From the NCBI GenBank assembly GCA_012103315.1, contig WLWZ01000001.1, positions 310,001 through 374,000 on the forward strand: a stretch of DNA of 64,000 nt. Reading direction: 5' to 3'. Below the pieces are notes generated by a model. It saw only the letters and a program-made list of their open reading frames with translations. It was not told the origin of the DNA and ran no database searches. Position numbers and translations under genes: made by a program. Positions 1 to 64,000 of this stretch are shown here, piece by piece. Positions within the stretch are counted from its first letter, which is position 1. Each line of letters starts with the position of its first letter. This DNA is from Alphaproteobacteria bacterium. GTDB lineage: Bacteria; Pseudomonadota; Alphaproteobacteria; MPNO01; UBA2964.

Positions 1-1
1 C

Positions 2-2461
2 TTGGCGGCCAATCTCATCAAGGCAGCAGGCGGTGATCCTGCAAAGGCTATTGGCGCAGTAGATGTCGCCTTAAATAAAATTCCTCAAGTGGCAGGCAGT
101 GGTGCAGGTGACGTCCGTTTATCTTCAGAAATTGGGCGATTGTTTGAACGTGCAGAACAAATCTCCGACAAAGCAGGCGATAGCTATGTGACCGTTGAAC
201 GGCTGTTGTTGGCGCTGGCGATGTCATCTGGCACAGTCGTAGGTGACGTGCTGGCTGATGCAGCCGTTACCCCACAAACTCTCAATGCTGCGATTGAAGA
301 CGTTCGCAAGGGCCGCAAGGCAAACAGCGCGGGTGCCGAAGATAACTTCGATGCGTTGGAAAAATACGCCGTGGATGTCACGGAGCAGGCACGGGACGGG
401 AAACTCGACCCCGTTATTGGCCGCGAAGAGGAAGTGCGACGCACAGTGCAGGTTTTAGCGCGGCGTACCAAAAACAATCCAGTTCTGATCGGCGAACCAG
501 GCGTCGGTAAAACAGCAATCGTCGAGGGGCTCGCGCAGCGGATTGTCAAAGGTGATGTGCCTGAAGGTCTTCGGCGCAAACGACTCATGATGCTCGATCT
601 CGGCGCTCTAATTGCTGGATCGAAATACAGAGGTGAGTTTGAAGAGCGCCTAAAGGCGGTGTTGCAGGAAATCGACGCCTGCAATGGCGAGATCATATTG
701 TTTATCGATGAGTTGCATACCCTTATTGGTGCTGGTGGCGCTGATGGCGCAATGGATGCATCGAATATGTTGAAGCCTGCACTCGCCCGCGGCGAGCTGC
801 ATTGTATCGGTGCAACAACGCTGGATGAGTATCGTAAGCATATCGAGAAAGATGCTGCGCTCGCCAGACGCTTCCAGACCGTATTTGTTGCTGAGCCATC
901 GGTTGAGGATACGATTTCGATCTTGCGTGGCCTTAAGGAAAAGTATGAATTGCATCATGGTGTCCGTATTACTGACGGCGCTATTGTTTCGGCGGCAGCA
1001 CTAGCCAACCGCTATATCACGGATCGATTTTTACCAGATAAGGCGATTGATCTCGTTGATGAGGCTGCGTCGCGTTTGCGGATGGAAGTCGACTCTAAAC
1101 CAGAAGAGATCGATGAACTTGATCGTCGAATCATTCAGCTCAAGATTGAACGCGAAGCCTTAAACAAGGAAGACGATGCGGCGTCGCGGGACAGGCTTGA
1201 AAAGCTGGAATTGGACTTAGTTGAACTTGAGGGCCGGCAGGTGAAACTGACTGGTATTTGGCAGTCAGAGAAAGAAAAGATTGCCGGTTCACAGAAGGTC
1301 AATGAGGCACTTGATCAGGCTAGAAGCGAGCTTGAACGCGCTCAGCGTGATGGCGACCTGGCGCGCGCTGGCGAGCTGATGTACGGCGTCATCCCGGAGC
1401 TCCAACAGCAGATGTCTGAGCCCCAAGACAATGATGAATCTCAGATGTTACGGGAAGAGGTTAAGGATTCTGATATTGCTTCGATTGTCTCGCGTTGGAC
1501 GGGAATTCCTGTCGATAAAATGCTGGAGGGTGAACGCGAGAAACTTCTCAGAATGGAAGATGTCCTGGGAAGTCGCGTGGTTGGTCAGGAGGAAGCTATC
1601 TCCGCGATCAGCAATGCCACGCGACGCGCACGTGCTGGGTTGCAGGACCCTAACCGTCCGATTGGATCGTTTTTGTTTTTGGGCCCGACCGGTGTTGGGA
1701 AAACTGAACTGACGAAGGCTCTGGCGGCATTTTTGTTTGATGATGATAGCGCGATGGTTCGTATCGATATGTCGGAGTTTATGGAGAAACACTCCGTAGC
1801 TCGGCTTATCGGGGCGCCGCCCGGCTATGTTGGTTACGATGAAGGTGGTGCTTTGACCGAAGCGGTTCGCCGCCGACCCTATCAGGTGATCTTGTTTGAT
1901 GAGGTAGAAAAGGCGCATCCAGATGTGTTCAACGTGCTTTTGCAGGTCCTGGATGAGGGTCGCCTGACAGACGGGCAGGGGCGTACGGTCGACTTCCGCA
2001 ATACATTGATCATCCTGACATCCAACCTTGGCAGTGAGATTCTTGCAGCACAAGAAGATGGCGAAGATTCAAATAGTGTACGGGAACAGGTGTTGTCGGT
2101 TGTACGTGGGGCATTCCGTCCTGAGTTTCTCAACCGATTGGATGATATGCTTCTGTTCCATCGGTTGGCGCGCGGACATATGGCGACAATTGTTGATATT
2201 CAGCTGGAACAGCTCAAGGCGATGCTTGAAGATCGGAAAATTATATTGGATCTGGATGCATCTGCTCGAGATTGGCTCGCCGATGAGGGGTATGATCCGG
2301 CTTATGGGGCGCGACCGCTCAAACGGGTAATCCAGAACCACTTGCAAAATCCACTTGCGACGATGTTACTCGAAGGCTCTATCCAGGATGGAGAGAACGT
2401 TCAAGTGGCGGCTGGCAAAGGTGGATTGTTGTTTAATGGCGTTCAGGCGATTGCCGCGTAA
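2..2461 (+). CDS. clpB: ATP-dependent disaggregase ClpB (5' end outside window)
   Basis: Hsp100 chaperone that threads aggregated proteins through a hexameric ring together with DnaK/DnaJ/GrpE in the cytoplasm. The readable 819 residues lack roughly the first 40 of the usual ~860, so the reading frame enters from the left window edge and the first codon here (TTG) is not a real start. Visible are the end of the Clp-N repeat domain (to ~90), NBD1 Walker A GEPGVGKT at 164-171 with FIDELHT Walker B, the coiled-coil M domain (~365-480, rich in E/K/L), NBD2 Walker A GPTGVGKT at 561-568 and the EFMEKHSV and GAPPGYVGY pore segment. It ends in a normal C-terminal small domain. The M domain separates ClpB from ClpA/ClpC. 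The promoter lies outside the window, so heat-shock control cannot be judged. Confidence 0.97.
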
Positions 2462-2546
2462 TAGTTTCACTTCGAGCGATTGTCCACTTTCCTTCGGTCC
2501 GCTATAAGGTGCGTCACGCAAAACGCAGACCTAAGGGAGAGAGATA

Positions 2547-3416
2547 ATGATGAATGTCGGATTTGTGGGCGTCGGCGCGATGGGCAACCATATGGCAGGC
2601 CATGTTTTGAATAGTGGTAAGTTTAAGGACGTGTATGCCTATGACTTAGACAAAGTTGCTGTCAAAAATATGGTGAAAAAAGGGGCCAAAGCGTCAGGGT
2701 CTCTCAAACATCTCGGCGGCATCTGCGACGTTATTATCATTATGGTCGGCTATGACGACCAGGTGCGCCAGGTGGTAACCGATCTAGCCAACAGTAAGCC
2801 TAAAAAGGGTAGTGTTCTCGTTATTACGGCAACCAACCACCCTGATATGATCTTGGAAGCTGCCGCAATCGCCAAGAAGGGCGGACTCAAAGTTGTTGAT
2901 GCGCCGGTTTGTTTTGGCCTCGGCGGTGCGAAAAACGGAACACTCGCCTCTATGGTTGGCGGTTCAAAAACCGCCGTTAAAAAGGCAACACCGGTCCTGG
3001 AATGCTATTCCCGTGCGGTTCACCATCTCGGTGAGCTGGGTTGTGGCGAAATTGGCAAGACGGTGAATAACATGCTGCATTGGGTGCACAGCCTCGCCAA
3101 TCAGGAGGTGCTGCTGTTGGCTAAATGCTACGGCATCGATACGCAGAAAATGCGGGAAACCTTGCTGCAGGCACCGGGCCGTAACGGCACACTTGAAGAG
3201 TGGGATGGCACGCGTTTCACTTGGCATGAGAAAGACATGGATATTGCTATGGACCTTGCACAGGCGCGCGATCTTCCGTTGCCGTTGTTTGGTCAGGTCG
3301 ACCAACTTATCAAGTTCTCCCATTGGAAGCAGATCAAGGAGTTGCTTTATAGCAAGACCATTTCCTTCTTGGGTCGGAAGTTGAAGGCGGCACCCCCTGG
3401 CAAAGCTACTCGGTAA
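2547..3416 (+). CDS. NAD(P)-dependent beta-hydroxyacid dehydrogenase (3-hydroxyisobutyrate dehydrogenase family)
   Basis: A 289-residue cytoplasmic oxidoreductase of the MmsB/GarR family, which oxidises 3-hydroxyisobutyrate, tartronate semialdehyde or similar beta-hydroxyacids with NAD(P). Seen: an N-terminal Rossmann motif GFVGVGAMG at about residues 5-13, the family substrate-binding stretch DAPVCFGLGGAKNGTL near 115, and the catalytic lysine context GEIGKTVNNM with K171 and N175. The length matches the family (~290). The start is the first of two adjacent ATGs, preceded by GGGAGAGAGATA. It follows clpB by 85 nt with no visible terminator. The usual DAPVSGG signature reads DAPVCFG here, so the exact substrate is uncertain. 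Neighbours do not fix it; valine or glycerate metabolism is only a guess. Confidence 0.85.
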   Translation: MMNVGFVGVGAMGNHMAGHVLNSGKFKDVYAYDLDKVAVKNMVKKGAKASGSLKHLGGICDVIIIMVGYDDQVRQVVTDLANSKPKKGSVLVITATNHPDMILEAAAIAKKGGLKVVDAPVCFGLGGAKNGTLASMVGGSKTAVKKATPVLECYSRAVHHLGELGCGEIGKTVNNMLHWVHSLANQEVLLLAKCYGIDTQKMRETLLQAPGRNGTLEEWDGTRFTWHEKDMDIAMDLAQARDLPLPLFGQVDQLIKFSHWKQIKELLYSKTISFLGRKLKAAPPGKATR

Positions 3417-3461
3417 ATTCAAATCTCATTTAGAAAATTGCAACCAGGAAGCTGTCTGGTG

Positions 3462-3473
3462 GAGCGATCGCTC
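3462..3473. promoter_or_regulatory. 12-bp perfect palindrome upstream of the small Ser/Lys-rich gene
   Basis: GAGCGATCGCTC is a perfect 12-bp palindrome 28 nt upstream of the next start codon, in the 85-nt gap between the dehydrogenase and the small gene. It contains the octamer GCGATCGC. It could be an operator or simply chance; no regulator is known for it and no T-tract follows, so it is not a terminator. Confidence 0.3.
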
Positions 3474-3501
3474 GAGAAAATTCTAAGAGGAGTCATTTAA
3501 A

Positions 3502-3927
3502 ATGGCTGACACACCTGCAAAATCATCTTCGACGGATAGCAGTACGGCGAAAGCGTCTGAGAAATCTGCGTCTTCTACGTCGTCCAGTCCGTCTAAGTCG
3601 TCCGGTGAGGGTGGCAAATCCAGCAAGGAATCTGTCGGCGGTTCAAGTGCGGTCCACTATGGATATTTCAGTAATACCAAGACGCCGGAATATCGTTCCG
3701 GCTGGGATGACATCTGGTCGAAAAAGAAAAAGCCGACAAAAAAGCGAGCTCCTACCACGAAGAAACCAGTGACCGTTGAGATAGATTTTTCTGACTTGCC
3801 TGAATCTGCCCGGGAAGCTCTTGCAGATACTGTGCGTGTAGAACTCAAAAAATCTCGAATCAATTATGATAATCGCGCTAAGAAAGGTGATGTTGTCTGG
3901 CAGCTATGTTGCGAAGTGAAGCGCTGA
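3502..3927 (+). CDS. Hypothetical protein with disordered Ser/Lys N-terminus
   Basis: A 141-residue protein I do not recognise. Residues 1-50 are almost only S, T, K, A, E and G and must be disordered. Then comes a short motif region with aromatics (VHYGYFSNTKTPEYRSGWDDIW), a basic linker KKKKPTKKRAPTTKK, and a C-terminal segment from about 90 that alternates charged and hydrophobic residues like a folded alpha/beta domain and ends WQLCCEVKR. There is no signal peptide or membrane segment, so it is probably cytoplasmic; the basic linker could bind nucleic acid or ribosomes, but that is inference. The start ATG follows AAGAGGAG with ordinary spacing. It converges with the downstream membrane-protein gene, the two stops being six bases apart with no terminator hairpin visible. 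Confidence 0.75.
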   Translation: MADTPAKSSSTDSSTAKASEKSASSTSSSPSKSSGEGGKSSKESVGGSSAVHYGYFSNTKTPEYRSGWDDIWSKKKKPTKKRAPTTKKPVTVEIDFSDLPESAREALADTVRVELKKSRINYDNRAKKGDVVWQLCCEVKR

Positions 3928-3933
3928 GATGCT

Positions 3934-5316
3934 CTATGGATTTGCTTTGCCTAGCGTTAGCCCAATTCTGAAATAGAGCCAGACTGCCAGTGCGAGCTGA
4001 AGCAAAGTACCGGTCATCAATGAGAAATTTGACGCAGGATAAACCAACGGGAAAATAATTGCTGCGCCGGTTACAAATTCTACCGAGGACATCTCACGCC
4101 GGTTGAAAATTGCTGATAGGAAGGCCAAGAAAATACCTACGAGAGTCATACCAATTATGACGCCCAGTCGCCCAAAGTTTGCATACATTTCAATGACCCA
4201 GGGAAGATTGATTGAAGTCGTGGTGTTTTCTGGCGCGATCATTTCGTAGCGATGTGCAAATTTTTGGCCGGTCACTTCCTTTGGTTTGTCTCGCCAAACA
4301 ATTCGGGGGATTAGGTTCGTTAGGGTTGGTTTATATGTTTCCCCTCTCCAGTAGGGAACTTTGTCGGGCGTACGCTCGACAACTTTGCTCAATAGAACAT
4401 GTCCTGACAGGCGATGAATTAAAGGTTCAAGGATTGTCACTTCGAAATCTTTTTGCCGGGTCCAGGCTTCTTGAGTCTTCTCAGAAAACACTTTGATCCG
4501 CTCAACAATGCTGAAACTCTTATCTCCGCCATCCCACGTATGTGCTCGATAGCCAGCAACCCCTGGGTAAATTGCTATGACAAAAAGGGCAGGTACGAGG
4601 CCATAAAGCCAAAAAGTACGAAATCCTGTGTAAAACAAAACGACTGCTAAAAAGACGCAAAGCAGAACAACATTTGTCAGTAGGCCAGACAAAAATATCT
4701 GCAACAGAATAATTGGCAGAACGATTAAAAAACAGACGATGGCTTCTGCTCTTGGGAGTCCTCTTTGTCGTATAAGAACAATCATCATGGCTATCGCAAG
4801 CGGCCCGGTGGGTTGTATAAATTGTCCGACAGAAGGAAGGGACTTCAGAGCGGGTATCGCGTGCCACGCTAGATAACCAACGATTAATATCCACAATAGG
4901 AATCGAAGACGTTTTGTGGTTTCGTTCTGTGGCAAGCGAAGGTGCGGAACTCTTTGGTAGAAAAACTTCTCTGAAAGAACGTAGCTTCCAATCATAAGCG
5001 CGACCCCGATTAATACGAGGAATTGCCCTTCAATATTTAGGGCGGCGATCTGGACGCCAAATTTCGGAAGAGGGCGAGGGGTTGGGAAAAAGAAAACCGA
5101 TATCGCGAAAAATACGGCGTAATAGCCCCCCATCAATGCGAGAAAAGGCATCGGGGCCCGGTCTCTGGATCTTATGTAAATAAATGTTGGGACAAGGCAA
5201 ATCCATAGCGTTCCAAGAGCGAGAACAGCGCTGTGGGTACTTACCGCTGGACCGCGGATAAACCATAAGCCGATGCTTACGACGATGCTGACGAGGATCA
5301 GAATTCGGAGAGACAT
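3934..5316 (-). CDS. Polytopic membrane protein, Wzy/O-antigen-polymerase-like
   Basis: A 460-residue integral membrane protein with about ten to twelve hydrophobic segments: two at the N-terminus, a run through residues 80-260, a large soluble loop from ~270 to 370, and three more at the C-terminus. The loop carries LTNLIPRIVWRDKP, which resembles the periplasmic loop of oligosaccharide-repeat-unit polymerases (Wzy-like) that polymerise lipid-linked glycans at the outer face of the inner membrane. Family assignment rests on this topology and loop, not on a diagnostic catalytic motif, so substrate and exact reaction are open. It lies 15 nt downstream of the M23 peptidase gene on the same strand and is probably co-transcribed. 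No other glycan genes (glycosyltransferases, flippase) are in the window, which makes it an isolated polymerase-like gene. Confidence 0.6.
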   Translation of the reverse strand: MSLRILILVSIVVSIGLWFIRGPAVSTHSAVLALGTLWICLVPTFIYIRSRDRAPMPFLALMGGYYAVFFAISVFFFPTPRPLPKFGVQIAALNIEGQFLVLIGVALMIGSYVLSEKFFYQRVPHLRLPQNETTKRLRFLLWILIVGYLAWHAIPALKSLPSVGQFIQPTGPLAIAMMIVLIRQRGLPRAEAIVCFLIVLPIILLQIFLSGLLTNVVLLCVFLAVVLFYTGFRTFWLYGLVPALFVIAIYPGVAGYRAHTWDGGDKSFSIVERIKVFSEKTQEAWTRQKDFEVTILEPLIHRLSGHVLLSKVVERTPDKVPYWRGETYKPTLTNLIPRIVWRDKPKEVTGQKFAHRYEMIAPENTTTSINLPWVIEMYANFGRLGVIIGMTLVGIFLAFLSAIFNRREMSSVEFVTGAAIIFPLVYPASNFSLMTGTLLQLALAVWLYFRIGLTLGKANP

Positions 5317-5331
5317 TCCGGACCACCCAGC

Positions 5332-6675
5332 CTAGCGGCTGGTGACATGGGTAGTCGACGAGTCGTTCGATCTTGCGAGTCGCCTATCTAAACTTCCCCG
5401 TATTTTTGCAAAGTGTCTCAGCTCTTTGCCTTTTAGCTTCCGCCCTGATGGGAGCTTGAGTCGCAAAGGATTTGCTTGTCGTCCATTCACGTGTACTTCG
5501 TAATGAAGGTGTGGCCCGGTGGAACGACCGGTGGATCCGACATAACCGATCACTTGACCCTGCGTCACCCGGCGACCGCGCCTAATGCCGCGTTTAAAAC
5601 TTTTGAGATGGGCGTAAGCAGTTGAATAGCGACCGTTATGCCGTATCCGGATGTATTTTCCGTAGCCACCTTTGCGTCCCGCGTAACTAACTGTGCCATT
5701 TCCAGCGGCGTAAATTGGCGTTCCACGTGGTGCCGCGAAATCGACGCCACGATGCATACGGGTGTAACCTAATATTGGGTGACGCCGGCGGCCATAGCGC
5801 GATGATAGTCTGGCGCCATTGATCGGTGTCTTCATCAGCGCTTTTTGAGCGCTGCGTCCCCTTTCATCGAAATATTCGACACCGTGACGTTTGGATTCGT
5901 ATCGATACAATCTGATTGGTTTGCCGCTTAGAAAAAGCTCTGCGTATAGAATTTTCCCCCAACGCGCGAAATCACCATTTTTTTGGTGAAGCCGTTCGAC
6001 CATGACATCAAATTTATCGTTCTTCTGAATGTCGCGTTGGAAATCAACATCCCAGCTGAGAAGACGGATTAGTTCGACCAAAGTGGATGCGGGCATGCCG
6101 ACCTTGGTGGCAGCAACATATAGGCTGGAGCGAATTGACCCTGAGATGCGAACATCCTTGCGATCCAAAATCTTTTTTATTTTTTTAACCGTAAATCGGC
6201 TGTTTTCTTGGCGACTGACCGAGATGGTTTCTTCCACCGTTGAATCAAAGTGATAGCCGATAAACTCGCCGGTTTTTACACCCCATGAGATCGGTTTCAG
6301 CGTAACGGAGATCTTCTGTCCACGCTTTAGATAACGCGGATGATAGGTCTTGCGCATAGCCCGTATGGCGGAGTGGGCCGATGAGCGATCCGCACCTGCT
6401 TTTACCAGTAATTTCATAAAGGTATCGCCAGGGCCAGCCGTTACGGTTTGGATGATTTCTGGTGGCGGCGGTGGAAGCTGAAAAATAGGTGCCGGGCTGG
6501 TTACGGGTGTTGCGGGCAACCGGGTCGGAACTTCTTTGGTCTGGGTTGCGGCTCGTGATTTTGTCGCCTGGGTTTCCGGTGAGTAAGTGGTTACCCCGAA
6601 CACAAGCAGTAGCACGACCGCGGCAACGCCGACGAGCTGAACAGCAATAGACTTATTACTCTTAAGAAAATTCAA
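5332..6675 (-). CDS. M23 family peptidoglycan metallopeptidase
   Basis: A 447-residue murein endopeptidase of the LytM/M23 type that cleaves peptidoglycan cross-links in the periplasm. One N-terminal hydrophobic segment (~12-29) anchors or exports it. A Pro/Thr-rich linker follows, then a LysM/OapA-like region (PGDTFMKLLVKAGA), and from about 295 the catalytic domain with SSRYGRRRHPILGYTRMHRG, HRGVDFAAPRGTP and HLHYEV, which hold the family's zinc ligands H, D and H. No degenerate positions are seen, so it should be an active enzyme rather than an EnvC/NlpD-type activator. The only plausible start is TTG at 6675: an in-frame stop lies just upstream and there is no nearby ATG. The Wzy-like gene follows after 15 nt. 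Confidence 0.88.
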   Translation of the reverse strand: MNFLKSNKSIAVQLVGVAAVVLLLVFGVTTYSPETQATKSRAATQTKEVPTRLPATPVTSPAPIFQLPPPPPEIIQTVTAGPGDTFMKLLVKAGADRSSAHSAIRAMRKTYHPRYLKRGQKISVTLKPISWGVKTGEFIGYHFDSTVEETISVSRQENSRFTVKKIKKILDRKDVRISGSIRSSLYVAATKVGMPASTLVELIRLLSWDVDFQRDIQKNDKFDVMVERLHQKNGDFARWGKILYAELFLSGKPIRLYRYESKRHGVEYFDERGRSAQKALMKTPINGARLSSRYGRRRHPILGYTRMHRGVDFAAPRGTPIYAAGNGTVSYAGRKGGYGKYIRIRHNGRYSTAYAHLKSFKRGIRRGRRVTQGQVIGYVGSTGRSTGPHLHYEVHVNGRQANPLRLKLPSGRKLKGKELRHFAKIRGSLDRRLARSNDSSTTHVTSR

Positions 6676-6867
6676 TCCCGGATACTCTTCCGACTTTGAC
6701 TATGATGTTTCTACAGTCATTCCCTGCGTCACCAGCGATGGTTAACGCCCGCGGCACGATGCGGGAATGTGATTCGCTTGTCAAGAAAAAGCCCTTTGAA
6801 ACAGGCCGTTTACAGCCATAAATACTGTATAGACGTGTTGACTGGCTAAAGAAACTTGCGGCCTCGG

Positions 6868-6896
6868 TTGACGCCATAGGTGATCGGTAATTTACT
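6868..6896 (+). promoter_or_regulatory. Candidate sigma70-type promoter for the acyl-CoA ligase operon
   Basis: TTGACG at 6868-6873 and TTTACT at 6891-6896 are separated by 17 nt, about 37 nt upstream of the GTG start at 6933. The -35 is close to consensus, the -10 is weak. It lies in the 257-nt divergent region between the M23 peptidase and this operon, which otherwise shows no gene I can support. Confidence 0.3.
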
Positions 6897-6932
6897 GTCA
6901 TAACAATAATAAATGTTTATGAGTGGGGAGCC

Positions 6933-9011
6933 GTGTTTCATTCAGCCGAGCCTTTCTTCCGGCCTAAGACTGTCGCTATTGTTGGCGCATCCGAATCTGG
7001 TGGCGCGGGGTGGCCACGCGCCATTTATCAGAATCTTGAATTCGCAAATTTTCCTGCTGAAGTCTATCTGATTAATCCACGGCGAGAAGAGTTGTGGGGT
7101 CGCAAAGTATACCCAGACTTTGCGTCATTGCCTGAGCAGATTGATCTCGCCCTGACCATTATTCCGGCCGAGTTCATCCCCGATGTATTAAAAGAAGGCA
7201 CGGATAACGGCCTTAAATCGGCGCTGATTTATGCCGCACGATTTGGGGAGGGTGGTGACGACGTTGGCGCTAAACGAGCTGATCAGCTTCGTGACCTTTG
7301 CGATGAGACTGGGCTCGTGGTTTGTGGGCCAAATTGCATGGGGGCGATGTCGTTCCCGTCAAACTCGCTGTTTTACCCGGCAACGCGGATCCGCGGCTTG
7401 CCGGTTGGTTCTACCGGTGTGGTTTTCCAATCGGGTGGAACCTTTATGTTTTGGCTGCAGCGAGCTGCAGAACGTGGCCTCGGCTTTTCCTACGCAGTCT
7501 CCAGCGGCAACGAGCTCAATCTCGATCTCGCCGACTACATAAATTTTTTAGTTGATGATGACGATACCAAGATGATCGCCTGCATGGTCGAAGGCATCCG
7601 GAGACCCGACGCCTTTATCGAAGCGGCGCGACGTGCGCTCGAAGCCAAAAAGCCGGTCGTGATGATCAAGGTCGGTCGCAGTGACGCCGGCAAGGAAGCG
7701 GCGCAAAGTCACACAGGTGCTCTGGCCAGTGACGATACGGTTCTGGAAGCGGTGTGTCATAAATACGGTGTCATTCGCTGTCATTCTCTTGATGAGATGA
7801 TGGAAACTTGCCTGGTGCTCAATCAGCGCCGCTGGCCAAAGGGACCTAACATTGGCATGGCCGGTTTTTCTGGCGGTGGCAAAGGTCTATTCCTGGACTA
7901 TTCAGCGGACGAGGGCGCCGCGATAGGGCGCTTGTCTGATGAGACTGTCGCCCTGATTGATCCGATTATTGATCCTGGCCTCAGTGGACAGAACCCGATT
8001 GATTGCGGCGCCGGCATCGCCTATCGCCAGAAGGACTATAGTAAAGTCTGCAAAATTATGGCCGCCGACGATGGCGTCGACATTATTGCTATGCAGGGAC
8101 AGTTGCCGACGACGGCCGATGACCCGACGGACGCGACGATCTTTTCCAATGTCTTCGACGCGACAGACAAACCCGTGATCGCTTATGTTCGGGTTTCTCA
8201 AAATGTTAGCCCGGCTGGTCTCGCTTTCCAGAACGAGACCAAGGTTCCATTCGTTCAGGGCTTACCCCAGACGGTTCGCGCGCTGCAGGGGCTGGTACGG
8301 TATACCGACGCAATGAATAAGGGCGTGACGCCTTTGCTGGAAGCGGATGGTGATAAAGCTGACCTGGAAGGTGAGGCTTTTGAGACCCTATTGAATGTAA
8401 ATGGTTTAACACCACCAGCGAGTGGGTTTGGGGCAACGCCGGAAGAGGCTGCAAAAGCTGCGGCCAGTATGGGCTTTCCGGTAGTACTCAAGATCGTTTC
8501 GCCGCAAGCTAGCCACAAAACCGAGGTGGGTGGTGTTGCGCTGAATTTGGACGATGAGGTATCGGTGATTGCCGCTGCAGAAGAGATGACGACGCGGCTT
8601 CACGCGGTTGATCCTGACGCAGAGGTCGAAGGATTTTTGGTACAAGAAATGGTGTCAGGCACGGAAGTGATCATTGGCGTTCGCGAAGATCCGCAATTTG
8701 GACCGTTTATGGTCGTGGGACTGGGCGGCATTTTAGTTGAGGCTATGCGTGACGTTTCATTCCGCATGTTGCCAGTTGGCGATGTCGATGCTCGTGAGAT
8801 GCTTGATGAATTGCGCGGTAAAGCAATTCTTGGTGCTTTCCGGGGCTCTGCACCGCGCGATATTGATGCGCTGGTAAAAGCGATGTGTGGCCTGTCCGAG
8901 ATATTTGCCCGACATCGTAATCATCTGGCTGATTTAGAGGTGAACCCAATAATCGTTGGTGCGGAGGGAGAGGGTTTACGCGCCGTCGATGTTCGCCCTG
9001 TCTGGCGTTAA
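6933..9011 (+). CDS. ADP-forming acyl-CoA ligase (acetate--CoA ligase family, fused alpha-beta)
   Basis: A 692-residue fused NDP-forming acyl-CoA synthetase: acid + CoA + ATP gives acyl-CoA + ADP + Pi through a phosphohistidine. Domain order is a CoA-binding Rossmann domain (VAIVGASES, ~1-130), two succinyl-CoA-synthetase-like flavodoxin domains (~145-450) and a C-terminal ATP-grasp domain (~470-690, with KIVSPQASHKTEVGGV and VNPIIV). The family's phosphoryl-carrying His is H260 in QSHTGALAS. Cytoplasmic. The start is GTG, supported by alignment of the N-terminus with the second copy at 11224-13299; the GGGGAG ahead of it is unusually close (2 nt). First gene of an operon with an acyl-CoA dehydrogenase (20 nt on) and a crotonase. 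The acid is unknown; feruloyl-CoA synthetases of some sphingomonads are, as I recall, of this ADP-forming type, which fits the crotonase neighbour. Confidence 0.9.
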   Translation: MFHSAEPFFRPKTVAIVGASESGGAGWPRAIYQNLEFANFPAEVYLINPRREELWGRKVYPDFASLPEQIDLALTIIPAEFIPDVLKEGTDNGLKSALIYAARFGEGGDDVGAKRADQLRDLCDETGLVVCGPNCMGAMSFPSNSLFYPATRIRGLPVGSTGVVFQSGGTFMFWLQRAAERGLGFSYAVSSGNELNLDLADYINFLVDDDDTKMIACMVEGIRRPDAFIEAARRALEAKKPVVMIKVGRSDAGKEAAQSHTGALASDDTVLEAVCHKYGVIRCHSLDEMMETCLVLNQRRWPKGPNIGMAGFSGGGKGLFLDYSADEGAAIGRLSDETVALIDPIIDPGLSGQNPIDCGAGIAYRQKDYSKVCKIMAADDGVDIIAMQGQLPTTADDPTDATIFSNVFDATDKPVIAYVRVSQNVSPAGLAFQNETKVPFVQGLPQTVRALQGLVRYTDAMNKGVTPLLEADGDKADLEGEAFETLLNVNGLTPPASGFGATPEEAAKAAASMGFPVVLKIVSPQASHKTEVGGVALNLDDEVSVIAAAEEMTTRLHAVDPDAEVEGFLVQEMVSGTEVIIGVREDPQFGPFMVVGLGGILVEAMRDVSFRMLPVGDVDAREMLDELRGKAILGAFRGSAPRDIDALVKAMCGLSEIFARHRNHLADLEVNPIIVGAEGEGLRAVDVRPVWR

Positions 9012-9031
9012 TCCGTTTCGGAGAAATTAGT

Positions 9032-10189
9032 ATGGATTTTGAACTTCCCGAAGAACTCCGCATGCTCAAGGAAACGCTGCGCCGGTTTGTTGATCGCGAA
9101 ATTATTCCAATTGAGCGCGAGGCTTATGAAGGGCATCAGCTAAAGCCTGAGGTGCGTGCGTCGTTGGAAGATAAGGCGAAGGAACTCGGTCTCTGGAAGT
9201 TCGACGTGCCAGAAGAATATGGCGGGATGGGGATGAACCTGCTGGCGAAATGCGTCGTCTGGGAAGAAATGGGCAGAACTATCGCTATTCCAACCCGCGG
9301 TGGTCATATTTTTGGTCCGGCCGTTAGTCCGATCCTCTATTTCCTGAATGATGAGCAGAAAGAAAAATATCTTCATCCGGTTCTGAACGGTGAAAAGAAA
9401 TGCGCCTTTGCCCAGACGGAGCCGGATGCTGGGGGTGACCCCGGTGGTATGCGGTCAACTGCCGTTCGAGATGGCGATCATTATATTATCAATGGCAGCA
9501 AACGATTTATTACGAGTGCCGACAAAGCTGATTTCTTTCAGCTACAGGCAGCGACTGACCGGTCCAAAGGGTCGCGGGGCGGCATCTCGACCTTTCTAAT
9601 TGATGCTGACACACCCGGTTTGGAACTTGTGCGCTATCAACAGATGATGATGGATGACCGGCCTTGGGAAATTTCGATGCAGGACGTCCGCGTGCCAGTA
9701 GAAAACATGATCGGTGAAGAGGGCGAAGGCTTCAAATTTGGTCAGGCCTGGATTACCGCTGGCCGTATACGTCATGCTGCGCGCGGCATCGGTGTCGCGG
9801 AGCGCTGTATGGAGTTGACGGGTTCCTACACTAATCAGCGCGAGACCTTCGGCAAAAAATTATCCGCCCGGCAAGCTGTACAGTTCGGCATGGTCGATAG
9901 CTGGATGGATACTAAAATGCTGCGCCTGTTGGTCTACAACGTGGCGGCAAAGGCTGATGCTGGAGAGGATATTCGCTATGAATCTTATATGGCGAAGGTG
10001 AAAGGCGATGAACACGCCTTTAAGGTATGTGATCAGGCATTGCAGTTTCACGGCGGTATAGGCCTCACAACAGATCTACCGATCGAAAAATTATGGCGTG
10101 ATAGTCGATCGATGGTCATTACAGAAGGCCCACCGGAAATCTTGCGGATGGTGATTGCCCGTGCGTTTTATCGCGAATATGGCGGCTAA
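9032..10189 (+). CDS. Acyl-CoA dehydrogenase
   Basis: A 385-residue FAD enzyme that introduces an alpha,beta double bond into an acyl-CoA and passes electrons to ETF. The three family domains are present: helical N-terminus, a beta-domain with FAQTEPDAGGDPGG (FAD/substrate-binding), and a C-terminal helical domain with QFHGGIGLTTDLPIEKLWRD. The catalytic base expected in the last helix region is there: E365 in ITEGPPEILR aligns with the YEGT glutamate of medium-chain enzymes. ATG follows GGAGAAATTAGT. It lies between the ADP-forming ligase and the crotonase, giving a logical order: activate, desaturate, hydrate. Substrate chain type cannot be read from sequence. Confidence 0.93.
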   Translation: MDFELPEELRMLKETLRRFVDREIIPIEREAYEGHQLKPEVRASLEDKAKELGLWKFDVPEEYGGMGMNLLAKCVVWEEMGRTIAIPTRGGHIFGPAVSPILYFLNDEQKEKYLHPVLNGEKKCAFAQTEPDAGGDPGGMRSTAVRDGDHYIINGSKRFITSADKADFFQLQAATDRSKGSRGGISTFLIDADTPGLELVRYQQMMMDDRPWEISMQDVRVPVENMIGEEGEGFKFGQAWITAGRIRHAARGIGVAERCMELTGSYTNQRETFGKKLSARQAVQFGMVDSWMDTKMLRLLVYNVAAKADAGEDIRYESYMAKVKGDEHAFKVCDQALQFHGGIGLTTDLPIEKLWRDSRSMVITEGPPEILRMVIARAFYREYGG

Positions 10190-10236
10190 AAAATTACTGA
10201 GATCTTTTAAACAACCCGACCTTAAGGAGATATTTG

Positions 10237-11157
10237 ATGGCGGCAAAGAAGATGAAGTGCGTAAAAGTTGAAAAGAAGGGCGGTATCGCCTGGGTGTGGC
10301 TGAACCGGCCAGAAAAGCGGAATGCAATGAGCCCGCAGCTCCACTTCGAAATGGATGAAACGCTTCGGGTCCTGGAAACCGATCCGAAAACACGGGTTGT
10401 CGTGATTGCCGGTGCGGGTGGTTATTTCAGCGCTGGTCAAGATCTCAAAGAATTTTTCCGAGCTAATGAAAAGAACCCGGCCGGTCGCAAGGCTGCGGCA
10501 GAGGCGGCCAATCGCTGGCGCTGGGAACGTTTGTATAAATATGACAAACCAACTATTGCGATGGTTGAAGGCTACTGCGTTGGTGGCGCGTTCATGCAGC
10601 TTTGCGCGACGGATTTCGCGGTTGCTGCAGACGATACGGTGTTCTCGCTCTCCGAAGTGAACTGGGGCATCCTGCCTGGTGCGCTGGTCTCGAAAGTGGT
10701 TTCCGACACGATCATGCCTCGTAAGGCTTTGTATTATTGCTGCCTTGGCGAGCCGTTTGATGGTGTTGAAGCTGAGAAGATTGGTTTTGTGAATTTCGCA
10801 GTGCCAAAGGAAGACCTGGTTAATAAGACGATTGAACTGGCCCAGAAGCTGATGGCGAAAAGCCCAGCGGTTCTACGCGCAACCAAGCACGCGGTACGCC
10901 AGGTTCGCACGATGGACTTTGATCAGTCCTATGATTATCTGGCGGCAAAGGGCCAGGCGATCAAGGTCGGCGATACTGAGGACTCCTACAATACTGGGCT
11001 CACTCAGTTCCTCGATAAGAAGGCCTACAAACCGACTTTTGAGCCCTTCGCGCTTAAAGGTGCAAAGAAACCCAAGGCCAAGAAAAAGGCGCCTGCTAAA
11101 AAGAAGGCCGCCGCTAAAAAGAAAACAGCCAAAAAGAAAACAGCTAAGAAAAAATAG
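10237..11157 (+). CDS. Crotonase-fold hydratase/lyase related to hydroxycinnamoyl-CoA hydratase-lyase, with Lys-rich tail
   Basis: A 306-residue enoyl-CoA hydratase/isomerase family protein. Along most of its length it resembles p-hydroxycinnamoyl-CoA hydratase-lyase (HCHL/Ech), for example LNRPEKRNAMSP, KPTIAMVEGYCVGG and SLSEVNWGILPG. The catalytic Glu is kept (E140, equal to HCHL E143 as I recall that sequence). Three residues reported in HCHL to bind the phenol or act in cleavage differ: Y75 is F73, S123 is M120 and Y239 is A236. So it is probably a hydratase for a different acyl-CoA, not a vanillin-forming lyase. Residues ~277-306 are an Ala/Lys tail of repeated KKK blocks, like histone-H1-type tails. 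Start chosen at the ATG after AAGGAGA (7 nt), not the TTG one codon upstream. Confidence 0.85.
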   Translation: MAAKKMKCVKVEKKGGIAWVWLNRPEKRNAMSPQLHFEMDETLRVLETDPKTRVVVIAGAGGYFSAGQDLKEFFRANEKNPAGRKAAAEAANRWRWERLYKYDKPTIAMVEGYCVGGAFMQLCATDFAVAADDTVFSLSEVNWGILPGALVSKVVSDTIMPRKALYYCCLGEPFDGVEAEKIGFVNFAVPKEDLVNKTIELAQKLMAKSPAVLRATKHAVRQVRTMDFDQSYDYLAAKGQAIKVGDTEDSYNTGLTQFLDKKAYKPTFEPFALKGAKKPKAKKKAPAKKKAAAKKKTAKKKTAKKK

Positions 11158-11186
11158 CGTTTAGAAACTTGTTGTTCACTAAGAAG

Positions 11187-11217
11187 CGGTCCCTCATTAG
11201 AGGGGCCGTTTTCGTTT
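11187..11217. terminator. Intrinsic terminator between convergent operons
   Basis: CGGTCCCTC (11187-11195), loop ATTA, GAGGGGCCG (11200-11208) form a 9-bp stem with one G-U pair, followed by TTTTCGTTT on the plus strand. It ends the ligase-dehydrogenase-crotonase operon. The AAGAAG on the other side gives a weak T-rich run on the minus strand, so it may also stop the convergent ligase transcript. Confidence 0.75.
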
Positions 11218-11223
11218 CAGCGC

Positions 11224-13299
11224 TTAACGCTCGACCGTGCGTATATCGACCGCGCAAACACCTTGTCCCCGGGGACGAACCATCAGTGGATTGATCTCAA
11301 TATCGGCAAGCCAAGTACGGTGATTAAGAAAGAACTCCGATAGCCCTTTAATACCCGCAATCAGTGCGTCCGTGTCGGCAGGACCGCTGCCGCGAAATCC
11401 GTCTAGCATCGAAGAGACGCGAAGCTCGGAGAGCATATTCCGGATGTCGTCCTCGCTGGCGGGCAGCAGTCGCAGGGCTACATCTTTGACAAGCTCCACC
11501 ATGACACCACCAGCACCGACAATCAGCATTGGGCCGTACTGGTCGTCGTCCCGAGCGCCGACGAGTAGCTCGATGCCGGAAACCATCTCCTGCGCCAGGA
11601 AACCATCAATGGTGGCGTTAGAATCAATGGCATGAAGTTTTTTGGCCATGCCTTCTGCAGCAGCAATAGCGGCTGTCTCATCGGTAATATTAAGCGCGAC
11701 GCCCCCCACCTCAGTTTTGTGGCTTGCTTCCGGAGAAATAATTTTGATGGCGGCGGGATAACCGACGCTTGCGGCGGCCTCCCCAGCCGCAGCACTATTG
11801 AGCGCCCGCGCTGTCTTTGGTGCCGGGAGTCCTTTGGGGGCAAGAGCGGCTTCGAGCGCCTCACCGACGCAATTCTTCTGATCGCCTGTAGGTGCGGGAA
11901 CAGGTGACGTGTCGCGTCCGGCGCGCTCACCAAAGTACCACAGCGCATTCATCGCTCGGACACCAGCTCGAGTGCCCTGCAGAAAAGGCATGTTGGTGGC
12001 GCCTTGAAAATCCAACCCGCCGTCCGGGATTTGGTGCGGCATTCGGGCAAAGGAGATCACGGGCTTGCCAGTAGAGGCGATCAGCTCTTTCACCTCGTCC
12101 TGTGGGCCTGCACTACGGGCGGAGCCCGGCATGTTATTGCACCAGGCAACCATATCGACACCGGGATCAGCGGCGAATGCTTTGCAGATTTCTGCAGGAG
12201 CAGATTTCCCCGATACGCCGACCGGTGCACCTGTATCGATTGGGTTCTGGATATGGCAATCGGTGGGGACATAAGGTCGGATCGCCTCGACGGTTTGTGG
12301 CGCGAGATCGGCAAGCACCGCTTTCTCTTGGTCGCAGTAATCATGGAGCAGATCAACCGTGCCCCCGGACGTTGTCATAAAGGCAATACTGGGTCCTTTG
12401 GGCAGGCGATCTTGCTGAAAGGCGAGCGTCATTTCGATCATCTCTTCCAGCGTTTCACAATTGATGATGCCATAGCGTTCGCAGACAGCTTCATAAGCCG
12501 CATAATCACCAGCTACCGCACCGGAATGGGATTGTGCGGCTTCCCGTGATTTTTGCGAGCGTCCGGTTTTGATTGCGATGATTGGCTTGCCTGCTTTCAG
12601 CGCCCGTCCTGCGGCCTTCATAAATTCTTCCGGTTTGCGGATGCCTTCAATAAACAGGCAGAGCTGTTTGGTCTCGGGGTCGTCGATCACAAAATTCATA
12701 TAATCGGCAAGATCGAGGCTAAGTTCATTGCCAGACGAAATGGCGTAGGAGAAGCGCAAACCGCGTTCCTGACCCGCTCTGGTGAAATAGCTTAACGTGC
12801 CGCCGGATTGGGTGATGAGTGCTACGGGACCGGGCTCCATTTCACTGACATGGGTATGTGGATAGCAATAGATCTTTTCGCGAATACCGGCGAGCCCCAT
12901 GCAGTTAGGGCCGCAGATTGGTACGCCAATTTCATCCAGAGCTGTACGAAATTCATCGCCACGCTTGATTGATTCTTCGCGACCCCCATCGCCAAAGCCT
13001 GATGCGTAAACTACTGCAGCCTTTAACCCGTTCTCCGCCCCTTGTCGTAGTGCCCCTTCAATGAATGGGGCAGGGATAATCATCAATGCTAGGTCAGCGG
13101 GTTCGGGCAAGGAAGCCAAGTCGGGGTAGCAGGGTACACCGAATATCTCGTCGCGCTTTGGGTTAACCGGAAAGACTTTTCCCGTGTAGCCCGATTTTTG
13201 GAGGTTGCCGAAAATATTACGTGGCCAGTGAGATTTTTCTGTCGCGCCGACGATGGCAATGGTTTTGGCGTTAAAGATTGCAGCCGCTGGACTGGTCAT
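11224..13299 (-). CDS. Second ADP-forming acyl-CoA ligase (acetate--CoA ligase family)
   Basis: A 691-residue paralogue of the 6933-9011 enzyme with the same fused architecture: CoA-binding domain (TIAIVGATEKS), two ligase domains with the conserved His at H258 in QSHSGAVAG, and an ATP-grasp C-terminus (KIISPEASHKTEVGG, INPLMV). It makes an acyl-CoA at the cost of ATP to ADP + Pi, in the cytoplasm. ATG follows GGGAGAGATAA. Last gene of a minus-strand run after gamma-glutamyltransferase, amidohydrolase and the PLP enzyme, 45 nt downstream of the latter, so it may activate an acid released by those enzymes. Its substrate need not be that of the facing paralogue. Both are full length with no signs of decay. 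Confidence 0.9.
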   Translation of the reverse strand: MTSPAAAIFNAKTIAIVGATEKSHWPRNIFGNLQKSGYTGKVFPVNPKRDEIFGVPCYPDLASLPEPADLALMIIPAPFIEGALRQGAENGLKAAVVYASGFGDGGREESIKRGDEFRTALDEIGVPICGPNCMGLAGIREKIYCYPHTHVSEMEPGPVALITQSGGTLSYFTRAGQERGLRFSYAISSGNELSLDLADYMNFVIDDPETKQLCLFIEGIRKPEEFMKAAGRALKAGKPIIAIKTGRSQKSREAAQSHSGAVAGDYAAYEAVCERYGIINCETLEEMIEMTLAFQQDRLPKGPSIAFMTTSGGTVDLLHDYCDQEKAVLADLAPQTVEAIRPYVPTDCHIQNPIDTGAPVGVSGKSAPAEICKAFAADPGVDMVAWCNNMPGSARSAGPQDEVKELIASTGKPVISFARMPHQIPDGGLDFQGATNMPFLQGTRAGVRAMNALWYFGERAGRDTSPVPAPTGDQKNCVGEALEAALAPKGLPAPKTARALNSAAAGEAAASVGYPAAIKIISPEASHKTEVGGVALNITDETAAIAAAEGMAKKLHAIDSNATIDGFLAQEMVSGIELLVGARDDDQYGPMLIVGAGGVMVELVKDVALRLLPASEDDIRNMLSELRVSSMLDGFRGSGPADTDALIAGIKGLSEFFLNHRTWLADIEINPLMVRPRGQGVCAVDIRTVER

Positions 13300-13344
13300 T
13301 TATCTCTCCCTCTTGGTCTTAAGATTATTGGTCTTGCGGTGTCT

Positions 13345-14436
13345 TTATTGTACCCGACCGCGGGCGGCGATGTTCCAGACATCGACAACATCGTCACCTT
13401 TATAGGCAATGAAGCGATCATAAAGATTCACAGTCGTGTCGCAATGGGTCGGGACAAACGCGACCTTGTCATTGAGCGCCAGCGGGCATTTCCCGCCCTC
13501 AAACGTCAGCTCGCTATGCTCTTCGCCGGCGAACTTGAAAACAGCACCGGGGAGGTCGATTGGGGCCGGAGGGCCGCCATCGGAACTAATGGCTTTCAGT
13601 CCCATATCGAGAATACAGCGCCCGGGTTCAGGTAATGAAATGACTGAGGCGAGCAGGGTAAGGGATTGCTCAAACGGGATGGAATTGCCGTCATCCCACT
13701 CGACTTCGCGATAGCGTGAATCCATAAACAGATAGCCACCGGGCTGGAGCTCTGTCAGGCCGGCCATCGCCGCATCGATGACTGATGTTCCACTGCCGCC
13801 ACCTGTTAGATACTCCAGTGGCAAACCTGCTTTGCGGATTAGGTCAGCTGTATCGGTTAGCAAGCCAACCGCTTTGCGCGCGGCGGTATCGCGTTCGGTA
13901 AAGGACGACGTCATCTGGATAGCACCCTGATACCCCTGCAGGCCCTTAAAGGTGAGCCAGTCTGCGTTCATGACTTCATAGGCGAGATCCAAAGCGGGTT
14001 GTCCGGGCTGGACACCACATCTTCCCTGACCGACGTCTACTTCAATCACGACATCTGGGCGTACACCACAGGTTTGGGCCACGGCGGCCATTTCAGAGAG
14101 ATTGTCAGGATTGTCAGCGACAACGGATATCTTTGCTCCCTTGGCCATTTGCATCATCCGCGTGAGCTTGGAAATGCCGATCACCGGTGTCGTAATCAAG
14201 ATGTCTTTGATGTCGTGCGAGACCAGAACTTCGGCTTCGCCAAGCTTGGCACAACAAACACCGACGGCCCCGGCGCCGATCTGCATTTTGGCGATTTCCG
14301 CTGACTTGTGCGCCTTGGCATGAGGTCGATAGGTGATACCGGCATTGGCCGCCAAGTCTCGCATCCGTTCCATATTGCGGAGGAAGGCATCTTCTTCGAT
14401 CAACAATACCGGCGTGTCGAGTTGGTTTAATTTCAT
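13345..14436 (-). CDS. D-threonine aldolase / D-serine dehydratase-like PLP enzyme (alanine-racemase fold)
   Basis: A 363-residue fold-type III PLP enzyme that acts on D-hydroxy-amino acids: D-threonine aldolases give glycine + aldehyde, the DSD1 branch gives pyruvate + ammonia. Seen: PLP lysine K41 in RPHAKAHKS, a GGGSGTS phosphate-binding loop, and near the C-terminus PTHCDTTVNLYD with H331, C332, D333. Aldolases are reported to bind their metal with H and D two residues apart, and D-serine dehydratases with H and C, so the H-x-D spacing here favours aldolase. Length is usual. The start ATG overlaps the amidohydrolase stop by 4 nt, indicating translational coupling. Context with gamma-glutamyltransferase suggests processing of unusual amino-acid conjugates. 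Confidence 0.85.
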   Translation of the reverse strand: MKLNQLDTPVLLIEEDAFLRNMERMRDLAANAGITYRPHAKAHKSAEIAKMQIGAGAVGVCCAKLGEAEVLVSHDIKDILITTPVIGISKLTRMMQMAKGAKISVVADNPDNLSEMAAVAQTCGVRPDVVIEVDVGQGRCGVQPGQPALDLAYEVMNADWLTFKGLQGYQGAIQMTSSFTERDTAARKAVGLLTDTADLIRKAGLPLEYLTGGGSGTSVIDAAMAGLTELQPGGYLFMDSRYREVEWDDGNSIPFEQSLTLLASVISLPEPGRCILDMGLKAISSDGGPPAPIDLPGAVFKFAGEEHSELTFEGGKCPLALNDKVAFVPTHCDTTVNLYDRFIAYKGDDVVDVWNIAARGRVQ

Positions 14437-16109
14437 GTCGCGTTTTGCTCAACCTTGCCCGTGTCATGAACGACTTTGCCACCGACGATTGTCATTTCAG
14501 CGGTGATGTCCTTGATGTCGTTTTCGGGGCAGTTCAACGGGTCGTTATCGAGGATTACCAGGTCCGCCAACTTACCCGATTCCAGTGTTCCCTTGATGTC
14601 TTCCTCGCCTGTTAGATAGGCACCGTTCCGGGTGGCGCAGGTTAACGCCTGCTCGCGCGTGAGGGCCTGATCAGGCGCGATCTGGTCATCACTGAACATG
14701 TTGTAGCGGGCAACGGTTTGCCATATCGGATACCACAATGTGGTTGGAACATTGTCAGTTGCGAGTGCAATAGGGATGCCAGCCTCGACGACACTTTTGA
14801 GCGGTGCGATTTCGTTCTCACGAGCTTCCCCGATCTCGTCACGGACGATATGACCATACTTGTAAATGTATCGATTGGTATGCGATGTCATTGCCAGATT
14901 GAGGTCGGCAAGACTCTTTATCTGATATTCCGTTGCCCGGTCTAAATGGCCCATTACCCAACGTTTATCGGCCAATGGTATGACCCTATCAACGGCTTCG
15001 AAATGCTCCAAGAAGTCCATCCAGATTGCGTTTGCGCGGATATTGTGACGCGCGGCAGTGGTCAAATAGTCGACTATTCCGCTCTCCGGGATACCACTAT
15101 CGTAATTGAAGCCTGACCAGCCCGTATAAGGGGCGGAGCGGGTGCGCACAGCGTTGTCAGGGGTGATGCCAAAATCGGCAAAAATACCGGCGACTGCCAG
15201 CCATTCATCACCATCGCCTCGCAAGCCACCGATCCAGTCAGACCATTCAGAAAAAGCCGCGTCATAGCCGTCTTTATTGGCAAAATGCCATGACGGGCTA
15301 TAGACCAGTGTAGCCCGGACAGAGGCTGCCCCTTCGGCATTTACGGCGCGATAGGCTTCGATCAATTCCTGGGCACAGCCATGCTCTTCATAGACGCTGG
15401 TGGTCCCGCTGGCGTTATAAATCGACATCGAGCGTTTGATCCCCGCGACCCGATCATCATGACCAAAGCGCGGCATCGTTCGGAAGTAGGCAAGCTCTGC
15501 CACCGGCACAAAAGTGTACTCATGAATGATGCCATTCAGTGCGCCATTACCATCGGTTTCAAACTTCACAATGTCGGGTAGATCGCCGGGGTCAGAATCA
15601 AGCCCGGCTTCTTCGAGCGCTTTAGAATTGGCAATAGAGGTAAGCGGTTGGATATGCCGCCAGTAGCCCCAGATTGGTCTGATATAAACCGGATTGTTCG
15701 GCGATACCCTGTCGAGGTCTTCACGGGTGGGCCAGCGTTTTTCAGCAAGATTGTCCGGCACATCAAAATAGTATGGCGGTTCGCCGATGGGCATGGTGAC
15801 AATCCAATCACCTGGCTCTGCCTTAGCCACGAGTGCTGCAATACGGTCCAGAACGTCATCGATAGATTTACAGCCCGACAATGTCGGAAAGATTGATTTG
15901 AGTCCTTCGCGATCCATATGGGCATGACCATCGATTAGGCCCGGCATCACTGTGCGGCCACCAGCATCAATTGTCGTGTGTTCAGCATAGTCGGTGGCAA
16001 GCATTTCAGCAGAGCCGACAGCAGCGATGCGATCACCATCGATCGCGATAGCGTCATGCAGTGAAAATTTATCGTCGCAGGTAACGACCTTGGCGTTGCG
16101 GATCAGCAT
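14433..16109 (-). CDS. YtcJ-like metal-dependent amidohydrolase
   Basis: A 558-residue amidohydrolase (family 3, YtcJ type) hydrolysing an amide or related C-N bond in a metal-containing TIM barrel. N-terminal beta-sandwich starts LIRNAKVVTCDD and leads to the metal motif MPGLIDGHAHMD (~53-64). Later come WVMGHLDRA and ATDNVPTTLWYP, where further metal-ligand His and Asp are expected, and a C-terminal ESGKLADLVILDNDPL that closes the sandwich. No signal peptide; cytoplasmic. It starts 18 nt after the gamma-glutamyltransferase and its stop overlaps the PLP gene start by 4 nt, so the three are surely co-expressed. YtcJ-family substrates are very diverse; an N-acyl or formyl amino acid is plausible but not shown. 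Confidence 0.87.
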   Translation of the reverse strand: MLIRNAKVVTCDDKFSLHDAIAIDGDRIAAVGSAEMLATDYAEHTTIDAGGRTVMPGLIDGHAHMDREGLKSIFPTLSGCKSIDDVLDRIAALVAKAEPGDWIVTMPIGEPPYYFDVPDNLAEKRWPTREDLDRVSPNNPVYIRPIWGYWRHIQPLTSIANSKALEEAGLDSDPGDLPDIVKFETDGNGALNGIIHEYTFVPVAELAYFRTMPRFGHDDRVAGIKRSMSIYNASGTTSVYEEHGCAQELIEAYRAVNAEGAASVRATLVYSPSWHFANKDGYDAAFSEWSDWIGGLRGDGDEWLAVAGIFADFGITPDNAVRTRSAPYTGWSGFNYDSGIPESGIVDYLTTAARHNIRANAIWMDFLEHFEAVDRVIPLADKRWVMGHLDRATEYQIKSLADLNLAMTSHTNRYIYKYGHIVRDEIGEARENEIAPLKSVVEAGIPIALATDNVPTTLWYPIWQTVARYNMFSDDQIAPDQALTREQALTCATRNGAYLTGEEDIKGTLESGKLADLVILDNDPLNCPENDIKDITAEMTIVGGKVVHDTGKVEQNAT

Positions 16110-16127
16110 CGATTCTACCGGTTGGCC

Positions 16128-17714
16128 TTAGCAGCCAGCCGCATAGGCCTCGCGGCGATGATCGGCGGCACCGACGAGCACACCATTGTCGAGAATTTCG
16201 AGGCACTTTGAAGACCCGAAATAGGAGGCGCCTGATGCGCGGCTGATTTCAAATCCGCGCGACGTCAGCTCCTCGCCAACCGAGTCCGGAAATTCATCAT
16301 CGATCAGCAGGTTGGCTTTGCCATCGATGGACCAACGCGGTGCTTCAATCGCAGCTGACATTTCCATGCCGCGCTCAACCATATTGGTCAGCATCTGTAC
16401 GTTGGAGATCGTCTGGGCAGGGCCACCAGGCGTGGTCAGTTGATACTTCACCTTGCCATTCTTGAAGGCCATGACAGGGTTCAGCGTGTGGCTCGGCTTT
16501 TTGCCGGGTGCCACGACATTGCGATGTTCAGGGTCGGTGACAAAGCCGGTCATCCGGTTGTTGAGCAGAATACCGGTCGTCGGATCGAGGAAGGCTGAAC
16601 CAAAAACGTGAAATACGCTTTGCACGACGGAGATTGCGTTGCCGTCACCATCGGCGAGCGTGATGCAGCTGGTACCACCAACACCGGGGCGCTCGTGTTG
16701 GCCAGGGGCAGCATCGCGCACGGCGGCTTGAAGTTTGCTGGTCATCTGGCCACCGAGTAGCTCATCAATCGGGGCAGGGTGTACCGCAGGATCACAGATA
16801 TAGGGAATGCCTTCATCGAAGGCGGCGCGTGCTGCGGCCATCAGATAGGCCAGCCTATCGGCATCCGAGCCGGTGAAAGCTTCCTGGGGTAGATCTTTGA
16901 TCGCGTTGAGCTGCATTAGCATCAGCACGCCATAGGAATTTGGTGGCATGACATGCACGTCGAGGTCGCGATAATCTGTATGCAGCGTGTCGACCCATTC
17001 GGGCTCATAGCCTTCAAAATCGGCCGCTGACAGTAGCCCGCCATTGGCTTGGCAATACTCGCCAAGGGATTTTGCAATGCGGCCTTCATAATAAACGCCG
17101 CTGCCATTCTCAGAGATGTCGCGGATGGTCTCCGCGAGCGCCGGTTGTTTGACGATATCGCCCGGGTTCATCGGCACGCCGCCCGGCATATAGAGTGCTG
17201 CACAGCCAGGGTCTTTGCCAACATGATCAAACAGGCGCAGGGCACTGGTCAAGATACGAGAGACCGGATGGCCGTTTTCGGCGATATCAATTGCATCAGC
17301 GAACAGGTCTTTCCACGGCATCTTGCCATGTTTCTGATGTAGCCGTTCCCAGCCGCGTACGATCCCGGGGACCGATGCGGCGTTGGGGCCGTGTACTGTC
17401 ATGCCGTCTTTGAAATATTCCGGAGTCGCTCCGGCAGGCGCGTAGCCACTGGCATTCAGCCCCTGGGTTTTCTTGGAGGCGGCATCGTGATGAATGATAA
17501 ACGCGTCACCGCCGAAGGATGTTGCGTGCGGCAAGACTGTACATAGAACAGCGGAGGTCGAGATCATCGCGTCGACAACCGAACCGCCACGCTCCAGCAT
17601 CCGGAGACCAGATGTTGATGCGAGTGAATGGCCTGATACGACCATGCCTTTGGTGCCATAAACTGGCGAGCGGGGCAGTTTTACACCCGCAAATTCATCG
17701 ACCTGTCCGGCCAT
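16128..17714 (-). CDS. Gamma-glutamyltransferase family protein
   Basis: A 528-residue Ntn-hydrolase of the gamma-glutamyltranspeptidase family, which cleaves or transfers gamma-glutamyl (or related acyl) groups after autoprocessing. The N-terminal part has the family blocks VVSGHSLAS, GGSVVDAMI and SFGGDAFIIHHD. The nucleophile is T348 in GVGGTSCITLADGDGN, preceded by the expected cleavage point, and the small subunit contains LLNNRMTGF and TPGGPAQ. No signal peptide is visible (the protein starts MAGQVDEFAGVKLP), so this member appears cytoplasmic, unlike classical periplasmic GGT. Such cytoplasmic homologues include cephalosporin-acylase-like and other acylases. First gene of a four-gene minus-strand operon. 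ATG follows TAGGAGAGTTTC. Confidence 0.9.
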   Translation of the reverse strand: MAGQVDEFAGVKLPRSPVYGTKGMVVSGHSLASTSGLRMLERGGSVVDAMISTSAVLCTVLPHATSFGGDAFIIHHDAASKKTQGLNASGYAPAGATPEYFKDGMTVHGPNAASVPGIVRGWERLHQKHGKMPWKDLFADAIDIAENGHPVSRILTSALRLFDHVGKDPGCAALYMPGGVPMNPGDIVKQPALAETIRDISENGSGVYYEGRIAKSLGEYCQANGGLLSAADFEGYEPEWVDTLHTDYRDLDVHVMPPNSYGVLMLMQLNAIKDLPQEAFTGSDADRLAYLMAAARAAFDEGIPYICDPAVHPAPIDELLGGQMTSKLQAAVRDAAPGQHERPGVGGTSCITLADGDGNAISVVQSVFHVFGSAFLDPTTGILLNNRMTGFVTDPEHRNVVAPGKKPSHTLNPVMAFKNGKVKYQLTTPGGPAQTISNVQMLTNMVERGMEMSAAIEAPRWSIDGKANLLIDDEFPDSVGEELTSRGFEISRASGASYFGSSKCLEILDNGVLVGAADHRREAYAAGC

Positions 17715-17788
17715 GAAACTCTCCTAAGATATAGAAATGACAATTTCCCCCATCATGGCGCTGGACGGCTCCTTGTCAACGTGGAGGT

Positions 17789-18553
17789 CTAATGTGGAGG
17801 TCTGCGGTGTGTTGCTACTCTTGTAATGATGGTGACGGCAGCAAAGGCGAATACGAGCACTGGCCCGGCCGGCAGATCGAAGAGAGTTGATATGATAATT
17901 CCGGCTAAAACCGACAGAACGCTCAAAAGTATGGCAAAAGGCAAAGAGGAGCCTTGCATTTTGTTTACCGCAAGCGCTGGCAGGATCAGGCTGGCAAAGA
18001 CGACGTACACACCAACGAGCTGGACGGAGGCAGTAACGACCACGGCGAACAGCGCAAAGAACCACATGCCCTGTCGAATAGCGGGCAGTGCCAACCAAAC
18101 GATGAACCCAACGGCATAAACGGGGGCAAAGGCTAGAATACGATCCCATGATACGAACAGGATTTGCCCAGACAAAATATGCTGTACCTCCTCGCCGCCA
18201 TGCGGATGATTGGCGAGGGCTAGCAGGACGGCAGCAGCGGCCAGGATAAAGCTGCTGCCGATCACTGCTTCCTGTTCCTGAGGGGCCGTTTTCTCTACCC
18301 AACGAAAGAAAGCTGCTGCGGCTAATGCTGCTGTGACAGCTGATATTTGGATGACGATCCAGGATGCTTCATGTACCCAGAGATTAACCAGGACGACGCA
18401 GAGACCGGCGATTTGAGCAATCGCCAGATCGATAAAGATGATACCGCGGCGGAGGACCTCCATGCCCAAAGGGACATGGAGGATCGCCACCATTAGCCCC
18501 GCTATCGCAGCGGGTAAAACAATCTCAAGGGCCTCAGGGTTAGCCATTCGCAC
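17789..18553 (-). CDS. znuB: Zinc-type metal ABC transporter permease (ZnuB family)
   Basis: A 254-residue inner-membrane permease of the ABC-3 family (ZnuB/TroC) that passes Zn2+ delivered by ZnuA. About seven to eight hydrophobic segments are visible, with the family features LPAAIAGLMVAILHVPLG and RRGIIFIDLAIAQIA at the N-terminus. Length agrees with ZnuB (~260). Start at 18553 (MRMANPEAL) overlaps the znuA 3' end by 14 nt; the ATG two codons later is an alternative. It is the last gene of the Zur-controlled operon: no gene for the cognate ATPase ZnuC lies before or after it, and the next gene downstream belongs to another operon. Confidence 0.88.
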   Translation of the reverse strand: MRMANPEALEIVLPAAIAGLMVAILHVPLGMEVLRRGIIFIDLAIAQIAGLCVVLVNLWVHEASWIVIQISAVTAALAAAAFFRWVEKTAPQEQEAVIGSSFILAAAAVLLALANHPHGGEEVQHILSGQILFVSWDRILAFAPVYAVGFIVWLALPAIRQGMWFFALFAVVVTASVQLVGVYVVFASLILPALAVNKMQGSSLPFAILLSVLSVLAGIIISTLFDLPAGPVLVFAFAAVTIITRVATHRRPPH

Positions 18554-19460
18554 GGATCAGTTGTGAGAGAATATTATCAAACAAGGTTTTGAGCGCTCCC
18601 GGTTTTGCCCCTCGTGGAACAGTGAATGGCAAGACTAATGCGGGAATACTCGCTTTTTGAGAAAACCAGTTTGATGGCGCAGCCTGATCGTAAGGTGTTC
18701 TTAAGATCGCTTTCGGCTTTGTTGCTGCCGTTGTTCTTAGGAGCGATTGCAAATGTGACGCCGTTGGTGGAATGCCAGGTTTGGCTTCAAGTGTACCGAT
18801 TTCTTTGAGACCAAGCCATGCGATTAAGTATGTCCACGATTTGTGGTGAACAATTACAGGCATGTTTTTCAAGCTGGCCGATTGTTTTCGCCATTGCTTT
18901 ATATTTTCAGCCCATTGTTTCTCGAAATTTCTCAAATTCGCGGAAAAGACTGAAGCATTTTCGGGGTCGATGGCAATAAGCCGCTTGGCCAGCTCTCGTG
19001 CAAGCAGGATGATATTTTCTGGGTCGAGATGAACATGTGGATTTCCTTCAGGGTGCACATCTCCCAAGCTACGATCAACCACAACCGGCTTTTCCCTGAC
19101 CGATACATGCTGTGCCGCCTTAAAATACCCTGGCTTTCCCGCCCGAACTTTTGATCGGGCACCACGTTGCATCAGGAGAGGTAACCAACCGATTTCCAAA
19201 CCGGCCCCCGAACAAAACACCATATCGGCCCGACGTATTTTAGCGATCAGGCTCGGACGGGCTCGAATATGATGCGGGTCTTGTTTATCGTGTGTAGCGG
19301 AATAAGCAGAGATTTTGTCGCCACCAATCTCACGTGCCAGGGCGGCCCATTCCGGTTCGCAGGCAAAAATTCGCAATTCGGCGCTGGCTGAGGTGGGTAA
19401 TACCCACCCCAGCACAACGACAGAACAGATAGTCAGTTTTCGAAATGTATTTCGAAACAT
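18540..19460 (-). CDS. znuA: Zinc ABC transporter substrate-binding protein (ZnuA family)
   Basis: A 306-residue periplasmic zinc-binding protein of cluster A-I. An N-terminal signal peptide ends near SASAELRIF. Ligand regions match ZnuA: KQDPHHIRARPS (first His), NPHVHLDPEN (second) and IVHHKSWTYL (third). The His-rich loop typical of ZnuA is short here, only the DVHPEGNPHVH segment. Start was moved to the ATG at 19460, which has a strong AAGGAGAGATTG leader; the longer in-frame extension upstream lacks one and would add basic residues before the signal peptide. It lies between the outer-membrane barrel gene (10 nt upstream) and znuB (overlap), under the Zur operator at 21205. Confidence 0.88.
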   Translation of the reverse strand: MFRNTFRKLTICSVVVLGWVLPTSASAELRIFACEPEWAALAREIGGDKISAYSATHDKQDPHHIRARPSLIAKIRRADMVFCSGAGLEIGWLPLLMQRGARSKVRAGKPGYFKAAQHVSVREKPVVVDRSLGDVHPEGNPHVHLDPENIILLARELAKRLIAIDPENASVFSANLRNFEKQWAENIKQWRKQSASLKNMPVIVHHKSWTYLIAWLGLKEIGTLEAKPGIPPTASHLQSLLRTTAATKPKAILRTPYDQAAPSNWFSQKASIPALVLPFTVPRGAKPGALKTLFDNILSQLIRANG

Positions 19461-19470
19461 CAATCTCTCC

Positions 19471-20814
19471 TTAGAACGCATGCGCACCATGCGCACCGAT
19501 GCTCATGATGTATTGTACGAGGAACTGGTTGTCTTTTTTGCCATCTGACAGTTCTTCGCGGTTATATTGCAGACGAATGCGACCGAATTCGCTATTGGTC
19601 CAATCGCCCATAACCGAGATGGCAGATGGGTCATGCCCAGCTGAATCGAGCGCGCTGCCGACCAAACCAGCTGGTGTGTCTGCTGCGAGCAATTGCGAAT
19701 AACGTGCGCCCAGACGCCAGGATGGCGCGAATTTATAGACAGCTTGGGCATACCAACCCTGTGAGCTGTCGTCGAAGTTCACGTTACCCGTACCGGCACC
19801 AGTATCGTTATAGGTTCCGTCCTCATCACGATTGAAGAATTCGGCTTGTAATATCAACTCCTTGTTCTTCGCGTTTCCATCGGGTGCCCAGGTGTAGCGT
19901 ATATCCGCGGCATAGATATTCGATTTACCGACGAATGTAACAGCGCCTTCACCGGTTGCTCGGCTATTAACGTCCGAATGCAACGCGTAGGCACCGAGAC
20001 GCCAGGACTGATTGTCGCCAATATCGCCACCAACACGGGCATAAGCTGAAAAGGCACCGAGTCCACTGGCGGACCCACCGGCGGGGAAGTCATCGCCCCG
20101 GAAGACACCGCCACCTAGCTCGATATACATGTCGGATGGTACGACGTAGGAAACTTCGACCCCGTCATCATTGAACGATTTATTGAGGAACGCGCGATAG
20201 GGCAGAGGCCGATCAGCGAAGTCATCGGCATGCGCGTGATGTTCATTGAGATAGCCCAATGTCCAGAATGCTCGGCCGGCCTTGAGGCGGAGCCCATCCG
20301 GTAGTCCGGCATCAGGTAATGTTTGGATATAGACTTCCTCTAGCTCAATTTTATCCGAACCATCCTCCTGAACGACGGCAAGGGTTGCGCTGCCATAAAA
20401 TTTGTCATCGACGTTAGCTGAAAAGTTAAGTTCAGATTCTCCGATCGACAGACCTTCTTTGCCCCGTTCGCCTTCTTCTCCAACGGCAAATCCGGCAAAT
20501 TCAGAGCTGTTCTCTGAGAAACTTGAGGCGCGACCGTTAAGGATCAGGCCAATCGACGGGTTGAAGGAGTTATCTTTTACAGAACGGGAGCTTCCAGCAG
20601 GTGTCGCTGTTTTCGCGCTACTCGCTTTTTTGGTTTCGAGAGATTTGATCTTGTTTTCAAGTGTCGCAATGCGGTTCTCATAAGCCCTTTTGAGGCCCTT
20701 AATTTCGCCGAGAATCTTTTGCAATTCCTGTTTGTCTGCTGCAGCCACGGGTGTGGTCGCCAGCATTACCGGGACGGCAATCGCCGCCACGGCACGCATG
20801 TACCGTAAACTCAT
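19471..20814 (-). CDS. Outer-membrane beta-barrel protein of the zinc locus
   Basis: A 447-residue secreted protein: signal peptide ending near PVAAADKQ, then a coiled coil of ~45 residues (ILGEIKGLKRAYENRIATLE and on, heptad-like), a Lys/Ser linker, and a long beta-rich part with alternating aromatic and small residues ending in F (HGAHAF), the usual last residue for BAM recognition. This is the layout of trimeric or phosphoporin-like outer-membrane channels with a periplasmic coiled coil. Several His/Asp clusters (NEHHAHADDF) could bind metal. Position between the His-rich protein and znuA, downstream of the Zur box, makes zinc passage across the outer membrane the likely role (inference). 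Start chosen at MSLRY (20814) after AAGGAC, not the longer form. Confidence 0.8.
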   Translation of the reverse strand: MSLRYMRAVAAIAVPVMLATTPVAAADKQELQKILGEIKGLKRAYENRIATLENKIKSLETKKASSAKTATPAGSSRSVKDNSFNPSIGLILNGRASSFSENSSEFAGFAVGEEGERGKEGLSIGESELNFSANVDDKFYGSATLAVVQEDGSDKIELEEVYIQTLPDAGLPDGLRLKAGRAFWTLGYLNEHHAHADDFADRPLPYRAFLNKSFNDDGVEVSYVVPSDMYIELGGGVFRGDDFPAGGSASGLGAFSAYARVGGDIGDNQSWRLGAYALHSDVNSRATGEGAVTFVGKSNIYAADIRYTWAPDGNAKNKELILQAEFFNRDEDGTYNDTGAGTGNVNFDDSSQGWYAQAVYKFAPSWRLGARYSQLLAADTPAGLVGSALDSAGHDPSAISVMGDWTNSEFGRIRLQYNREELSDGKKDNQFLVQYIMSIGAHGAHAF

Positions 20815-20874
20815 AATAATAGTCCTTGTAACTTTGATGAAGCGCACAGCTTAAGCCGCGCAAAGTTTGTTTAG

Positions 20875-21177
20875 TTAGGGGGTGATAGGTGGGGGTGCGC
20901 GGATAGTGTTGGCACAAATGCCGCGCTGGGTAGTTGGGGTGGTTTGCCGCGAGATATACCGTACTGGGTGTAGGGTCTCGCTGACATTGAGATCATCGCG
21001 AGTCGCGATGTCATTGGCGAAGTCGCTGGTAATCTGAAAAACACAGGGGCTGCCATCATGCGAATGATGTATGTCCCCATGAGCAACATTATGGGTGAGC
21101 GCCATGATTTGCATCGCTGCGAAAATCACTGCAAGCAATATGATTTGTCGAACTGAAGAAGAGCTTGTCTTCAGCAT
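20875..21177 (-). CDS. Small His-rich membrane-anchored or periplasmic protein of the zinc locus
   Basis: A 100-residue protein with one N-terminal hydrophobic helix (~10-27) followed by a His-rich stretch, THNVAHGDIHHSHDGSPC, giving H29, H33, H37, H38, H40 and C45: a plausible exposed zinc site. The rest is polar, ending APPPITP. I do not recognise a named family. It is the first gene after the Zur operator, 60 nt ahead of the barrel gene. Start at the ATG 21177 is preferred because the signal-like helix then begins normally; a GTG at 21204 would start one base from the operator and is an alternative. A zinc-scavenging or metal-handover role is inference from the His cluster and location. 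Confidence 0.65.
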   Translation of the reverse strand: MLKTSSSSVRQIILLAVIFAAMQIMALTHNVAHGDIHHSHDGSPCVFQITSDFANDIATRDDLNVSETLHPVRYISRQTTPTTQRGICANTIRAPPPITP

Positions 21178-21204
21178 GGTTTGGTCATTCCCCCAGAATT
21201 TCAC

Positions 21205-21227
21205 AGAATGTTATATTATAACATTCT
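21205..21227 (-). promoter_or_regulatory. Zur operator (zinc uptake box)
   Basis: A 23-bp perfect palindrome: AGAATGTTATA, a central T at 21216, and TATAACATTCT. It contains TGTTATA-N-TATAACA, the core of the known proteobacterial Zur box. A plausible minus-strand promoter (TTGTTG, 17 nt, ATTATA) puts the -10 inside the palindrome, so zinc-loaded Zur would block transcription of the His-rich, barrel, znuA, znuB operon. The divergent hydrolase gene at 21350 starts 123 nt away and might also be affected. Confidence 0.9.
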
Positions 21228-21349
21228 TACAGCACAACAATTGCGGGTTCAATCCCTTGAAGGCCGTTCTTTCACACATCTCGGTCACTTGATCGCGATC
21301 AGGCGGCGGCGCATAATCCAGCCAAATTTTGAGATCAACGGAGAGTTAG

Positions 21350-22162
21350 ATGTCGGTACCAGCGTTACAAACAGTGGATATCGGAGATGGCCGGGTCGTA
21401 TCCTATCGCGAGGCAGGGAGTGGCACGCCGGTGGTGATCTTGCACGGTTTGGGTGGCCGGTCGGATAGTTGGGCACCGCAATATGAGGCGCTATCTGACA
21501 GCTATCGCGTCATCGGCTGGGATGCACCGGGCTATAATGACTCTTCTGAGATGCCGGAAGACGAACCGTCGATCCGGGATTACACCATTGTTGCAAAACG
21601 GTTTTTTGATGCGTTGGGGTTGGATCGGTTTCATCTTGTTGGCCATTCGGTCGGCACCTGCCTGTCGGCACTCTTTCATAAGGCGCATCCGGAACAGCTC
21701 ATTAGTCTGACACTCGCGGAAGCTGTTATTGGCAATGGCCCTGATCCAAAAGAGAAGCAAGATGCGGCGATTGCGGCCCGTGCCAAGGACTTCGCTGATC
21801 ATGGTCCGGCGGACGTGGCAAAAAGAAAAACACCAAATTCGCTGTCACCGAACGCAGACCCTGAAGTTGTTGAGGCCGCTGTTGCATTTGCTTCCAAGGT
21901 CCAAGTGCCGGGCAACCTCAAACTCGCGGGTGCGCTGATCCGCTGCAATATATTCGATTTCGTTACGCCGCTGGCCTGTCCGGCGATGATCATCGCGGGT
22001 TCGGATGACAAATCCGCACCACCGGAATTCGTCAAGCAGATTGCTGATGCCTATCCCGGGATCAACCATCAGATGATTGACGGCATTGGTCATCAGATCG
22101 CGTTCGAGAAACCAGAAAAATTCGTCAATTTGTTGCGCGATCATTTAGGAGCGGCATCGTAA
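21350..22162 (+). CDS. Alpha/beta-fold hydrolase
   Basis: A 270-residue cytoplasmic alpha/beta hydrolase of the MhpC/epoxide-hydrolase-like group. Seen: oxyanion segment VVILHGLGG (~28-36), nucleophile elbow GHSVG with S100, acid region IIAGSDDKSAPPEF and the catalytic His in GIGHQIAFEKP. A lid inserts between ~135 and 190. Such enzymes hydrolyse esters, lactones or C-C bonds of meta-cleavage products; nothing here fixes the substrate. ATG follows GGAGAGTTAG. Only 2 nt separate it from the next hydrolase gene, so they form an operon. It is divergent from the zinc locus. Confidence 0.88.
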   Translation: MSVPALQTVDIGDGRVVSYREAGSGTPVVILHGLGGRSDSWAPQYEALSDSYRVIGWDAPGYNDSSEMPEDEPSIRDYTIVAKRFFDALGLDRFHLVGHSVGTCLSALFHKAHPEQLISLTLAEAVIGNGPDPKEKQDAAIAARAKDFADHGPADVAKRKTPNSLSPNADPEVVEAAVAFASKVQVPGNLKLAGALIRCNIFDFVTPLACPAMIIAGSDDKSAPPEFVKQIADAYPGINHQMIDGIGHQIAFEKPEKFVNLLRDHLGAAS

Positions 22163-22164
22163 TC

Positions 22165-23346
22165 ATGGATAGTTCAGCATCAGTACAGAAAGTACTCTGT
22201 GGTCTCACCGGGGATGAGTTGCTCATCAAGCTCGACTGGGATGAATGGCTCGACGTGAATGCGCCTTATGATGAGGTTGCCTTTACCCAGAAGGACGTAT
22301 TCGCACGCTACAACCGCAATGGCTATGACTGGGATATTCAGGGTATTCTTTATACGCCGTCAGCTGAAGTGGATGCCAATCTCGCCATCGTTATGTTTCA
22401 TGGTGGTGCAGGCAGTTCTTACGGCAAAGACACCACGCCTGATGGCAGGCCCGGCCTACCGCGCGTGTTGGCTGCGCAGGGTTTTACAGTCCTTAACATG
22501 ACTTATCCCGGCCACTATCCGCCGGGTGGTATCTGGAAAGAAAGCGTCACGGAGCGCCAGCCCTGGTATCTGCTGGATGAGAAACTCACCGACGACGAAA
22601 TTTACGACCGCAATTTGAAATGTACCTTCAATGTCATCATGCAGGGGTCGGCTCAGCTGGTAGATGAAAATCTCGCGGGTCGTAATATTCTAGCGCATGG
22701 TCATTCAACGGGTGGTCCGATGGCGGCACACCTGACGCGCTTTTCAACCAAAACCAAAGTAATCGGTATTCTCGGTTGGGGCAGTGGTGGCCCTGATGGC
22801 TGGCGTCAGGAATGGCGTGAAACCACTGGCGCCGAGGAAGACGGGCGCAAAGGTGTCGATGAAATGTCTAAGCGATCGGTCGAGGCCTTCGCTAAGGCGG
22901 GTTATGTCAGCGATCCGGAACTATGTCCGTGGGGTGGCGCTGAAGGGTTTGTGAAATGGGCAGAACCTATTCGCTCCCAGATGAAGACCGGGCTGTGCGA
23001 TAACCAGCATATGGTCATGCCGGAACTGCTAGAGCAATACCCGGCAATCACCGGCCTGCCCCGTGAAGAATATTTCGATCATATCGATGACCCTGATCCT
23101 GAGTGGCTCAAATCAATCAATGTGCTGTTGATGGTCGGGGGTGACGATAAAGGTCATTGGGTTGCCGGTCAGGAAGAAGAAGACAAGCGCGAAGTCTTTA
23201 TGGGCCGCAAATATGAGGCGGCCGGGACCCGCGTGCATGTCGTCTTTGTACCGAAATATGGGCATTACGGCATGATGGAAAAGCACAATGAAAATATCGC
23301 CTATACATGGCTGTGGGCGATAAAGGATGGCTATTTTCCGGCCTAA
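22165..23346 (+). CDS. Large alpha/beta hydrolase (GHSTGG type)
   Basis: A 393-residue protein with an alpha/beta hydrolase core: AIVMFHGGAGSSYG (oxyanion-hole region), nucleophile motif HGHSTGGPM near 190, and a late VFVPKYGHYGMMEKH that supplies the catalytic His. The N-terminal ~65 residues (DWDEWLDVNAPYDE) and an insertion around 225-310 are not part of the basic fold. No signal peptide. I cannot name the family; it may act on a polar ester or lactone. Translation is likely coupled to the upstream hydrolase (start 2 nt after its stop). It converges with the small membrane-protein gene, the two stops overlapping. Confidence 0.78.
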   Translation: MDSSASVQKVLCGLTGDELLIKLDWDEWLDVNAPYDEVAFTQKDVFARYNRNGYDWDIQGILYTPSAEVDANLAIVMFHGGAGSSYGKDTTPDGRPGLPRVLAAQGFTVLNMTYPGHYPPGGIWKESVTERQPWYLLDEKLTDDEIYDRNLKCTFNVIMQGSAQLVDENLAGRNILAHGHSTGGPMAAHLTRFSTKTKVIGILGWGSGGPDGWRQEWRETTGAEEDGRKGVDEMSKRSVEAFAKAGYVSDPELCPWGGAEGFVKWAEPIRSQMKTGLCDNQHMVMPELLEQYPAITGLPREEYFDHIDDPDPEWLKSINVLLMVGGDDKGHWVAGQEEEDKREVFMGRKYEAAGTRVHVVFVPKYGHYGMMEKHNENIAYTWLWAIKDGYFPA

Positions 23347-23636
23347 ATCTCGTCTTCGATTGACGGGTGGCGGAGGCGTGGTCTCAAGAGGCGATACATA
23401 ATCGCGGCAACGATGCCGCCCGCGAAAACCGGCATCCACCAGGGTGCTTCATCGCGGAAGATAAAGATCGCGATGGCAACGATGATGCCGGTTGCGACGG
23501 ATATCTTTGGCGCATGGCGGAAGATCGGGTGATCGAACTCAATATTGGTGAGGTCTTCAGCGGGGTTCTCCCACTCCGCCGATTTCGGGTAGGTTTTGGG
23601 CAGACCTTCCCGCCTATGCTTCTCTTCATCGGGCAT
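23343..23636 (-). CDS. Small two-helix membrane protein coupled to M20 amidohydrolase
   Basis: A 97-residue protein. The N-terminal half is soluble and charged (MPDEEKHRREGLPKTY); two hydrophobic segments follow (~52-67 and ~70-86), and a short basic-then-acidic tail ends SIEDEI. I do not recognise a domain. Its ATG shares one base with the TGA of the upstream amidohydrolase (TGATG), so it is translated by re-initiation and should be made together with that enzyme. Role unknown; an accessory of an unknown transporter is possible but unsupported. Confidence 0.65.
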   Translation of the reverse strand: MPDEEKHRREGLPKTYPKSAEWENPAEDLTNIEFDHPIFRHAPKISVATGIIVAIAIFIFRDEAPWWMPVFAGGIVAAIMYRLLRPRLRHPSIEDEI

Positions 23637-24814
23637 CAGGCGGCACCCTTGGCAAGGCGCATCTCGGCGAGCCGCGCCCAATAGCTGGCGCCAATCGGCA
23701 GCACCTCATCATTAAAGTCATATTGCGGGTTATGCAGATAGCAGCCGCCTTCACCGGGTCCATTACCGACCCATATATAACAGCCGGGATTCTCATTCAG
23801 CATGAAAGAGAAATCCTCCGCCCCCATCTTTGGCGGCAAGTCGGTCAGCACGTTATCCTCGCCGACAATATCGGCAGCAACCGTCGCGGCGTACTCGCTC
23901 TCGGTCATTGTGTTGACTGTCGCCGGATAGCCACGCGTATAGGTGACTTCACCGGTCATGCCAAAGGCAGCGGCAACACCATCGGTCAGCCGCCGGATTG
24001 CAGCCTCGGCGACATCCTGCACTTCGGTTTTGAACGATCGGACAGTACCTTTCAGGGTAATCTCTTCGGGTATGATGTTGTAGGTCTCGCCAGCGTGAAT
24101 CTGGGTAATTGAAAGCACAACGGATTCCATTGGGTCCATTGAGCGGCTGGAGACTGTCTGGAGCGCCGTGACCAGTTGCGAAGCGGCGACCATGACGTCG
24201 GTACCGAGGTGGGGGAAGGCTGCATGAGTGCCAAGCCCTTTGAGGGTGATGTCGATGGTGTCGGCGGCGGCCATTGCGGGCCCTGGGCAGACCGCGAAGG
24301 TCCCAATGTCTTGTCCCGGGAAGTTGTGCATGCCCCACACGGTCTCGCAGGGGAATTTTTCAAATAGGCCATCTTTGACCATTTCACGTCCACCACCGGC
24401 AAACTCTTCTGCCGGCTGGAATATAAAGTGAACTGTGCCGGCAAAGTTCCGGGTCTCGGCCAGATATTTCGCAGCACCCAACAGCATTGTCGTGTGGCCG
24501 TCATGGCCACAAGCGTGCATCTTGCCGGGATTGGTTGAGGCATGATCGTGGGTCGCGGTTTCCTCGATATCGAGAGCATCCATATCGGCACGCAAGCCAA
24601 TCGCTGGACCATCACCGTGATTTCCCTTCAAAGTACCAACCACGCCAGTCTGTGCCATTCCCTGATCAATTTCGATCCCGAACTCGGTCAGCTTCTCGGC
24701 GACAAACGCAGCTGTTTGATGTTCTTCAAAGGCGGTTTCAGGATGCGCATGAATATGGCGGCGCCATTCGGTCAGCTCGCTATGAAATTCTGCAATACGA
24801 TTGATAATCGGCAT
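23636..24814 (-). CDS. M20D amidohydrolase (hippurate hydrolase / IAA-amino acid hydrolase-like)
   Basis: A 392-residue zinc peptidase-family amidohydrolase that removes the acyl group from N-acyl amino acids (hippurate, indoleacetyl-amino acids, N-acetyl-diaminopimelate type). Seen: RRHIHAHPE near the start, metal motif MHACGHDGH with C102 and H104, FQPAEEFAGG with the catalytic/metal Glu pair at 136-137, WGMHNFPG, and a dimerisation domain at ~185-300. The late MGAEDFSF block is also present. Full length; cytoplasmic. Upstream is a 141-nt divergent gap to the acyl-CoA dehydrogenase operon, and downstream the coupled small membrane protein. Confidence 0.92.
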   Translation of the reverse strand: MPIINRIAEFHSELTEWRRHIHAHPETAFEEHQTAAFVAEKLTEFGIEIDQGMAQTGVVGTLKGNHGDGPAIGLRADMDALDIEETATHDHASTNPGKMHACGHDGHTTMLLGAAKYLAETRNFAGTVHFIFQPAEEFAGGGREMVKDGLFEKFPCETVWGMHNFPGQDIGTFAVCPGPAMAAADTIDITLKGLGTHAAFPHLGTDVMVAASQLVTALQTVSSRSMDPMESVVLSITQIHAGETYNIIPEEITLKGTVRSFKTEVQDVAEAAIRRLTDGVAAAFGMTGEVTYTRGYPATVNTMTESEYAATVAADIVGEDNVLTDLPPKMGAEDFSFMLNENPGCYIWVGNGPGEGGCYLHNPQYDFNDEVLPIGASYWARLAEMRLAKGAA

Positions 24815-24955
24815 GAATGTCTTCTCCTTCGCTCTATAATGAGGGTTCCGCGCCTTGCGACCAGAGTCAAGGTTCTATGGTCTGGACCTGCGGCCAGCCT
24901 TGCAGGAAAGCGAGGTTCCTGTAAAACCTCTGTCACGAAAGAATAAGAGGATTCC

Positions 24956-26110
24956 ATGGCTGAGATGTATGAAGATATTCGCGACGCGGTCGCCAAACTT
25001 TGCGCCGATTTCCCCGGTGAATACTGGCAGGAAACGGATCGCGAACGGGCCTATCCCACGGAGTTTGTCAAAGCCCTGACGGATAATGGCTATTTGTCAG
25101 TTCTTATTCCTGAAGAATTCGGTGGTAGTGGCCTCGGTATCACGGCAGCTGCGGCGATCATGGAAGAGATCCATAAATCAGGCTGCAATGGCGCCGCCTG
25201 TCATGCTCAAATGTATACGATGGGCTCTGTCCTGCGCCATGGCTCGGATGCCCAGAAGCAGGAATATCTGCCAAAGATCGCGACCGGCGAGTTACGCTTA
25301 CAAGCTTTCGGTGTGACCGAGCCAACCAGCGGTACCGACACGCTGAGCTTGAGGACCACGGCGGTTAAAGAAGGCAACGATTCATACGTTGTCAATGGCC
25401 AGAAGATCTGGACATCACGCGCTGAACATTCTGACCTGATGTTACTGCTGGCACGAACGACGCCGCGGGATGAGGTGGAGAAGCGTACCGACGGGCTGTC
25501 AGTTTTTTTGGTCGATATGCGCGAAGCTTTAGGGAACGGGCTGGAGATCAAACCCATCCGTACGATGATCAATCATGCAACGACGGAAATTTTTTTCGAC
25601 AATTTAAAAATTCCTGCTGACAGTCTAATCGGTGAGGAAGGCAAAGGCTTTCGCTATATCCTCAGCGGCATGAATGCTGAACGTATTTTGATTGGGTCCG
25701 AATGTATCGGTGATGCACGCTGGTTTATTAAAAAGGCTAGCGATTATGCGCGGGATCGCTCCGTGTTTGGTAAACCGATAGGTCAGAACCAGGGCATTCA
25801 GTTTCCGATTGCTGAAGCCTATGCGCAAACCGAAGCGGCTGACCTGATGGTCCAGCGGGCGGCGGAACTCTATGAAGCTGGCGAACAATGTGGTGCCGAA
25901 GCCAACATGGCAAAGTACCTCGCGGCTGAGGCCTCTTGGAAGGCGGCTGATATGTGTATGCAAACACATGGTGGTTTTGCGTTTGCTGAAGAGTTTGACG
26001 TTGAGCGCAAATTCCGCGAAACCCGTCTGTATCGGATCGCGCCGATCTCGACCAACCTGATCCTGAGCTTCCTCGCGGAACACGTACTCGATCTGCCGCG
26101 ATCTTATTAA
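24956..26110 (+). CDS. Acyl-CoA dehydrogenase (IVD/LCAD-like active site)
   Basis: A 384-residue FAD-dependent acyl-CoA dehydrogenase. FAD/substrate motif FGVTEPTSGTDT, WTSRAEHSDL, and the C-terminal THGGFAFAEEFDVERKFRETRL are clear. The usual catalytic Glu position (YEGT) reads IAPIST here, so no Glu is present there. A Glu does occur in helix G (E242 in MNAERILIG), where isovaleryl- and long-chain acyl-CoA dehydrogenases carry their base, so activity is probably retained. First gene of an operon with a CoA-transferase (16 nt on) and a MaoC-type hydratase. Together they suggest a short branched or dicarboxylic acid pathway. Confidence 0.92.
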   Translation: MAEMYEDIRDAVAKLCADFPGEYWQETDRERAYPTEFVKALTDNGYLSVLIPEEFGGSGLGITAAAAIMEEIHKSGCNGAACHAQMYTMGSVLRHGSDAQKQEYLPKIATGELRLQAFGVTEPTSGTDTLSLRTTAVKEGNDSYVVNGQKIWTSRAEHSDLMLLLARTTPRDEVEKRTDGLSVFLVDMREALGNGLEIKPIRTMINHATTEIFFDNLKIPADSLIGEEGKGFRYILSGMNAERILIGSECIGDARWFIKKASDYARDRSVFGKPIGQNQGIQFPIAEAYAQTEAADLMVQRAAELYEAGEQCGAEANMAKYLAAEASWKAADMCMQTHGGFAFAEEFDVERKFRETRLYRIAPISTNLILSFLAEHVLDLPRSY

Positions 26111-26126
26111 TCTGGAGTATTAAGCC

Positions 26127-27254
26127 ATGGCTATGGGTAAGCCGCTCGAAGGCATTCTTGTTGTTTCATTAGAGCAGGCGGTGGCTGCACCTTACTGCTC
26201 ATCACGTTTGGCGGATGCTGGGGCACGAGTCATCAAGATAGAACGACCGGAAGGAGACTTCGCGCGCGGTTATGACAGCGTGGTTCATGGCGAGAGTGCT
26301 TATTTTGTGTGGCTCAATCGCGGCAAGGAATCACTGGTCCTCAACATCAAAGCTGAGGAAGATGCAGCCCTCCTGCAGAATATTCTCGGCAAGGCAGATG
26401 TGTTTATTCAGAATTTAGCACCGGGCGCTGCGGCGCGGGCCGGGCTCGGATCCGATGCGTTACGAGCTAAAAATCCACGTCTCATCACGGTCGATATTTC
26501 TGGCTACGGAGAAGAAGGCCCGTATGCCGATATGAAGGCTTATGACCTGCTGGTGCAGGCCGAGACCGGGCTTTCTTCAGTCACCGGCAGACCTGAAGGT
26601 CCAGGCCGCGTAGGTGTATCGGCCTGTGATATTTCCTGCGGTATGTACAGCTATATGGCGGTTCTTGAAGCGTTAATCGAACGGGATCAGACAGGCGAGG
26701 GCGGGGCGATCCGTACCTCGTTGTTTGAAGGGATGGCGGATTGGATGAACGTGCCGTTGTTAACCTATGACTATGCGAAAAAGATTCCGGCACGGGTCGG
26801 ACTTAATCATCCGTCCATCGCGCCTTACGGTGCCTATCCGACGCAGGGTGGTGGCGAGATTTTGATCTCGATCCAGAATGAACGAGAGTTTGTTCGTTTG
26901 GCTGGTGAGGTGCTCAAACGCCCTGATATGCCAGAGGATGACATGTTTTGTAATAACGAGGCACGCTGTGCCAATCGTCCGGCGCTTGATGAAATTATTA
27001 TCGGCGTTTTTACTGGCATTGAACGTACCGAGCTGACTCAACGCCTGAGAGATGCACAGATAGCCTTTGGTGAAATTAATGATGTTGCTGGATTGTCAGC
27101 CCATCCCGCATTGCGGCGGGTCGAGGTGGACAGCCCGACTGGGTCGGTTGAGATGGCCGCGCCCCCCGCAACGGTTAATGGTGAGGTGCGGGAGCTTGGT
27201 CCGGTGCCAGGAATAGGCGACCATACCGATCAAATTCGCAAGGAGTTTTCGTGA
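26127..27254 (+). CDS. CaiB/BaiF (family III) CoA-transferase
   Basis: A 375-residue family III CoA-transferase that moves CoA between a donor such as succinyl-CoA and a carboxylic acid. Seen: LEQAVAAPYCSSRLADAGARV at the N-terminus, VWLNRGKESLVLNIK, NLAPGAAARAGLG and ISGYGEEGPY, all family blocks, then a two-domain interlocked C-terminal part. Shorter than carnitine or formyl-CoA transferases (~405-430) but complete. Cytoplasmic dimer. ATG follows GGAGTATTAAGCC; stop overlaps the next start (TGATG). With a dehydrogenase and a mesaconyl/itaconyl-CoA-hydratase-like protein it probably activates a C4-C6 mono- or dicarboxylate. Confidence 0.93.
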   Translation: MAMGKPLEGILVVSLEQAVAAPYCSSRLADAGARVIKIERPEGDFARGYDSVVHGESAYFVWLNRGKESLVLNIKAEEDAALLQNILGKADVFIQNLAPGAAARAGLGSDALRAKNPRLITVDISGYGEEGPYADMKAYDLLVQAETGLSSVTGRPEGPGRVGVSACDISCGMYSYMAVLEALIERDQTGEGGAIRTSLFEGMADWMNVPLLTYDYAKKIPARVGLNHPSIAPYGAYPTQGGGEILISIQNEREFVRLAGEVLKRPDMPEDDMFCNNEARCANRPALDEIIIGVFTGIERTELTQRLRDAQIAFGEINDVAGLSAHPALRRVEVDSPTGSVEMAAPPATVNGEVRELGPVPGIGDHTDQIRKEFS

Positions 27255-28093
27255 TGAGTGATCAATATGAAGCCTGGATTGGCAAACAATCTTCCACTGA
27301 GGCGTTGGTAACGGCCTATCAGGCTGACGCGCTGACCGCAACGCTGGACCGTGATGACGCGCCCTTTAAAGAAGGTGATACGATACCGCCTGGCTGGCAC
27401 CTGTTTTATATCCGAGAAGTCGTCAAGCTGCGCGATACGGCGGCAGATGGGCATCCTAAACGGGGCGACTTTTTGCCGCCAATTGATTTGCCGCGGCGCA
27501 TGTGGGCGGGGACACAGGCAACATATCATCAGCCCATTCATGTTGGTGAGACGATCCGCAATGTCACAACGATTGAAGCCGTAACGCCCAAGACCGGGAA
27601 AACTGGAAACCTCGTTTTTCTAAAACTCAAACATGAAATTTCCGGGGAGAATGGTGTCGCGACGACAGAAATGCAGGATGTCGTTTATCGTGAGGAAGCG
27701 CAGCCGGGTGCCGTAGCGCCTGAGCCACCGCCGGCACCGGGCGAAGCTGTCTGGAAGCGGACCATTCATCCATCGCCAGTTCTCTTGTTTCGCTATTCGG
27801 CGTTGACGATGAACAGTCATCGAATTCATTACGACCGCACCTATGTTACCGAAGTCGAGAAATACCCTGGCTTGCTGGTGCATGGTCCGCTGACGTTTAC
27901 GCTACTGTTGGATCTGTTTCGGCGAGAACATTCTGAAACTGATTTGAAAACATTCTCGGTGCGGGCTGTATCGCCAATTTATGACACGCATGATTTCACA
28001 GTAGAGGGCGCACCCGGCGATGCCGGAGAAGCGACTTTATGGGCGTTGAATAAAGACGGCCGGTTAGCGATGTCGGCACACGCGACCTACTGA
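27254..28093 (+). CDS. MaoC-like acyl-CoA hydratase (mesaconyl-C4-/itaconyl-CoA hydratase type)
   Basis: A 279-residue double hot-dog protein resembling the FAS1-like/HTD2 dehydratases such as mesaconyl-C4-CoA and itaconyl-CoA hydratases. The N-terminal hot dog carries PPGWHLFYI and a RRMWAGTQATYHQPIHVGE segment; the C-terminal one has LFRYSALTMNSHRIHYDRTY, the family hydratase motif with catalytic Asp/His type residues, and LLVHGPLTFTLLLDLF. It hydrates an enoyl-CoA made by the upstream dehydrogenase and CoA-transferase pair. ATG at 27254 follows AGGAG by 8 nt and overlaps the previous stop; a GTG one codon earlier is less likely. The 3' end overlaps the convergent transglycosylase gene by 7 nt. 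Confidence 0.9.
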   Translation: MSDQYEAWIGKQSSTEALVTAYQADALTATLDRDDAPFKEGDTIPPGWHLFYIREVVKLRDTAADGHPKRGDFLPPIDLPRRMWAGTQATYHQPIHVGETIRNVTTIEAVTPKTGKTGNLVFLKLKHEISGENGVATTEMQDVVYREEAQPGAVAPEPPPAPGEAVWKRTIHPSPVLLFRYSALTMNSHRIHYDRTYVTEVEKYPGLLVHGPLTFTLLLDLFRREHSETDLKTFSVRAVSPIYDTHDFTVEGAPGDAGEATLWALNKDGRLAMSAHATY

Positions 28094-28758
28094 CGATAAT
28101 ATTGTCGGGCGATTTGCTGACGGCGTTTTTGAAATGCTTTGATATCTGCAGCTCGCCGATCTTTGTAATCTCGCACGCGTTCTTTTTTCCACAGGATGCG
28201 GACTTTACGCCAGTAATGTCGACCGCGCCCCTGCCAATTGCTTGAATGATAGCGTCCCACCGCATGGGCCCAGGAACCGGCGCGTTTGCGCAAACTTTTA
28301 AGAAAGTGAGCCGCGTAACGGGCATTCGCTGACGGCGCAAAAGCTTCCTCAAGCGATTTAAACGCGGACTTGTGATGCATTAGATTGATTTGTAGACAAC
28401 CGACATCGATGTTTTTGACACCGTCCCGCTGTAGGCGTTTTACAGCCGAAATAGCGGTGTCGCGATCCGGGTAGAATTTACCTTTTCCCTTCGCGGTGAC
28501 TGTCCATGGCCAGGCAATACTTACCCGGCTCCGTGCGTTCCAGCGGCCGGTTTCAGCCAACGAGACGGCATGGAGCAGCATGTTTGGCAATTTGTTGGTG
28601 CGTTCGATCTGTCTAATGGCGGATTTACAGATATTGTTCTGAACCGCCGTTTTGCTGGGTGAAGCGGCGATAACACCGGAGGCTACACCCATGATGAAGA
28701 CAGCGAAACTGACTAACACAGTTTGCATAAACATAAATCTGGCAATGGCTGGCAGCAT
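28087..28758 (-). CDS. Lytic transglycosylase (SLT domain)
   Basis: A 223-residue periplasmic murein lytic enzyme. A hydrophobic N-terminal segment (~10-32) serves as signal or anchor. The SLT domain has AVSLAETGRW with the catalytic E69, then NIDVGCLQINLMHH and AARYAAHFLKSL, which match the ES, GxMQI and N-AA-YL blocks of family 1 transglycosylases. After it comes a very basic C-terminal region (~160-223) rich in R and K. Short members with a single SLT domain often open local gaps in peptidoglycan for envelope machines; no such machine is in the window. Start may alternatively be the M at residue 9. Confidence 0.87.
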   Translation of the reverse strand: MLPAIARFMFMQTVLVSFAVFIMGVASGVIAASPSKTAVQNNICKSAIRQIERTNKLPNMLLHAVSLAETGRWNARSRVSIAWPWTVTAKGKGKFYPDRDTAISAVKRLQRDGVKNIDVGCLQINLMHHKSAFKSLEEAFAPSANARYAAHFLKSLRKRAGSWAHAVGRYHSSNWQGRGRHYWRKVRILWKKERVRDYKDRRAADIKAFQKRRQQIARQYYRQ

Positions 28759-28855
28759 TGGTCTTCTCCGCGCTTCGGTATGCGACGCGAATTACCTTGC
28801 AATTGGCATGCCAGAGTAGTGAATGAAATGTTAAGAGTGAAAGATTATAGCGCGG

Positions 28856-29746
28856 CTAATCGGGCAGAAGATCGTTGTAATCAATCTCCGACAAGGTGTT
28901 GATTACGGCGGTGATGTCATTGGTCATTTTCGCCATGCCGTCATTCTGCTTTATGGATGCTTCATCCATATAGAGCGCCCGGTTAATTTCAATCTGCAGC
29001 GCGTGGCGTCCTTGCTGAGGATGGCCGTAATGACGAGTGCTGAAACCACCGGCAAAGGGCTTGTTGCGTGACACTTGATAGCCACGGGCGGCGAAGACGG
29101 CTTCGACTGTACTAATGACGGCTTCATTGCAGGCACTGGCAAAACAGTCCCCAAGCACAATGTCAGCGCGTCGGCGTCCGGCATCAGGGTCATGCGGCCC
29201 ACCGACAGATGGCATTGAGTGACAATCGATTAGGAGATAGCAGCCAAAATCCTGTCTGGTCTGGTCGAGTAAATCGCGCAACTCCCGGTGATAAGGGCGA
29301 TAATTGGTGTTGATACGTTCGGCGGCTTCGGCAAAGCGCAGCTTTTTGCCATAGATTTCGTGGCCGGAACTGACCAGTTTCGCAATGGTGCCAAGTCCTG
29401 CATGGACGCGGCTGGACTGGGCATTTGCATAGTCAGGTAAGGCGTCTTCAAACATACCGGGATCAAGTTCAAAAGGCTCGCGATTGGGATCGATATAGGC
29501 GCGCGGAAACAACGCACGGAGCAGTGGCATGCCATGTTCCGGTGCTGCGGCAAATAATTCGTCAACAAACGAATCTTCAGATCGTCGCAAGGCTGTTAAA
29601 TCAAGAGGTGAATTGGCGACGAAATCGGATGGATAGTCGGTGCCGCTGTGTGGCGAGGCGAATATTACAGGCGCGCTTTGTTGCTCCGGGGCCAGGACCT
29701 CTAACGGGTCGTCGTTGCCGGGCCCGGTTTTGAATTGTTTCGCCAT
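28856..29746 (-). CDS. N-formylglutamate amidohydrolase family protein
   Basis: A 296-residue zinc-dependent deformylase family protein (HutG-like, N-formylglutamate to glutamate + formate in histidine degradation). Diagnostic stretches: VIFASPHSGTDYP (~28-40), RRSEDSFVDELF, IDPNREPFELDP and CYLLIDCHSMPSVGG, plus LQIEINRALYMDE. No other hut genes are nearby. Its neighbour, divergent by ~200 nt, is cpdR, an arrangement I recall from other alphaproteobacteria. The true substrate outside a hut cluster is uncertain. Cytoplasmic. Confidence 0.9.
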   Translation of the reverse strand: MAKQFKTGPGNDDPLEVLAPEQQSAPVIFASPHSGTDYPSDFVANSPLDLTALRRSEDSFVDELFAAAPEHGMPLLRALFPRAYIDPNREPFELDPGMFEDALPDYANAQSSRVHAGLGTIAKLVSSGHEIYGKKLRFAEAAERINTNYRPYHRELRDLLDQTRQDFGCYLLIDCHSMPSVGGPHDPDAGRRRADIVLGDCFASACNEAVISTVEAVFAARGYQVSRNKPFAGGFSTRHYGHPQQGRHALQIEINRALYMDEASIKQNDGMAKMTNDITAVINTLSEIDYNDLLPD

Positions 29747-29902
29747 AGTCGAGATTTACCCGTTTGCAGCCCCTCTGTCATTAGTTTGCATTGCGCAAAG
29801 TGTCACGCCATAGTCCCCCCGTACCGCGAGGAGGGGATTGCGCGTTGTTGTGCCGCTCTAAATTAGCGGTGGTTGATTAACGTTTCGCAAGGAAAGCTTC
29901 CC

Positions 29903-29908
29903 TATACT
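29903..29908 (+). promoter_or_regulatory. Candidate -10 element for cpdR
   Basis: TATACT lies 40 nt upstream of the cpdR ATG. No good -35 sits at 17 nt. One TTAAC half-site (in GATTAACG, ending near 29881) is in the position of a -35, and CtrA sites consist of such half-sites, but a properly spaced second half is not seen. Confidence 0.25.
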
Positions 29909-29948
29909 GCTGTGTAGTATTCGAGCTTTGTGTTTGGGATTTTTGAGT

Positions 29949-30317
29949 ATGGCGCAAATTCTTCTTGCTGAAGACGATGATTCTCTGCGGCAGTTTCTGG
30001 CGAAGGCGTTGGCGCGGGCGGGACATGCCGTGGTGGATTGTGCTGACGGCAACGACGCGATGGCTGAAATAATGGCCAAGACGCTCGATTTTGATTTGCT
30101 ACTTGCCGATATTGTCATGCCGGGACTCGATGGGATTGAGTTGGCGCGGCGTGCTGGCGAGGAAATTCCTGGATTGAAAGTCCTCTTTATCACGGGGTTT
30201 GCTGCGGTGGCCCTGCATGCCAAGCGGGCTGAGCCGACCAATGATACAAGGGTTTTGTCCAAGCCGTTCCATCTCAAGGATCTGGTCGGCGAGGTTGATA
30301 AAATCCTCGCGGCTTAG
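29949..30317 (+). CDS. cpdR: Response regulator CpdR (single receiver domain)
   Basis: A 122-residue stand-alone receiver. In Caulobacter and rhizobia, unphosphorylated CpdR primes the ClpXP protease to degrade cell-cycle proteins, and the CckA-ChpT phosphorelay switches it off. Acidic pocket DD at 9-10, phospho-acceptor D54 in LLLADIVMPG, switch Thr in FITGFAAVAL and the late lysine in LSKPFHL are all present, and FITGFAAVAL / VLSKPFHLKDLV match CpdR closely. No output domain. Start ATG at 29949 gives MAQILLAEDDD as in other CpdRs; the TTG-initiated extension upstream is not supported. Cytoplasmic, polar in Caulobacter. A cell-cycle gene, and the only regulator in the window. Confidence 0.93.
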   Translation: MAQILLAEDDDSLRQFLAKALARAGHAVVDCADGNDAMAEIMAKTLDFDLLLADIVMPGLDGIELARRAGEEIPGLKVLFITGFAAVALHAKRAEPTNDTRVLSKPFHLKDLVGEVDKILAA

Positions 30318-30417
30318 CCAAATCAAGTTGCCTTGCAAAGCAGCGCGCTTTCAGTATAAAACACGCCCTCACACAGTAGGCCCCGTAGCTCTGCTGGTGC
30401 ACGAAAAAATGGATATA

Positions 30418-30492
30418 GGGCGATTAGCTCAGCGGGAGAGCACTACATTGACATTGTAGGGGTCACTGGTTCAATCCCAGTATCGCCCACCA
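30418..30492 (+). tRNA. tRNA-Val (anticodon GAC), CCA encoded
   Basis: 75-nt cloverleaf: acceptor arms GGGCGAT (30418-30424) and ATCGCCC (30482-30488), D arm AGCTCAGCGGGAGAGC, anticodon stem CTACA/TGTAG around TTGACAT giving anticodon GAC, T arm CTGGTTCAATCCCAG, discriminator A and an encoded CCA at 30490-30492. It reads the valine codon GUC. Confidence 0.97.
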
Positions 30493-30619
30493 TTTTTCCA
30501 TAAGACACAACAAACCGTTCGCGGAGGCACGATTGCCCCGACGAGATGGCGTTTCAATATTGCAGTTTTACAATCAGTCGAAATCGCAGCTGGGCGGAAG
30601 CCGCAATATGCGGGTCCGG

Positions 30620-30650
30620 AAATGACCGCTATCCGGCGAAAAGCGGACCC
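30620..30650. repeat. Dispersed ~30-nt inverted repeat, copy 1
   Basis: AATGACCGCT then CCGGC, AAAAGCGGACC: the arms GACCGCT/AGCGG(A)C can pair. It is a degenerate match to the pattern AATGTCCGCTT..GGC..AAAGCGGAC seen at four other intergenic sites here. It lies in the 264-nt gap between tRNA-Val and the PEP-CTERM gene, which holds no supportable gene. Confidence 0.5.
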
Positions 30651-30706
30651 GATGACATTAGCCACCCATTGTCTGTTAATGACCCTTAGCGGAAATATTG
30701 GAAAAG

Positions 30707-30734
30707 AAGACGGCAGCCTTATGGCTGCCGTCTT
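30707..30734 (-). terminator. Intrinsic terminator of the PEP-CTERM gene
   Basis: Perfect 12-bp stem AAGACGGCAGCC / GGCTGCCGTCTT with loop TTAT. On the minus strand it is followed by CTTTTCC, giving a T-rich tail 23 nt after the stop of the PEP-CTERM gene. Confidence 0.85.
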
Positions 30735-30756
30735 GTCTTAAAACATTGAAGGAGGT

Positions 30757-32490
30757 TTAGGCCGCTTTGCGTCGACGGCGGAACCGCCACAAGCCGAACA
30801 TACCGGCGCCCAGCAAGAACATCGAAGAAGGTTCGGGGACAGCACCGGCATCAGCCACCACAGTAAGTCGTAGAGTCTCTCGTCCAACATTGGCACCGCC
30901 GGCATACGTAAACAGCTCTGAGCTCCACGCGAAACCGGAACCGAGCAATGCCCCGGTAAAATCAAAATTCAGCGTGTTGAGATCGCCGATAATATCGTCT
31001 GCGACCAACACATCGAACGTATCGCCAAGCCCGGCTACAAACCCGGCAAAGAAATCGATATCGATAGCCGCGCCAGCCGCAAGCGTGGCGGTGCCAGCGG
31101 AAACATCGATTACATCATGGCCACCAATCTCAACGCCCGGAGTCAATCCAGCGATCTCAAACAGCGTCGTAGACGATGCGTCGAGATCGAGATTACCGAT
31201 GATACTCATTAGCCCCGGCGAATTGCCTGCACTCAACGTGCCGCCATTTTCAACTGTCACGTCGCTGGTCACCGACCCGTTGAAGGAAACATTGCCGCCA
31301 GAACCTATGGTAACTGTTTCAAAATTTGTGACCTGACTACCACTGATATTGACGCTGCCATTGGTAAAGGTCAGGGCGTCTGTCCCGTTACCGCCATCGA
31401 TGGTCGTGATCGCCGCGGCGCTGCCGCCATTAAATGTGAATGAATCTGTGCCGTCTCCGAGATTGACCGCACCGGTGACCGTCGCACCGGCATTTACCGT
31501 GACATTGGCGGTCGTATCGACGTTAACGGTGCCGTAATTACTGCTATATGTGCCGTTTGAAATGGCGACGCCGGAGCCCGCACTCACATTCGCCCCGCTA
31601 TTGAGGATGATATTAGAGACACCACCGGGCGTAAATCTGTCGGTATGGATTCCTGCAGCAGAGGGCCCAAAACTTGCGCCGTTACCTGCTGTAACTGTGC
31701 CGCTAACCGTAATTGTTGCGGTACCCCCATTGGCCACCGTATCGATACCAGTAGTATTCCCGGTGACAGATGCACCAGACGCAACAGTGATTGTCTGATC
31801 GCCACCGTTGTTGACATCAGCTCTCACGCCAACACCATAGTTGCCTAGCCCGTTTACACTGCCATTGACGGTGATACTCGTATCGCCACCATCGCTAGAT
31901 GTTCTTACTGCCGTTCTCCCCTCTACGGTTCCGTTCACCGTCGTCGTCGACATGCCTCCTGCACGAGCCTCATTAATAATGCCGGAACCACTTGTCGTCC
32001 CGTATGCATTATTGGCGGTGACGGTGACATTGCCTCCAACAGCATTGTTCAGAGCCTGGATCCCAGTTCCGCCGCTGACATCCCCATTAGTGGTAACGGT
32101 CACATCGCCGGTGGCGCCAGATCCAGTATTATTAGCAAAAATACCTCTACTGTTGCTGGCCCCCGTGATGACCGAAGCGTTATTATCAGTGATCGATATC
32201 CCATATTTGCCGTTTTGGACCCAAATCGCGGATTGGCCCGGTGAGTTAATAGTGGGATCGATCCCGAACCCGGGGGATGTTGTTAAAGTAACTGCATTGG
32301 AAGCCCCACTAAAATATTGAGCCACATCGGTCCCGGGATTGGCCGCACCGGAGCAATTATAGACACCGCCGCCGCCGGCTGTGCAGACACCGGCGCGCGC
32401 CGTCCGTGCGCCATAGGCAAAGGCAAGGGATACCAGCGCGGTGGTCGTTGCCAGCTTCGCGCCAAAATTCGTTAGTTTCTCACTATTCAT
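30757..32490 (-). CDS. PEP-CTERM surface protein with beta-helix-like repeats
   Basis: A 577-residue exported protein. Signal peptide ends near ARTARAGVC; a short Cys/Gly segment follows (VCTAGGGGVYNC). Residues ~60-440 are Thr/Asn/Gly/Val-rich repeats of the kind that build beta-helices (repeating TVTVNG-, GGTGIQAL-like turns), as in autotransporter passengers. The end is a PEP-CTERM sorting signal: VPEPSS, a hydrophobic helix (MFLLGAGMFGLWRF) and the basic cluster RRRRKAA. PEP-CTERM signals are processed by exosortase (EpsH) and usually linked to exopolysaccharide; no exosortase is in the window, but a Wzy-like gene is at 3934. Has its own terminator. Confidence 0.88.
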   Translation of the reverse strand: MNSEKLTNFGAKLATTTALVSLAFAYGARTARAGVCTAGGGGVYNCSGAANPGTDVAQYFSGASNAVTLTTSPGFGIDPTINSPGQSAIWVQNGKYGISITDNNASVITGASNSRGIFANNTGSGATGDVTVTTNGDVSGGTGIQALNNAVGGNVTVTANNAYGTTSGSGIINEARAGGMSTTTVNGTVEGRTAVRTSSDGGDTSITVNGSVNGLGNYGVGVRADVNNGGDQTITVASGASVTGNTTGIDTVANGGTATITVSGTVTAGNGASFGPSAAGIHTDRFTPGGVSNIILNSGANVSAGSGVAISNGTYSSNYGTVNVDTTANVTVNAGATVTGAVNLGDGTDSFTFNGGSAAAITTIDGGNGTDALTFTNGSVNISGSQVTNFETVTIGSGGNVSFNGSVTSDVTVENGGTLSAGNSPGLMSIIGNLDLDASSTTLFEIAGLTPGVEIGGHDVIDVSAGTATLAAGAAIDIDFFAGFVAGLGDTFDVLVADDIIGDLNTLNFDFTGALLGSGFAWSSELFTYAGGANVGRETLRLTVVADAGAVPEPSSMFLLGAGMFGLWRFRRRRKAA

Positions 32491-32650
32491 GTCATGGACC
32501 TTGTTAGATGGTGCTCAAGTCCCCCGGAAATACGCCCCGGAATTTCTGGACCGCGCGTGATAAGGCCAACCCCAGGTAGGATTGTAATTTCCCTAACTTC
32601 GATTTCAACTGAAAACTTTTAGATAAATGTAGTGCGGAAAATCTCATCCT

Positions 32651-32680
32651 ACGTCCGCCTCTGGCTAGTAGCGGACATTT
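32651..32680. repeat. Dispersed inverted repeat, copy 2
   Basis: CGTCCGC then CTGGCTAGTA, GCGGACATT: arms GTCCGC/GCGGAC pair perfectly around an 11-nt centre containing GGC. It is 15 nt from copy 3. Confidence 0.65.
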
Positions 32681-32695
32681 TTGGCCAGCTCAATT

Positions 32696-32726
32696 GAGGT
32701 CCGCTATAGCCCAAGTAACGGACCTT
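32696..32726. repeat. Dispersed inverted repeat, copy 3
   Basis: GAGGTCCGCTATAGCCCAAG then TAACGGACCTT: outer arms AGGTCCG/CGGACCT are perfect complements. Same family as copies 2, 4 and 5. Confidence 0.6.
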
Positions 32727-32959
32727 CAGAAAACCGGAGCTCGGATATCTGTCTGGGCGAAGAACAGGCTCCAAGCGCACACAACGCCTCGTTCCATTCC
32801 GATAGAATATCCAGAAAATGGTTCCAACTTTTTCCAGTTGGGCCCACCATTTTCCTCTAACCTACAAATCTGTTCGTCGTCGCTCCCTAGCCGCCTTGGC
32901 AAAAATCGAGCATGATCTGTCCCAGAAAAAGAAAACGGGTTCTGACAGGAGGCTGGCCA

Positions 32960-34696
32960 ATGATTGAAACCAAGGGATTGAATGGCGCGCAGGCATTTTT
33001 GAAAGTCCTGAGCGCGATGGGTGTTGAGCGGATATTTGCCTCACCGGGTTCCGAATGGGCACCTGTCTGGGAGGCGCTCGCTGATCCTACCGTCAATGAC
33101 ATTCCGATTTATATGAGCACCCGTCATGAGGAAACCGCTCTCGGTATGGCGAGCGGTTATGCCAAGTCGACTGGAAAATTACCGGCAGTAATGATCCACA
33201 CCACAGTCGGTGCGCTGCATGGCGCGATGGCGATGCGTGGCGCTTTGCATGAAGGGGTGCCAATGGTTATTTTCGCAGGCGAGTCTGTGGGGTTTGGTGA
33301 GGATGATGGCCCTGATCCGGGTGGGCAGTGGGGCGCACATCTCACCGATATGGGTGGTCCGGCTGCGATGGTTGAGAAAAATGTCAAATGGAGCTTTGGG
33401 GTAAATACCAAATCCATTCTGCCCGCAACAGTAGAGCGCGCTTGTCGTCTCGCGATGGCGGGGCCGCGTGGTCCAGTGTTCGTTTCCATGCCGATGGAGC
33501 ATCTATTTGAAGAGATGAACCAGAACGCCGCCACGGGCCTCGGCAAGGCGCCGCTGGCGACCGCCGACCCTGATGGTGTCAAAGAGCTAGCGGACCTACT
33601 GGCGAACGCGAAAAATCCGGTAATCGTTGCTGAAGATGCGGGTCGTACAGTGACAGCGTCCGAACATTTGACGGCTATCGCTGAACTGCTTGCTTGCCCG
33701 GTATCGGAATCGCGCGCGACTGGCAGTATCAATATTCCTCGGAACCATCCTTTGCATAGTGGTTTCAATCCGGCGGGTGCCGTCAAGGATGCTGACGTGA
33801 TTTTCCTCGCGTCGTCGATTACGCCCTGGCATCCCCAAACAACCACCCCGTCCGCTGACGCCACCGTGGCCATATTGGATGATGACCCGCACCGGGTTGA
33901 GATGCCGTTCTTGGGAATACAGGCCGATCTCTGTCTTGCTGGTGACATGGAAACATCGCTAGCCCGATTACGGGCTGAGTTACAGGAGCGCATTGCCGCC
34001 GATGACCCGGCACGATCCGCGCGCGCGGCAGAGCTGAAATCTGCCAATGAGGCGCGGCGCGCTAAATGGAAGGAAGATGCTGAAGCACTTTCCAACGAGA
34101 CGCCATTGGACACACGTTGGGTTGCCCATGAACTGGGACAGGTGATGCCGGACGATGCCATGGTGGTGGAAGAGTTGATCACCCACCGTCTCGCGGCTCA
34201 TCAATATCTCGACCGGCTGAAGCCTGGCTCGTGGTTCAATGGCTGCACCGGCGGTTTGGGCACGGGGCTCTCGACGGCGCTTGGCGTTAAGACGGCCAAT
34301 CCTGACCGGCCAGTGATTTGCCTGATCGGCGATGGATCATTCAATTATGACCCGGTACCGGCGGTCTATGGCGCGGCGCAGGAACATGATCTGCCATTCC
34401 TGAAAATCATGTTCAACAATCATGGCTATCTGTCGCAAAAATCCGCTGTGCCGAAATATTATCCTAGCGGTAACACGGTCAAGACCGGCGAGTATTCAGG
34501 CCTTCATATTGGTCCGGCGCCGGACTATTGGAAAATCATCGAGGCCTTTGGCGGCTATGGCGAAAAGGTCGAGGAACCAGGCGAGGTACGGGCGGCCATC
34601 GCGCGTGGTCTGGACGCTGTGAACAAAGGGCAGGCGGCCTTCCTGGAAGTCCGGCTCAGAGCCGTGGCGGATACAGTCGACCGAACGGACAAGTAA
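32960..34696 (+). CDS. TPP-dependent enzyme, acetolactate-synthase-like
   Basis: A 578-residue thiamine-diphosphate enzyme of the ALS/benzoylformate-decarboxylase superfamily (three domains: Pyr, central, PP). The Pyr domain has FASPGSEW and the cofactor-activating Glu E57 in TRHEETALGMASGYAK. The PP domain has the TPP/Mg motif GDGSFNYDPVPAVYGA ending in MFNNHGY. It could carboligate or decarboxylate a 2-oxo acid; the atypical PGSEWAPVW at the substrate side (ALS has PGGA) argues against true acetolactate synthase. Start at 32960 after AGGAGG (7 nt). A small cupin gene follows 48 nt later, probably in the same transcript. Cytoplasmic. Confidence 0.87.
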   Translation: MIETKGLNGAQAFLKVLSAMGVERIFASPGSEWAPVWEALADPTVNDIPIYMSTRHEETALGMASGYAKSTGKLPAVMIHTTVGALHGAMAMRGALHEGVPMVIFAGESVGFGEDDGPDPGGQWGAHLTDMGGPAAMVEKNVKWSFGVNTKSILPATVERACRLAMAGPRGPVFVSMPMEHLFEEMNQNAATGLGKAPLATADPDGVKELADLLANAKNPVIVAEDAGRTVTASEHLTAIAELLACPVSESRATGSINIPRNHPLHSGFNPAGAVKDADVIFLASSITPWHPQTTTPSADATVAILDDDPHRVEMPFLGIQADLCLAGDMETSLARLRAELQERIAADDPARSARAAELKSANEARRAKWKEDAEALSNETPLDTRWVAHELGQVMPDDAMVVEELITHRLAAHQYLDRLKPGSWFNGCTGGLGTGLSTALGVKTANPDRPVICLIGDGSFNYDPVPAVYGAAQEHDLPFLKIMFNNHGYLSQKSAVPKYYPSGNTVKTGEYSGLHIGPAPDYWKIIEAFGGYGEKVEEPGEVRAAIARGLDAVNKGQAAFLEVRLRAVADTVDRTDK

Positions 34697-34744
34697 ATGT
34701 GCTATAGAATTTCTGATTTTAACCGAAGGAATTGAGATCCAGTC

Positions 34745-35119
34745 ATGTCGCTAGTCGAAAGAGTCGAACATTACGAAGTCATAGAGAACACAGAATTTTC
34801 AAAAGAAGAATTTATTCGCAAGCCTATCCTTCAATCCCAAGGGATCGTGTGTGACTTTGTTTGTTTCGAGCCCGGACAGGCCGCCGGGTCACACAAACAC
34901 CCGGTGCAGGACGAGATTTTTTATGTCGTTGAGGGTAAAGGGACTATCACTTTTGAAGACCGTGACGATATCCAGGTTAAACCGGGTAGCGTTGTTTTTA
35001 CGCCCTCGGGGGTCGTGCATGGTGTCGAAACGACCGACTCTGACCGTCTTGTCCTCATGCTTATTAAGGGGCTGGGAATAACTGAGAGATCAGCCAGGTT
35101 TTTTATGCACGGTGATTGA
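34745..35119 (+). CDS. Cupin-domain protein
   Basis: A 124-residue single cupin. Metal motif 1 is seen as HKHPVQDEIFYVVEGKG (H-x-H, E), motif 2 as PGSVVFTPSGVVHGVE with its His. Small stand-alone cupins act as isomerases, dioxygenases or sugar/oxo-acid-binding proteins. It follows the TPP enzyme by 48 nt, so an action on that enzyme's product is possible. ATG follows GAAGGAATTGAG. Downstream 237 nt carry one dispersed repeat copy and no gene. Confidence 0.85.
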   Translation: MSLVERVEHYEVIENTEFSKEEFIRKPILQSQGIVCDFVCFEPGQAAGSHKHPVQDEIFYVVEGKGTITFEDRDDIQVKPGSVVFTPSGVVHGVETTDSDRLVLMLIKGLGITERSARFFMHGD

Positions 35120-35162
35120 AGGGCGCGGGCCTGGATTTTAAATCACTGGCTCCAAAATTTTG

Positions 35163-35194
35163 AATGTCTGCTTTCGGCCCAAAGCGGACGTTAT
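35163..35194. repeat. Dispersed inverted repeat, copy 4
   Basis: AATGTCTGCTTTCGGCCC then AAAGCGGACGTTA: arms GTC(T)GCTTT/AAAGCGGAC pair over 9 bp with one wobble. The closest copy to the family pattern. In translation it gives NVCFRPKAD, a peptide I recall from many spurious predicted proteins, so the small reading frame here (35160-35345) is not called. Confidence 0.7.
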
Positions 35195-35356
35195 TAAATT
35201 TAAAATATTCCGCGTCGCTGTAGAGGCATTTCGTTATTTTTCTTTTGGTGGATACTTTCAGCCTTCTGCACCCAGTACTTCGACCAACCGACCGAGCTCA
35301 TGGAGACGGTTAGGGCGATCATCTTGTCTATATTGGTTTGCCTAGGCTTTATTTAA

Positions 35357-36220
35357 TCAGCCGGTGCCAGTACCTGAGCGCTTCAGACGAGGGTCGAAAA
35401 TATCACGCATTCCGTCGCCCAGCATGTTGATGCCGAGAACGGTGAAGAAAATACAGAGCCCCGGAAAAAGTGCCAACCACCAGGACGTGCTAATATAGGT
35501 CCTGCCATCTGCCAACATGCTGCCCCAGGTCGGAATTTCCGGCGGGACTCCGAGACCAAGAAAGCTGAGGCTAGCCTCGGAAATTATCGCGCTTGCCATC
35601 GCGAATGTTCCGATGACCAGGGCGGCTTGCAACAAGTTGGGAAGGATATGCACACCAATGATCCGTCCGTTTGAAGCGCCCAGCGATCGCGCGGCATCGA
35701 CGAAATCACGGGTTCTCAAGGAGAGTGCCTGTCCACGTGCCACTCGGCAATATGGAATCCAACGCTGAACAACGAGGGCGACAATCAGAATAATCAGGCT
35801 TTGTCCAAAGAACGCGACGATTGCAATAGCGAGAAGCAACGGCGGAAAAGCCCAGACCACCTCTACTAGTTTCTGAATGCCGAAATCGATATGACCGGCG
35901 AAATACCCCGAGATGGCGCCGAGCGCGACCCCGACGACACCGGATATAAGAACGACAGTAATAGCAATAATCAGAGAAATCCTGGCGCCAAAGAAGATGC
36001 GGCTCAATATGTCACGGCCGACATGGTCGGTTCCGAGAAAATTTTCTCCAGCCCACCAACCCGGCGGCTGTAAGGTATTGAGCAAGTTCTGCGCATTTGG
36101 ATCGTATGGCGAGATCAACGGAGAGAACACACCCATGAAACAAAGGAGCAGTACAAAAGTGCCGCCGACTATAATCTTAGGCTTTAGCCAGGGTCCAAGC
36201 GCTTTGCGAAAGTCGCGCAT
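35357..36220 (-). CDS. Peptide/opine-type ABC transporter permease (DppC-like)
   Basis: Inner-membrane permease of the OppBC/DppBC family; 287 residues from the chosen start. N-terminal segment MRDFRKALGPWLKPKI leads into TM1, then the soluble region NAQNLLNTLQPPGWWAGENF LGTDHVGRD, typical of DppC, and the EAA loop EASLSFLGLGVPPEIPTWG. About six TM helices. Start at ATG 36220 with GGGGGGACCGAG upstream is preferred to the longer form, which would overlap the dppB-like gene by 50 nt. Fifth and last gene of the importer operon (order D, F, A, B, C). Confidence 0.9.
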   Translation of the reverse strand: MRDFRKALGPWLKPKIIVGGTFVLLLCFMGVFSPLISPYDPNAQNLLNTLQPPGWWAGENFLGTDHVGRDILSRIFFGARISLIIAITVVLISGVVGVALGAISGYFAGHIDFGIQKLVEVVWAFPPLLLAIAIVAFFGQSLIILIVALVVQRWIPYCRVARGQALSLRTRDFVDAARSLGASNGRIIGVHILPNLLQAALVIGTFAMASAIISEASLSFLGLGVPPEIPTWGSMLADGRTYISTSWWLALFPGLCIFFTVLGINMLGDGMRDIFDPRLKRSGTGTG

Positions 36221-36269
36221 ATGCTCGGTCCCCCCGGTGACGGGCTCACGAGCGCTTTGGGGTAGGACA

Positions 36270-37277
36270 CTATTTGTCAAAACGAATCCTCGGGTCGATG
36301 GCGGCATACAGGATATCAATCGTCAGATTGATGATGACGAATATGAAGGTATAGGTGAGGACAGTTCCGGTAATGAGCGGGTAATCCCGGCTGTTAAGCG
36401 CTTCGATCAATAGAGACCCACTGCCTGGCCAAGAGAACACCGTTTCAACGATGATGGAGCCTGAGAGCAAGGTACCAAGCTCAAGCCCGACAACAGTAAT
36501 GATCGGTATCAGCGCATTCCGAACGGCATGGCGCCACAACACCTTGTGTTCACTTAAACCTTTGGCACGCGCGGTGCGGACGAAGTCGTCATGCATGACC
36601 TCGAGTACCGACGAGCGCGTAACGCGCATGAGAATACCCAGCATGTTAGTTCCCAGCGCAATCGCGGGGAGGATTATATAGCTTATTCCATCCCAGACCG
36701 CCTTCCAGTTCCAGTGCAGCAGGCTGTCGAGGATATAGAACCCGGTGATCGGATCGTCGGCGATCCCGTAGGTGTTTCTGCCGGCCGATGGCAGAAGATT
36801 CAGGAAACCTGAAACGATCAGGATCAACATGATGCCGAACCAGAAACTTGGCATGCTGATGCCGAAGAATCCGAAAAATGATCCGACATTATCGACCCAG
36901 GAATTGGGCCGAGCCCCCGCCCAGACGCCAAGAGGAACGCCGATGAAGACCGCAATGAGAATGGCGACGACGGCGAGCTCTACCGTTGCTGGCAGACGGT
37001 CACCGATCATCAGGAGCACCGGGTCGGCATAGCGAAATGACGTGCCTAAGTCGCCCTGAAGGGCGGCCACCAGAAACTTCCAGTACTGGACATAAACCGG
37101 TTGATTGAGGCCCCATCGCTCGCGTGCCGAGGCAATGTCTTCCGGTGTTGCTTCGTCGGACAGCAACAGATCAGCCGGATCACCGGGTGCGGCTTGCACC
37201 AGCATAAAGACCAGAAGGGAGATCAGGATTATGACCGGAATGGTTCCGATAACCCTGCGGGTAATATAATTGAGCAT
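36270..37277 (-). CDS. Peptide/opine-type ABC transporter permease (DppB-like)
   Basis: A 335-residue inner-membrane permease with six TM helices. Start MLNYITRRVIGTIPVIILIS is the family N-terminus, with the periplasmic GDPADLLL..ATPEDIASARERWGL signature and the cytoplasmic EAA-type loop RTARAKGLSEHKVLWRHA. It pairs with the DppC-like protein to form the channel. It lies 83 nt after the binding-protein gene and 49 nt before the DppC-like gene. Confidence 0.93.
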   Translation of the reverse strand: MLNYITRRVIGTIPVIILISLLVFMLVQAAPGDPADLLLSDEATPEDIASARERWGLNQPVYVQYWKFLVAALQGDLGTSFRYADPVLLMIGDRLPATVELAVVAILIAVFIGVPLGVWAGARPNSWVDNVGSFFGFFGISMPSFWFGIMLILIVSGFLNLLPSAGRNTYGIADDPITGFYILDSLLHWNWKAVWDGISYIILPAIALGTNMLGILMRVTRSSVLEVMHDDFVRTARAKGLSEHKVLWRHAVRNALIPIITVVGLELGTLLSGSIIVETVFSWPGSGSLLIEALNSRDYPLITGTVLTYTFIFVIINLTIDILYAAIDPRIRFDK

Positions 37278-37360
37278 TAAAACGTCCGGCGTCCGTTTTC
37301 AGTTGTACCGGCTACCGGGAAGGGTGATTGGTCCCTTCCCGGCATGCCACTCATTACTTG

Positions 37361-38893
37361 TTACTTCACGCTGATGGCGTAGCCCCAAATCCGGCCCGTG
37401 GGAGTCGGTTTGTAGGAAACGTTCTTTGCGATGCCGTACAGCAGCTTGTGCCGCCACATAAAGCAGGCAGGCTGATGTTTTACGATTTCCGCGAAGGCCT
37501 GATTAAGAACCTTTTTGCGGGCTTCCGGATCGAACGTTGCCCGCTCTTTTTGGAGCAGACGATCGACGTTCGCATTGGAGAACCCGATACGCGGAGAACC
37601 GTTAGTCTCGAAGTACTGAGCAAAGGCTGGAGAGGGATCAACCACACCACCACGACCCATATAGAAGAACGGTACCTTGCCTTTCTGAACATTGGCCCAC
37701 AACGTGGCCCATTCCGGCGTCTTGAGGCGTGCATCGAGGCCGATTGCCTTGAGCATCGGGATCATCGATTCAGTCACTTGCTTGTCATTTACATAGCGAC
37801 CCACCGGCGTATGCAACTCAACCTTAAGACCGACCATGCCCGCCTTTTTCAGAAGAGCCTTACCCTTGGCGACATCATATTCGACTTTCATCTTCTTAGC
37901 CGCTTCGGGATCATAACCGTATTGACCTTGGCCAATCGGGGCATCGAGACGGTTAGCCTGACCCTTGAGGATGGCCTTGATAATGGCGTCCCGATTGATT
38001 GCATGGCAGACAGCCTTACGGAGGGTAGCATTGTCCCATGGCTTATGTTTCGGGCTCATGGCGAGGAACATCAGCTCAACCGAGGAAGTCGGTACGAGAT
38101 TGGCGTTCTTCGATTTGGCAATGCGTGACGCAAGATGAGGTGGAATAAACTGAGCGATCTGAATCTCTTTGTTCAGCAACGCAGTTACCCGCTGCTCCGC
38201 TTCACGCATGACCCGGAACATCAGTTCATCAGGCATGGATTTGCTTGCCCATCGGTTTCCGGGGTCTTTTTCCAAGACGATCCGCTGACCAATTTCGATC
38301 TTCTTCAGCTTATAAGGCCCCCATCCCCAAGGATGTTTACGATCCGCTATTTTTGAGCCGTGTTTATCGTATAGATCCTTACTGGTGATCATTACCCTGT
38401 CGAACAGGAATTCAAGCAAAGGCGCCGTTGGCTTCTTGGTCGTAACCCGAACCGTATATTTGTCGAGTGCCTCGGTTTTCGCCACATGCTTAACGTTCTG
38501 GGTCTGACGGCTCTGCGGATCGTTTTTCATCCTCCAGAAGGAGTGGACCACGTCTGCGGAGGTCAGCTCTTTACCGTCATTGTGACGCTTTAACCCCTTG
38601 CGGAGATAAAAGGTCCAGACGTTTGGGTCTTTCTTATCGATCTCCCAGCGCTCGGCAAGCATGCCCTTATAGCTACCGGTTTTAAAATCGAAAAAGCCGA
38701 GACAACCATAAACCTGACACCAGATGCCATACCCCATGGAAATACTGTCGCCATGAGGGTTATGACTCGAAATTGTTTCGGTGGCGCCGACCGCAACACG
38801 GGTCTTAGCATCCACCGGAGACACCATTGCCGCAGCAGTCATCAAGGCTGCTGTTGCAAACCCTGCCCCCATTATTCGGGTTCCTAATTTCAT
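37361..38893 (-). CDS. ABC transporter substrate-binding protein (SBP family 5)
   Basis: A 510-residue periplasmic binding protein of the DppA/OppA class. Signal peptide MKLGTRIMGAGFATAALMTA with cleavage near VDAKTRVAVG. Family blocks: WTFYLRKGLKRHNDGKELTS, DVVHSFWRM and RKAVCHAINRDAII. Ligands of this family are peptides, opines, nickel or glutathione; none is fixed by sequence. ATG with GGAGAGACGTA upstream. It is placed between the ATPase and permease genes, in an importer that shares the neighbourhood with MetE-like and TIM-barrel genes. Confidence 0.93.
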   Translation of the reverse strand: MKLGTRIMGAGFATAALMTAAAMVSPVDAKTRVAVGATETISSHNPHGDSISMGYGIWCQVYGCLGFFDFKTGSYKGMLAERWEIDKKDPNVWTFYLRKGLKRHNDGKELTSADVVHSFWRMKNDPQSRQTQNVKHVAKTEALDKYTVRVTTKKPTAPLLEFLFDRVMITSKDLYDKHGSKIADRKHPWGWGPYKLKKIEIGQRIVLEKDPGNRWASKSMPDELMFRVMREAEQRVTALLNKEIQIAQFIPPHLASRIAKSKNANLVPTSSVELMFLAMSPKHKPWDNATLRKAVCHAINRDAIIKAILKGQANRLDAPIGQGQYGYDPEAAKKMKVEYDVAKGKALLKKAGMVGLKVELHTPVGRYVNDKQVTESMIPMLKAIGLDARLKTPEWATLWANVQKGKVPFFYMGRGGVVDPSPAFAQYFETNGSPRIGFSNANVDRLLQKERATFDPEARKKVLNQAFAEIVKHQPACFMWRHKLLYGIAKNVSYKPTPTGRIWGYAISVK

Positions 38894-38972
38894 TACGTCT
38901 CTCCTGTTTTCTGTTCGCCTTGCCAGGGCTTTGAGTAGATGGCAACTCTACGCGGACAAATTTATTTTTTAT

Positions 38973-39974
38973 TCATTCGGGTTGCGCGGGCATAGAGACC
39001 GCCCCCGTTTTTCCTGGGCCGAACAAATGGCAGGCGACACCATGGTCACCGTCAAATGTCAGTGCCGGTTCTTCCTCACTACAAATTTTTTCTGCAAAGG
39101 GGCAGCGAGGATGAAAGCTGCACCCTGAAGGTGGGTCTATCGGACTCGGAACATCGCCCTGTAGAATTATCCGCTCGCTTTTGCGAGAAGGATCAGCGAC
39201 GGGAACCGCAGATAAGAGGGCACGGGTATATGGGTGCTGGCCGTCATCATAAATTCTTCGGGCGGGCGCCACCTCTACTATCTTTCCGAGATACATAACC
39301 GCGACGCGGTCACTGACATGCTCAACTACCCGTAAATCATGCGAAATAAAGAGATATGTCAGGCCGAATTCAGCCTGCAAATCCTGTATCAAATTCAATA
39401 CCTGCGCCTGAATAGAGACATCAAGCGCTGACACCGCTTCATCGGCGATGATAAATTTTGCATCCACGGCGAGGGCCCGGGCGACCCCGATACGCTGCCG
39501 TTGCCCGCCGGAGAATTCATGCGGATACCGCCCGAAATGTTCGTCACGCAGCCCGACGCGGTTCAGTAATTCCAGGACTCTTGCTTTGAGTTCCGTGCCC
39601 TTGGCAATGTCGTGGATTTTTAATCCCTCACCGATGATATCGCCAACCCGCATACGTGGATTTAGCGAGGCGTAAGGATCCTGAAATATCATTTGCATCT
39701 TGCGGCGCATTGTCCGCATTTCCGGCGCAGCCATCTGCGTGATATCGGCGCCGTCATAGACGATATTTCCGGACGTAGGTTCGATCAGACGGATGATGCA
39801 GCGACCTAATGTTGACTTCCCGCAGCCAGATTCACCAACCAGCCCAAGGGTTTCACCCTCCTCGACATGAAGCGATACGCCATCAACTGCTTTTACCGTT
39901 TCGGGTGCACCCGACAAAATCCCCTTTCTCAGCGGGAAATGTTTCGTCAGCCCACGGATTTCCAGCAACGCCAT
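38973..39974 (-). CDS. Peptide/opine-type ABC transporter ATPase (DppF-like)
   Basis: A 333-residue ATP-binding subunit. Walker [10 protein letters not shown] (~50-58), Q-loop in [17 protein letters not shown], signature [14 protein letters not shown], Walker [13 protein letters not shown] and the H-loop FISHDL. The C-terminal oligopeptide-transporter extension with [14 protein letters not shown], a Cys cluster that in related ATPases holds an Fe-S cluster, is present. Starts 1 nt after the DppD-like stop. Confidence 0.95.
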
Positions 39975-39975
39975 G

Positions 39976-40941
39976 TCAATTTACCTGCAGACAGGAAACC
40001 CAATGATCGGGCTTTATCATGAGTAGTTCCGGCTGTATTTCGGCGCAACTGTCATTCGATTGGCCACACCGTGTGCGAAACCGGCATCCGGAGGGCCAGT
40101 CCAGCGGGCTCGGAACAATACCTGGTATCGCTTCCAGTCTCTCGTGTTTTTCGCTGACCCCCGGAAGCGAATTCATGAGACCGATGGTATAAGGATGTAA
40201 TGGATGCGAAAAAATCACTTCCGGTGACGCCTTTTCGACGATTTTGCCGGCATACATGACAGCGACTTCGTCGGCATTCTCGGCAACAACCCCAAGATCA
40301 TGGGTTATCAGCAAAACCGCCATGCCGAGTTGCTCCTGCAGTTCTGCAATCAGCTCCAGAATCTGCGCTTGTATGGTGACGTCGAGGGCAGTAGTCGGTT
40401 CATCTGCGATCAGCAGGCTCGGGTTGCACGCCAGCGCCATGGCGATCATCACCCGCTGGCGCATGCCGCCGGACAGGTGGTGTGGATAATCCCAAATCCT
40501 TTTTTCTGGCTCTGCAATTTTCACTAATTGGAGCATGTCAATCGTACGGTCGATCGCGTCCTTTCGACCCAGCTTCTGGTGAAGTTGAATTCCCTCGATA
40601 ATCTGATCGCCGATTGTGAAAACCGGATTCAGGGAAGTCATCGGTTCCTGAAAAATCATCGAAATTTCATTTCCCCGAATTTGCCGCATGTCATCATCGG
40701 CAATGTCGGCGATGTCTTTGCCGCGGTACAAAACGTTACCGCCGACAATTTCTCCGGTTCCTTTGGGCAGTAATCTCATGGTTGACAAGGCGGTGACGCT
40801 CTTACCGCAACCGGATTCACCGACGAGCCCTAGCGTCTTGCCTTGTTCGATGTCAAAGCTGACGCCATTGACCGCGCGTACTTCACCGTCACTCGTAAAA
40901 AATGACGTTTGCAAGTTTCGCACTTCCAAAAGCTTGGTCAT
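39976..40941 (-). CDS. Peptide/opine-type ABC transporter ATPase (DppD-like)
   Basis: A 321-residue ATPase that pairs with DppF. Walker [10 protein letters not shown], signature [14 protein letters not shown], Walker [23 protein letters not shown], and the C-terminal [14 protein letters not shown] cysteine cluster. Start chosen at [10 protein letters not shown] (40941), preceded by GGGGAGACTG; a seven-residue longer form is possible. First gene of the importer operon; its promoter should lie in 40942-41269. Confidence 0.94.
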
Positions 40942-41269
40942 CAGTCTCCCCGCATGGAGCACTTGCGCCCCTACGCCGCATTCCCTTATGGCTTGTATGG
41001 CTATGCTAAGTTAGATGTGACCTGGTAATCAATGTCTGTAGACAGATTAAATTTGTGGTGATTTTTAAACAATCCTCTGCTTCCAAGGTCTGTGTTGTCT
41101 AACCCAACCAGTGGATGAAAGGAAAATACTTCCAGTTGTGCAAATGGGTCCAACCGTTTGCGGAAGCGCTATAGCGTTGTCATTTGATAATCCACAATGT
41201 CCGCTTATGGCTAATAACCGAAGTTTTAGTCAGCGTGAACGGCTTCTGCTTTCTACCGGTTAGCAGATA
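40942..41269. other. 328-nt intergenic region with one repeat copy
   Basis: No supportable gene. It separates the tandem SnoaL gene from the importer operon on the same strand. It contains one degenerate copy of the dispersed repeat (41196-41226) and AT-rich stretches (around 41040-41070) that may hold the importer promoter; I cannot single out a -35/-10 pair. Confidence 0.6.
41196..41226. repeat. Dispersed inverted repeat, copy 5
   Basis: AATGTCCGCTTATGGCTAAT then AACCGAAGTT: the left half matches the family pattern exactly (AATGTCCGCTT, GGC), the right half is decayed, so pairing is weak. Confidence 0.5.
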
Positions 41270-42028
41270 TTAAAACTTGCCGTTGTCGTTCTTCCATTCG
41301 CTCTGGGGGGCGACCTTTTCCGTCGTATCCCAATGCTCAACCAACTTGCCATTCGCGATCCTAAACAGATCATAGAAGGCTGAAGGGACATCGTCGAATT
41401 CGCCCTCGCTGACGCAGAGCACGAAATTTCCTTCGGCTAAAACGCGATGGATTCGCTGATAGTTGATGAGTCTTTGGCCGTTGTTGACGTCTTCCAAAGC
41501 CTGCCGGAGTTCCGATACACCATCCGACAAACGCGGGTTATGTTCGGCATAGTTGTTCGTATCGATAAAGTCCGTGAGCCGGTCGTGTCGTCCATCGATT
41601 AGGATGATCTCAACGAAGGATTGGACCAGAGCCCGGTTGCTTTCCGTCAATTCAAGATCAGCTGCTTCGGTCGGCCCGTCGACCATGGTGCGGCCTGCGG
41701 GGCTTGGTCCGAGCCGTTTCTGAATATTGTCCCAATGCTCAACAGCCTGACCGTTTTCAAATCGGAACACTTCAAAGCCGATATTGCGCGTCGCGAAATC
41801 ATACTCGGTATGGGCAAACACAAAATCACCATCTTCGAAGGCACGGACAATGTTTACCCGGGGCGAGGTCTTGGAGAGACGCTGAAACAGGGCCGCCAAA
41901 CCCTCGCTGCCTTCGTGGGTTTGGGGATTGTGCTGAATGTATTTTTCTTCATTGATGACTGCGATCGCATCCAGATCGCCAGTCTCAATACTCTTCAGCA
42001 GGGCCCGAATTTGATCTTTCTTCGCCAA
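41270..42028 (-). CDS. Tandem SnoaL-like (NTF2-fold) protein
   Basis: A 252-residue protein made of two SnoaL-like cone folds (about 5-110 and 130-245). The duplication shows in the matching ends FRFENGQAVEHWD and FRIANGKLVEHWD, and in YIQHNPQTHEG versus YAEHNPRLSDG. SnoaL-like proteins are polyketide cyclases, isomerases or hydrolases, or simply small-ligand binders. Both halves keep the N-P and HWD residues. Start chosen as TTG at 42028 because AAGGAAA lies just upstream; a longer frame would run 74 nt into the neighbouring gene. Last gene of an operon with the TIM-barrel and MetE-like genes. Confidence 0.78.
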   Translation of the reverse strand: MAKKDQIRALLKSIETGDLDAIAVINEEKYIQHNPQTHEGSEGLAALFQRLSKTSPRVNIVRAFEDGDFVFAHTEYDFATRNIGFEVFRFENGQAVEHWDNIQKRLGPSPAGRTMVDGPTEAADLELTESNRALVQSFVEIILIDGRHDRLTDFIDTNNYAEHNPRLSDGVSELRQALEDVNNGQRLINYQRIHRVLAEGNFVLCVSEGEFDDVPSAFYDLFRIANGKLVEHWDTTEKVAPQSEWKNDNGKF

Positions 42029-42077
42029 AGAGAGTTTCCTTTTTAGAAGAGTGGGCAACCCCCCAATGTCGAAACGA

Positions 42078-43067
42078 CTAGGGTGACGGCTCAGATTTGA
42101 TTTCGTCCCATGTTTTGCGGAACCAAGTGGCAATCGCAACGTTCTGATCAAAAATAGAATAATTCACGCCACCACCATAATCCGGCATATCGATCATATC
42201 GGTTGTGATCCAACGTAGCGGGCTATCGGGATTGTCCCGATGGTGCCGAAGCGTACGCCGCACAATCTCCTTGCAGGGCTCGACCCGATAAGCCGACCAA
42301 GGTAAATGCCATTCCCCCGGTTCGGGCCTGACAAAAGGATACTGGCACGCACGACCATAACTACCCGTGTCTGTCATTTCGAATGGGTTCTTGGGACCAT
42401 TTGGCGAGGCCGGTCGGATCTGTAGCCAAATGGTCATATTCTGATTGATCCATTCATCGACAACGTTGCCTTCTTCATAGGGGTCGATAATGAATTTTCC
42501 AGCTTCAACATCGGCGCGTATGCCGGACGCATCCTGTTCTTCGGCGTTATCAACCTTTAACAAGACATGACTATGGTCCAGCACAAAATTGAAGGGTATT
42601 CCCTCTTTGCGTACCATCTCGGCAACTGGGGTGATCCGGCGCTGATCTTCTGACCACATATAGATATGGACCTCGAACCCAATGGTGATCCCGATTTTTT
42701 CTCCCAAGCCATAGGCGAGCTTGTAAAAATCGACGACTTCCTGATCGGTAACGATATGTCCTTGATTATGGTGTTTTAGGATCATCAGGTTGTGGCATTC
42801 CGCGCCTGCCTCTTTGCAGAGGCGTAAATTTGATTCGACCACCTCTTCGTCGCGTCCAATCATGTAGGACCACAATCCGGTCGTGATCGGTAAGTCATGT
42901 TTATGTGCAGCATCAAGGTATTCTTTTTCTTCACCTGGCTGCGGCATGCGATCGAAATGATCAAATACCCCGCTTTCTTTGACCATTCTGAACTGATCGT
43001 CCACCGAAAGCGGCGTGCGGTGTATCGCCCCCCTGCCGTTACACCCAATCGAAAAGTCTTTCGACAT
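42078..43067 (-). CDS. Xylose-isomerase-like TIM-barrel protein
   Basis: A 329-residue protein of the sugar-phosphate isomerase/epimerase (AP-endonuclease family 2) fold. Metal-ligand candidates lie in GFEVHIYMWSED and NFVLDHSHVLL. The N-terminus SIGCNGRGAIHRTPL is unusual for the family. It could be an isomerase, epimerase or dehydratase for a sugar acid or cyclic polyol. Start at ATG 43067 after GGAGG. It follows the MetE-like gene by 24 nt and precedes the tandem SnoaL gene by 49 nt. Substrate unknown; the adjacent importer operon may supply it. Confidence 0.75.
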   Translation of the reverse strand: MSKDFSIGCNGRGAIHRTPLSVDDQFRMVKESGVFDHFDRMPQPGEEKEYLDAAHKHDLPITTGLWSYMIGRDEEVVESNLRLCKEAGAECHNLMILKHHNQGHIVTDQEVVDFYKLAYGLGEKIGITIGFEVHIYMWSEDQRRITPVAEMVRKEGIPFNFVLDHSHVLLKVDNAEEQDASGIRADVEAGKFIIDPYEEGNVVDEWINQNMTIWLQIRPASPNGPKNPFEMTDTGSYGRACQYPFVRPEPGEWHLPWSAYRVEPCKEIVRRTLRHHRDNPDSPLRWITTDMIDMPDYGGGVNYSIFDQNVAIATWFRKTWDEIKSEPSP

Positions 43068-43091
43068 CAAAACCTCCGAAATTGTTCCAGG

Positions 43092-44228
43092 CTATTGGTC
43101 CACACCGCCCCAGATTTCGGTGGCGAGATCGACGATCATACCAAGTTTATCGAATTGCTCCTGCTCGGATATGATGTTGCCGATGGCATTGGAAGAGAAC
43201 CCGCATTGTGGCGACAGGCAGAGCTGATCAAGCTCGACGAATTTTGAGGCTTCGTCGATACGCTGTTTCAGCTCATCGCGGCTTTCCATTTCACCACTTT
43301 TCGAGGTGAGCAGCCCGAGAACGATCTTTTTATTGCCCTTGGGGACGTAGCGCAGCGGCTCGAACCCGCCGGAACGGTCATCATCATATTCGAGGAAGAA
43401 CCCATCGACGTCGGTTAGGTTGAACATATGATCGGCAATCGGTTCATAGTCACCTTCGGCGAACCACAGGCTCCGCGCATTGCCCCGACAGAGATGGATA
43501 CAGGCCGCCATGTCGTCGGGCCGGTCCTTGATGCAGTCATTGATTAGCGCGGCATAGGTGCGCGGCAGTTCGTCAGGGTCTTCGCCACGATCTCGCGCAT
43601 CCTGGCGCATTTTTGAATCGCACAGATAGGCGAGGTTGGTGTCATCAAACTGGATATATTTGCATCCCGCTTTTGCTAGCAGATCAATTTCCTGCCGGTA
43701 AAGCGCCGACAAATCCGCAAAGAAATCACCCATGTCAGGGTAGGCATCCCGGCTGATCGCATCGCGTCCGCCCCGGAAATGGGTCATGGTGGGCGATGGC
43801 ATGGTGACTTTGGGGGTCGTGCCGTCCGCCGCTACAGAAGCAAGATATTTATAATTCTCAACGCCGATGCCTTCCGCCGGGAGTGTCATCTTCTCGGTGA
43901 TTTCGACCGTCAACGGCACCGCTTTGTCACCACCGGCTTTGGTTTTCTCACCCTGCGCAAATGCATTTTTCAGCGTGAAATTGGTCTTGATGCCGCCAAT
44001 CTGGTTGATGAAATCGAAATGAAAGCTCTCGCGGCGATATTCCCCATCGGTCACAGATTTGATACCGGCAGCCTCTTCCTGCTTTACGATACCCGCAATG
44101 CACTCGTTTTCATAATCGCGGAGGTCGGCATCGGAAATCTTGTCCTGTTTCCATTCTTCGCGTTTTTCCAGAAGTGATTCAGGCCGTAACAAGCTGCCGA
44201 CATGGTCGGCGCGAAAAGGTCCCTTCAT
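43092..44228 (-). CDS. MetE C-terminal-domain-like methyltransferase
   Basis: A 378-residue homologue of the catalytic C-terminal half of cobalamin-independent methionine synthase (full MetE is ~750). Family features: FRADHVGSLLRP, IKSVTDGEYRRESFHFDF, CIHLCRGN with the zinc His and Cys, and CLSPQCGFSS with the second zinc Cys. Zinc-thiolate methyl transfer to a thiol is the family reaction. Single-domain homologues also act on other substrates (for example in degradation of methylated compounds) with unknown methyl donors. First gene of a three-gene operon beside a peptide/opine-type importer. Confidence 0.88.
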   Translation of the reverse strand: MKGPFRADHVGSLLRPESLLEKREEWKQDKISDADLRDYENECIAGIVKQEEAAGIKSVTDGEYRRESFHFDFINQIGGIKTNFTLKNAFAQGEKTKAGGDKAVPLTVEITEKMTLPAEGIGVENYKYLASVAADGTTPKVTMPSPTMTHFRGGRDAISRDAYPDMGDFFADLSALYRQEIDLLAKAGCKYIQFDDTNLAYLCDSKMRQDARDRGEDPDELPRTYAALINDCIKDRPDDMAACIHLCRGNARSLWFAEGDYEPIADHMFNLTDVDGFFLEYDDDRSGGFEPLRYVPKGNKKIVLGLLTSKSGEMESRDELKQRIDEASKFVELDQLCLSPQCGFSSNAIGNIISEQEQFDKLGMIVDLATEIWGGVDQ

Positions 44229-44438
44229 AGGGTGGTCTCCCTGTAAAGATTAGTATCGGGTGAGAATAGCAGGTCGCACTAGGAATACAAATTTGGATGG
44301 CGCTTGCTGTTTACCGTGTTCCCGCCATTCAGTTTCGGCGGAAATTTACAAATTGTTTCGTCGATTCATTCAAAGCGATACAATTTCACTGGGGTTTCGG
44401 AAGAAAATCTAAGCAAGTACGGAATATAGGAGAAGAAA

Positions 44439-44615
44439 ATGGACTTCGGAAATATGGGTATCTTTGGCCTGATCCTTTTGGTGATTGATATTTTTGCGAT
44501 TTATAAAATTCTCACCAGCTCAGCGGAGATGGTTAAGAAAATCATTTGGGTTCTTGTCGTTATCCTTCTGCCGCTTATTGGCGTCATTCTTTGGTGGTTT
44601 ATGGGACCAAAATGA
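44439..44615 (+). CDS. Small PLDc_N-domain membrane protein
   Basis: A 58-residue protein, ATG after AGGAGAAGAAA. Two TM helices (about 7-26 and 36-54) with a short basic loop, and the signature IIWVLVVILLPLIGVILWWF plus end GPK. This is the PLDc_N (phospholipase D nuclease N-terminal) domain that in cardiolipin synthases precedes the catalytic part, here alone. Stand-alone copies are common and of unknown role. It is 66 nt upstream of aqpZ and may be co-transcribed. Confidence 0.85.
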   Translation: MDFGNMGIFGLILLVIDIFAIYKILTSSAEMVKKIIWVLVVILLPLIGVILWWFMGPK

Positions 44616-44680
44616 CGAACGCCTGATCGCGGCGTCGATCTTGCAAATTAAAAAGCGTAAATGAAATATAGGAGTAGTTG

Positions 44681-45385
44681 ATGCCCCTCATGAATAAAAT
44701 GGGAGCGGAAGCTCTCGGAACTTTCTGGCTTGTCTTTGGTGGCTGCGGCAGCGCTGTGCTCGCCGCAGCCTTTCCCCAGCTCGGTATAGGCTTCGTTGGT
44801 GTTTCACTCGCCTTTGGTCTGACTGTGCTCACTATGGCTTACGCCGTCGGTCATATTTCCGGCGGCCATTTCAACCCGGCTGTAACAGTTGGCTTATGTG
44901 TCGGCGGACGTTTCCCCGCAGGACAAATCATCCCCTATTGGATCGCTCAAATCGTTGGCGCCGTCGCAGCGGCAGGGGTGCTTTACCTGATTGCCAGCGG
45001 CAAGGCAGGGTTTGATCTGAGCGACGGGTTTGCCTCTAATGGTTATGGCGAGCATTCCCCGGGTGGCTATACGATGATGGCCGGGCTGATCGCGGAGGTC
45101 GTCTTAACGGCATTCTTTTTGATCATTATCTTGGGGGCAACGGATGGCCGTGCCCCGGCTGGATTTGCACCCATCGCCATTGGTCTTGCGCTTGTTCTGA
45201 TCCATCTGATCAGCATTCCGATCACGAATACGTCGGTTAATCCCGCCCGCAGTACCGGGCCGGCTTTATTTGTCGGGGGATGGGCGCTGGGACAGCTCTG
45301 GCTGTTCTGGGTCGCACCGATCATTGGTGCGGCGATTGGCGCTGTGATTTATCGCTTTGTCGGTGGAGAAAAAAGCGAGGCCTAA
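44681..45385 (+). CDS. aqpZ: Aquaporin Z
   Basis: A 234-residue water channel of the MIP family, six TM helices. Both half-helix motifs are intact: GGHFNPAVT and [11 protein letters not shown]. The line [17 protein letters not shown], with the AqpZ-like narrow filter His, favours a water channel over a glycerol facilitator. ATG follows AGGAG by 6 nt; a TTG one codon upstream is not used. Followed by an intrinsic terminator. Confidence 0.95.
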
Positions 45386-45410
45386 AATGGCGTAGAAATC
45401 GATAAAGAAG

Positions 45411-45449
45411 CGGCGGTTCCAATTCAAATACGGAGCCGCCGTTTTCATT
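45411..45449 (+). terminator. Intrinsic terminator after aqpZ
   Basis: CGGCGGTTCC (45411-45420), 11-nt loop, GGAGCCGCCG (45432-45441): a 10-bp stem with one G-U pair, then TTTTCATTT. Confidence 0.85.
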
Positions 45450-45522
45450 TCCGCTAGCTAGCTTTTCAAACCCCGCCGACCTCAATAAGTTAGCCCGCAA
45501 TTGAAAAAAGGGCTGAGTGGTT

Positions 45523-47166
45523 ATGGCGGTTATAGACGGGTTTGATTACATCATTGTGGGGGCCGGGTCGGCAGGTTGTACGCTGGCGGGACGGTTAAGC
45601 GAGGACCCCAGTGTAAAGGTCCTGGTGCTAGAGGCTGGTGGCTGGGACCGCGATCCGTGGATTCATATTCCGCTCGGCTGGGGGCGCATTCTGCAAAAGC
45701 GCCACCATGACTGGATGTATTTCGCTAAACCGTCCGAGAATATGGATGGCCGCGCCATCGAATGCGCCCGCGGCAAGGTGATCGGTGGTTCAAGCGCTAT
45801 CAATGCGATGGCTTATTATCATGGGCATCCGAGCGATTATGACCGGTGGGCCTCCAACGGCCTGCCAGGCTGGTCCTATGCTGACGTTCTTCCCTATTTC
45901 CGCCGATCGGAAGATTGGGAAGGCGGGGAAGACACCTATCGCGGTGTTGGCGGTCCACTGACCACTTGTAAAGCGACATTTGAGGACCCTCTCTGCGAAG
46001 CGTTTCTGGAGGCGGCCATGGCGGCGGGGTATTCCTATACCGAAGACTATAATGGTGCTGACCCCGATGGGTTCACGCGGATGCAGGCAACGTTACGCAA
46101 TGGTCGGCGTTGGAGTGCGGCTGCGGCCTATCTGCACCCTGCCAAGAACCGCCATAATTTGCGGATCGAAACCGGCGCCCTCGTCGAGAAAGTCAATTTT
46201 GATGGCACTCGTGCGACTGGGATCACCTACAAGCAGGGCGGCAAGACAATCACTGCGAACGCCAATGCCGAGGTGTTGCTCTCCGGGGGGTCGATCAACT
46301 CACCGCAGCTCTTGATGCTGTCTGGTATCGGCGACCCTGCTCACTTAAAGGATAAGGGCATTGAGGTCATAGCGTCGCTCGACGGTGTTGGCCAAAATCT
46401 GTGTGATCATACCTCCTCGGCCTTTGTGTTCCGGCGCGAGGACGGCGGGCCGTTTCAACAGAATATGCGTTTGGACCGGGTCGGTATCTCATTGATCCGT
46501 GCCTATTTAGGGAAAGGTGGTTTCGCGGCCGACCTGCCGTTTGGCATCACCGGTTTTGTCAAAAGTCGGGACGAAGAGCCCGTACCTGATCTGCAATTGC
46601 TATTCTGGATGGGGGCGACAACAACGGCGGCTCCATGGTTGCCTCCTTTCAAGAAGGCCTTCGCGGATTCATTTTCAGTGCGTGTTATGCCAATGCACCC
46701 GGAAAGTCGCGGTTATGTTTCGTTGGCTTCCTCCAACCCGAATGAGGCGCCAGATATCCGTCAGCGATTTCTGGAGACTGAAGAGGAATGGCGGGTAATG
46801 CGCGCTGGGTTGCGGATGGCCCGCGATTTGGTTGGGCAGGCACCACTATCGCCCTTTGGCGGAGAAGAGCTAGTGCCGGGCGCCGAGCATACATCTGATG
46901 AGGCAATTGACGCTCATGTTCGTAAGACGATGATCACGGTTCATCATCCTGTTGGCACCTGCAAGATGGGGGGCGATGATGATCCCCGCGCTGTGGTTGA
47001 TGGTGAAATGCGGGTGCGCGGTGTCGAAAATCTCCGGGTGATTGATACGTCGGTGATGCCCGATTTAATCGGCGGGGCCACCAATGCGCCGATCATCATG
47101 ATGGCGGAAAAGGCCTCGGATATGATCCGAGGTAAGACACCGTTACAACCCGCCAATTTGCCGTAA
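45523..47166 (+). CDS. GMC-family FAD oxidoreductase (choline/alcohol dehydrogenase-like)
   Basis: A 547-residue flavoprotein of the glucose-methanol-choline family that oxidises a primary alcohol. Seen: FAD motif YIIVGAGSAGCTLAGRL, the GMC-1 signature GKVIGGSSAINAMAYYHGH, GMC-2 SGGSINSPQLLMLSGIG and C-terminal HHPVGTCKMG, with the family His and later Asn in NAPIIMMAEKASD. Full length; no signal peptide, so cytoplasmic. Start at ATG 45523; the GTG two codons upstream is possible too. Its substrate and electron acceptor are not apparent. It stands alone between aqpZ and the DUF3179 gene. Confidence 0.92.
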   Translation: MAVIDGFDYIIVGAGSAGCTLAGRLSEDPSVKVLVLEAGGWDRDPWIHIPLGWGRILQKRHHDWMYFAKPSENMDGRAIECARGKVIGGSSAINAMAYYHGHPSDYDRWASNGLPGWSYADVLPYFRRSEDWEGGEDTYRGVGGPLTTCKATFEDPLCEAFLEAAMAAGYSYTEDYNGADPDGFTRMQATLRNGRRWSAAAAYLHPAKNRHNLRIETGALVEKVNFDGTRATGITYKQGGKTITANANAEVLLSGGSINSPQLLMLSGIGDPAHLKDKGIEVIASLDGVGQNLCDHTSSAFVFRREDGGPFQQNMRLDRVGISLIRAYLGKGGFAADLPFGITGFVKSRDEEPVPDLQLLFWMGATTTAAPWLPPFKKAFADSFSVRVMPMHPESRGYVSLASSNPNEAPDIRQRFLETEEEWRVMRAGLRMARDLVGQAPLSPFGGEELVPGAEHTSDEAIDAHVRKTMITVHHPVGTCKMGGDDDPRAVVDGEMRVRGVENLRVIDTSVMPDLIGGATNAPIIMMAEKASDMIRGKTPLQPANLP

Positions 47167-47274
47167 ACCCAACCGGTCAACTCTCTACACGGGATCGTGA
47201 GAAGCCTTCTAACGGCTGATGGTGTTCCTATGTCTTTAACAAGACAATTTCTGATGTTGAAGTGAGTTGGTTTA

Positions 47275-48663
47275 ATGCGAAGGATCATAACGACGGGTAT
47301 CTTGGCGGGCGCCCTTAGTTTCTCAGCGGTCATTCCCGCGAATACGGCCCCGCTTAGTGATGAAGTGGTCAAAGAATTGAGCCGGGATGTAGCCTTCTCC
47401 CGCCTTAAAAATATCCAACGCTCGCTTGATCAACTGGTCAATCGTGGCAAGCGTGATGTCATTGCCACGATGACCCTCGCATTACGATTTAGCCCGAGTC
47501 GGGACCAAATTAGTGCGGCTATTAGCGCTTTGACCGGTGCGAAAATCGTTGGTTGGAAATCAGCAATGCTGTGGCAACAAGCGCACCCAGAGGTCGTGCC
47601 ACATGCGAGCTTTCGCGATATCAAACTCGCTTTTCTACAGGTGATTGATCCTGAGTTTATGCGTTTCCTTGAGGGTGATCTCAGCAAACGTAATCGCATG
47701 AAGATCAGACTGGAAGAAATTACCTGGGGTGGCGTTAAAGTTGACGGTATCCCTGCACTCGACGATCCCGACCGTATTTCAGCCGATGAAGCAGATTATC
47801 TACAGCCTTCCGATTTAGTATTTGGTGTCGAGATTAATGGCGACGCCCGGGCCTATCCGCTGCGCATCATGGGTTGGCATGAAATGTTTAACGACACCAT
47901 TGGCGGTGTGCCCGTTGCCTTGGCGTATTGCACTTTGTGTGGTGCCGGCATTCTGTTTGAGACCAAATTACCCGGTCGCGACAAACCCTTGGTCTTTGGC
48001 TCCTCGGGGTTCCTCTATCGTTCCAACAAGCTGATGTTTGACCGTGAGACCGACAGTCTGTGGAACCAGTTTACCGGTAAGCCGGTGAGTGGAAAGCTGG
48101 TCGATTCCGGTATCGCGCTTAAAATTCGTCCGGTGGTAATTACGTCCTGGGCGAAATGGAAGGCGAGCCATCCGAATACGGATGTGTTGTCGCTGGATAC
48201 CGGTCATCAACGCAATTACAGCTCAGGGCACGTCTATCGCGAATATTTTGCCAGTCCCAAGCTCATGTTTCCGGCGATTGTCCGGACCGAGAAGGATGTG
48301 AAACGCAAAGACTACGTCTACGGCATCCGCGATGTTGGTGCCGCCAAGGCGTGGCCACTCGCGGCTTTCACCAAACAGCCGGTGATCAATGATGCAGTCG
48401 GCGGCCGCGACATTGTTTTGGTCGGCAATGCGACGACGCGCTCAGTGCGGGCTTATGATCGCAAGGGGTTAAGTTTTGAAGCGAGCGACCGGTCAGAGAT
48501 TCTCAAAGGTCCAGGCGGGTCTTGGAAGGTGACCGAACAAGCGCTGGTTGGTCCGAAGGGCGAGAAGTTGGCACGGGTGCCCGGCCATATAAGTTATTGG
48601 TTCGCCTGGGATGGCTATCTCGGTATTGATAGCGACCTCTACACCGCTAAGATCCCGCACTAG
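47275..48663 (+). CDS. DUF3179-domain exported protein
   Basis: A 462-residue protein with a signal peptide (cleavage near PANTAPLS) and a DUF3179 domain: FGVEINGDARAYPLRI, GWHEMFNDTIGGVPVA and the paired-Cys motif AYCTLCGAGI. The next part, SSGFLYRSNKLMFDRETDSL and WNQFTGKPVSG, is also typical. The two cysteines (C-x-x-C) could be redox-active or bind metal. Function of the family is unknown. A ~140-residue N-terminal region precedes the domain. It converges with the 2Fe-2S gene, the stops 3 nt apart. Confidence 0.9.
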   Translation: MRRIITTGILAGALSFSAVIPANTAPLSDEVVKELSRDVAFSRLKNIQRSLDQLVNRGKRDVIATMTLALRFSPSRDQISAAISALTGAKIVGWKSAMLWQQAHPEVVPHASFRDIKLAFLQVIDPEFMRFLEGDLSKRNRMKIRLEEITWGGVKVDGIPALDDPDRISADEADYLQPSDLVFGVEINGDARAYPLRIMGWHEMFNDTIGGVPVALAYCTLCGAGILFETKLPGRDKPLVFGSSGFLYRSNKLMFDRETDSLWNQFTGKPVSGKLVDSGIALKIRPVVITSWAKWKASHPNTDVLSLDTGHQRNYSSGHVYREYFASPKLMFPAIVRTEKDVKRKDYVYGIRDVGAAKAWPLAAFTKQPVINDAVGGRDIVLVGNATTRSVRAYDRKGLSFEASDRSEILKGPGGSWKVTEQALVGPKGEKLARVPGHISYWFAWDGYLGIDSDLYTAKIPH

Positions 48664-48666
48664 ATT

Positions 48667-48978
48667 TTAATCTGTCTCGAATACCAAATCTTTGACGATT
48701 GTCCGGTTTGGTGGCGGTTCCACCGTCATGCCATCGGTGGCTAAGCACATACAGGTTAGCTGTCGACGACCATTGATCATCATCGAGCAAATGCCGCACA
48801 CCCCGCGCCGACAATCGGAGTTGCGGAACGATAGTGTGCCATCGACGGTGTGATAGACGTGACGGATTGCCTGTAATACGGACAAAGGGCCATCGGACTC
48901 AATGTCATAAGCCTGTAATCGGGGCTCGGTGTCGTGTTTGGGGTCAAAGCGATAAAGCGTGATGTTGAGCTTCTCCAT
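48667..48978 (-). CDS. One-domain 2Fe-2S protein (N-terminal FrdB/SdhB domain only)
   Basis: A 103-residue ferredoxin-like protein matching only the N-terminal plant-type 2Fe-2S domain of succinate dehydrogenase/fumarate reductase iron-sulfur subunits. Cluster ligands C56, C61, C64 and C76 sit in NSDCRRGVCGICS and LTCMC. It stops at VKDLVFETD, just where the normal subunit would go on into the 4Fe-4S/3Fe-4S domain, so two of the three usual clusters are missing. There is no frameshifted remainder downstream (the next gene converges), so the short form looks genuine. It starts directly at the stop of the FrdA-like gene (spacing 0), implying a tight complex or electron shuttle. Confidence 0.88.
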   Translation of the reverse strand: MEKLNITLYRFDPKHDTEPRLQAYDIESDGPLSVLQAIRHVYHTVDGTLSFRNSDCRRGVCGICSMMINGRRQLTCMCLATDGMTVEPPPNRTIVKDLVFETD

Positions 48979-50718
48979 CTATCCGACCTCCGCCAGCGTG
49001 GCGGTATATTCCGGACCCGGTATGCATTCTTTCGTTTCAAATGCCAGAGCATCCCCATTTCCGTCGCGCCGGATGATTATGTTCTGAAGCCAGTTGCCGT
49101 CATCGAGTTCGGGATAATCTTCGCGGTAGTGCGCACCGCGGCTTTCTGTACGCAACAGAGCTGCCCCCGCCATCGCGCGGGCGAACCGGATCATTGCCGT
49201 GACCTCAAGCGCTTCGACCCAGTCGTAATTCCCGATGCGATTGTCTTCCGCCATCGACATGGTTGGGAGGTCTTCACGTTCCATCCGTTCGAACTCGGCG
49301 ATGGTATCGCGCAGGCCATCATCATTACGGACGACCCCGACATAATCATTCATGAGTTTTTGTAATTTTGCCTTGATCACGTTAGGACGCGGTCCAGTAC
49401 GTTTGCGGCTGAGATAGGACGTTATCCGGTCGGCTTCCGCTGCGGCGTCTTTGCTATCTGCCTTACCTGCATTTCCGGCATTGGCAAATGCAGCAGCCTT
49501 GGCCCCGGCACGTTTGCCAAAGACCAGAATCTCGGTCAACGAGTTGCCGCCAATGCGTCCGGCACCATGTGGCCCACCGGAACATTCGCCGACAGCGAAC
49601 AAGCCCGGCACACTCGATTGCGATTGGGTATTAATTTTAATCCCGCCGCACACGTAATGGGCTGCTGCCCCGACCTCGATGGGTTGAGTCATATCGACAC
49701 CGAATTTTTCGAGATATTTGGTTTGCGATGGCAGAGAGTCCATGAGGGTTTCATGGGACACTGATCCGGGGTCAAAGAAAGCGCCACCATGCGGGCTGCC
49801 GCGGCCTTCCCGAACCTCTCCATAGACCGCACGGGCATAAATGTGACGCGCTGGATTGTCGCTGCCCTCGGGGTCGTAGTTGGACAGGAAGGATTCTCCT
49901 TCAGAATTGAACAACGGTTTAGCGCCTTTGGTCAGCAAGTACTGGAAGGTGAAAAGTACGCCGCGCACGGTGGCTGGATGCAGGACTGCATGGCCGAGCA
50001 TCAGCAGAAATTCGATATCAACCAGATCAGCTCCGGCATTCAGCGCCAGCGCGTAGCCGTCGCCGGTAGAATCCGGTGTATTGCTATGGACAGGGAACAG
50101 CTCGCCAGCGCCACCGGTGGCCATAATAATCGCCCCGGCATGGATCTCGACGATCTCACCTTTTTGAAAATCCAGCGCGATGGCACCGCAAACCTTGTCA
50201 CCATCTTTGAGCAATTTCGTGACCAGCATTTCATGCATACGCGGCACGTCGCGTTTATTCATTTCGCGCCGTAATGCCTGCATGATCGGGGTGCCGAGAG
50301 AGTCCCCCTTTTTTATTGAACGCGGATAGGTCTGTGAGGAGTCGAGCTTGCGCTGAACCAGATCGCCATTTTCTTCCCGGTCGAACCTCGCGCCAAACGA
50401 CTCAATATCCTCAACCGCCGCGACTGCCTCGTCGCAAAAAATACGCGCAAGCTGGGGATCAGCGAGGCCATAGCCCCCGCGAATGGTGTCGCCGTAATGC
50501 ACTTCGGGATTATCGCGCGGATCGGCATAGCCGAAGGCAACCTGAAAGCCTGTCACAGCGGTTTGCGTGAGCCCACTTTTGCCGACAATGCCTTTCGACA
50601 ACACCAACACCCGTGCGCCCGCATCATGGGCCGCCACGGCGGCCCTCAGCCCACCACCACCACCGCCGATCACCAGCACATCTGTTTCAATAACTCTGTC
50701 GATGGTTCCGTTACTCAT
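48979..50718 (-). CDS. FAD-dependent fumarate reductase/succinate dehydrogenase-like flavoprotein
   Basis: A 579-residue FrdA/SdhA/AprA-family flavoprotein. FAD motif DVLVIGGGGGGLRAA at ~13-27. The covalent-FAD His of SdhA/FrdA is not in the expected place (GKSGLTQTAVTG), so FAD is probably non-covalent. Active-site landmarks of dicarboxylate enzymes are retained: REGRGSPHGGAFFD, AAHYVCGGI and HGAGRIGGNSL. C-terminal helical domain present with ESRGAHYREDYPELDD. No membrane-anchor genes are nearby. It is the middle gene of an operon: the decarboxylase-like gene ends 21 nt upstream, and the one-domain 2Fe-2S gene follows at once. Substrate unknown. Confidence 0.9.
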   Translation of the reverse strand: MSNGTIDRVIETDVLVIGGGGGGLRAAVAAHDAGARVLVLSKGIVGKSGLTQTAVTGFQVAFGYADPRDNPEVHYGDTIRGGYGLADPQLARIFCDEAVAAVEDIESFGARFDREENGDLVQRKLDSSQTYPRSIKKGDSLGTPIMQALRREMNKRDVPRMHEMLVTKLLKDGDKVCGAIALDFQKGEIVEIHAGAIIMATGGAGELFPVHSNTPDSTGDGYALALNAGADLVDIEFLLMLGHAVLHPATVRGVLFTFQYLLTKGAKPLFNSEGESFLSNYDPEGSDNPARHIYARAVYGEVREGRGSPHGGAFFDPGSVSHETLMDSLPSQTKYLEKFGVDMTQPIEVGAAAHYVCGGIKINTQSQSSVPGLFAVGECSGGPHGAGRIGGNSLTEILVFGKRAGAKAAAFANAGNAGKADSKDAAAEADRITSYLSRKRTGPRPNVIKAKLQKLMNDYVGVVRNDDGLRDTIAEFERMEREDLPTMSMAEDNRIGNYDWVEALEVTAMIRFARAMAGAALLRTESRGAHYREDYPELDDGNWLQNIIIRRDGNGDALAFETKECIPGPEYTATLAEVG

Positions 50719-50739
50719 GTCTTGTCGTCTCTCGCGCCG

Positions 50740-51729
50740 CTAACTATTCCGCACTGACTCAACAAACAAGTCGTCGACGCTCAGCGGTCGGTCCATCAGA
50801 CCCTGATCATCGCAATAGCTCAGAAACGCCTCAAGATTTGTGCGATTGGCTGCAATACCCGACGGCCAGAGATCGGGTGCCATGCGTTTTTGCTGCGCCT
50901 TATAGATATTGGATGTCCAGGCGAGCAGCGCATAGGCCGGATCTTCGTAATATTGATAGGCGATGTCCTTAGACCGGTTCCACATCTCGATCAAGGCGGT
51001 AGGAAGCTCCGGTGTTTTCTCATAGGTATCGCGCCGCATCGCCAATAGATGCATCACCGGGAAATAGCCATATTTCTTGAAGTAGCGTTCATCCTCAGAC
51101 TCTGGATCATCAAACAGACGTCTTACTTTGTCGCCTGCCGCAGCGAGTGATTTTAGGGCTTGCGCAGGTGGTTGCGGGCAAATCATCGCATCGATTTCTC
51201 CCATGGCCAGCATTTCTCCGATGTCGGTATCTTCGGGTATACGCTGGACAGAAACCTCGTCGGGGAACTCAACGGCCAGCTGTTCAGGCCGCATGCAATG
51301 CCAGTTAATATCCCGCCAATCGACACCATAATCCCGTTTGAGATCGCCTTTGGCGAGTACCGACAGAGTGACCTGAAAGGCGGTGATGCCGACATTGCGA
51401 CCAACAAGGTCTTGCGGCGTTTTAATGCCAGAATCGGCGTTGATATAAATCTGGCTCATCGAGAAATAGCGGCGCGGAAAAACCGGGATACCGACCATAG
51501 GGAAGTCTGGGTCACGGGACAAACCCAATATGTAGGAACCCAGCGACATCTCACAGATGTCAAACTCCAGATCGCGCAGCATCCGATGATGCCGGTCGTA
51601 TCCATGACGTCGATCAAGTGTCTCGCCGATCTCCAGGACGTTTAAGTCGATGCCCTCGGGCGCTTCGATCTGCCCGGTAAAGAAAGGCATATGCCGCTCG
51701 TAAAGCTCTAACGCAATTGACAGTTCCAA
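50740..51729 (-). CDS. 4,5-dihydroxyphthalate decarboxylase / NMT1-like protein
   Basis: A 329-residue protein with the periplasmic-binding-protein type II fold, close to 4,5-dihydroxyphthalate decarboxylases and NMT1/THI5-like proteins. Family features: LSIALELYERHMPF, EGIDLNVLEI, LEFDICEMSLGSYI and GRNVGITAFQVTLSVLAKG. No signal peptide, so it is a cytoplasmic enzyme rather than a transporter protein. Start is uncertain: TTG at 51729 has AGGGAGAG at ideal spacing and gives the family N-terminus, while ATGs up to 51753 lack one. First gene of the operon with the FrdA-like and 2Fe-2S genes. Confidence 0.78.
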   Translation of the reverse strand: MELSIALELYERHMPFFTGQIEAPEGIDLNVLEIGETLDRRHGYDRHHRMLRDLEFDICEMSLGSYILGLSRDPDFPMVGIPVFPRRYFSMSQIYINADSGIKTPQDLVGRNVGITAFQVTLSVLAKGDLKRDYGVDWRDINWHCMRPEQLAVEFPDEVSVQRIPEDTDIGEMLAMGEIDAMICPQPPAQALKSLAAAGDKVRRLFDDPESEDERYFKKYGYFPVMHLLAMRRDTYEKTPELPTALIEMWNRSKDIAYQYYEDPAYALLAWTSNIYKAQQKRMAPDLWPSGIAANRTNLEAFLSYCDDQGLMDRPLSVDDLFVESVRNS

Positions 51730-51871
51730 CACTCTCTCCCTCATTTTGAACATACAGGATGCTGTGATGTCCTCGTCCTGTAAAGGTGTGGGCGTGTTTC
51801 TCTACTACCCCTTCTTTAAAGGACTAATGTCGGGCTAGAATTCCTGCGAGTATCATAGGGAGGAAACAGAA

Positions 51872-52741
51872 ATGAAGAACACGGCGATCACCGTGCGCCC
51901 TATGTCGGCCTATACCGGCGCGGAAATTTTCGATGTTGATCTGCGTGAGCCGCTGGAAGAGCAGGCTTATCTTGAAATTCGTCAGGCGATCAATGATTGG
52001 GGCGCTGTTTTCTTTCGCGCCCAGAACCTGACGCCGGCGCAGCAGCTCGCTTTCGCCCGACGGTTCGGAACGGCAGAAGAAGATACGCATGTCTCGAATA
52101 TGACCGGCGTTGATGGCCTGCCCGAGGTCAAGGAAGTCACTAAAGAGGCCGATGACCTGCGGAATATCGGCGGGTTCTGGCATATGGATCAGTCATTCTA
52201 TGATCTGCCCAGCAGCTTCTCAGTCCTGTATGCCCGGGAATTGCCGCCAAACGGCGGTGATACGATGTTTTCGCATCTCAGCGCTGCGTATGACTCTCTG
52301 TCACCCGGGCTACAAAAAACTCTGGAAGGTCTTTCCGGTGTGCATGTCCGCGCCCATGCCGACAGCAGCGGGATCAATTCCGCAGCATCGGGTTTGAGCT
52401 TTGAATATTATGTTGAAAGTGTCGCGCGGTTTGCCGGGATGGAAGCGACCCATCCGCTGGTAGCGATGCACCCCGAGTCAGGCCGCAAGGTCCTCTATTT
52501 CAGCCCGGTCTATACCGACCGGTTTGAGGGTTGGACCCGCGACGAAAGCTTGCCCTTGATGAAATATCTCACCGGTGTTTTGGGCAAGCCTGAACATACC
52601 TGCCGCTTCCGCTGGGAAGAAGGTTCGATGGCGATGTGGGACAACCGCGCCGTCGTTCACTACGCACTTGATGATTACACTGGCCACCGACGGATGATGC
52701 ACCGGGTGACCGTCAACGGTCCGTGGCTGGAGAGGTGTTAG
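51872..52741 (+). CDS. TauD/TfdA-family Fe(II)/2-oxoglutarate dioxygenase (1)
   Basis: A 289-residue oxygenase that couples 2-oxoglutarate decarboxylation to hydroxylation of a small acid, amine or sulfonate. Iron ligands are H104 and D106 (GFWHMDQSF) and H263 (AVVHYA); R274 in RRMMHRVTV lies 11 residues on, as the 2-oxoglutarate Arg does in TauD. Double-stranded beta-helix fold expected, cytoplasmic. ATG after AGGGAGGAAACAGAA. It is divergent from the decarboxylase-like operon by 142 nt and convergent with the aldolase gene. Confidence 0.92.
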   Translation: MKNTAITVRPMSAYTGAEIFDVDLREPLEEQAYLEIRQAINDWGAVFFRAQNLTPAQQLAFARRFGTAEEDTHVSNMTGVDGLPEVKEVTKEADDLRNIGGFWHMDQSFYDLPSSFSVLYARELPPNGGDTMFSHLSAAYDSLSPGLQKTLEGLSGVHVRAHADSSGINSAASGLSFEYYVESVARFAGMEATHPLVAMHPESGRKVLYFSPVYTDRFEGWTRDESLPLMKYLTGVLGKPEHTCRFRWEEGSMAMWDNRAVVHYALDDYTGHRRMMHRVTVNGPWLERC

Positions 52742-52750
52742 GAACGGGAA

Positions 52751-53716
52751 TCACTCCGCAGCTGATTTAACTGCCGCACCGCTATACTTGGCGCGCAGTT
52801 TCTGCCAGCGTTCGGCGCGTGTTTTCATCGCTGTGTCTACCGTATCGGGGATTTCGACGAAGGGCGGGCGCAGCGGGCCGGGGTCGCAATAGCCAGCATA
52901 GCGGATGGCAATCTTGGCGGCGGTCTCGCGCCATGAGCAGTTTGGCTTGGCATCGGTCATTACCGGAGAGATATCGAAATAGATTTCCCGGGCGATGTCA
53001 GTATTACCAGACGTCACTGCGTTGTAGAGCGCGACGAGCGGCTCCGGTCCCATCCAGCTATCGATTGACCAGAACCCTTCCGCACCGAGTTCATGGAACG
53101 GATGGAACTGCATGGTGTTGCAGAACACCGTGATTTTGCCGTTGATGATTTCCTGCAGCTTCATGAATTCCAGCGTGTCGCGATGGCTGTCTTTCATGCC
53201 GATGATGTTGGGTTGTTTGACCAGCTCCTCAAAGGCCGGAACCGTCAGCTTGACGTTATGCAGGGCTGGATTGTGATAGAGCATGATGCCGAGTTTCGGG
53301 AAGCGCTCGGCGATGTCCTTGTAAAATCCGACGGCGTTTTCGATGGTCGAAGGGAAGTAAAACGGTACGCCGACCAGGACACCATACGCACCGATCTCCT
53401 GAGCGAATTCGAGACGCTTCAGGGCCTCGCGCGAATTCAGCGCGGTGCAGCCGACAAACATCGGCACGCGGTTATTATTGATCTCCACCGCGGCGCGGTT
53501 GAGGGTCTGCCATTCTTCCCACAACAAAGTGTGGAACTCACCAAAACTGCCGCAGGTCGAGATCACTCCCGCGCCATCGTCGATCATGCTGTTAAGCGCT
53601 TCCGACAGCCGGTCGAGATCGATAGTCTCGGTGGCATCGATAGACGCGCCATCATCGGTGGTGAAGGCAGGCATCATCGCCATAAAGCCGCTGAGATCAC
53701 TGCTGCTGACCATCAT
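52751..53716 (-). CDS. DapA-superfamily aldolase (NahE/PhdJ hydratase-aldolase-like)
   Basis: A 321-residue class I aldolase. Schiff-base Lys is in NIIGMKDSHRD and the conserved Tyr in IMLYHNPAL. The pyruvate-carboxylate segment is STCGSFGEFHTLLWEEW, closer to the aromatic hydratase-aldolases NahE/PhdJ (which split trans-2'-hydroxybenzylidenepyruvate-type compounds) than to dihydrodipicolinate synthase (GTTGE). Either of the two leading ATGs may be used after GGGGAGAAAC. It lies between two TauD-type dioxygenases on the opposite strand; no dihydrodipicolinate neighbours. A catabolic retro-aldol step releasing pyruvate is the likely role. Confidence 0.85.
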   Translation of the reverse strand: MMVSSSDLSGFMAMMPAFTTDDGASIDATETIDLDRLSEALNSMIDDGAGVISTCGSFGEFHTLLWEEWQTLNRAAVEINNNRVPMFVGCTALNSREALKRLEFAQEIGAYGVLVGVPFYFPSTIENAVGFYKDIAERFPKLGIMLYHNPALHNVKLTVPAFEELVKQPNIIGMKDSHRDTLEFMKLQEIINGKITVFCNTMQFHPFHELGAEGFWSIDSWMGPEPLVALYNAVTSGNTDIAREIYFDISPVMTDAKPNCSWRETAAKIAIRYAGYCDPGPLRPPFVEIPDTVDTAMKTRAERWQKLRAKYSGAAVKSAAE

Positions 53717-53802
53717 GTTTCTCCCCGGTTTTGTTTTGATGGAAATTTCTGCAATTATTATAGGCCTATTTCACGCTTATTGTATGCGGGGCCGGAGTTT
53801 TA

Positions 53803-54669
53803 ATGATGCCAATGACCATTACGCCCTACCAAACGGCGCTCGGTGCCGAGATTACGGGCCTCAAATTGTCTGCCTCCAGTGATGATGCGCTGATCGCGGC
53901 GATCAAAGCGGCGTTGCATGAACATTTGGTGCTGGTGATCCGCGATCAGGACCTGGAACCCGGGGAGCAAGTTGCATTCAGTGAGCGGTTTGGTGAGCTG
54001 GTCGTGCGGGTCTCAGGCGAGTTCTTGCACCCGGACTATCCGCCAGTGCTGATCCTGTCTAACCGTGTGGTCGATGGGCAGTCAGAAGGGGCGACTGATG
54101 CCTATGCCGGGTCGCACTGGCATTCCGATCTGACCTATGCCGAAAAGCCGAGCTTTGGCTCGATGCTGCATGCGCTTGAGGTGGCGGAGGAGGGCGGCGA
54201 TACCGCCTGGGCCAATATGTATGCCGCCTATGATGCTCTGCCGGATGATATCAGACAACGGATTGACGGGCTAAAAGCGATCCATGTTCGTGATCGCCGT
54301 CGTAACCCACGCGCCGGTGTGTCTGATGATTTTGATCGCGACGTAAATAAATATTACGACATCAAAGTGCCGGACTCGGTCCATCCGATGGTACGCACAC
54401 ATCCGGTGACAGGACGCAAAGCCCTCTATGTCTCGCCGCGCTTTACTGTTGCGGTGGATGGCGTCGATGATACCGAGGGCCAGCCCTTGCTCGATGAACT
54501 GTTTGAACATCAAAAGAAGCCGGAATTTATCTTCCAACACAAATGGCGGGTCGGGGACCTGGTGTTCTGGGATAACAGCGCGACAATCCACTTTGCTTGC
54601 GGCGGAATCAAACCACCGGGTGTCCGCAAGCTGCACCGGACGTCGATAGCGGGAAGCGTGCCATACTGA
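53803..54669 (+). CDS. TauD/TfdA-family Fe(II)/2-oxoglutarate dioxygenase (2)
   Basis: A 288-residue second member, only moderately like the one at 51872. Iron ligands H107 and D109 (GSHWHSDLTYAEKPS) and H263 (ATIHFACGG); R275 and R279 in RKLHRTSI are the candidate 2-oxoglutarate arginines. An insertion of PPGV before them lengthens the usual spacing by one. The N-terminus ITPYQTALGAEITGL is the classic TauD opening. Divergent from the aldolase gene by 86 nt. The two dioxygenases and aldolase may treat one substrate stepwise (inference). Confidence 0.92.
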   Translation: MMPMTITPYQTALGAEITGLKLSASSDDALIAAIKAALHEHLVLVIRDQDLEPGEQVAFSERFGELVVRVSGEFLHPDYPPVLILSNRVVDGQSEGATDAYAGSHWHSDLTYAEKPSFGSMLHALEVAEEGGDTAWANMYAAYDALPDDIRQRIDGLKAIHVRDRRRNPRAGVSDDFDRDVNKYYDIKVPDSVHPMVRTHPVTGRKALYVSPRFTVAVDGVDDTEGQPLLDELFEHQKKPEFIFQHKWRVGDLVFWDNSATIHFACGGIKPPGVRKLHRTSIAGSVPY

Positions 54670-54713
54670 CGTCGTAAATTTCTTAGATGACCTACGGGCC
54701 GATTTTATTCGGG

Positions 54714-55382
54714 TCACGCAAACTCTTCATCAGGAGGGTGTCGCGTGAATCGCACGATCAACCAAATGGCAAATGCCAATTCGCCAACCGCCATAAGGAC
54801 TTGCAAGAAGGGTAAAATACTCGATGACCAGAATTGGGCATCAACAAAGAACGAGTTTGCTCCTTCGATTGCCACGTAACTAAGACCAGCCAGCAAAAGG
54901 AGAATTGATACAACTTTTGGGGTAAAGGTCGATTTCCAGCAGATCATACTAAGGAGAACGAGATGACCTCCGAAGACAATGAGGCCATAAGACCATATTT
55001 TCGTGAATGCTTTAAAATTGGCCAAGCCGCTCTCAACATCATCGTTGAACAACAGCATAAAGAGCTGAGCAATCGCGAGAATTAACATCGCGGTGTAGAT
55101 TAGTCTCAATAGAGCTACCGAGGCGGCGAGTTTTTGGTTCGTGTCGCTATATAGTACGTACATGCCGATGGAGACCATGACATCTAGGATTGCGATCAAT
55201 ACCCACGAAGCGATTCCGAATTGAAACAACACCATATTGTGCGTGAGGGCTAGGTGTGTTGCCGTCGCATCATTTTCAACAAAAACCGTCTCGTGTACGT
55301 AACCAACGGCAAATCCCGCGGCTATCGCCATGAGTATGAGCATATAACCGGTGCTCAGTCCCCAGGTCCTCATTTTCGTCAT
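54714..55382 (-). CDS. DUF4386-like membrane protein
   Basis: A 222-residue integral membrane protein with six hydrophobic segments. The pattern (GYMLILMAIAAGFAVGYV, then VLIAILDVMVSIGMYVLY and ICWKSTFTPKVVSILLLLAG) fits DUF4386. No catalytic motif is visible and the function of the family is unknown. Start at ATG 55382 after GGAAAG is preferred; a form five residues longer is possible. It stands alone, converging with the second TauD gene. Confidence 0.75.
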   Translation of the reverse strand: MTKMRTWGLSTGYMLILMAIAAGFAVGYVHETVFVENDATATHLALTHNMVLFQFGIASWVLIAILDVMVSIGMYVLYSDTNQKLAASVALLRLIYTAMLILAIAQLFMLLFNDDVESGLANFKAFTKIWSYGLIVFGGHLVLLSMICWKSTFTPKVVSILLLLAGLSYVAIEGANSFFVDAQFWSSSILPFLQVLMAVGELAFAIWLIVRFTRHPPDEEFA

Positions 55383-55437
55383 TCTACTTTCCATCAAAAG
55401 TACCCGTCATAGTATAAGCTGCATATGCTGTCGGGAA

Positions 55438-56436
55438 TCATTTTGCGAGCGGACCAAAACTCGCATCATAGAAGCGGAGCCAGTTCTCTCCCATGACACC
55501 GGCCACATCCGTGTCGCTGAGGCCTGCGGCACTTAGTCCGGTTTCGATATTGTCGAAATCGAGGTTGCCATGAAACCAATCGGGCATGGGTGGAAATCCA
55601 GCATTGTCGGCTGAGCCTTCGCCATAATCGATGTCCTTGGTCCAGCGGCCAACGCGCATCCACTCAACCACGCTGTCTGGTTGATCCTGGCAAAGATCGC
55701 TGCCGATACCGACATGTTCCGAGCCCATCACCTCGATCAAGCGCGCAACCATCTCGCAGAAACTCTGCAACGTGCAGGCCGCGCCATCGCGCAAATGGTG
55801 AGGGTAAAGAGAAAGTCCGAGCATGCCGCCCGACTGGCTCAGCGCGCGTAACACGTTATCGGACTTGTTGCGTAATGCCGCGTGCCAGAAAGCGGGGTTG
55901 GCATGGGTAATGGCAATAGGGCGTTCTGAAAGCTCTATCGCTTCCAGGGTCGAGCGCTCGGCGGAGTGGCTCATATCGATCACCAGTCCGACCCGGTTCA
56001 TTTCCTTTATGACCTCGCGGCCCATGCGGGTAATGCCAGGGTCTTCGGCTTCGTAGCAACCGGTCGCCAGAAGGGACTGGTTATTATAGCTAAGCTGCAT
56101 AAAGCGCACGCCGAGGGTATGAACGACTTCCACCAGCCCGATATCGTCTTCGATCGGTGATGGGTTCTGGAACCCAAAGAAAATAGCGGTGCGGCCGGAT
56201 TCCCGGGCACGGCGGACATCATCACCAGTGCGGCCATGGAAGATCAGCTCGGGGAAACGTTCAAACCAGCTATTCCAAACTTCGATGTTGTGGACGACTT
56301 CGCGAAAGTTCTCGTGATAGGCGATGGTGACATGGACTGCATCAACACCGCCTTTGCGCATCTCACGGAATATTTTTTCCGACCAGTTGGCATATTGCAG
56401 GCAATCGATGCGATGTGCGCCAATCACGTCGTTCAT
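55438..56436 (-). CDS. M19 (renal dipeptidase-like) membrane dipeptidase
   Basis: A 332-residue zinc dipeptidase-family protein. Family blocks: MQLSYNNQSLLATGCYEAED (with the metal-bridging Glu region), LVIDMSHSAE, AITHANPAF and HVGIGSDLCQD. The N-terminal HxD metal motif (DGHND in most members) is replaced by AHRIDCLQ, with H8 and D11 three apart, so metal binding may differ. No signal peptide. Start overlaps the RidA stop by 4 nt, so they are translationally coupled. D-Ala dipeptides, or an amide in a catabolic pathway, are possible substrates. Confidence 0.85.
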   Translation of the reverse strand: MNDVIGAHRIDCLQYANWSEKIFREMRKGGVDAVHVTIAYHENFREVVHNIEVWNSWFERFPELIFHGRTGDDVRRARESGRTAIFFGFQNPSPIEDDIGLVEVVHTLGVRFMQLSYNNQSLLATGCYEAEDPGITRMGREVIKEMNRVGLVIDMSHSAERSTLEAIELSERPIAITHANPAFWHAALRNKSDNVLRALSQSGGMLGLSLYPHHLRDGAACTLQSFCEMVARLIEVMGSEHVGIGSDLCQDQPDSVVEWMRVGRWTKDIDYGEGSADNAGFPPMPDWFHGNLDFDNIETGLSAAGLSDTDVAGVMGENWLRFYDASFGPLAK

Positions 56437-56921
56437 GATGATTTTGGCGTGACAGGGTTGCGCAATGCGACGACGACATCGATCAAGACGGGCGAATGGC
56501 GGGGTAGGCTTCTGGCACCGATAACTGAACGAGAATGCCGTCCTGCATCGCCGAACGTGTCCATAAAGACGCCGGAGACAACATCAGCGATATCGGAATT
56601 TTGTTCGAACCCGTCGGCGTGCGCGACATAGCAATTGAGTTGCAGAATTCGTTCGATATTCTCTAATCCGCCCGCCGAATGATTTAACCAGGCGAGGGCC
56701 TGCTGGGCACAAAGACGTCCGGCGTCTTTCGCCTCATCCAGCGAGATCGTGTCTCCCACCAAGCCGGTATAGGCCATGACGTTGCCATCAAGCTTTGGAA
56801 TTTGCCCGGCGAGATAGGCGGTGCGTTCATGTACGGTAATGGGGTCGTAGGCGTAAATCGTGGGCTCAGGGTTGGGAAGAGAGTGCCCTAAAACGTTACT
56901 CGTGTTTGCGCTATCACTCAT
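56433..56921 (-). CDS. RidA/YjgF-family protein
   Basis: A 162-residue member of the Rid superfamily, which hydrolyses reactive enamine/imine intermediates to oxo acids and ammonia. Seen: YLAGQIPKLDG, QQALAWLNHSAGGLENI and the C-terminal GARSLPRHSPVLIDVVVAL with the conserved Arg-Ser/Pro region. Longer than RidA itself (~128), like the Rid1-3 clades with an N-terminal extension. Start MSDSANTS at 56921. Coupled to the M19 dipeptidase; an enamine-forming enzyme acting next to it is not obvious. Confidence 0.88.
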   Translation of the reverse strand: MSDSANTSNVLGHSLPNPEPTIYAYDPITVHERTAYLAGQIPKLDGNVMAYTGLVGDTISLDEAKDAGRLCAQQALAWLNHSAGGLENIERILQLNCYVAHADGFEQNSDIADVVSGVFMDTFGDAGRHSRSVIGARSLPRHSPVLIDVVVALRNPVTPKSS

Positions 56922-57126
56922 TTTCAATTTCCACTTGGATCGCAAAATGTACAGATAAGTAATACACCAGCGATCACCCGCGAACGCAATAAAGCCGATA
57001 GAAATCGACCGCGCTTAGATTATCTTTGGCGTGTGGGAAAATCATGCGTTGCCGTAGACCCCCCTAAAAAAGAGGCTAAAATCCTTGCACAAATAACTTT
57101 CAGAAAAATCTGTGGAGGCTTTTGGC

Positions 57127-58197
57127 ATGACTGTTTATTTTAATAACGTGCATGAGATGTTGCTCATGGCGCGGCGGAATTTGAGCCAGGATAACTGGGA
57201 TTATATCAACGGCGCGGCAGAGACCGAGACCAGCATGCGGCGCAATCGCATGGCGATTGATAGTCTCGCTTTCCGGCCACGGGTGTGCCGCGATGTTCGG
57301 GAGGTTGATACCAGCACGACGTTTCTTGGCGACAAGATTCGTATCCCCGTTCTTTTGGCGCCGATGGGTAGCATTCATGGTTGGACAGAAAATGGCGCCA
57401 ACGATGTCGATACGGCGGCGGAAGAATTTGGCACGATCAACTTTATTAGTACGGTCACCCTGCCCAGTCTTGAAGAGATCGCCGCCAATAGCCCCCATCC
57501 CAAATCGTTTCAGATATATGTGCGGGGCGATGATGACTGGATCAAGGCGTTGGCAAAGCGCGCCGTCGATGCGGGTTACAAATCAATCACCCTGACGGTC
57601 GATTCCTCGTTCTATGGCAACCGCGAGCGGTTGAGCCCCAAGCAGTTGGCGCTCCGCAATGTACCGGAACGCGATTTTCAGAAGGGTATTACTTGGGACA
57701 CCGTCAAGATGGTCCAGGACACGATTGGTGATGTGCCGTTCGTTGTGAAGGGCATCATGACAGCAGAGGATGCCGCGATTGCCGTCGAGCATAAAGTCGA
57801 TTGCATCTATATCTCGAACCATGGTGGACGCCAACTCGATCAGGTCTATGGCAACATTGATACGCTACCGGAGATCGTTGCGGCGGTAGATGGCAAAACC
57901 CAGGTGATCATCGATGGCGGGTTTACGCGCGCCGGCGATATGCTCAAAGCTATTGCGCTTGGGGCAGATGCGGTCGCGATTGGTCGATTGCAGGCCTGGG
58001 CGCTGGGTGCCGGTGGTTCCGATGGGCTAGTGAAATGCCTCGAACTATTGGAGATCGAAATTGAACGGACCATGGGGCTCCTCGGCGTGACGAGCCTCGA
58101 CCAGCTGGACGCGTCCTACGTTGGTCCGGCGATGCCAGTGCGTTTGCCGCACGAGCATAGTGCCTTCCCCCATCTTCCGGATGGCAGAATCCAGTAA
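57127..58197 (+). CDS. FMN-dependent alpha-hydroxy-acid oxidase/dehydrogenase
   Basis: A 356-residue TIM-barrel flavoenzyme of the glycolate oxidase/lactate dehydrogenase/mandelate dehydrogenase family: 2-hydroxy acid to 2-oxo acid. Seen: DYINGAAETETSMRRN, LLAPMGSIHG, FQIYVRGDDDW, VVKGI with the FMN Lys, and the active-site YISNHGGRQLD with the catalytic His followed by GGFTRAGD and the GRLQAW block. ATG at 57127 follows GGAGG by 8 nt; a GTG five codons upstream would consume the ribosome site. Followed by the amidohydrolase after 46 nt. Confidence 0.92.
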   Translation: MTVYFNNVHEMLLMARRNLSQDNWDYINGAAETETSMRRNRMAIDSLAFRPRVCRDVREVDTSTTFLGDKIRIPVLLAPMGSIHGWTENGANDVDTAAEEFGTINFISTVTLPSLEEIAANSPHPKSFQIYVRGDDDWIKALAKRAVDAGYKSITLTVDSSFYGNRERLSPKQLALRNVPERDFQKGITWDTVKMVQDTIGDVPFVVKGIMTAEDAAIAVEHKVDCIYISNHGGRQLDQVYGNIDTLPEIVAAVDGKTQVIIDGGFTRAGDMLKAIALGADAVAIGRLQAWALGAGGSDGLVKCLELLEIEIERTMGLLGVTSLDQLDASYVGPAMPVRLPHEHSAFPHLPDGRIQ

Positions 58198-58243
58198 AAT
58201 ATCATATAATTACACAATAAAAGAGCGGTTAAGGGAGTGAGAA

Positions 58244-59467
58244 ATGGAACTACCGAGTAGCGATAAGTTCTATTCGATGAGTGTCGAGTCGATGGACACC
58301 AGCAAGCTACTGAAGAATGCAGCGCGCCAGCGGGATGCCAGAAAGTTCGATACGTTTCCCATTATTGATTGCGACTCGCATCATTATGAGAGCGAGTCGG
58401 CGGCGGAGATTATCGAGTTTCTCGATGATCCAGTCATTAAGCAACTCGCCGAAAGCGAGAAATCACGTGGCAAACCCGCCGGTATTTTTGGTGGCGGCCG
58501 GATCGGCTATCAGGATCGTGGTGGTCGCATCACCCGCTATCCGTTGCGCCGCACTGAACAAACACCTGGCGATGGTGAACACAGGACATCCCATATTACC
58601 CATCGCTGGATGGACGCCATGGGTGTCGATTATACCTGCCTTTTCCCGGGGCCGATGTTAGGGCTCGGTCTACATCCTGAACCGGAGATCGAATACCGTT
58701 TGGCCAAGGCCTATAACCGCTGGCTGGTTGAAACCGTGCTACCCAATTCGCCACGGATCAAGGCGTTGATTTGTTTGCCGTTCAATCATCATCGCGGGTC
58801 CTATGAGATTATTGAAGAGTTTGGTGATCACAAGGATGTCGCCGGGTTCTGCGTCGCATCGGTTCGTGACACGGCCGTGCACTCTGATGATCTGATGAAG
58901 TGTTATTCTCTGATGGAAGAGATGGGTAAGCCTTTGTCATTCCATTCCGGCACCAACTGGAGCGGATCGCATCTGCGTCATTCGAGCCGATTTATCGCCG
59001 TCCATTCGCTGTCATTCCCCTGGTACGTCATGGTGCATGTTGCCAACTGGGTGACCAACGGGCTGAACGAACGGTTCCCAAAGTTGAAGGTTATCTGGGC
59101 CGAAGGTGGTCTTGCCTGGATCCCGTTCCTAATGCAGCGGCTCGATCATGAATATATGATGCGGACCTCAGAAGCGGCGGGGCTCAAGAAGCTGCCATCG
59201 GAATATATGAAAGACATGTTTTACAGCACGCAGCCTTGCGAAGCGATGCACCCAGAACAGCTTGAACATACGTTTGAATTGATCGATGCGGAAAACACAT
59301 TGCTCTATGCGTCGGATTATCCCCATTGGGATATGGATGTTCCGAGCGTGCTTTACGATCTGCCGTTCCTTGATGAAAAACAGAAGCGTAAAATCCTCGC
59401 AGAGAATTCAGCAGAGGTTTTTGATATCGATTACAGTGATCGCTATCCCGACTATAAGCCGCTCTGA
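58244..59467 (+). CDS. Amidohydrolase_2-family protein (ACMSD/decarboxylase-like)
   Basis: A 407-residue TIM-barrel metalloenzyme of the amidohydrolase-2 family, which includes ACMSD and 5-carboxyvanillate or gamma-resorcylate decarboxylases and many unknowns. N-terminal metal motif is IIDCDSHHYE, then GKPLSFHSGTNW with a His ligand and YASDYPHWDMD with the late Asp. The family's usual DxHxH reads DSHHYE. Long N-terminal 35-residue leader. Likely operon partner of the FMN hydroxy-acid oxidase. Decarboxylation or hydrolysis of an aromatic or cyclic acid is a guess. Followed by a terminator. Confidence 0.86.
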   Translation: MELPSSDKFYSMSVESMDTSKLLKNAARQRDARKFDTFPIIDCDSHHYESESAAEIIEFLDDPVIKQLAESEKSRGKPAGIFGGGRIGYQDRGGRITRYPLRRTEQTPGDGEHRTSHITHRWMDAMGVDYTCLFPGPMLGLGLHPEPEIEYRLAKAYNRWLVETVLPNSPRIKALICLPFNHHRGSYEIIEEFGDHKDVAGFCVASVRDTAVHSDDLMKCYSLMEEMGKPLSFHSGTNWSGSHLRHSSRFIAVHSLSFPWYVMVHVANWVTNGLNERFPKLKVIWAEGGLAWIPFLMQRLDHEYMMRTSEAAGLKKLPSEYMKDMFYSTQPCEAMHPEQLEHTFELIDAENTLLYASDYPHWDMDVPSVLYDLPFLDEKQKRKILAENSAEVFDIDYSDRYPDYKPL

Positions 59468-59486
59468 ACATTTTGAGACGGCCATA

Positions 59487-59514
59487 AAAAAGGGCGCCAG
59501 AAGGCACCCTTTTT
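59487..59514. terminator. Bidirectional intrinsic terminator
   Basis: AAAAAGGGCGCC, loop AGAA, GGCACCCTTTTT (59487-59514): stem with one C-A mismatch, with A-run and T-run on each side, so it can serve both the plus-strand amidohydrolase and the minus-strand TTT binding-protein gene. Confidence 0.8.
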
Positions 59515-59535
59515 ATTTTAAGTTTGGGTGATGGC

Positions 59536-60570
59536 TTATTTAAACCCCGCCAGACCCCGAATTTTTTTAACCAGTTTTGGATCTGCTGAAAGCGCTCGAT
59601 TTACAGCGTTCTGAACAAACTCGCCGCTCGCGCCATCGACCATGCTGTGCTTTTTGTAGGCGTCAGCGATAAACGCTTTGTCTTTGAGCATCTTGCTAAA
59701 GGCTGTACGGAGCGCTTTAACGCGGGCTTTTGGCACCCCTGGCGGCATTGAAAGACCCCAACCCACTGGTGAACCAAGCTCGAGCAAGGTAGCCATTTTG
59801 CGCTCTTCTGCGTTACGGGCGAAGTCGATCAACAACGGTGTATTAGGCAGATCTGGTGCTTTCTTGAGGCCGGTCTGCAAAATGATGTCGACCTTTTTGT
59901 CTTTGAGCCATTGTGGTTTTTTTGCCTTGAGACTGAACCACGCGCCGATCCGCGCATGGACTTCACCGCTTTCCATCGCCTTATACATATTGGCGGCACC
60001 GCGATAACCTTTTACAAGCTTGAGCTTCATGCCGGCCCATTTCACAAGAGCGGCGCCTTCCAGGTAGGAGTGCGAGGAGACGCCTGAATTTGCGAGGATA
60101 ACTTCTTTCTTCGTAGCGTCCTGCCATTTGCGAATGCCACGCTTGTGCCAAACCATAAACACCGCTGAATAGGGCATCATGCGGCCAAGATAGTTGAACT
60201 TGGCAGCGTTGTATTTGAGCTTCTTGGGTCGCAAAACCTGTGCGACCGCGGTGTCCTTGGAGAGTTCGGCCATATAGCTGCCATCCTTGGGAGCCGCGGT
60301 ATACATGTAGTTGGCGGCTTTACTGCCACCGGCACCGGAGCGATGGGTTACAATGATATTTGGATTGCCAGGAATGTGTTTCCCGATATGGCGCGACATG
60401 ATGCGACCATTAAGGCCATACATGCCACCTGCTCCAAAAGCGACGACCAGTGTTACGGTCTTTCCCTTGTAAAAATCTGCGATTGCATCGGCTTGTGCCG
60501 TTGATGCAATTAACGGCATTCCGGCCATAAGCGTTGCGTAGATCGTGATTTTATTTAATTTTCGAAGCAT
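59536..60570 (-). CDS. TTT (TctC/Bug) family substrate-binding protein
   Basis: A 344-residue periplasmic binding protein of tripartite tricarboxylate transporters. Signal peptide MLRKLNKITIYATLMAGMPL with cleavage near TAQADAIADF. Family blocks: VTLVVAFGAGGMYGLNGRIM, HIPGNPNIIVTHRSGAGGSKAAN and NYLGRM. Ligands are carboxylic acids. No TctA/TctB membrane genes lie in the window, so it is an orphan binding protein. Start at 60570 after GGGAGCGACAG; a longer form (MRERQ) lacks that site. It shares a terminator with the convergent amidohydrolase gene. Confidence 0.88.
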   Translation of the reverse strand: MLRKLNKITIYATLMAGMPLIASTAQADAIADFYKGKTVTLVVAFGAGGMYGLNGRIMSRHIGKHIPGNPNIIVTHRSGAGGSKAANYMYTAAPKDGSYMAELSKDTAVAQVLRPKKLKYNAAKFNYLGRMMPYSAVFMVWHKRGIRKWQDATKKEVILANSGVSSHSYLEGAALVKWAGMKLKLVKGYRGAANMYKAMESGEVHARIGAWFSLKAKKPQWLKDKKVDIILQTGLKKAPDLPNTPLLIDFARNAEERKMATLLELGSPVGWGLSMPPGVPKARVKALRTAFSKMLKDKAFIADAYKKHSMVDGASGEFVQNAVNRALSADPKLVKKIRGLAGFK

Positions 60571-60682
60571 CTGTCGCTCCCTCAAATTTTGTCGATCATG
60601 ATAGATGGACTGTTATTGTTATCCGTATATTCTATGTCCATATTTCTAATTCCGGCAATAGATACAAAAAAAGTACGCTTTT

Positions 60683-61596
60683 ATGGTTTGGTTTAGACGC
60701 ATATTTGGGTTCATCCTGGCGATTACTGTCGTAACACCGACAGCCGTAGCTGCCTCCGAACAGCGTCCTCTATACCAATTAGCGCAATCACCTGCTTCGG
60801 TCTGGTGCCTGGATGAATCCCGTAACCATGTTCGCAAAACACCCGCATGGCGCTGCAAAGGAAAAGTCGTCAGTGCTGAAGAAGCAAAGCGTATTCAAGT
60901 CTCTCGTTTTCAGCGGATCAGACGACGCGTTAATGCGCCGAAGAAAAAGCTATTCCCGGGAAAACGGCAGCGGGGATCTGGGACCGGTTTCTTCGTCACG
61001 AAAGCAGGCCATGTCCTAACCAATGAACACGTTATCGGTAGATGCAAGGCCTATAGCGTTACGCCTTCCGGCGGAAGGGCGATGGTTGCCAAGCTGATCG
61101 CGAAAGATAGGACTCTCGATCTGGCGCTTCTTAAAATGAAGCGCGCCCCTGGCAGCATCGCCCAATTCCGCGAGCCGCTCGATTTATTGCCGGCAGAACC
61201 AATCGCCGTCATCGGCTATCCGTTACGTGGTCGCGTCACTATTAAACCGGTATTAGAAATTGGCCATATGTTCTTCGGCCGTCTTAAGGCGACTCGGTCA
61301 GACCGATTTACGATGAAAATTGACGTCCGTCGAGGCAACTCTGGTGCCCCGTGCTCGACGCCGCAGGTCAGATAATCGGGGTCGTGGTTGCAACGGTGAA
61401 TACACCGGGCGTCTATGCCGCGACAGGTAAATATGTCGATGATGTCGGGATTGGCATTCGTCAGGTGACAGCGCTCGATTTTCTGAAGAAGCACAAAGTG
61501 CAGGTGCAAAAAACGCCGCCCAGCGGGCCTTTGACGGAAACGGCTCTTCTAAAAAAAGGCTCCGGCTTCGTTACGCAGATAGGGTGTTGGAAATAA
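60683..61596 (+). pseudogene. Trypsin-like serine protease, frameshifted
   Basis: An exported S1C-like protease gene broken by one lost base. The first frame gives 230 residues: signal peptide ending near VAASE, an Arg/Lys-rich linker, then H116 (LTNEHVIG), D146 (RTLDLALLK) and S220 (GNSGAP). Directly after GNSGAP, the frame shifts at a run of four C (61347-61350) and ends at CSTPQVR. The continuation is in the +1 frame from GTG 61351: VLDAAGQIIGVVVATVN and so on to 61596. One more C would restore an unbroken ~304-residue protein. All catalytic residues precede the break, but the final strand is lost. Could be a real pseudogene or a homopolymer sequencing error. Confidence 0.8.
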
Positions 61597-61607
61597 GGCG
61601 ACGGGTT

Positions 61608-62051
61608 CTAGTCGTTTGGGTCGTACATGATCAGCCCCTCAATTTTATCATTGTCTTCCGCGCGACCGCGCAACTCCAGCGTATTTCTGTCGGGGTCTCT
61701 TACAAAGACAGACACATGCCCATCCTGGCCGAACATCACCGGTCCTTGGGTAATCTGAATACCAGCAGTCTTTAGGGTATCCATTGTCTCGATGACGGAG
61801 GAAACGCGTAATGCCAGATGCGTATGCCCGGGATACTTTGTCTCGACATCCATCAGAATATTGTGATCGCCTTCAGGGTTGTTGGCATTGATGATCAGAT
61901 TGATCTCGACACCTGCCGAATTGCGAATGATGACGACTTCGTCGAAGGTCGCTGTATGTATAACGTCGAACCCAAGATGTTTGTAAAATTTAAGGGCACG
62001 GTCGCGGTCGCGAACCCGAATTCCAATGTGATCAACTTGTTCAATATGCAT
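61608..62051 (-). CDS. VOC-family (glyoxalase/dioxygenase fold) protein
   Basis: A 147-residue vicinal-oxygen-chelate protein with two beta-alpha-beta-beta-beta modules. Metal-ligand candidates: H8 in VDHIGIRVRD, E in SAGVEINLI, H in GHTHLALRV and E in RNTLELRG, which fit the four-ligand pattern of metal-binding VOC enzymes (glyoxalase I, methylmalonyl-CoA epimerase or extradiol dioxygenase). Cytoplasmic. Monocistronic, divergent from the PhyH gene by 140 nt. Reaction not determined. Confidence 0.88.
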   Translation of the reverse strand: MHIEQVDHIGIRVRDRDRALKFYKHLGFDVIHTATFDEVVIIRNSAGVEINLIINANNPEGDHNILMDVETKYPGHTHLALRVSSVIETMDTLKTAGIQITQGPVMFGQDGHVSVFVRDPDRNTLELRGRAEDNDKIEGLIMYDPND

Positions 62052-62191
62052 GGTGTTCGATATCTCTGTTTAAATTTCGCGCTGATACGGTATCTTATGA
62101 GAGAAGTAGAGTGGAGGCCCAAAAAGGCAAATCTTTTAAGATCCGTTCTGCCTCCATGTCGTTAACAGTTTAATTTTTTTGTAACAGAGTT

Positions 62192-63007
62192 ATGGATAAC
62201 CCAAGAATTCCGCGCATCAGGGTTCCCAAGAAGGGGGTCATCCCGCCTCCGGCGATAAATCTTGCCCGCGAAAAATACGAAGAAGCAGGCGTCCTGGTCC
62301 TCGATGGTATTTTGCCTGCGAGCTATATTGATCAATTGCGCGAAGCGTTCTTGGCTGACTACGAAAAGACAGTCCGTGAGAAGAACCTTCGCTTTAAAAG
62401 CGATGTTGGCGACAAGCGGATTATGCTGTCAGTTGATGTCGAAGGGCTGTTTAACCAGCAACGCCTCTACGCAAACCGGCATGCCTATCCGGTTATCGCG
62501 CGCCTGTTGGGTAATGAAATGATCATCAATGCTTTTAACGCGGTGACATCCTTGCCGGGGTCGAAGATCCAGCATTTGCATGCTGATCACCCCGAACTGT
62601 TCTGGGATGCAAAGCTTGATGATGTGATGCCGCCTTTTTGTGTATCGATGGCGATTCCTTTGGTGGATCTGAATGCTGAAACCGGTGGCACCCGTTACTA
62701 TCCGGGAAGTCAGAAGCGGACCGATGATACATCACCCAAGACACCCTATTTTGATCCTGAGGTGCCAAAGGGATCAGCGATTTTGTTTGATAGTCGGGTG
62801 CGTCATCGGGGGCTGGCCAACAAATCCGATGGGCCACGACCTGTGCTTTATATGATTTATGCGCGGCCCTGGTTCCGGGACTACGTGAATTATGATTTTG
62901 ACGAAGCGCTCAGAATAACGCGCAAGGAATTCAACAAGGTCCGCCCAAAATACCAGCATTTGTTTGACTGGCTGATGGTGAAGGGTCGAAAGCCTAAAAA
63001 GAAGTAA
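62192..63007 (+). CDS. Phytanoyl-CoA dioxygenase (PhyH) family protein
   Basis: A 271-residue Fe(II)/2-oxoglutarate dioxygenase of the PhyH family. Iron ligands H130 and D132 in IQHLHADHPELFWD, distal His in SRVRHRGLANKS, and the following Arg/Pro region for 2-oxoglutarate. Strand segments VSMAIPLVDLN and GGTRYYPGSQK are typical. The C-terminus ends in a basic run RKPKKK. No signal peptide. Substrate unknown; the family ranges from lipids to secondary metabolites. It converges with the LLM gene, the stops 3 nt apart. Confidence 0.88.
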   Translation: MDNPRIPRIRVPKKGVIPPPAINLAREKYEEAGVLVLDGILPASYIDQLREAFLADYEKTVREKNLRFKSDVGDKRIMLSVDVEGLFNQQRLYANRHAYPVIARLLGNEMIINAFNAVTSLPGSKIQHLHADHPELFWDAKLDDVMPPFCVSMAIPLVDLNAETGGTRYYPGSQKRTDDTSPKTPYFDPEVPKGSAILFDSRVRHRGLANKSDGPRPVLYMIYARPWFRDYVNYDFDEALRITRKEFNKVRPKYQHLFDWLMVKGRKPKKK

Positions 63008-63010
63008 CCG

Positions 63011-64000
63011 TTACTCGCCGGAAGCAGCCTTTGGCGTTGTTTCCGGAGGTTGATTGGGTTCATAGGTGGTGAGGTTACTCGGCCGCCCACCGGTGCTGCG
63101 TTCAATCTTCCCGTCTTTGGTTTTGGCCTGGATTTTATCCCACTCGCTTTTGAACGTCGTATTGTGGCCCTGGAATTGCGGCATAACATAGCGCGCAAAC
63201 ATCTCCATCGAACGTTCCCACTTATGCCGATCAGTCCATTCGGGACTATGTAACAGTAAGCCACCAAACCCACCGGTTTCTTCTTGCTTGGCTTCGAGCC
63301 AGGCGATGGCATCATCCGGTGTACCGATCACCCAGTCTCGAATATCGGCGCACGATTCAGGGGTGAATTCTGAAAACGGTTGGCCGGGATATTCCGCATA
63401 ATGACCGTGCAGCCCGATAGAGGAGAAATATTCAGCCTCGCGCATAATGCCCTCACGGACTTCATCCCAAGCCTGCTCGGCAGTTTCAGCGACATACATA
63501 TAGGTCGCAATGCGCCAGTTATCGCGGTCCGCGACTCGACCTGCTTCACGGGCACCTTTTTCGACGATGTCCCAGTTCTTGCGCGCATCGGGTCGGTTCT
63601 TACCGGTTGGTGACATCCAGATCATATTATTGCGGCCAATCATTTCGAGGTTGGCTGGCGTTGCGGCCGACGGCATGGCAAGCGGTAGACGCGGTTGCTG
63701 GAACGAGCGCAGCTGCAGCTGCATATCATCAAACTGCCAATACTCGCCGTGATGGCTGACAGGTTCGTTAGACTCCAAAAGCCGAACGATGACGTCGACC
63801 GCTTCATGCAGCATCGGATAGAGTGCTTCTTCTTCCAGATTGAACAGCATTTTGTCGGTCACCAGACTACAGGGCCCAACGCCGAGGATTGCGCGCCCGC
63901 GTGTAAGGTGGTCGAGAAATGCCATGCGTTCGGCAAGATAAAACGGATGATGGAATGGCGCGCTGAAAACAGAAGTGCCGAGGCGAATGCGGTGTGCCTT
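63011..64000 (-). CDS. LLM-class flavin-dependent oxidoreductase (5' end outside window)
   Basis: Luciferase-like monooxygenase family protein (bacterial luciferase, alkanal or alkanesulfonate monooxygenase fold). The frame runs open to the right window edge, so the start is missing: 329 residues are seen, beginning KAHRIRLGTSVFSAPFHHPF, and only the N-terminal part of the barrel is absent. Landmarks: AERMAFLDHLTRGRAILGVG and SHHGEYWQFDD, with the C-terminal FGGLLLHSPEW. An in-frame ATG at 63925 is internal. The family needs reduced FMN from a partner reductase, which is not in the window. Confidence 0.9.
   Translation of the reverse strand, partial: KAHRIRLGTSVFSAPFHHPFYLAERMAFLDHLTRGRAILGVGPCSLVTDKMLFNLEEEALYPMLHEAVDVIVRLLESNEPVSHHGEYWQFDDMQLQLRSFQQPRLPLAMPSAATPANLEMIGRNNMIWMSPTGKNRPDARKNWDIVEKGAREAGRVADRDNWRIATYMYVAETAEQAWDEVREGIMREAEYFSSIGLHGHYAEYPGQPFSEFTPESCADIRDWVIGTPDDAIAWLEAKQEETGGFGGLLLHSPEWTDRHKWERSMEMFARYVMPQFQGHNTTFKSEWDKIQAKTKDGKIERSTGGRPSNLTTYEPNQPPETTPKAASGE

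Follow-up and report, generated by a model that had tools for sequence, protein, structure and literature searches.

The minus strand of the window, by which we mean the whole 64,000-nucleotide stretch of DNA analysed, carries a gene for an FrdA/SdhA-type flavoprotein followed by one for a one-domain 2Fe-2S protein. This pair probably encodes a soluble two-subunit FAD/2Fe-2S oxidoreductase (rough probability 0.6) that descends from complex II, acts on a carboxylate other than succinate and exchanges electrons with a soluble carrier. It is carried by uncultured marine Alphaproteobacteria, usually with a decarboxylase-like gene alongside. Because its active site seems no longer suited to succinate or fumarate, the pair is probably an uncharacterised enzyme for another organic acid. 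An earlier note on this DNA had proposed a soluble oxidoreductase of FrdA type whose partner has only the 2Fe-2S domain, and the present analysis supports that proposal.

Three genes make up the locus (Table 1): a 4,5-dihydroxyphthalate-decarboxylase-like (PhtD-like) gene, then the flavoprotein gene and then the 2Fe-2S gene, with gaps of 21 nt and 0 nt; the genes, their strand, their order and the spacing match the first description. The 21-nt gap runs from the PhtD-like stop codon to the flavoprotein ATG, and the TAG of the flavoprotein gene directly abuts the 2Fe-2S ATG in the same frame. The PhtD-like gene does come first in the trio, but in place of the TTG start at 51729 assumed previously there are two possible ATG starts, at 51753 and 51744. 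On the opposite strand, a DUF3179 gene ends 3 nt beyond the 2Fe-2S gene. The reported absence of membrane anchor genes is borne out, with none adjoining the pair and no TM-like segment in any of the three trio proteins. The neighbours of the trio in the window encode two TauD-family dioxygenases, a DHDPS-family lyase, an FMN-dependent dehydrogenase, an amidohydrolase, a TctC-like protein and a GMC oxidoreductase. Several of these genes show synteny with relatives, and most persist in a genome of the same genus that is without the pair (G003).

Table 1. Features of the locus, in window coordinates.
Feature	Position	Strand	Basis
One-domain 2Fe-2S protein, 103 aa	48667..48978	-	Pfam Fer2_3; SdhB/FrdB N-terminal domain only
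FrdA/SdhA-type flavoprotein, 579 aa, non-covalent FAD predicted	48979..50718	-	Pfam FAD_binding_2 + Succ_DH_flav_C; 7d6v; active-site mapping
4,5-Dihydroxyphthalate-decarboxylase-like (PhtD-like) protein, 337 aa	50740..51753	-	9jp7 sequence + fold match
Flavoprotein/2Fe-2S stop/start junction TAG/ATG, 0 nt, in frame	48976..48981	-	Kept in trio loci

The one-domain form of the 2Fe-2S protein is genuine. Its sole Pfam match is to Fer2_3 (82.6 bits, E 2.4e-23, near-complete domain coverage), and its best PDB matches are to the N-terminal ~100 residues of SdhB/FrdB. It is homologous to the N-terminal 2Fe-2S domain of those subunits but wholly lacks their C-terminal cluster domain, which passes electrons to quinone. 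The cysteines present are C56, C61, C64 and C76, as noted earlier for a partner containing only this domain, with an additional C78; the four cluster cysteines are kept across the homologues of clade 1, the group to which the window's pair belongs, down to 71% identity. The length of 103 residues is identical in the homologues at L024–L028 and L056, and a homologous stretch is found in L058. All frames in the 700 nt downstream of the gene are free of a CxxCxxCxxxC (4Fe-4S) motif, both in the window and at six homologous loci. Since this motif is missing downstream and the DUF3179 gene ends only 3 nt away, the gene is not a frameshifted FrdB; the absence of the motif at all seven loci, together with strong purifying selection, rules out a frameshifted or truncated form. 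When a profile of one-domain proteins was searched against 299 proteobacterial genomes, matches were obtained in 289; among the roughly 150 matches listed (E down to about 5e-18), only three lie in frames shorter than 200 aa, two of them in the window's own genome and one in G668. The one-domain form is rare among these best-scoring matches. Three of the top-listed matches in plasmid sequences were examined, and all are full-length iron-sulfur proteins.

All three trio genes are under strong purifying selection, with pairwise dN/dS of 0.02–0.07 for the 2Fe-2S gene, 0.03–0.07 for the flavoprotein gene and 0.04–0.09 for the PhtD-like gene, ratios that are rough because dS is near saturation. The flavoprotein/2Fe-2S junction is 0 nt in 7/7 trio loci and 1 nt in L058, where the pair is 69–71% identical, which implies coupled, stoichiometric synthesis of the two proteins. 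Among the trio loci the flavoprotein stop codon varies (TAA, TAG or TGA) and the ATG always follows immediately; a varying stop at a constant 0-nt junction argues for translational coupling rather than read-through, and a read-through fusion of the two in-frame genes is not favoured given how freely the stop changes. From the gene coupling and the homology to FrdAB, we infer that the two subunits associate physically. The two proteins were modelled as one read-through chain with the TAG read as Gly, giving a mean pLDDT of 86.8 and a pTM of 0.82 which, for a single chain, provide no measure of the subunit interface. The flavoprotein part has high pLDDT, and the cluster loop is poorly modelled (residues 632–642, pLDDT <50). 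The top PDB structural matches of the model are SdhA/FrdA chains, with Mycobacterium smegmatis Sdh1 first; a search of a viral fold library returned mostly general FAD-protein matches.

The flavoprotein matches Pfam FAD_binding_2 and Succ_DH_flav_C, the domains of a complex II SdhA/FrdA-type protein, and has no extra domain within its 579 aa, neither covalent FMN nor cytochrome, at its N-terminus. Its best NCBIfam model is TfrA, far below cut-off, with NadB also among the top matches; neither the TfrA nor the NadB cut-off is reached. By both sequence and fold its best PDB match is the SdhA of M. smegmatis Sdh1, a class F complex II (7d6v; about 36% identity, TM 0.76/0.86), with which it shares an insertion before the Thr/Glu region. 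In contrast to the window's pair, Sdh1 keeps the catalytic His and the Thr-Glu, a two-domain iron-sulfur subunit and a membrane subunit.

The active site was mapped by aligning the flavoprotein to the genome's own SdhA; the residue numbers in brackets are those we take to follow E. coli SdhA. The carboxylate-holding and proton-donor residues are kept as R306 (Arg286), H354 (His354) and R388 (Arg399), as are H384 (His394), S393 (Ser404) and F112 (Phe119). The half of the pocket that holds the second carboxylate is lost, with L241 replacing His242 and F258 replacing Glu255; the latter assignment depends on the alignment, one version of which sets Q259/Y260 opposite Thr254/Glu255, with Glu in neither. 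The clade-1 members aligned agree on the active-site residues, including the loss of His242 and Glu255. The fumarate/succinate-type motifs described previously are therefore present only in part: R306, H354 and R388 stand, the His and the Glu do not. As only half of the pocket is kept, a dicarboxylate of the succinate/fumarate type is unlikely to be bound in the usual way; the earlier note had allowed for a dicarboxylic acid. The equivalent of the flavinylated His45 is Gly49/Leu50, so covalent FAD is not expected there, in agreement with what had been suspected. Reductases and oxidases of this family typically carry FAD non-covalently. The reaction could run in either direction, as this feature suits a reductase or oxidase and a catabolic setting would suit dehydrogenation.

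A similar pattern of loss and retention is seen in urocanate reductase (UrdA) and the soluble flavocytochrome-c-like alkenoate reductases, which keep the catalytic Arg and the carboxylate-binding Arg/His and have the second-carboxylate His/Glu replaced (PMC7921117). In urocanate reductase R411, R560 and H520 bind the carboxylate, Tyr373 stands in place of the His of fumarate reductases, and Glu377/378 is missing; the enzyme does not reduce fumarate, and a Tyr373-to-His change confers a low fumarate activity (PMC7921117). UrdA differs in consisting of one chain, which carries an FMN domain at its N-terminus and has no 2Fe-2S partner, and its sequence is only distantly similar to that of the flavoprotein. 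By analogy, one carboxylate of the substrate may be bound in the usual way with a bulkier or less polar group beyond it.

The PhtD-like protein has no Pfam match. Its only PDB sequence match is the 4,5-dihydroxyphthalate decarboxylase of Comamonas testosteroni KF-1 (9jp7, E 5.3e-51, about 31% identity), whose family-invariant Glu, Arg and His it keeps, and the predicted structure (pLDDT 92.5) superposes on 9jp7 with a TM of 0.83–0.91 (Foldseek), compared with about 0.5 for periplasmic binding proteins and Thi5. No signal peptide is apparent by eye; this and the far better fit to 9jp7 disfavour a periplasmic solute-binding protein. The setting differs from that of 9jp7 in that no recognised phthalate dioxygenase/dihydrodiol dehydrogenase cluster surrounds the gene, neither enzyme being found among the neighbours examined. 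The window's genome contains 18 members of the PhtD-like family, several of which adjoin Rieske-type dioxygenase, CoxL-like or TauD-like genes (families recognised by eye), settings that fit a role of the family in the catabolism of aromatic and other acids. A guess at a cyclic or aromatic acid as the substrate of the pair can be drawn from the decarboxylase family and these paralogue neighbourhoods.

The trio recurs in six genomes besides the window's own, giving G000, G001, G002, G004 and G007 in one genus, the MAG G767 (L056), and G010 in another genus of the family, where the flanks differ and the PhtD-like gene lies 226 nt from the pair. This recurrence, with dN/dS of 0.02–0.09, is more than a chance neighbourhood. 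G003 (same genus, 98% complete) retains at the syntenic locus L147 the GMC oxidoreductase, the DUF3179 gene and a PhtD-like gene that is 88% identical and under constraint; the pair is cleanly absent, and the rest of this genome yielded no clade-1 flavoprotein. Loss of the pair is the simplest reading, because the outgroup G010 has the trio. Conversely, a Rhodospirillales MAG (L058/G766) carries the pair at 69% and 71% identity with no PhtD-like match at E 1e-90; there the upstream neighbours encode a dienelactone-hydrolase-like protein and a DAO-family protein. The neighbourhood search suggested earlier thus finds the trio kept in six further genomes and also finds each part on its own, and the trio cannot be taken as obligate: the pair is the module, of which the PhtD-like gene is a frequent but separable companion. 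Clade 1 is narrow, its flavoprotein being present in only two of 385 evenly drawn genomes of the class, both from the window's genus, and in none beyond the window's own in a 398-genome sample of the phylum.

These distributions bear directly on the possibility that all three genes form a single, obligate enzyme system for a cyclic acid resembling phthalate, in which the pair dehydrogenates or reduces a ring acid that the PhtD-like protein decarboxylates. The presence of the trio in seven genomes, the match to a solved 4,5-dihydroxyphthalate decarboxylase and the paralogues beside genes recognised by eye as Rieske-type dioxygenase, CoxL-like and TauD-like would all suit such a system, but we consider it unlikely, given that G003 retains the PhtD-like gene with its flanks but lacks the pair, that L058/G766 has the pair and no PhtD-like match at E 1e-90, and that 226 nt separate the two in G010. 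That the 2Fe-2S protein stops just where a second domain would start could also mark its gene as the remnant of a truncated frdB heading for loss. This is scarcely credible and is already contradicted by conservation: dN/dS is 0.02–0.07, homologues down to 71% identity share the 103-aa length and the cluster cysteines, and an analogous one-domain partner exists in a second clade (clade 2, below).

The flavoprotein might instead belong to an ordinary soluble fumarate reductase or succinate oxidoreductase whose membrane parts are gone but which continues to use succinate or fumarate, as could be read from its overall similarity to SdhA/FrdA, from TfrA as the best NCBIfam model (far below cut-off) and from the catalytic Arg and single carboxylate-binding half that it keeps. 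We regard this as quite unlikely, since the equivalents of His242 and Glu255 are lost in the clade-1 members aligned, covalent FAD is not expected, a complete SdhAB is encoded in the same genome, and urocanate reductase, with the same residues lost, has lost fumarate activity too. Very unlikely in our view is an enzyme resembling L-aspartate oxidase or thiol:fumarate reductase, for which the 2Fe-2S protein would be only a structural or regulatory subunit. NadB and TfrA are among the top NCBIfam matches and non-covalent FAD is a feature of NadB, but NadB keeps its dicarboxylate pocket and has no Fe-S partner, the extra Fe-S/HdrB-like domains of TfrB are absent here, the clade retains all four cluster cysteines, and the match scores fall short of both cut-offs.

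On the preferred reading of a FAD/2Fe-2S oxidoreductase for a non-succinate carboxylate, the flavoprotein and the 103-residue protein would form a soluble heterodimer descended from complex II. The flavoprotein would bind FAD non-covalently, R388 and H354 would hold one carboxylate of the substrate, and R306 would act as proton donor or acceptor, with hydride passing between the substrate and FAD N5. Single electrons would pass between FAD and a single 2Fe-2S cluster. With neither the 4Fe-4S/3Fe-4S wire nor the membrane anchor present, this cluster would trade electrons with a soluble carrier (of ferredoxin, ETF or cytochrome type) rather than with quinone directly. As in urocanate reductase, the second carboxylate half is replaced, here by Leu and Phe, which suggests a carboxylate substrate whose far end is bulkier or less polar. 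A probable decarboxylase, the cytosolic PhtD-like enzyme, would in most lineages be co-transcribed and would catalyse a neighbouring step of the same pathway; this link is weakened by G003, which keeps the PhtD-like gene under constraint without the pair, and the pair would be able to work without the PhtD-like enzyme.

The genome also encodes a complete SdhA/SdhB on contig C20, so the TCA enzyme is accounted for. Three strong Fer2_3 genes are present in the genome, each beside its own flavoprotein, and the only full-length SdhB adjoins its own SdhA; it is therefore unlikely that the FrdA-like protein pairs with a full-length FrdB encoded elsewhere, the alternative that had been raised against a 2Fe-2S-only partner. 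By the tests that define complex II, the pair falls outside it: there is no two-domain iron-sulfur subunit, no membrane anchor and no His45 for covalent FAD. It probably works like the FAD-to-2Fe-2S half of complex II. Passages of a complex II review describe six membrane-bound classes and soluble SdhA homologues without an iron-sulfur subunit, and a 2Fe-2S-only partner is not described in those passages (PMC10238741); our literature search found no paper on an FrdA-type flavoprotein with a one-domain 2Fe-2S partner. From a conserved pair of this kind it would follow that complex II's FAD-to-2Fe-2S half can function alone as a soluble redox module, and that other acids have become its substrates. 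Labels assigned automatically, for example 'succinate dehydrogenase iron-sulfur subunit', are misleading for one-domain 2Fe-2S genes.

A second FrdA-like/one-domain 2Fe-2S pair lies on the same contig as SdhA/SdhB (C20:73.1–75.1 kb), with a flavoprotein about 35% identical to that of the window. This clade 2 is widespread in the order, and the 2Fe-2S partner is adjacent in nearly all loci with flanking sequence. As in clade 1, the one-domain 2Fe-2S gene comes directly after the flavoprotein gene; clade 2 differs in having overlapping genes and, in its pocket, Trp for Phe119 and Asn for His394. In several loci the pair faces or follows an orphan CoxL-like gene (recognised by eye), and in the loci examined it is to this gene, not to PhtD-like genes, that clade 2 is linked. 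We tentatively suggest that the two clades might constitute a separate, undescribed class of soluble FrdA-type/2Fe-2S-only heterodimers that apply complex II chemistry to non-succinate carboxylates and pass electrons to soluble carriers or, in clade 2, to or from a CoxL-like partner, a molybdenum enzyme. In an unrooted tree each clade is fully supported, and a supported split sets both, together with one long-branch sequence, apart from flavoproteins with full-length partners such as SdhA; a shared origin of clades 1 and 2 is possible.

The same-genus genome G003 lacks the pair cleanly: its DUF3179 and PhtD-like (4,5-dihydroxyphthalate-decarboxylase-like) genes lie about 28 nt apart, stop to stop, with nothing of the flavoprotein or 2Fe-2S genes between them. 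In G010, from another genus of the family, a 226-nt non-coding insert separates the PhtD-like gene from the flavoprotein gene. Near the trio in the window, two TauD-family dioxygenases, an FMN-dependent dehydrogenase and an amidohydrolase are syntenic with loci L056 (genome G767) and L065, and possibly form a conserved catabolic block. Elsewhere in the window, a 577-aa protein carries a PEP-CTERM sorting motif.

Location of the features compared
Feature	Position
DUF3179 to PhtD-like genes, G003	L147:5148-9319
Non-coding insert, G010	L027:3214-3439
TauD-family dioxygenases (two), FMN-dependent dehydrogenase, amidohydrolase, near trio	window 51872-59467
PEP-CTERM protein	window 30757-32490
Second FrdA-like/one-domain 2Fe-2S pair with orphan CoxL/xanthine-dehydrogenase-large-like gene	own genome C20:70.7-75.2 kb (L066:6694-11156); also L074:6317-10700
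FAD-binding protein, then full-length iron-sulfur subunit, Natribaculum luteum plasmid	L157:2205-4729

The second pair faces the orphan gene, or in G010 lies directly behind it, in one operon; this flavoprotein pair might be the redox partner of the molybdoenzyme. On the Natribaculum plasmid, no anchor gene is annotated adjoining the two genes.

The 4.1-Mb own genome holds 18 PhtD-like genes (17 within L083-L097), several of which adjoin genes recognised by eye as Rieske-type, CoxL-like or TauD-like.
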